Translations under genes and position numbers: made by a program
Assembly: GCA_015655615.1 (NCBI GenBank)
Contig: JAATES010000035.1
Span: 1-11,308, forward strand
Direction of reading: 5' to 3'
Length of the DNA stretch: 11,308 nt
DNA from: Actinomycetales bacterium
Lineage (GTDB): Bacteria; Actinomycetota; Actinomycetes; Actinomycetales; Cellulomonadaceae
Shown: one piece after another, positions 1 to 11,308 of the stretch
How positions within the stretch are numbered: the first letter of the stretch is position 1
Layout of the letters: each line of letters opens with the position of its first letter
Notes under the pieces: model-generated
Seen by the model: the letters and a program-made list of their open reading frames with translations, nothing else
Told to the model about the DNA's origin: nothing
Databases searched by the model: none

Positions 1-2969
1 GCGGCCTGCCGGACGGCGCTCGTCAGTCGCTCGATGTCACGGACTCCGGTGCTGGGCGTCGTCACCTGCGCCAGATCCCATGTGCCTCCCACCCCGAACG
101 GGCAGTCCCGGATCTCGATCTGGGGCGCAGTCAGATCCTCCCTGCTCAGACCGCCTAGGTAGCCGGTCTGGAAGAACCGCACGGCGCCGGGACCGACCTT
201 CGCCACCGCGCGTCCTGGAAGCCGCGGATCGAATCCGGCGGCATCCCTGACCCCCACCACGTCGAGGCTGTCGGCCTCATCCGCCAACCGGAGTGCCACG
301 CGCAGGTTCATATTCGCCCGCAAGCTCTCCCGGATCACGCCCGCAGGGCGTTGCGTGGCCAGCACGACGTGCAAGCCGAGCGAACGACCTCGCTGTGCAA
401 CATCCACCAAGCCGTCCATGAACTCCGGGACATCACTGGCCAATGCGGCAAATTCGTCCACCACGATCACCAAGGCCGGCGGGCACAACGGGTCGCCTTT
501 TCGTTCCAGATCGATGAGGTCCTTCGCGCCGGCCGCTGCCAACAATCGCTCGCGGTGGCGCAGTTCGGCTCGCAGCGAGGTCAGTGCCCGGCGCACCAAA
601 GGCGCCGTGAGATCCGTGACCAGGCCGACGGTGTGCGGCAAGCCCACGCATTCCGCGAATGCGGCACCACCCTTGTAATCGATGAGGAGGAATGTCACTC
701 GCTCGGGGCTATGTGCCATGGCGAGCGCCGTCACCCAGGTCTGCAAGAACTCCGACTTGCCAGAACCGGTCGTGCCACCCACCAGCGCATGTGGACCCTG
801 TTCGCGCAGGCTCAGCCTGAACAGCCCGGCAGGCTCCTGCCCGACGACCGCGTCGAGCAGTCCGGACTCGCAGGCCCAGCGGTCCATGATCGTGCGCGGC
901 AACATCGTCAGATCGCCACCGACCAGATCCGCATAGCTGACAGCAGCGGGCAGATCCGATTCATCGAGACCACGCGCCTCCGCATCCACGACGGCTGCGA
1001 TCTGCCGCGCCACGACCTCCGCATCGCGCAGCGGCACCCGCTCCAGGCTGGTCAGCGAGATCAGCTCCCCCTCGCGCACAAATCCCACCTGGGGCGAGCC
1101 CTCCAGCAGGGCAAAGGTCCGGCACGTCGCCGGCAGTAGGACGTCACTCCGAGCCAGCCAGATCAGGTGTATGCCGCAATCGGGCCCCTGCTCAGCGATC
1201 TCCAGAAGCCGGGCCGTCTCCACCACGGCGTCTGAGAGAACGAGGACGATGATGACGGGGGTCCGCGGAGGACTCTCGACTGCGGCACCGTGGAGCTTGT
1301 CGATGCCCTCCTGCGGTCGCAGGTGTGATCGAGGCGCCCCCCGAGGCGAAGGGATCTGTCCCTGGCCGCGCCGTGTACTGAGAATCTCTTGGAGGTGCGC
1401 CAAAAGCCGCGCAGCATCGAGTGCATTCCCTGCCAGGTGATTCCCCTGGACCGGGCTGTTGACGCTCCTGACATGCGGCAGCCATTTGAGCCATCCCCAG
1501 TTCGCGATCTGTGCAGGTTCCGCGAGACAGGTCACAATGAGGTCCTGCGGTGAGTGCAGACCTGTCAACTGCATGACTATGGCGCACAACGCCTCTTCCG
1601 CGACCCTGCCTGAGCCCACTACTCCCAGATTTCCAGCCCGGTCCAGCCGTTCGAGCACTGGCACCGGGCCGACCCGGTCGTGGCCGGCACGCAGTTCCTC
1701 GACCCGCTTCCAGGCACCTGGCTCGCTGTCTGTCTTCCCAGGGAGATCCCAGTCGAGCCGGGTGGAGAGCATCGCCTCACCCCAGCGCACTTCGCAGAAC
1801 TCCTGATGCTCCGGGCGCCTGGTCCACAACAGCCCACTGCGTGTGGCCATGGCGACCAGAACCGCTGCTGCTGTGGGGGATTCCGCCTGCCGCGAGCGGC
1901 GTTCCGAGTCCTGGAACTCCGCGATCTGCTCGGAGGCGCGGCGGAGCTCCGCTTCGAAGACGGCCATTCCCTCACGTCTCCGACGCCGAGTGGTCAGAAG
2001 AGAGTCGAGCCAGCTGGCGATCATGATCACGGGAGTGAGTACGACGAACATCAGGCTCATCAACGAGCGTGTCATCGCATACATCCCCGCCCCCATCAGG
2101 AGCGGAGCAGTCATGGCGACCAGCGGGGGGCGTTGCCGCTCAGTCCGCAGAGGCGGTGCAGGCAGCGCAAGAGTCATGCGCCGCAACCGCGTCACCACCC
2201 GGGCCGACCTCATGTGCACGACAGCCGGCTCCGTCGTCCGCCCGGGCGCCCCGGGTGATCGCGGACACGAGCCGTCATGATCATGAGGGGCAGTCTGAAC
2301 GGATGCCGGGACCGGCAGCAGCAGGCAGGAGGTGCCGCCCACCACCACCTCCGTGCCCGCAGCAAGCACAGCGAGATCCGTCCGAGAATTGCTGATCACC
2401 GTGCCATTGCGAGAGCCCACATCCGTGATCACCGCTCTGCCGTCTTCGATGTCGATGCGTGCGTGAAAGCGCGACACATGCGGGTCGGTCAGCCGCACCC
2501 GGCACCGCCAGTGCCTGCCCACCAGGTTCGCTCCATCCAGCAGGGGAAACTCCATGCCCCGCTGGGGACCCTCAAGGCACCGCAACAAGGCCTGGGGCTG
2601 GCGAGCGTCGCAGTCCCCGGGTTCGCGACGTCCGACCGGCACCGCCTGCACCCAGCTGCCCGATCGCACACCGGAAGTGGCCAGCGGCTCCGCCGAATCC
2701 AGCAGGATGCCGTGGTCACTCCCCGGCCGATGGACCCGTAGCGTCATCGGAGGAACACCCCCCGGCGCGGTCACCCGCGTCTGGCTGAGCGTCGCGGCTC
2801 CCCCCGCCAGGTGCGGGATGCTTGGCCCGCCTGGCCGGGCTGGTGTCACCGCCGGGTTCCCCTGCGCGATCATGTGCGCTGCCTGACCGACCGTCACCGT
2901 GACATCGGCTATCAACTCGAGGTCGACGGGTCGGCCTGAGTCACTGCATGCGGTGAGTCTGAGTTTCAT
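1..2969 (-). CDS. FHA-domain FtsK/SpoIIIE ATPase, EssC/EccC-like (3' part missing)
   Basis: A single open frame of 989 codons runs from the ATG at 2969 to the left edge, so the C-terminus is missing. Seen in order: an N-terminal beta-rich region; an FHA domain (about residues 130-215) with G151-R152, S166-R-F-H169 and the SRNGT motif at 186-190; two hydrophobic segments (about 283-299 and 303-321) followed by an Arg run and a charged, probably coiled helix (about 328-365); a linking domain; then an FtsK ATPase domain with Walker A GGTTGSGKSEF (731-741, K738), Walker B VIVVDEFAAL (834-843, D838/E839) and a downstream ATQRP motif. This order matches EssC/EccC, the membrane motor ATPases of type VII secretion, which usually carry further ATPase domains; these would lie outside the window. 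No WXG100 substrate gene is visible. ATG 2969 is chosen because the protein opens MKLRLT, as relatives do; the AGGAG upstream is about 15 nt away, which is too far. A cytoplasmic DNA translocase is less likely given the FHA domain. Confidence 0.85.
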   Translation of the reverse strand, partial: MKLRLTACSDSGRPVDLELIADVTVTVGQAAHMIAQGNPAVTPARPGGPSIPHLAGGAATLSQTRVTAPGGVPPMTLRVHRPGSDHGILLDSAEPLATSGVRSGSWVQAVPVGRREPGDCDARQPQALLRCLEGPQRGMEFPLLDGANLVGRHWRCRVRLTDPHVSRFHARIDIEDGRAVITDVGSRNGTVISNSRTDLAVLAAGTEVVVGGTSCLLLPVPASVQTAPHDHDGSCPRSPGAPGRTTEPAVVHMRSARVVTRLRRMTLALPAPPLRTERQRPPLVAMTAPLLMGAGMYAMTRSLMSLMFVVLTPVIMIASWLDSLLTTRRRRREGMAVFEAELRRASEQIAEFQDSERRSRQAESPTAAAVLVAMATRSGLLWTRRPEHQEFCEVRWGEAMLSTRLDWDLPGKTDSEPGAWKRVEELRAGHDRVGPVPVLERLDRAGNLGVVGSGRVAEEALCAIVMQLTGLHSPQDLIVTCLAEPAQIANWGWLKWLPHVRSVNSPVQGNHLAGNALDAARLLAHLQEILSTRRGQGQIPSPRGAPRSHLRPQEGIDKLHGAAVESPPRTPVIIVLVLSDAVVETARLLEIAEQGPDCGIHLIWLARSDVLLPATCRTFALLEGSPQVGFVREGELISLTSLERVPLRDAEVVARQIAAVVDAEARGLDESDLPAAVSYADLVGGDLTMLPRTIMDRWACESGLLDAVVGQEPAGLFRLSLREQGPHALVGGTTGSGKSEFLQTWVTALAMAHSPERVTFLLIDYKGGAAFAECVGLPHTVGLVTDLTAPLVRRALTSLRAELRHRERLLAAAGAKDLIDLERKGDPLCPPALVIVVDEFAALASDVPEFMDGLVDVAQRGRSLGLHVVLATQRPAGVIRESLRANMNLRVALRLADEADSLDVVGVRDAAGFDPRLPGRAVAKVGPGAVRFFQTGYLGGLSREDLTAPQIEIRDCPFGVGGTWDLAQVTTPSTGVRDIERLTSAVRQA

Positions 2970-3004
2970 TGCACTTGCCCGAGTCTCCTGATCCGCCAGC
3001 GCCA

Positions 3005-3051
3005 CCGGTCCGGCCGTCTGCCCAGGGTAGGGCTGCGCCCCGGCGGACCGG
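3005..3051. repeat. Inverted repeat CCGGTCCG / CGGACCGG
   Basis: CCGGTCCG at 3005-3012 is perfectly complementary to CGGACCGG at 3044-3051, with 31 nt between. Three more pairs (CCG with CGG) can be added on the inner side if one G is bulged. It lies between two divergent genes and just downstream of the putative minus-strand -10. It could be a regulator site or an RNA hairpin in the leader of the FtsK-like gene. GC-rich sequence makes such repeats fairly common, so function is not certain. Confidence 0.4.
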
Positions 3052-3054
3052 ACC

Positions 3055-3063
3055 TTATCCACA
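3055..3063 (+). promoter_or_regulatory. Perfect DnaA-box 9-mer TTATCCACA
   Basis: TTATCCACA matches the classical DnaA box exactly. It lies in the divergent intergenic region and overlaps the putative minus-strand -10 (TAAGGT, 3057-3052). I saw no second copy in the region, so this is not an origin of replication. A single box could allow DnaA control of the FtsK-like gene, or be chance. Confidence 0.35.
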
Positions 3064-3119
3064 GCCCCGCACGTCACTCCAGCCTCGAGTGCGCCTTCCC
3101 AGACGAGTAGCCTCCTCAT

Positions 3120-4016
3120 GTGGACACCATGACTCTGCTGCCGGTTCAGCAGTGGCTCGCGCTGGAGTCGGCGCATCAGGAGCGGGCGGACAGCCTCACC
3201 GCCGCCCGGCGGAATCGACAACGCAGCGGGCAACCAGATGAGGTCGAGGACTTTCTGTACACCTATTACCCGCTGCGCCCGGGCCTCGTACGTCGCTGGC
3301 ATCCCGGAGTCGGAGTCGCCCTGTCTGCGCCAGCCCCTCACCTCGCTGAGCGCAGCTCCTGGCGGTGGTACCGCCAGGAGGCCACCGCGGCGGGCCGGAC
3401 CGGCACGGTGATGTTCGATGCGGCAGGCTTTCTGGCAGATCGCCGTGCGGGAGTCGAGTGGATCGCCTCGCTGCTCACATCCACAGCCTCGCGCCCGCCC
3501 GCTCTGGGCTGCCTGGGACTGCACGAATGGGCGATGGTCTACCGCCAGCGCACGCATCGCCACGCGCTGCCGCTGCGCCTTGGACAGTCCGGCACCGACG
3601 CGGTTGTCGAAGCGCATCCACTCCGCTGCACTCACTTCGACGCCTTCCGGTTCTTCACCCCGGAGGCCAGACCGCGCAACGCCCTGCACCCGGAGCCGGA
3701 CACCCGGCTGGACCTCGAGCAGCCTGGCTGCCTGCACGCGAACATGGACCTGCTGCGCATCGCGACCAAGCTCGGGCCGGCAGTGCCCGGCGCCTTGCTG
3801 CTGGACTGCCTGGAGCTGGCCCGCGACATTCGCGTGCTCGATATGGAGGCCTCTCCCTACGATGTCCGCTCACGCGGCTATGGAGTGGTCGCCATCGAGA
3901 CCGCGGCCGGCCGGGCGGAGTATGTACGACGCCAGCGCGAGTTCTCGGATCGCGCCGGCCGACTGCGCATCCGCCTGCTGGCGGTGTGTGATGCGGTGCT
4001 CTCGGCGCACCGCTAG
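3120..4016 (+). CDS. Conserved actinobacterial protein, relatives often labelled 3-methyladenine DNA glycosylase
   Basis: 298 residues from a GTG start. I recognise the family as a conserved actinobacterial protein that databases commonly label 3-methyladenine DNA glycosylase; I see no helix-hairpin-helix or other glycosylase signature, so I treat that label as doubtful. Conserved-looking blocks are DFLYTYYPLRP (44-54), GCLGLHEWAMVYR (130-142), RCTHFDAFRFF (169-179), EQPGCLHANMD (200-210) and a segment near 230-245 with DIRVLDMEASPYD. The pairs C170-x-H172 and C204-x-H206, together with H135-E136, could form a metal site; this is inference. No signal peptide or membrane segment is visible. 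There is no Shine-Dalgarno sequence, but TAGCCT lies 6 nt before the GTG, as in leaderless actinobacterial genes. The ATG three codons in (3129) is the alternative start. It precedes the helicase gene by 124 bp on the same strand. Confidence 0.75.
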   Translation: MDTMTLLPVQQWLALESAHQERADSLTAARRNRQRSGQPDEVEDFLYTYYPLRPGLVRRWHPGVGVALSAPAPHLAERSSWRWYRQEATAAGRTGTVMFDAAGFLADRRAGVEWIASLLTSTASRPPALGCLGLHEWAMVYRQRTHRHALPLRLGQSGTDAVVEAHPLRCTHFDAFRFFTPEARPRNALHPEPDTRLDLEQPGCLHANMDLLRIATKLGPAVPGALLLDCLELARDIRVLDMEASPYDVRSRGYGVVAIETAAGRAEYVRRQREFSDRAGRLRIRLLAVCDAVLSAHR

Positions 4017-4032
4017 CGACAGCCTCTCCGCG

Positions 4033-4107
4033 CACGGCCGGCCCACCGTCCACGTCCGGCCCAGCCGCCCACGCTTGACCCCACTTCCCACGCCCGGCCC
4101 AGCCGCC
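4033..4107. repeat. Four imperfect copies of a 19-bp tandem repeat
   Basis: Units begin with CACG at 4033, 4051, 4070 and 4089, a period of 18, 19 and 19 bp. Copies 2 and 4 are nearly identical to CACGYCCGGCCCAGCCGCC, copy 1 keeps CACGGCCGGCCCA, and copy 3 is the most diverged (CACGCTTGACCCCA). The longest exact match is the 14-mer CCGGCCCAGCCGCC at 4056-4069 and 4094-4107. The array fills most of the gap between the 3120-4016 gene and the helicase. The unit length is not a multiple of three and no gene crosses it. It may be a small minisatellite or a set of protein-binding sites. Confidence 0.65.
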
Positions 4108-4127
4108 GGAGGATGGGCGCCGGGTGC

Positions 4128-4140
4128 GAGAATGGTCGCG
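4128..4140 (+). promoter_or_regulatory. Possible -10 element for a leaderless helicase transcript
   Basis: GAGAAT (4128-4133) lies 7 nt before the ATG at 4141 and there is no good Shine-Dalgarno sequence. The first base departs from TAnnnT and there is no clear -35, so this is only a suggestion. Confidence 0.25.
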
Positions 4141-6792
4141 ATGTCTATTCCTGGAGTCACGCCCCGTCCGGCCCCGCTCGCCGCACACCTGCCGCCTGCG
4201 ACGTCCGGCCGCTCACCCGATCCCGATCAGCTCAACGACGGGTTCACGGCATGGGCGACCGAGGCCGGATTCGAGCTCTACGACGCCCAGGCAGAGGCAG
4301 TCATGGAGCTGGTCACCGGCTCGCACGTCATCCTGGCCACGCCCACCGGCTCCGGCAAGTCACTGGTGGCGGCAGCGGCACACTTCGCCGCCTTGGCCGC
4401 GTTCCAGTCGCACACCGGCGGTCGGACCTACTACACGGCGCCCCTCAAAGCCCTGGTGAGCGAGAAGTTCTTCTCCCTCGTCCACCTGTTCGGCTCGGCC
4501 AACGTCGGGATGATGACGGGCGACTCGGCAGTCAACGCCCACGCCCCCATCATCTGCTGCACGGCCGAGATCCTGGCCAATGTGGCATTGCGCCGGGGCG
4601 GCACGGACACTGGACGCGATGCCATCAGCCAGGTGGTGATGGACGAGTTCCACTTCTACGCCGATCCGCAACGAGGCTGGGCGTGGCAGGTTCCCTTGCT
4701 GGAACTGCCTCGCACACAGTTCCTCCTGATGTCCGCCACGCTGGGCGACACCACCCGGTTCCGCGAAGACCTGGAGACCCGCAGCGGCAGAGCAGTGGCA
4801 GAGATCACCAGTACCCAGCGACCGGTGCCGCTGAGCTACGACTACGTCGTCGAACCGCTCGGAGAGGTCATCGAGGAACTGGTCACGACGCATCGCGCAC
4901 CGGTCTACGTGGTCCATTTCACGCAGAAGGACGCGGTCGAACGCGCTCAGTCCCTGCTCAGCATGACGGTGGCCTCGCGTGCCGAACGCGATCAGATCGC
5001 CGATGAGCTGGGTGACTTCCGCTTCGGTTCCGGCTTCGGAAAGACGTTGAGCAGATTCCTGCGCCACGGGGTCGGCGTCCACCACGCCGGCATGCTGCCC
5101 AAGTACCGGCGCGTGGTCGAGCGGCTGACACAGCGTGGGCTGCTCAAGGTGGTCTGCGGCACGGACACCCTGGGAGTCGGCATCAACGTGCCGATCCGCA
5201 CGGTCATGTTCACGTCCCTGGTCAAATTCGACGGCGAGCGCATGCGACACCTCACGGCACGGGAGTTCCACCAGATCGCGGGGCGAGCGGGCCGGGCCGG
5301 GTACGACACCCTGGGCGAGGTGATCGTCATGGCTCCCGAGCACGTCATCGAGAACCGCAAGGCCCTCGCCAAGGCTGGCGACGACCCGAAGAAGCTGAAG
5401 AAGATCGTCCGGAAGAAGGCCCCCGAAGGGTCGGTGAACTGGACCGACAAGACCTTCGAGCGCCTTCGCGACGCCGACCCCGAACCCCTGACCAGCCACT
5501 TTGCGGTCAATCACGCCATGGTCCTCAACGTGCTCGCACGTGCCCGCCGCGATCCGACGACCGATCCAGTCCAGGTCATGGCACACCTGCTGACCAGCAA
5601 CCATGACAACGAAGCCCAGAAACGCGCCCACGTGCGGCGCACCCTCCAGATCTATCGGTCCCTGCGCCAGACGGAGCTGCTCTCCCACACCACCGTGCGC
5701 GATGCCGGCGGGAAGCCCCGTCCCGTCGTGCGATTGACCCGGGACCTGCCCGACGACTTCGCGCTGAATCAGCCGCTGTCGCCCTTCGCCCTGGCAGCAC
5801 AGGACCTTCTCGCACTCGACTCCCCGACCCACACCCTCGATGTGGTCTCCGTCATCGAGGCCACCCTCGACGATCCCCGCCAGGTCCTGTACGGACAACA
5901 GCGCGCCGCCAAGGGCGAAGCCATCGGCGCCATGAAGGCGGAGGGCTACGACTACGACGAGCGCATGGCCGCGCTCGAGGACGTCACCTGGCCCAAGCCG
6001 CTGGACGACCTGCTCGCCCCGGCCTTCGCCACCTACAAGAGGACCAATCCCTGGGTCGCCGACCTTGAGCTCAGCCCCAAGTCCGTGGTCCGCGACATGC
6101 TGGAGACGGCGGCGACCTTCACCGAGTTCGTGTCGACCTACGGTCTGGAACGCACCGAGGGAGTCGTCCTGCGCTACCTCGCCGACGCCTACCGGGCCTT
6201 GCGTCAGACCGTGGCGGCCGACCACCGGACCGAGGAGGTCGAAGACGTGGTCGAATGGCTTGGCGAGTTGGTCCGCGGCGTGGACTCCAGCCTGCTCGAC
6301 GAGTGGGAACGCCTGGCCAATCCTGTCGACGACGACGCCGATGGCCTCGTCGGGGACGGGCCGCTGGCGGGGACCGGCGAGGAGGCGCCCGCGCGTCCGG
6401 TGACCGGCAACGCCAGGGCCTTCCGCGTGCTGGTCCGCAACGCCATGTTCCGCCGGGTCGAGCTGGCCGCACGCGAGAGGTACGCCGCACTCGGCGCTCT
6501 CGACGGAGCCGGTGGCTGGGACGGCGATACCTGGGCGGACGCGCTGAACCCGATGTTAGAGGAGTACGGCGATGACGCCATCGGATTCGATGCAGCCGCC
6601 CGCGGCCCGCAGCTGGTGCAGATCACGGAATCGGTCGACGGCGATCCGCGCCGGTGGCTCGTGCGGCAGGTTCTCGACGATCCGGACCACACCGGCGACT
6701 GGGCGATCACAGCGCAGATCGATCTCGACGCCAGCGATGAAGCAGGCGTGGTCGTGCTGCAGATCCTGGCCGTCGGACCGCATTCCGGGTGA
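4141..6792 (+). CDS. Ski2-like DEAD/DEAH-box RNA helicase with DUF3516-type C-terminus
   Basis: 883 residues. ATP-dependent helicase of superfamily 2, probably acting on RNA in the cytoplasm. Seen: Q-like motif LYDAQAEAV; Walker A ATPTGSGKS (66-74, K73); TAPLKALV motif Ia; Walker B DEFH (168-171); SAT motif at 198-200; the Ski2-like HHAG (314-317); motif V GTDTLGVGINVP (340-351); motif VI HQIAGRAGRAGY (377-388, both arginines present). The roughly 470 residues after the core match the long C-terminal region (DUF3516) of actinobacterial members as I recall them. The frame is open back to 3418, but that stretch overlaps the 3120-4016 gene and reads as an off-frame shadow. ATG 4141 (protein MSIPGV) is preferred over ATG 4132; neither has a good ribosome binding site. 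A TTA leucine codon, rare here, occurs at residue 806. The gene ends 79 bp before the ybaK-like gene. Confidence 0.93.
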   Translation: MSIPGVTPRPAPLAAHLPPATSGRSPDPDQLNDGFTAWATEAGFELYDAQAEAVMELVTGSHVILATPTGSGKSLVAAAAHFAALAAFQSHTGGRTYYTAPLKALVSEKFFSLVHLFGSANVGMMTGDSAVNAHAPIICCTAEILANVALRRGGTDTGRDAISQVVMDEFHFYADPQRGWAWQVPLLELPRTQFLLMSATLGDTTRFREDLETRSGRAVAEITSTQRPVPLSYDYVVEPLGEVIEELVTTHRAPVYVVHFTQKDAVERAQSLLSMTVASRAERDQIADELGDFRFGSGFGKTLSRFLRHGVGVHHAGMLPKYRRVVERLTQRGLLKVVCGTDTLGVGINVPIRTVMFTSLVKFDGERMRHLTAREFHQIAGRAGRAGYDTLGEVIVMAPEHVIENRKALAKAGDDPKKLKKIVRKKAPEGSVNWTDKTFERLRDADPEPLTSHFAVNHAMVLNVLARARRDPTTDPVQVMAHLLTSNHDNEAQKRAHVRRTLQIYRSLRQTELLSHTTVRDAGGKPRPVVRLTRDLPDDFALNQPLSPFALAAQDLLALDSPTHTLDVVSVIEATLDDPRQVLYGQQRAAKGEAIGAMKAEGYDYDERMAALEDVTWPKPLDDLLAPAFATYKRTNPWVADLELSPKSVVRDMLETAATFTEFVSTYGLERTEGVVLRYLADAYRALRQTVAADHRTEEVEDVVEWLGELVRGVDSSLLDEWERLANPVDDDADGLVGDGPLAGTGEEAPARPVTGNARAFRVLVRNAMFRRVELAARERYAALGALDGAGGWDGDTWADALNPMLEEYGDDAIGFDAAARGPQLVQITESVDGDPRRWLVRQVLDDPDHTGDWAITAQIDLDASDEAGVVVLQILAVGPHSG

Positions 6793-6871
6793 GCCTCGGT
6801 TCTCGCAGCACACGATGATCGCCACCATGGGGTCGGCTACCGTGGAGTCGACCTGGGAAAGGAGCGTCGCA
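6793..6871 (+). promoter_or_regulatory. Intergenic region with ribosome binding site for the ybaK-like gene
   Basis: The strong Shine-Dalgarno AAAGGAG (6858-6864) lies 7 nt before the GTG at 6872 and decides that start over earlier in-frame ATGs. TACCGT (near 6839) fits a -10 pattern, so the ybaK-yggS pair may have its own promoter; no -35 stands out. I see no terminator hairpin after the helicase. Confidence 0.5.
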
Positions 6872-7369
6872 GTGACGCACAAGAAGACCGCACCCGGCGG
6901 GACCCCGGCGCTGACCCTTCTCGATCGCACGGGCACTGCACACACCGTTCATGCCTATGAGCACGATCCTGCCACTCCGCTGGGCTATGGCGCGGAGGCA
7001 GCCGCCGTCCTGGGCATCGACCCCGAGCGGGTGTACAAGACGCTGATCGCCAAGGTGGATGGGCGACTCGTGGTCGGGGTCGTCCCCGTCAGCGGCAAGC
7101 TCGATCTGAGGCTGCTGGCGCGGGCTGTGGGCGGGAAGAAAGCGGCGCTGGCCGATCCGGCCGAGGCCGAACGGGCCACCGGCTATGTGGTCGGCGGGAT
7201 CTCCCCGCTGGGACAGCGACTCGTCCACCCCACGGTGCTCGACTCGAGCGTGTTCACGCATCAGCACGTTGTCGTCTCGGCCGGCCGTCGCGGACTCGAC
7301 ATCGGGCTCGCCCCCCAGGATCTGGTGTCCCTCACCTCAGCTCTGATTGCGGAGATCGCGCGTGCCTGA
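6872..7369 (+). CDS. ybaK: YbaK/EbsC-family aminoacyl-tRNA deacylase
   Basis: 165 residues, close to the usual length of about 155-160. The family trans-edits mischarged tRNA, chiefly Cys-tRNA(Pro), in the cytoplasm. Seen: the opening around HTVHAYEHDP; ERVYKTLIAK with K56, at the position of the conserved catalytic-site lysine of YbaK; VVPVSGKLDLRLLARAVGGK; the GGISPLGQ loop; and the late block VHPTVLDSSVF. These follow the YbaK order throughout. A longer frame open from 6572 overlaps the helicase and was rejected, because AAAGGAG lies 7 nt before the GTG at 6872. The end overlaps the start of the yggS-like gene by 8 nt, so the two are probably translated from one mRNA. Substrate preference cannot be read from the sequence. 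Confidence 0.9.
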   Translation: MTHKKTAPGGTPALTLLDRTGTAHTVHAYEHDPATPLGYGAEAAAVLGIDPERVYKTLIAKVDGRLVVGVVPVSGKLDLRLLARAVGGKKAALADPAEAERATGYVVGGISPLGQRLVHPTVLDSSVFTHQHVVVSAGRRGLDIGLAPQDLVSLTSALIAEIARA

Positions 7370-8150
7370 GACCCGGGGTGAGGCGCATATCACGGGGTCC
7401 GAGCAGGATCTCGCCCTCATCGGCCCTCGCGTCCGGCACGCCTGCCAACGTCTCTGGGCAGCGATGGCGTCCGCAGATCGCAGTCCGGACTCCGTGGCTC
7501 TGCTCCTGGCGACGAAGACCCAGCCTCCGGCTGCCGTTCGCGCCGCAGTCCTCGCCGCCCGCGACTGCGGCATCGAACCGGCCGTGGGTGAGAACCGCGT
7601 ACAGGAGTTGGTTGCCAAAGCCGGGGTCTTCGCAGAGCTGGGCGTCGCCGCGCACCTCATCGGCCCGCTCCAGAGCAATAAGATCTCGGCCGCGCTCACA
7701 GCACTGGGCACGCCTGGACTGGCCGGAGCGTGCATCCAGACCGTTGCGTCCCTCGACCTTGCGCACCGGCTGGCCCGGCGCACCACTGCGAGCGCTCCCC
7801 TCCCCGTCATGGTGCAGGTGAACGTCTCAGGAGAATCGGCCAAGAGCGGTGTCGATCCCCGGGACGGCGTCTCGTTGGCGGAACAGATCGCCGACGTGCC
7901 CGAGCTGACCTTGGCCGGGTTCATGACCGTCGGCGCCAGAAGTGCCGACTCGTCGGTCGTGATCGCCGGGTTCGACCGCCTCCGGGCACTGCGCGATACG
8001 GTGTGGCACAGCGGGCTGCCCGGCACCGAACGTGCTCACGACCTGTCCATGGGGATGTCAGGCGACCTCGATTGGGCCGTGGCATCCGGCGCGACCATGG
8101 TGCGACTTGGCACGGCCGTGTTCGGGCGGCGACCGGCGGTGTCGTACTGA
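7362..8150 (+). CDS. yggS: YggS/PROSC-family PLP-binding protein
   Basis: 262 residues. YggS proteins bind pyridoxal 5'-phosphate through a lysine, fold as an alanine-racemase-like barrel, and help hold PLP and amino-acid pools in balance without a known catalytic reaction. Seen: LLATKTQPP with K52 as the likely PLP lysine (relatives usually read VAVSKTKP); GENRVQEL; HLIGPLQSNK; VQVNVSGESAKSG; and the C-terminal phosphate-binding block LSMGMSGDLDWAVASGATM followed by VRLGTAVFG. The GTG at 7362 is chosen because GGAGA lies 6 nt before it; an in-frame TTG at 7347 is less likely. It overlaps ybaK by 8 nt (GTGCCTGA). Many actinobacteria keep yggS in the ftsZ-sepF cluster, so its place beside ybaK is less usual, and a second copy elsewhere is possible. 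Confidence 0.9.
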   Translation: MPETRGEAHITGSEQDLALIGPRVRHACQRLWAAMASADRSPDSVALLLATKTQPPAAVRAAVLAARDCGIEPAVGENRVQELVAKAGVFAELGVAAHLIGPLQSNKISAALTALGTPGLAGACIQTVASLDLAHRLARRTTASAPLPVMVQVNVSGESAKSGVDPRDGVSLAEQIADVPELTLAGFMTVGARSADSSVVIAGFDRLRALRDTVWHSGLPGTERAHDLSMGMSGDLDWAVASGATMVRLGTAVFGRRPAVSY

Positions 8151-8175
8151 CCGTGTGGGACTCAGGTCCGCCGGT

Positions 8176-8211
8176 TTGCTCCGAGACGCCCCTGTGCGTC
8201 AGAGTCATGGC
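8176..8211 (+). promoter_or_regulatory. Possible promoter of a leaderless transcript for 8212-8907
   Basis: TTGCTC (8176-8181) and CAGAGT (8200-8205) are separated by 18 nt, and the second hexamer lies 6 nt before the ATG at 8212. That ATG has no Shine-Dalgarno sequence. The arrangement fits a leaderless transcript, but both hexamers are imperfect. Confidence 0.3.
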
Positions 8212-8907
8212 ATGAAACGACTGTTCTCCCGGCGACCGGCGACCGCGGCCCTGCCCGAACTGGCCTCTGAGTCGTGGGACAGCGAGGGTCACGTCGTCAT
8301 CGTGCACCTGGTCCACGACACGCTCCGGCCTGAAGACCACGAGAGCGCCGACCGCCTGACCACAGGGATCGTCGCCGTGGTGACCGCCATCCAGGCAGGT
8401 GTCGTGGCAGAATCGATCCCCGAGGGAACCCAGAATGCCGGCGTGCGCCTGCAGATCGAGCCCAGTGATCGGCACTTGGGACCTCTGGAAGAACGCACCG
8501 TCGAGATCTTCTCGGAGAGACTGGGGACGTCGATCCCGATCACTGTCACCGATGGCGCGAACCCGCCGGACGTTGAGGACGACCCCGAGGAGGACCCCAA
8601 GATCGCCGACCCCGTGTTCAGCTGGGATCCCTCTGAAGCCGCACTGTCCACGACGGTGAAGCTGCCCTTGACCAGTCCGCAGACCCGAACCGCACGGGTG
8701 GCGAGGGCAGCCCTCGACGCCGCCCTCACCGGAATAGCCAAGCCCGGGAATCGGGACCTGATTCCTGGCGACCTTGCGGGCTCCGCCCGTTACTCCGTGT
8801 CCATCGTGATTCACCCGCGCTCGGACCTTGGCCCCGCGACGGCGGCGATCATCGACCGCGCAACCGAGAGGCTCTCCGGCACCCGGGTCGATTTAGCCTG
8901 GAAGTAG
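8212..8907 (+). CDS. Unrecognised protein with two homologous halves
   Basis: 231 residues; I do not recognise the family. After a short basic start (MKRLFSRRP) it falls into two similar halves joined by an acidic linker (about 114-142, rich in Asp, Glu and Pro). Half 1 (about 27-112) and half 2 (about 145-229) share a strand with V-x-L (V31/V149), a helix, a strand ending in a Pro (QIEP 81-84, VIHP 199-202), LGP (89-91, 206-208), then a helix with ERL (102-104, 219-221) and Gly-Thr before a last strand. The offset is 117-118 residues throughout. Each half would be beta-alpha-beta-alpha-beta. No signal peptide, membrane helix or catalytic motif is visible. ATG 8212 is preferred; GTG at 8155 or 8194 is possible. 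One TTA codon occurs at residue 228. Its stop directly abuts the stop of the convergent cimA gene. Confidence 0.8.
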   Translation: MKRLFSRRPATAALPELASESWDSEGHVVIVHLVHDTLRPEDHESADRLTTGIVAVVTAIQAGVVAESIPEGTQNAGVRLQIEPSDRHLGPLEERTVEIFSERLGTSIPITVTDGANPPDVEDDPEEDPKIADPVFSWDPSEAALSTTVKLPLTSPQTRTARVARAALDAALTGIAKPGNRDLIPGDLAGSARYSVSIVIHPRSDLGPATAAIIDRATERLSGTRVDLAWK

Positions 8908-10503
8908 TCAGCGGGGAATGATCCCGCGACGGCGCAGCCCGTAGATCGCGGAGTCGGTGACCGCCTCCCACGAGGCCTCCAGGATGTTCGGTCCGACGCC
9001 CACGGTCGACCAGCTGTCCTGACCGTCCGTCGTCTCCACCAGAACCCGGGTGATCGCGTCCGTGCCATGGGTCTGGTCCAGAATCCGAACCTTGAAGTCG
9101 ATCAGCTCGAATTCCGCGATCTCCGGGTAGACCCGCAGCAGCGCCGACCGTAAGGCATGGTCCAGGGCATTGACCGGGCCGTTTCCTTCTCCGGTGGAGA
9201 CGATCCGCTCGCCACCCGCCCTCAGTTTCACGGTTGCCTCGGCCTGTGCGGCAGTGCCACGCGGGCCCACGCGTTCAACGATGGTGCGCCAGCTCTCCAC
9301 CGCGAAGTACTGCGGACGGGCTCCGTCGAGTTCCTCGACCAGTAGCAGCTCGAAGGACGCGTCCGCCGCGTCAAAGGTGTAGCCGTGAGCTTCGGCCTCT
9401 TTGACACGCTGCACGATCCTTGTCAGGACCTCAGGGCGGCCGGTGAGGTCGAACCCCAGTTCGCGGCCTTTGAGCTCGATGGAAGCCCGGCCTGCCATCT
9501 CCGAGACCAGCATGCGCATGTCGTTGCCCACCAAGGTCGGATCGGCATGCTGGTAGAGGTCCGGGTCTACTTTGATGGCACTGGCATGCAGGCCCGCCTT
9601 ATGCGCAAAGGCGCTGGCGCCCACGTAGGGCTGGCGTCCATATGGCGATATGTTCGTGATCTCGCTGATGGCGTGAGCGATCCGGGTCGCCTCATGGAGG
9701 CGACCGCTGAGAACGTCCGTGCCGTGCTTGAGCTCCAGGTTCGCGACCACTGTGACCAGATCGGCATTGCCGGTGCGCTCGCCATAGCCGTTGATCGTGC
9801 CCTGCACATGGCGTGCGCCCGCCTCGACCGCGGCCAACGTGTTGGCCACGGCACAGCCGCTGTCGTTGTGGGCATGCATTCCCAAGATGGCTTCCGCCGT
9901 GCCGGTTCCAGTCTTCTCGCGCAGTTCGCCGACGATCTCGCTGATCCAGCCCGGCAGCATGCCACCGTTGGTGTCACAGAGCGTGACGACTTCGGCTCCG
10001 GATTCGAAGGCCGTCACGACGGCCTCGCGCGCGTAAGCGGCGTCGAACCGGTAGCCGTCAAAGAAGTGCTCGGCGTCGACGACGACACGCCTTCCCTCGG
10101 CGGTGAGCAATGCCACGGTGTCACGGATCATCGCCAGGTTCTCCTGGGGTGTAGTCCGCAATGCCCGTTCGACGTGCCGGACATCCGACTTGGCGACGAG
10201 AGTGACCACGGGTGCGAGGGAGTCGAGGAGCGCCCGGACCTGCGGGTCCTCCACCGCCCGGATCCCCGCCTTACGCGTCGACCCGAAGGCCGCCAACACC
10301 GCATGCTGCAGCTGCAGTTCGCGGGTCGCACGGGAGAAGAAGTCGGTGTCCTTGGGAATGGCTCCCGGCCATCCGCCTTCGATGAACCCCACACCGAGGT
10401 CGTCCAGCAGCACGGCGATCGCCAGCTTGTCCGTGACCGAGAGGTTCATCCCCTCTTGCTGGGCACCGTCGCGCAGCGTCGTGTCGTACACCTGAAAGCT
10501 CAT
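8908..10503 (-). CDS. cimA: (R)-citramalate synthase
   Basis: 531 residues. It should condense pyruvate with acetyl-CoA to give (R)-citramalate, the first step of the threonine-independent route to isoleucine. Seen: the HMGL-like TIM-barrel start YDTTLRDGAQQEG (6-18, with metal-site D12), IEGGWPGAIPKDTDFF, the metal-binding HAHND (210-214), GTINGYGERTGNADL, and KAGLHASAI; the last 150 or so residues form the LeuA-type allosteric domain. DGAQQEG and the EGGWPG block are typical of the citramalate branch rather than LeuA, which favours the call over 2-isopropylmalate or homocitrate synthase. The ATG at 10503 follows AAGGAGAG at 8-nt spacing. The frame is open upstream to an ATG at 10614, but that lies within the terminator hairpin and was rejected. 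The leader peptide and terminator upstream suggest control by isoleucine supply. The gene ends tail to tail with 8212-8907, with no base between the stops. Confidence 0.93.
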   Translation of the reverse strand: MSFQVYDTTLRDGAQQEGMNLSVTDKLAIAVLLDDLGVGFIEGGWPGAIPKDTDFFSRATRELQLQHAVLAAFGSTRKAGIRAVEDPQVRALLDSLAPVVTLVAKSDVRHVERALRTTPQENLAMIRDTVALLTAEGRRVVVDAEHFFDGYRFDAAYAREAVVTAFESGAEVVTLCDTNGGMLPGWISEIVGELREKTGTGTAEAILGMHAHNDSGCAVANTLAAVEAGARHVQGTINGYGERTGNADLVTVVANLELKHGTDVLSGRLHEATRIAHAISEITNISPYGRQPYVGASAFAHKAGLHASAIKVDPDLYQHADPTLVGNDMRMLVSEMAGRASIELKGRELGFDLTGRPEVLTRIVQRVKEAEAHGYTFDAADASFELLLVEELDGARPQYFAVESWRTIVERVGPRGTAAQAEATVKLRAGGERIVSTGEGNGPVNALDHALRSALLRVYPEIAEFELIDFKVRILDQTHGTDAITRVLVETTDGQDSWSTVGVGPNILEASWEAVTDSAIYGLRRRGIIPR

Positions 10504-10578
10504 CGTCGTAGCTCTCCTTGCCTGGGCCGCGGGGCGCGGACGGCTGATCAAGATCGGTCGGTTCCGGTCCGGAGCAAC

Positions 10579-10605
10579 AAAAAAACCCCCCGAGGCGTCG
10601 GGAGG
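10579..10605 (-). terminator. Intrinsic terminator in the cimA leader (attenuator)
   Basis: On the minus strand CCTCCCGA (10605-10598) pairs with TCGGGGGG (10593-10586) over 8 bp, with one G-U pair and the loop CGCC, followed at once by seven T (10585-10579). This is a standard intrinsic terminator pointing toward cimA, with 75 nt left before the cimA ATG. There is no T run on the plus strand, so it acts in one direction only. Its position between a leader peptide and the gene marks it as an attenuator rather than the end of another gene. Confidence 0.85.
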
Positions 10606-10608
10606 TCT

Positions 10609-10639
10609 GCGCATCCGGGCCGTTCTAGCTCAGATGCGC
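10609..10639 (-). promoter_or_regulatory. Leader hairpin upstream of the attenuator
   Basis: GCGCATC (10639-10633), which covers the last sense codons of the leader peptide, is perfectly complementary to GATGCGC (10615-10609). It would be the 1:2 (pause) hairpin of a classical attenuator. An alternative pairing of CCGGATGCG (10618-10610) with CGCCTCGGG (10597-10589), 7 of 9 positions, would break the terminator and could be the antiterminator. Both pairings were found by eye and no energies were computed. Confidence 0.5.
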
Positions 10640-10671
10640 GTGCCAATAATGCTCAACGCCACAGCTCGCAT
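10630..10671 (-). CDS. cimA leader peptide MRAVALSIIGTRI
   Basis: A 13-residue ORF, ATG at 10671 and TGA ending at 10630. Its sequence has Ile at 8, 9 and 13, Val at 4 and Leu at 6, so five of thirteen residues are branched-chain, and the two adjacent Ile codons (ATT ATT) are AT-rich against the local bias. AGGA (10682-10679) lies 7 nt before the ATG. The ORF ends 24 nt before the terminator stem. This matches leader peptides of ilv and leu operons, where ribosome stalling on scarce aminoacyl-tRNA prevents termination. With isoleucine scarce, a ribosome held at codons 8-9 would cover the last codons and open the downstream hairpin. The peptide itself probably has no other role. Confidence 0.8.
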   Translation of the reverse strand: MRAVALSIIGTRI

Positions 10672-10831
10672 GTCGTCATCCTGCCATCCGGTCCTGCGCA
10701 ACGCAAAAATCGTACGCCTCGTAGCGGTGTGACCTCATGATCCCGAACTTGCGGAGGCGTCTCGCTGAGTGCCCTTCGGTTGCGGCTGGACAATATACCC
10801 GTAGGCTGGACAAAAGGGTCTAGGGCCCCTC
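10672..10831. promoter_or_regulatory. Divergent promoter region between the cimA leader and the secreted-protein gene
   Basis: This holds the promoters for both directions. For cimA, TACGAT (10714-10709, minus) is a fair -10 placed to start transcription about 20 nt before the leader's ribosome binding site; its -35 is poor. For the secreted protein, TTGCGG (10780-10785) and TAGGCT (10802-10807) are 16 nt apart on the plus strand. A 10-bp direct repeat overlaps the latter promoter. All hexamer calls are by eye. Confidence 0.4.
10784..10813 (+). repeat. Direct repeat GGCTGGACAA, two copies 20 bp apart
   Basis: GGCTGGACAA occurs exactly at 10784-10793 and 10804-10813, a start-to-start distance of 20 bp, near two turns of the helix. 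The first copy lies in the spacer and the second overlaps the -10 of the putative plus-strand promoter (TTGCGG, TAGGCT). This is the placing expected of an operator bound by a dimer or by two copies on one face of the DNA. I do not know a regulator with this site. Confidence 0.5.
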
Positions 10832-10922
10832 ATGAAAGCTGTGAGGATCCTATGACTCGTCGAGAGGTTCTTGTTGAACCCAGGCCCGGATGACACCCCC
10901 TGTGAGAGGAAACACTCCATGA
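10832..10922 (+). promoter_or_regulatory. Chain of three tiny ORFs linked by ATGA overlaps before the secreted-protein gene
   Basis: Three short frames follow one another: MKAVRIL (10832-10855), MTRREVLVEPRPG (10852-10893) and MTPPVRGNTP (10890-10922). Each ends in the TGA of an ATGA whose ATG starts the next, and the last shares its ATGA with the start codon at 10919. Purine-rich stretches precede the starts (AGGG 6 nt before the first, GAGG 5 nt before the second). If the mRNA starts near 10814, all three are in its leader and could couple translation or act as a regulatory leader. The main gene has its own good site, AGAGGA, so coupling is not required. Confidence 0.35.
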
Positions 10923-11308
10923 CCACCCGCATCACTCGTACCGCCACCTTGGCGACGGCGCTTGCACTCGTCGCCGGCGCAGCACTGACGGGAAGCCCCG
11001 CCGCATTGGCGGCCCCGGCACCCGGCGCCTTCTCGACCCCGGCCGTGGGCGCGCTGCCCGCAGTCATCTCGCTGCCGACCAGCACGGCCAAGGAGGTCGC
11101 CTTCACCGTTGCCTTCACGGGAACGCCGAGCGATGGCGGGTACACCGATGTCAATGGCGATGGCGCTGGTCTTTACTACCTGCCTTACGACTCGTCGTTC
11201 GGCAGCAGCACTGTCACCCCGGTGTCGACCGTGGACAAGACCAGCATCATCAAGCCGTACATCTACACCCCCAGCAAGCTGGTTCCAGGCAACAATGGCG
11301 GCTTCACC
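10919..11308 (+). CDS. Secreted protein with N-terminal signal peptide (3' part missing)
   Basis: The first 130 codons, ending at the window edge in frame. AGAGGA (10905-10910) lies 8 nt before the ATG at 10919. The start is a Sec signal peptide: basic MTTRITR, a hydrophobic stretch (about 9-25), and an Ala-rich cleavage region SPAALAAP, with cutting likely after residue 31 or 32. No lipobox cysteine is present, so it is not a lipoprotein. The mature part visible is rich in Thr, Ser, Pro and Gly and looks beta-stranded; it includes DVNGDG (about 77-82), which resembles a calcium-binding loop, though a single short match is weak. No cysteine is visible. I do not recognise the family; an extracellular or cell-wall-linked beta-rich protein is likely. 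Confidence 0.8.
   Translation, partial: MTTRITRTATLATALALVAGAALTGSPAALAAPAPGAFSTPAVGALPAVISLPTSTAKEVAFTVAFTGTPSDGGYTDVNGDGAGLYYLPYDSSFGSSTVTPVSTVDKTSIIKPYIYTPSKLVPGNNGGFT

Follow-up and report, generated by a model that had tools for sequence, protein, structure and literature searches.

The closest described systems are the leaders of actinobacterial ilvB genes (Streptomyces ilvL, Mycobacterium ilvB1, and Corynebacterium ilvB-II), in which a short reading frame with codons for branched-chain amino acids runs into a first hairpin, followed by a terminator with a U-tract. Antiterminators have been suggested both for ilvB-II (PMC10272879) and for ilvB1 of M. tuberculosis (PMC13236596) in the available parts of these papers, and for Corynebacterium ilvB-II pairing through the loop of the first hairpin has been put forward (PMC10272879). 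In 2005, Seliverstov called the mode of action of the ilvB leaders with terminators unclear, because codon mutations in the S. coelicolor leader were without effect, which is at odds with the classical model of attenuation (PMC1262725). The leader described here shares the general layout of these leaders, as a branched-chain amino acid frame at a first hairpin is followed by a terminator. It differs from them in preceding cimA instead of ilvB, in carrying isoleucine codons where the ilvB leaders carry valine, leucine, or isoleucine codons, and in that no antiterminator was found among the cimA leaders.

A broader comparison is offered by the thr, trp, leu, ilv, and his attenuators of Escherichia coli. 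The cimA leader resembles these in its control codons for the end product, its intrinsic terminator, and its position before a biosynthetic gene, the control-codon frame and the terminator being found by sequence and folding; unlike the E. coli attenuators, the cimA leaders are without a detected antiterminator and without a recognisable leader ribosome site, and their hairpins abut. For mycobacteria, leaderless leaders with cysteine codons were reportedly described by Canestrari in 2020. Leaders of this kind have also been predicted (PMC4633059). They share with the cimA leader a leaderless short frame that is rich in the end product, but this product is cysteine, and conserved terminator hairpins are absent there according to the available part of PMC1262725. 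Similarly, the LEU element before actinobacterial leuA places a leader frame ahead of a homologous condensing enzyme; it contains, however, a run of leucine codons and a pseudoknot that pairs these codons with a Shine-Dalgarno box (PMC1262725), whereas the cimA leaders have isoleucine as the repeated residue and end in an intrinsic terminator. Finally, leaders of ilvB, leuA, leuS, trpE, trpS, metN, and thrS in S. lividans were reported to be leaderless (PMC8079986). None of the eight S. lividans leaders named in the available part of that paper belongs to cimA, a cimA leader does not occur in the available part of the 2005 study (PMC1262725), and the main text of a motif-discovery paper, as far as available, mentions neither citramalate nor isopropylmalate (PMC6429828). 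An initial sequence-only reading of the locus, made from the letters and translations of the DNA, had known of no description of attenuation at an actinobacterial cimA; likewise, no cimA attenuator was encountered in the literature searched, most subscription journals being outside its scope.

In the window (the whole stretch of DNA that was analysed, 11,308 nucleotides), cimA lies on the minus strand and is preceded by the leader elements listed in Table 1. The sequence-only reading had proposed a 13-residue frame with three isoleucine codons (two of them adjacent), one valine codon, and one leucine codon, a hairpin covering its last codons, and an intrinsic terminator with seven T, all on the cimA strand and within 170 nt of the cimA start. 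These parts were retrieved. The frame, which runs from ATG (10671) to TGA (10630), was confirmed base for base, its isoleucines occupying codons 8, 9, and 13 and the adjacent pair being encoded by AUU in both cases. The hairpin over the final codons (P1) consists of 9 bp plus 3 bp inside, with its 5' edge 5 nt past the second isoleucine codon. The terminator hairpin (P2) has an 11-bp stem, adjoins P1 without a linker, and runs into the seven T. The leader measures 93 nt from its start codon to the end of the U-tract, and cimA starts 168 nt beyond the leader ATG. Taken alone, the window sequence is weak evidence for a leader. Indeed, a single-sequence scan gave four terminator-like sites in the window versus 3.5 in shuffled sequences, the P2 stem being the longest of the four, and the folding z-score of the leader was -2.2, with eight of 200 shuffles equally good. 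Conservation lifts the leader above chance, since it is carried by nearly all related cimA loci and its stems covary, as described below.

Table 1. Features of the cimA leader region, with their positions in the window.
Feature	Position	Strand	Basis
cimA, citramalate synthase, 531 amino acids	8908..10503	-	TIGR00977, 619 bits (cut-off 450)
U-tract, seven T	10579..10585	-	Sequence; first three T also paired in the stem as folded
Terminator hairpin P2 (AGACCUCCCGA-CGCC-UCGGGGGGUUU)	10583..10608	-	Folding, covariation, conserved abutment
Hairpin P1 (GCGCAUCUG...CGGAUGCGC)	10609..10639	-	Folding, covariation, conserved spacing
Leader reading frame MRAVALSIIGTRI, followed by stop codon	10630..10671	-	Sequence; isoleucine-bearing counterpart frames among relatives
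Control codons AUU AUU (Ile8 Ile9)	10645..10650	-	Isoleucine pair in all four codon combinations; AUU enrichment
Predicted transcription start, first base of leader start codon	10671	-	Deduced from the 6-nt spacing of the -10 hexamer
-10 hexamer CAGGAT, after GATGG	10678..10683	-	Box spacing in relatives; includes AGGA
Weak -35 candidate TTGCGT	10701..10706	-	Read from sequence, 17 nt 5' of the -10 hexamer; low confidence

The product of cimA was also matched by leuA models, which stayed under their cut-offs. The isoleucine content of the leader fits the predicted role of the enzyme as a citramalate synthase and supports this assignment, as the sequence-only reading had argued: the cimA leaders are rich in isoleucine, while five ilvB leaders found in the class are instead rich in valine and without an isoleucine pair. 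Elsewhere in the window, slightly more than 2 kb from cimA, a DEAD-box helicase with a DUF3516 domain is encoded (3418-6792, plus strand). The same domain is presumably carried by the DEAD-helicase protein ML1624. The latter protein was proposed in 2005 to bind the LEU element of leuA (PMC1262725). An open frame convergent with cimA (8032-8907, plus strand) gave no Pfam match, even at an E value of 0.1. A further frame (3-3737, minus strand) encodes an FHA plus FtsK/SpoIIIE protein that is related to EccC/EssC of type VII secretion, below the cut-offs of those models.

Relatives fetched via CimA yielded 111 regions (L001 being a second copy of the window) and 110 distinct loci, the window included, several genomes being represented twice, from two collections; most of the named relatives belong to Cellulomonadaceae or allied groups, within the NCBI class Actinomycetes. 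Three loci with 10-54 nt of upstream DNA (L051, L057, and L076), thus short of 60 nt, were left out. Among the 107 loci with enough upstream DNA, the leader, consisting of a short isoleucine-bearing frame, P1, and P2 with its U-tract, precedes cimA in 106, L075 being the sole exception. An explicit frame was picked by script in 101 of the 106 leaders, 100 of them with a terminator by the script rule and one (L021) with a terminator recognised by eye and model; in L023, L097, L102, L104, and L106 (truncated at its 5' end) the leader was recognised by a covariance model. A leader is present in Cellulomonas xylanilytica, for example (L041). The frames end in LIIE, LIIA, IIIS, LILT, IVIA, and similar residues before the stop codon. 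The window and its genus mates (L003-L005) do not possess the stop codon at the base of P1; their frames extend three codons further into P1 (ending in TRI, ERV, ERI, or ERA), and the stop codon sits within the P1 5' arm. Long forms occur elsewhere in the class too, for instance IIGRRAG and IIGSRRAGPQ. The sequence-only reading had suggested aligning the upstream DNA of related genomes and had named a lack of conservation as evidence against its proposal; the short isoleucine-bearing frame and the terminator turned out to be conserved far past the genus.

The reach of the leader was assessed with a covariance model (R1), built from 49 leaders including that of the window. Among 59 relative genomes, R1 found matches in 45, every one of which had a single strong match, and G017 an additional weak one. 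These were 45 of the 51 relative genomes with a cimA ortholog and none of the eight without cimA; in G047, one of the six cimA-bearing genomes that were missed, the gene is truncated by the start of its contig. At the level of the order, 128 of 297 genomes gave a match, and at that of the class 237 of 394 (85 of 122 genera), cimA itself being present in 308 of these 394. Among the matches listed, the R1 match was located on the same contig and strand as cimA in all 96 genomes compared, 20-230 nt upstream (median 65). Forty match regions, chosen for family breadth, were fetched: 31 lie before cimA (at 27-224 nt), five before ilvB, and four before neither. The last four (L153, L157, L166, and L167), all with E values of 7e-5 or weaker, were treated as false matches. 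A scripted search for strong hairpin-plus-T-tract terminators in the fetched loci gave 104 cases, 100 of which match upstream sequences of cimA or of R1 matches, two of the 100 (L153 and L157) being weak R1 matches that are neither cimA nor ilvB leaders. The class count of 237 is probably a floor, since G335, G589, and G613, all of one large-genome family and absent from the class match list, show the leader before cimA with filters off. Not every class match lies at cimA, as the cimA gene of G494 (R1 E value 8.7e-6) is not preceded by a leader (L206).

Twenty additional regions upstream of cimA were inspected as well, the majority from genomes that R1 did not match. The leader was present in five of them (L200-L202, L213, and L214). 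Seven others (L195-L198 and L203-L205) are without a leader, as is L075, and in all of these, which span several lineages, an ilvE or ilvE-like frame ends just 5' of cimA. Six of these eight upstream frames were tested with models, those of L195 and L204 being judged by eye. In L075, the frame scores above the threshold of the ilvE model (408 bits, cut-off 250). Five fragments had ilvE as the first- or second-ranked family but stayed under the cut-off, since just their C-terminal part had been fetched. The genomes of the family to which L203-L205 belong measure 1.2-2.2 Mb. The remaining eight regions (L199 and L206-L212) contain neither leader nor ilvE; in L207, L208, and L210, cimA itself seems, by eye, to be leaderless behind its own promoter. 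Hence, cimA genes that follow ilvE directly have no leader, and neither do some cimA genes in different surroundings.

A link with the ilvB leaders emerged from the same searches. Second, weaker R1 matches were seen in G017, G124, G137, G164, G191, G261, and G280, about 6-20 kb from the cimA match. The second match of G164 (L162 with L163) is an ilvB leader, which suggests that cimA and ilvB leaders may share an origin. R1 gave no match on the ilvB leader of the genome under study, MQTKILVVLPGRVG followed by a stop codon (L112, about 3510-3380, minus strand). Inspected by eye, this leader looks leaderless, with TACCAT 7 nt before its GTG. It also displays, by eye, a GCGCG...CGCGC pairing just before its terminator, in a layout that resembles that of the cimA leader.

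Upstream of the leader frame, relatives possess a CANNAT-like hexamer that follows TGTG and mostly stands 6-7 nt 5' of the start codon. Indeed, the best-scoring TGTGNCANNAT-like box is spaced 6-7 nt from the leader start in 106 of 116 leaders (five of the 116 being ilvB leaders), and high -10 box scores were obtained for 80% of 117 leaders versus 0% at five upstream-shifted controls picked by the same procedure, the former figure being somewhat inflated, as the choice of start in the frame-picking scripts favoured -10-like boxes. A strong -35 consensus was not found across the leaders of the relatives. AGGA, GGAG, or GAGG occurs near just six of 116 leader starts. In the window, the string AGGA (10682-10679, minus strand) had been taken by the sequence-only reading as a ribosome site of the frame. 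This part of it was not supported: because a -10-like box stands at that place in relatives and Shine-Dalgarno-like strings are rare, AGGA most likely belongs to the -10 box. With a placed -10 box and no Shine-Dalgarno sequence, the leader frame is probably leaderless, transcription starting at its start codon.

Both hairpins covary. In a MAFFT alignment of 49 leaders, P1 and P2 together contained 10 pairs with double changes and 75 supporting cells, versus 5.8 and 22.3 after shuffling, and slid controls gave 0-3 pairs and 0-16 cells. A model-fitted alignment of 36 matches, five of which are ilvB leaders, contained 13 pairs and 90 cells versus 8.0 and 25.2 after shuffling, although this alignment leans towards the structure and its shuffles ignore relatedness. 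Across the 36 class matches, the GCGCG/CGCGC base of P1 is almost invariant, although pairing would permit other pairs; a protein, pausing, or decoding constraint is possible. Four T positions of the U-tract are invariant among 79 aligned leaders. The isoleucine pair, which is present in 30 of 31 class leaders and 61 of 81 family leaders, is encoded by ATT ATC (43 cases), ATC ATT (26), ATT ATT (18), and ATC ATC (16). As the family leaders were picked for isoleucine, the frequency of this residue in them does not count as independent evidence; the choice among its codons played no part in the picking. AUU makes up 69 of 163 leader isoleucine codons (42%) in the family set versus 53 of 2239 (2.4%) in cimA frames from 109 loci of the family, an approximately 18-fold enrichment, and 110 of 231 once the class leaders are added. 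The retention of isoleucine through synonymous change, the enrichment of AUU, and the preserved distance between the isoleucine codons and P1 point to selection on decoding.

This distance from the last isoleucine codon to P1 is 4.5 ± 1.0 nt in the family (79 leaders, as L015 and L016 of the 81 did not fold into two stems) and 5.4 ± 1.4 nt in the class (31 leaders). The gap between P1 and P2 is 0-1 nt in all 110 folded cimA leaders and in four of five ilvB leaders, the fifth being folded with 12 nt. P1 itself varies in length from 22 to 71 nt, and its first base can lie as far as 25 nt upstream of the stop codon's end or 1 nt downstream of it. Four ordinary terminators were left after classification, one of which abuts an upstream hairpin, and no base rate is claimed from these. 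The placement of P1 relative to the isoleucine codons and to P2 is fixed, that of the stop codon less so, which points to P1 as the sensor and the P1-P2 junction as the output.

The folding of ribosome states had been proposed as a check; in the models, P1 depended on the state, and an antiterminator was not found. Equilibrium folding with a modelled ribosome retained the terminator at 0.77 or more in every state for 12 of 14 leaders (outliers being L103, with 0.67 at the stop codon, and L015, with 0.00, apparently from a misassigned terminator stem) and was uninformative on antitermination. As five E. coli attenuators also remained at 0.86 or more throughout, this test was replaced by one on truncated RNA, in which leaders are cut just 5' of the terminator 3' arm and ribosome-covered bases are blocked. 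In this test, P1 of the cimA leaders is intact at 0.84-0.88 with the first isoleucine codon in the A site, at 0.53-0.62 with the second, and at 0.00-0.05 at the stop codon. Sequestration of the terminator 5' arm at the control codons of the E. coli controls amounted to 0.62 for thr, 0.62 for trp, 0.50 for leu, up to 0.79 for ilv, and 0.60 for his, and fell to 0.00-0.19 at the stop codon, except for his (0.60), which marks a limit of the method. The same test on 110 cimA leaders revealed no antiterminator, sequestration averaging 0.02 at the first isoleucine codon (maximum 0.19) and lying at 0.12-0.18 at the second, where a single leader among the 79 of the family rises to 0.55. With the ribosome upstream of the isoleucine codons, values of 0.00-0.35 were obtained in the 13 cimA leaders shown. 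In these models, the usual partner swap appears to be absent, if anything reversed. Since the P1 loops consist of 56-63% C, an ilvB-II-like pairing between the P1 loop and the terminator 3' arm was considered too, leaders with loops under 4 nt being omitted. It was rejected, as it beats the shuffle mean in only 18 of 74 family leaders and 15 of 29 class leaders. Single leaders pair well, at -10 to -13 kcal/mol (-13.1 for L185 and -11.5 for L092), and the pairing energy in the window is 0.0 kcal/mol.

That the cimA leader acts as an attenuator can be stated with high confidence, and it is likely an isoleucine-specific, ribosome-dependent transcription attenuator that belongs to a class-wide family. 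The isoleucine-type attenuator of the sequence-only reading stands as regards its conserved isoleucine frame and terminator, but not as regards an antiterminator of the classical E. coli type, so that the switching step is probably not classical. Transcription would start at the start codon of the leader frame, and a 70S ribosome would load on the leaderless message. When isoleucine is plentiful, this ribosome would pass the isoleucine codons, reach the stop codon, and melt P1, after which P2 would end transcription. When charged tRNA-Ile is scarce, it would stall at AUU AUU, P1 would stay folded, and RNA polymerase would read into cimA. P1, which the stalled ribosome would keep in place and which adjoins P2 directly, may form a steric obstacle to closure of the lower P2 stem inside the exit channel of RNA polymerase. 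The step from folded P1 to read-through is the least certain one; it was reached by elimination, as no antiterminator pairing was found. The model needs a stall mainly at the first isoleucine codon, since P1 is half melted with the second one in the A site. The absence of the isoleucine pair from 20 of 81 family leaders counts against the mechanism, as does the rise of terminator-arm sequestration at the stop codon (0.22-0.24), which is the wrong way for a classical reading. Further points against it are the eight of 20 additional cimA regions that contain neither leader nor ilvE, and the one experimental precedent, the ineffective codon mutation in the S. coelicolor ilvB leader. A widespread attenuator without an antiterminator, in which a stalled ribosome protects P1 and P1 blocks the terminator until a finishing ribosome melts it, is put forward as a tentative model, possible but open to considerable doubt.

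Other explanations of the leader deserve consideration. In a classical attenuator, a stall at isoleucine would let an antiterminator form that takes up one arm of the terminator. The leader frame, control codons, and terminator that this demands are all present, actinobacterial trp and leuS attenuators have been described as such (PMC1262725), and some leaders, such as L185 and L092, have a C-rich P1 loop able to pair with the 3' arm of P2. However, the contrast in 5' arm sequestration between the five E. coli leaders (0.5-0.8) and the cimA leaders, the limited advantage of the P1 loops over shuffled ones and their lack of pairing energy in the window, and the probably leaderless message, which would offer no further upstream RNA for pairing, make this explanation very unlikely. 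An equally improbable case is that of P2 as a fixed terminator that lowers expression, the isoleucine codons having no regulatory role; the ineffective codon mutations in the S. coelicolor ilvB leader, cited in PMC1262725, would agree with it, but isoleucine kept through synonymous change, the AUU enrichment, and the maintained distance to P1 argue against it.

P1 could alternatively be a pause hairpin that synchronises the ribosome with RNA polymerase, so that timing or coupling would decide the outcome and not the blocking of P2 by P1. P1 ends approximately 11 nt before the P2 loop, which is the usual distance for a class I pause hairpin; the short leader implies tight timing, and the near-invariant base of P1 would suit this role too. 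A pause alone, however, leaves unexplained how a strong terminator is passed under isoleucine scarcity, and this explanation is rather unlikely. A T-box or metabolite riboswitch, finally, is extremely improbable. Although isoleucine T-boxes precede ileS in Actinobacteria (PMC1262725), no Rfam family reached its gathering score in the window, and a message that begins at the leader frame would not be long enough to hold a T-box.

The citramalate route to isoleucine is likely under end-product control, and removal of the terminator would be predicted to raise cimA expression. The leader also favours calling these LeuA-like enzymes citramalate synthases. More than 100 leaders with a fixed spacing between isoleucine codons, P1, and P2 constitute a natural data set on how actinobacterial branched-chain leaders act without a clear antiterminator. 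If the tentative model of P1 blocking the terminator is true, the same logic may serve the ilvB leaders of Actinomycetes. The cimA leader represents a conserved regulatory RNA, mostly with one strong model match per carrying genome, in a class that comprises many industrial species.
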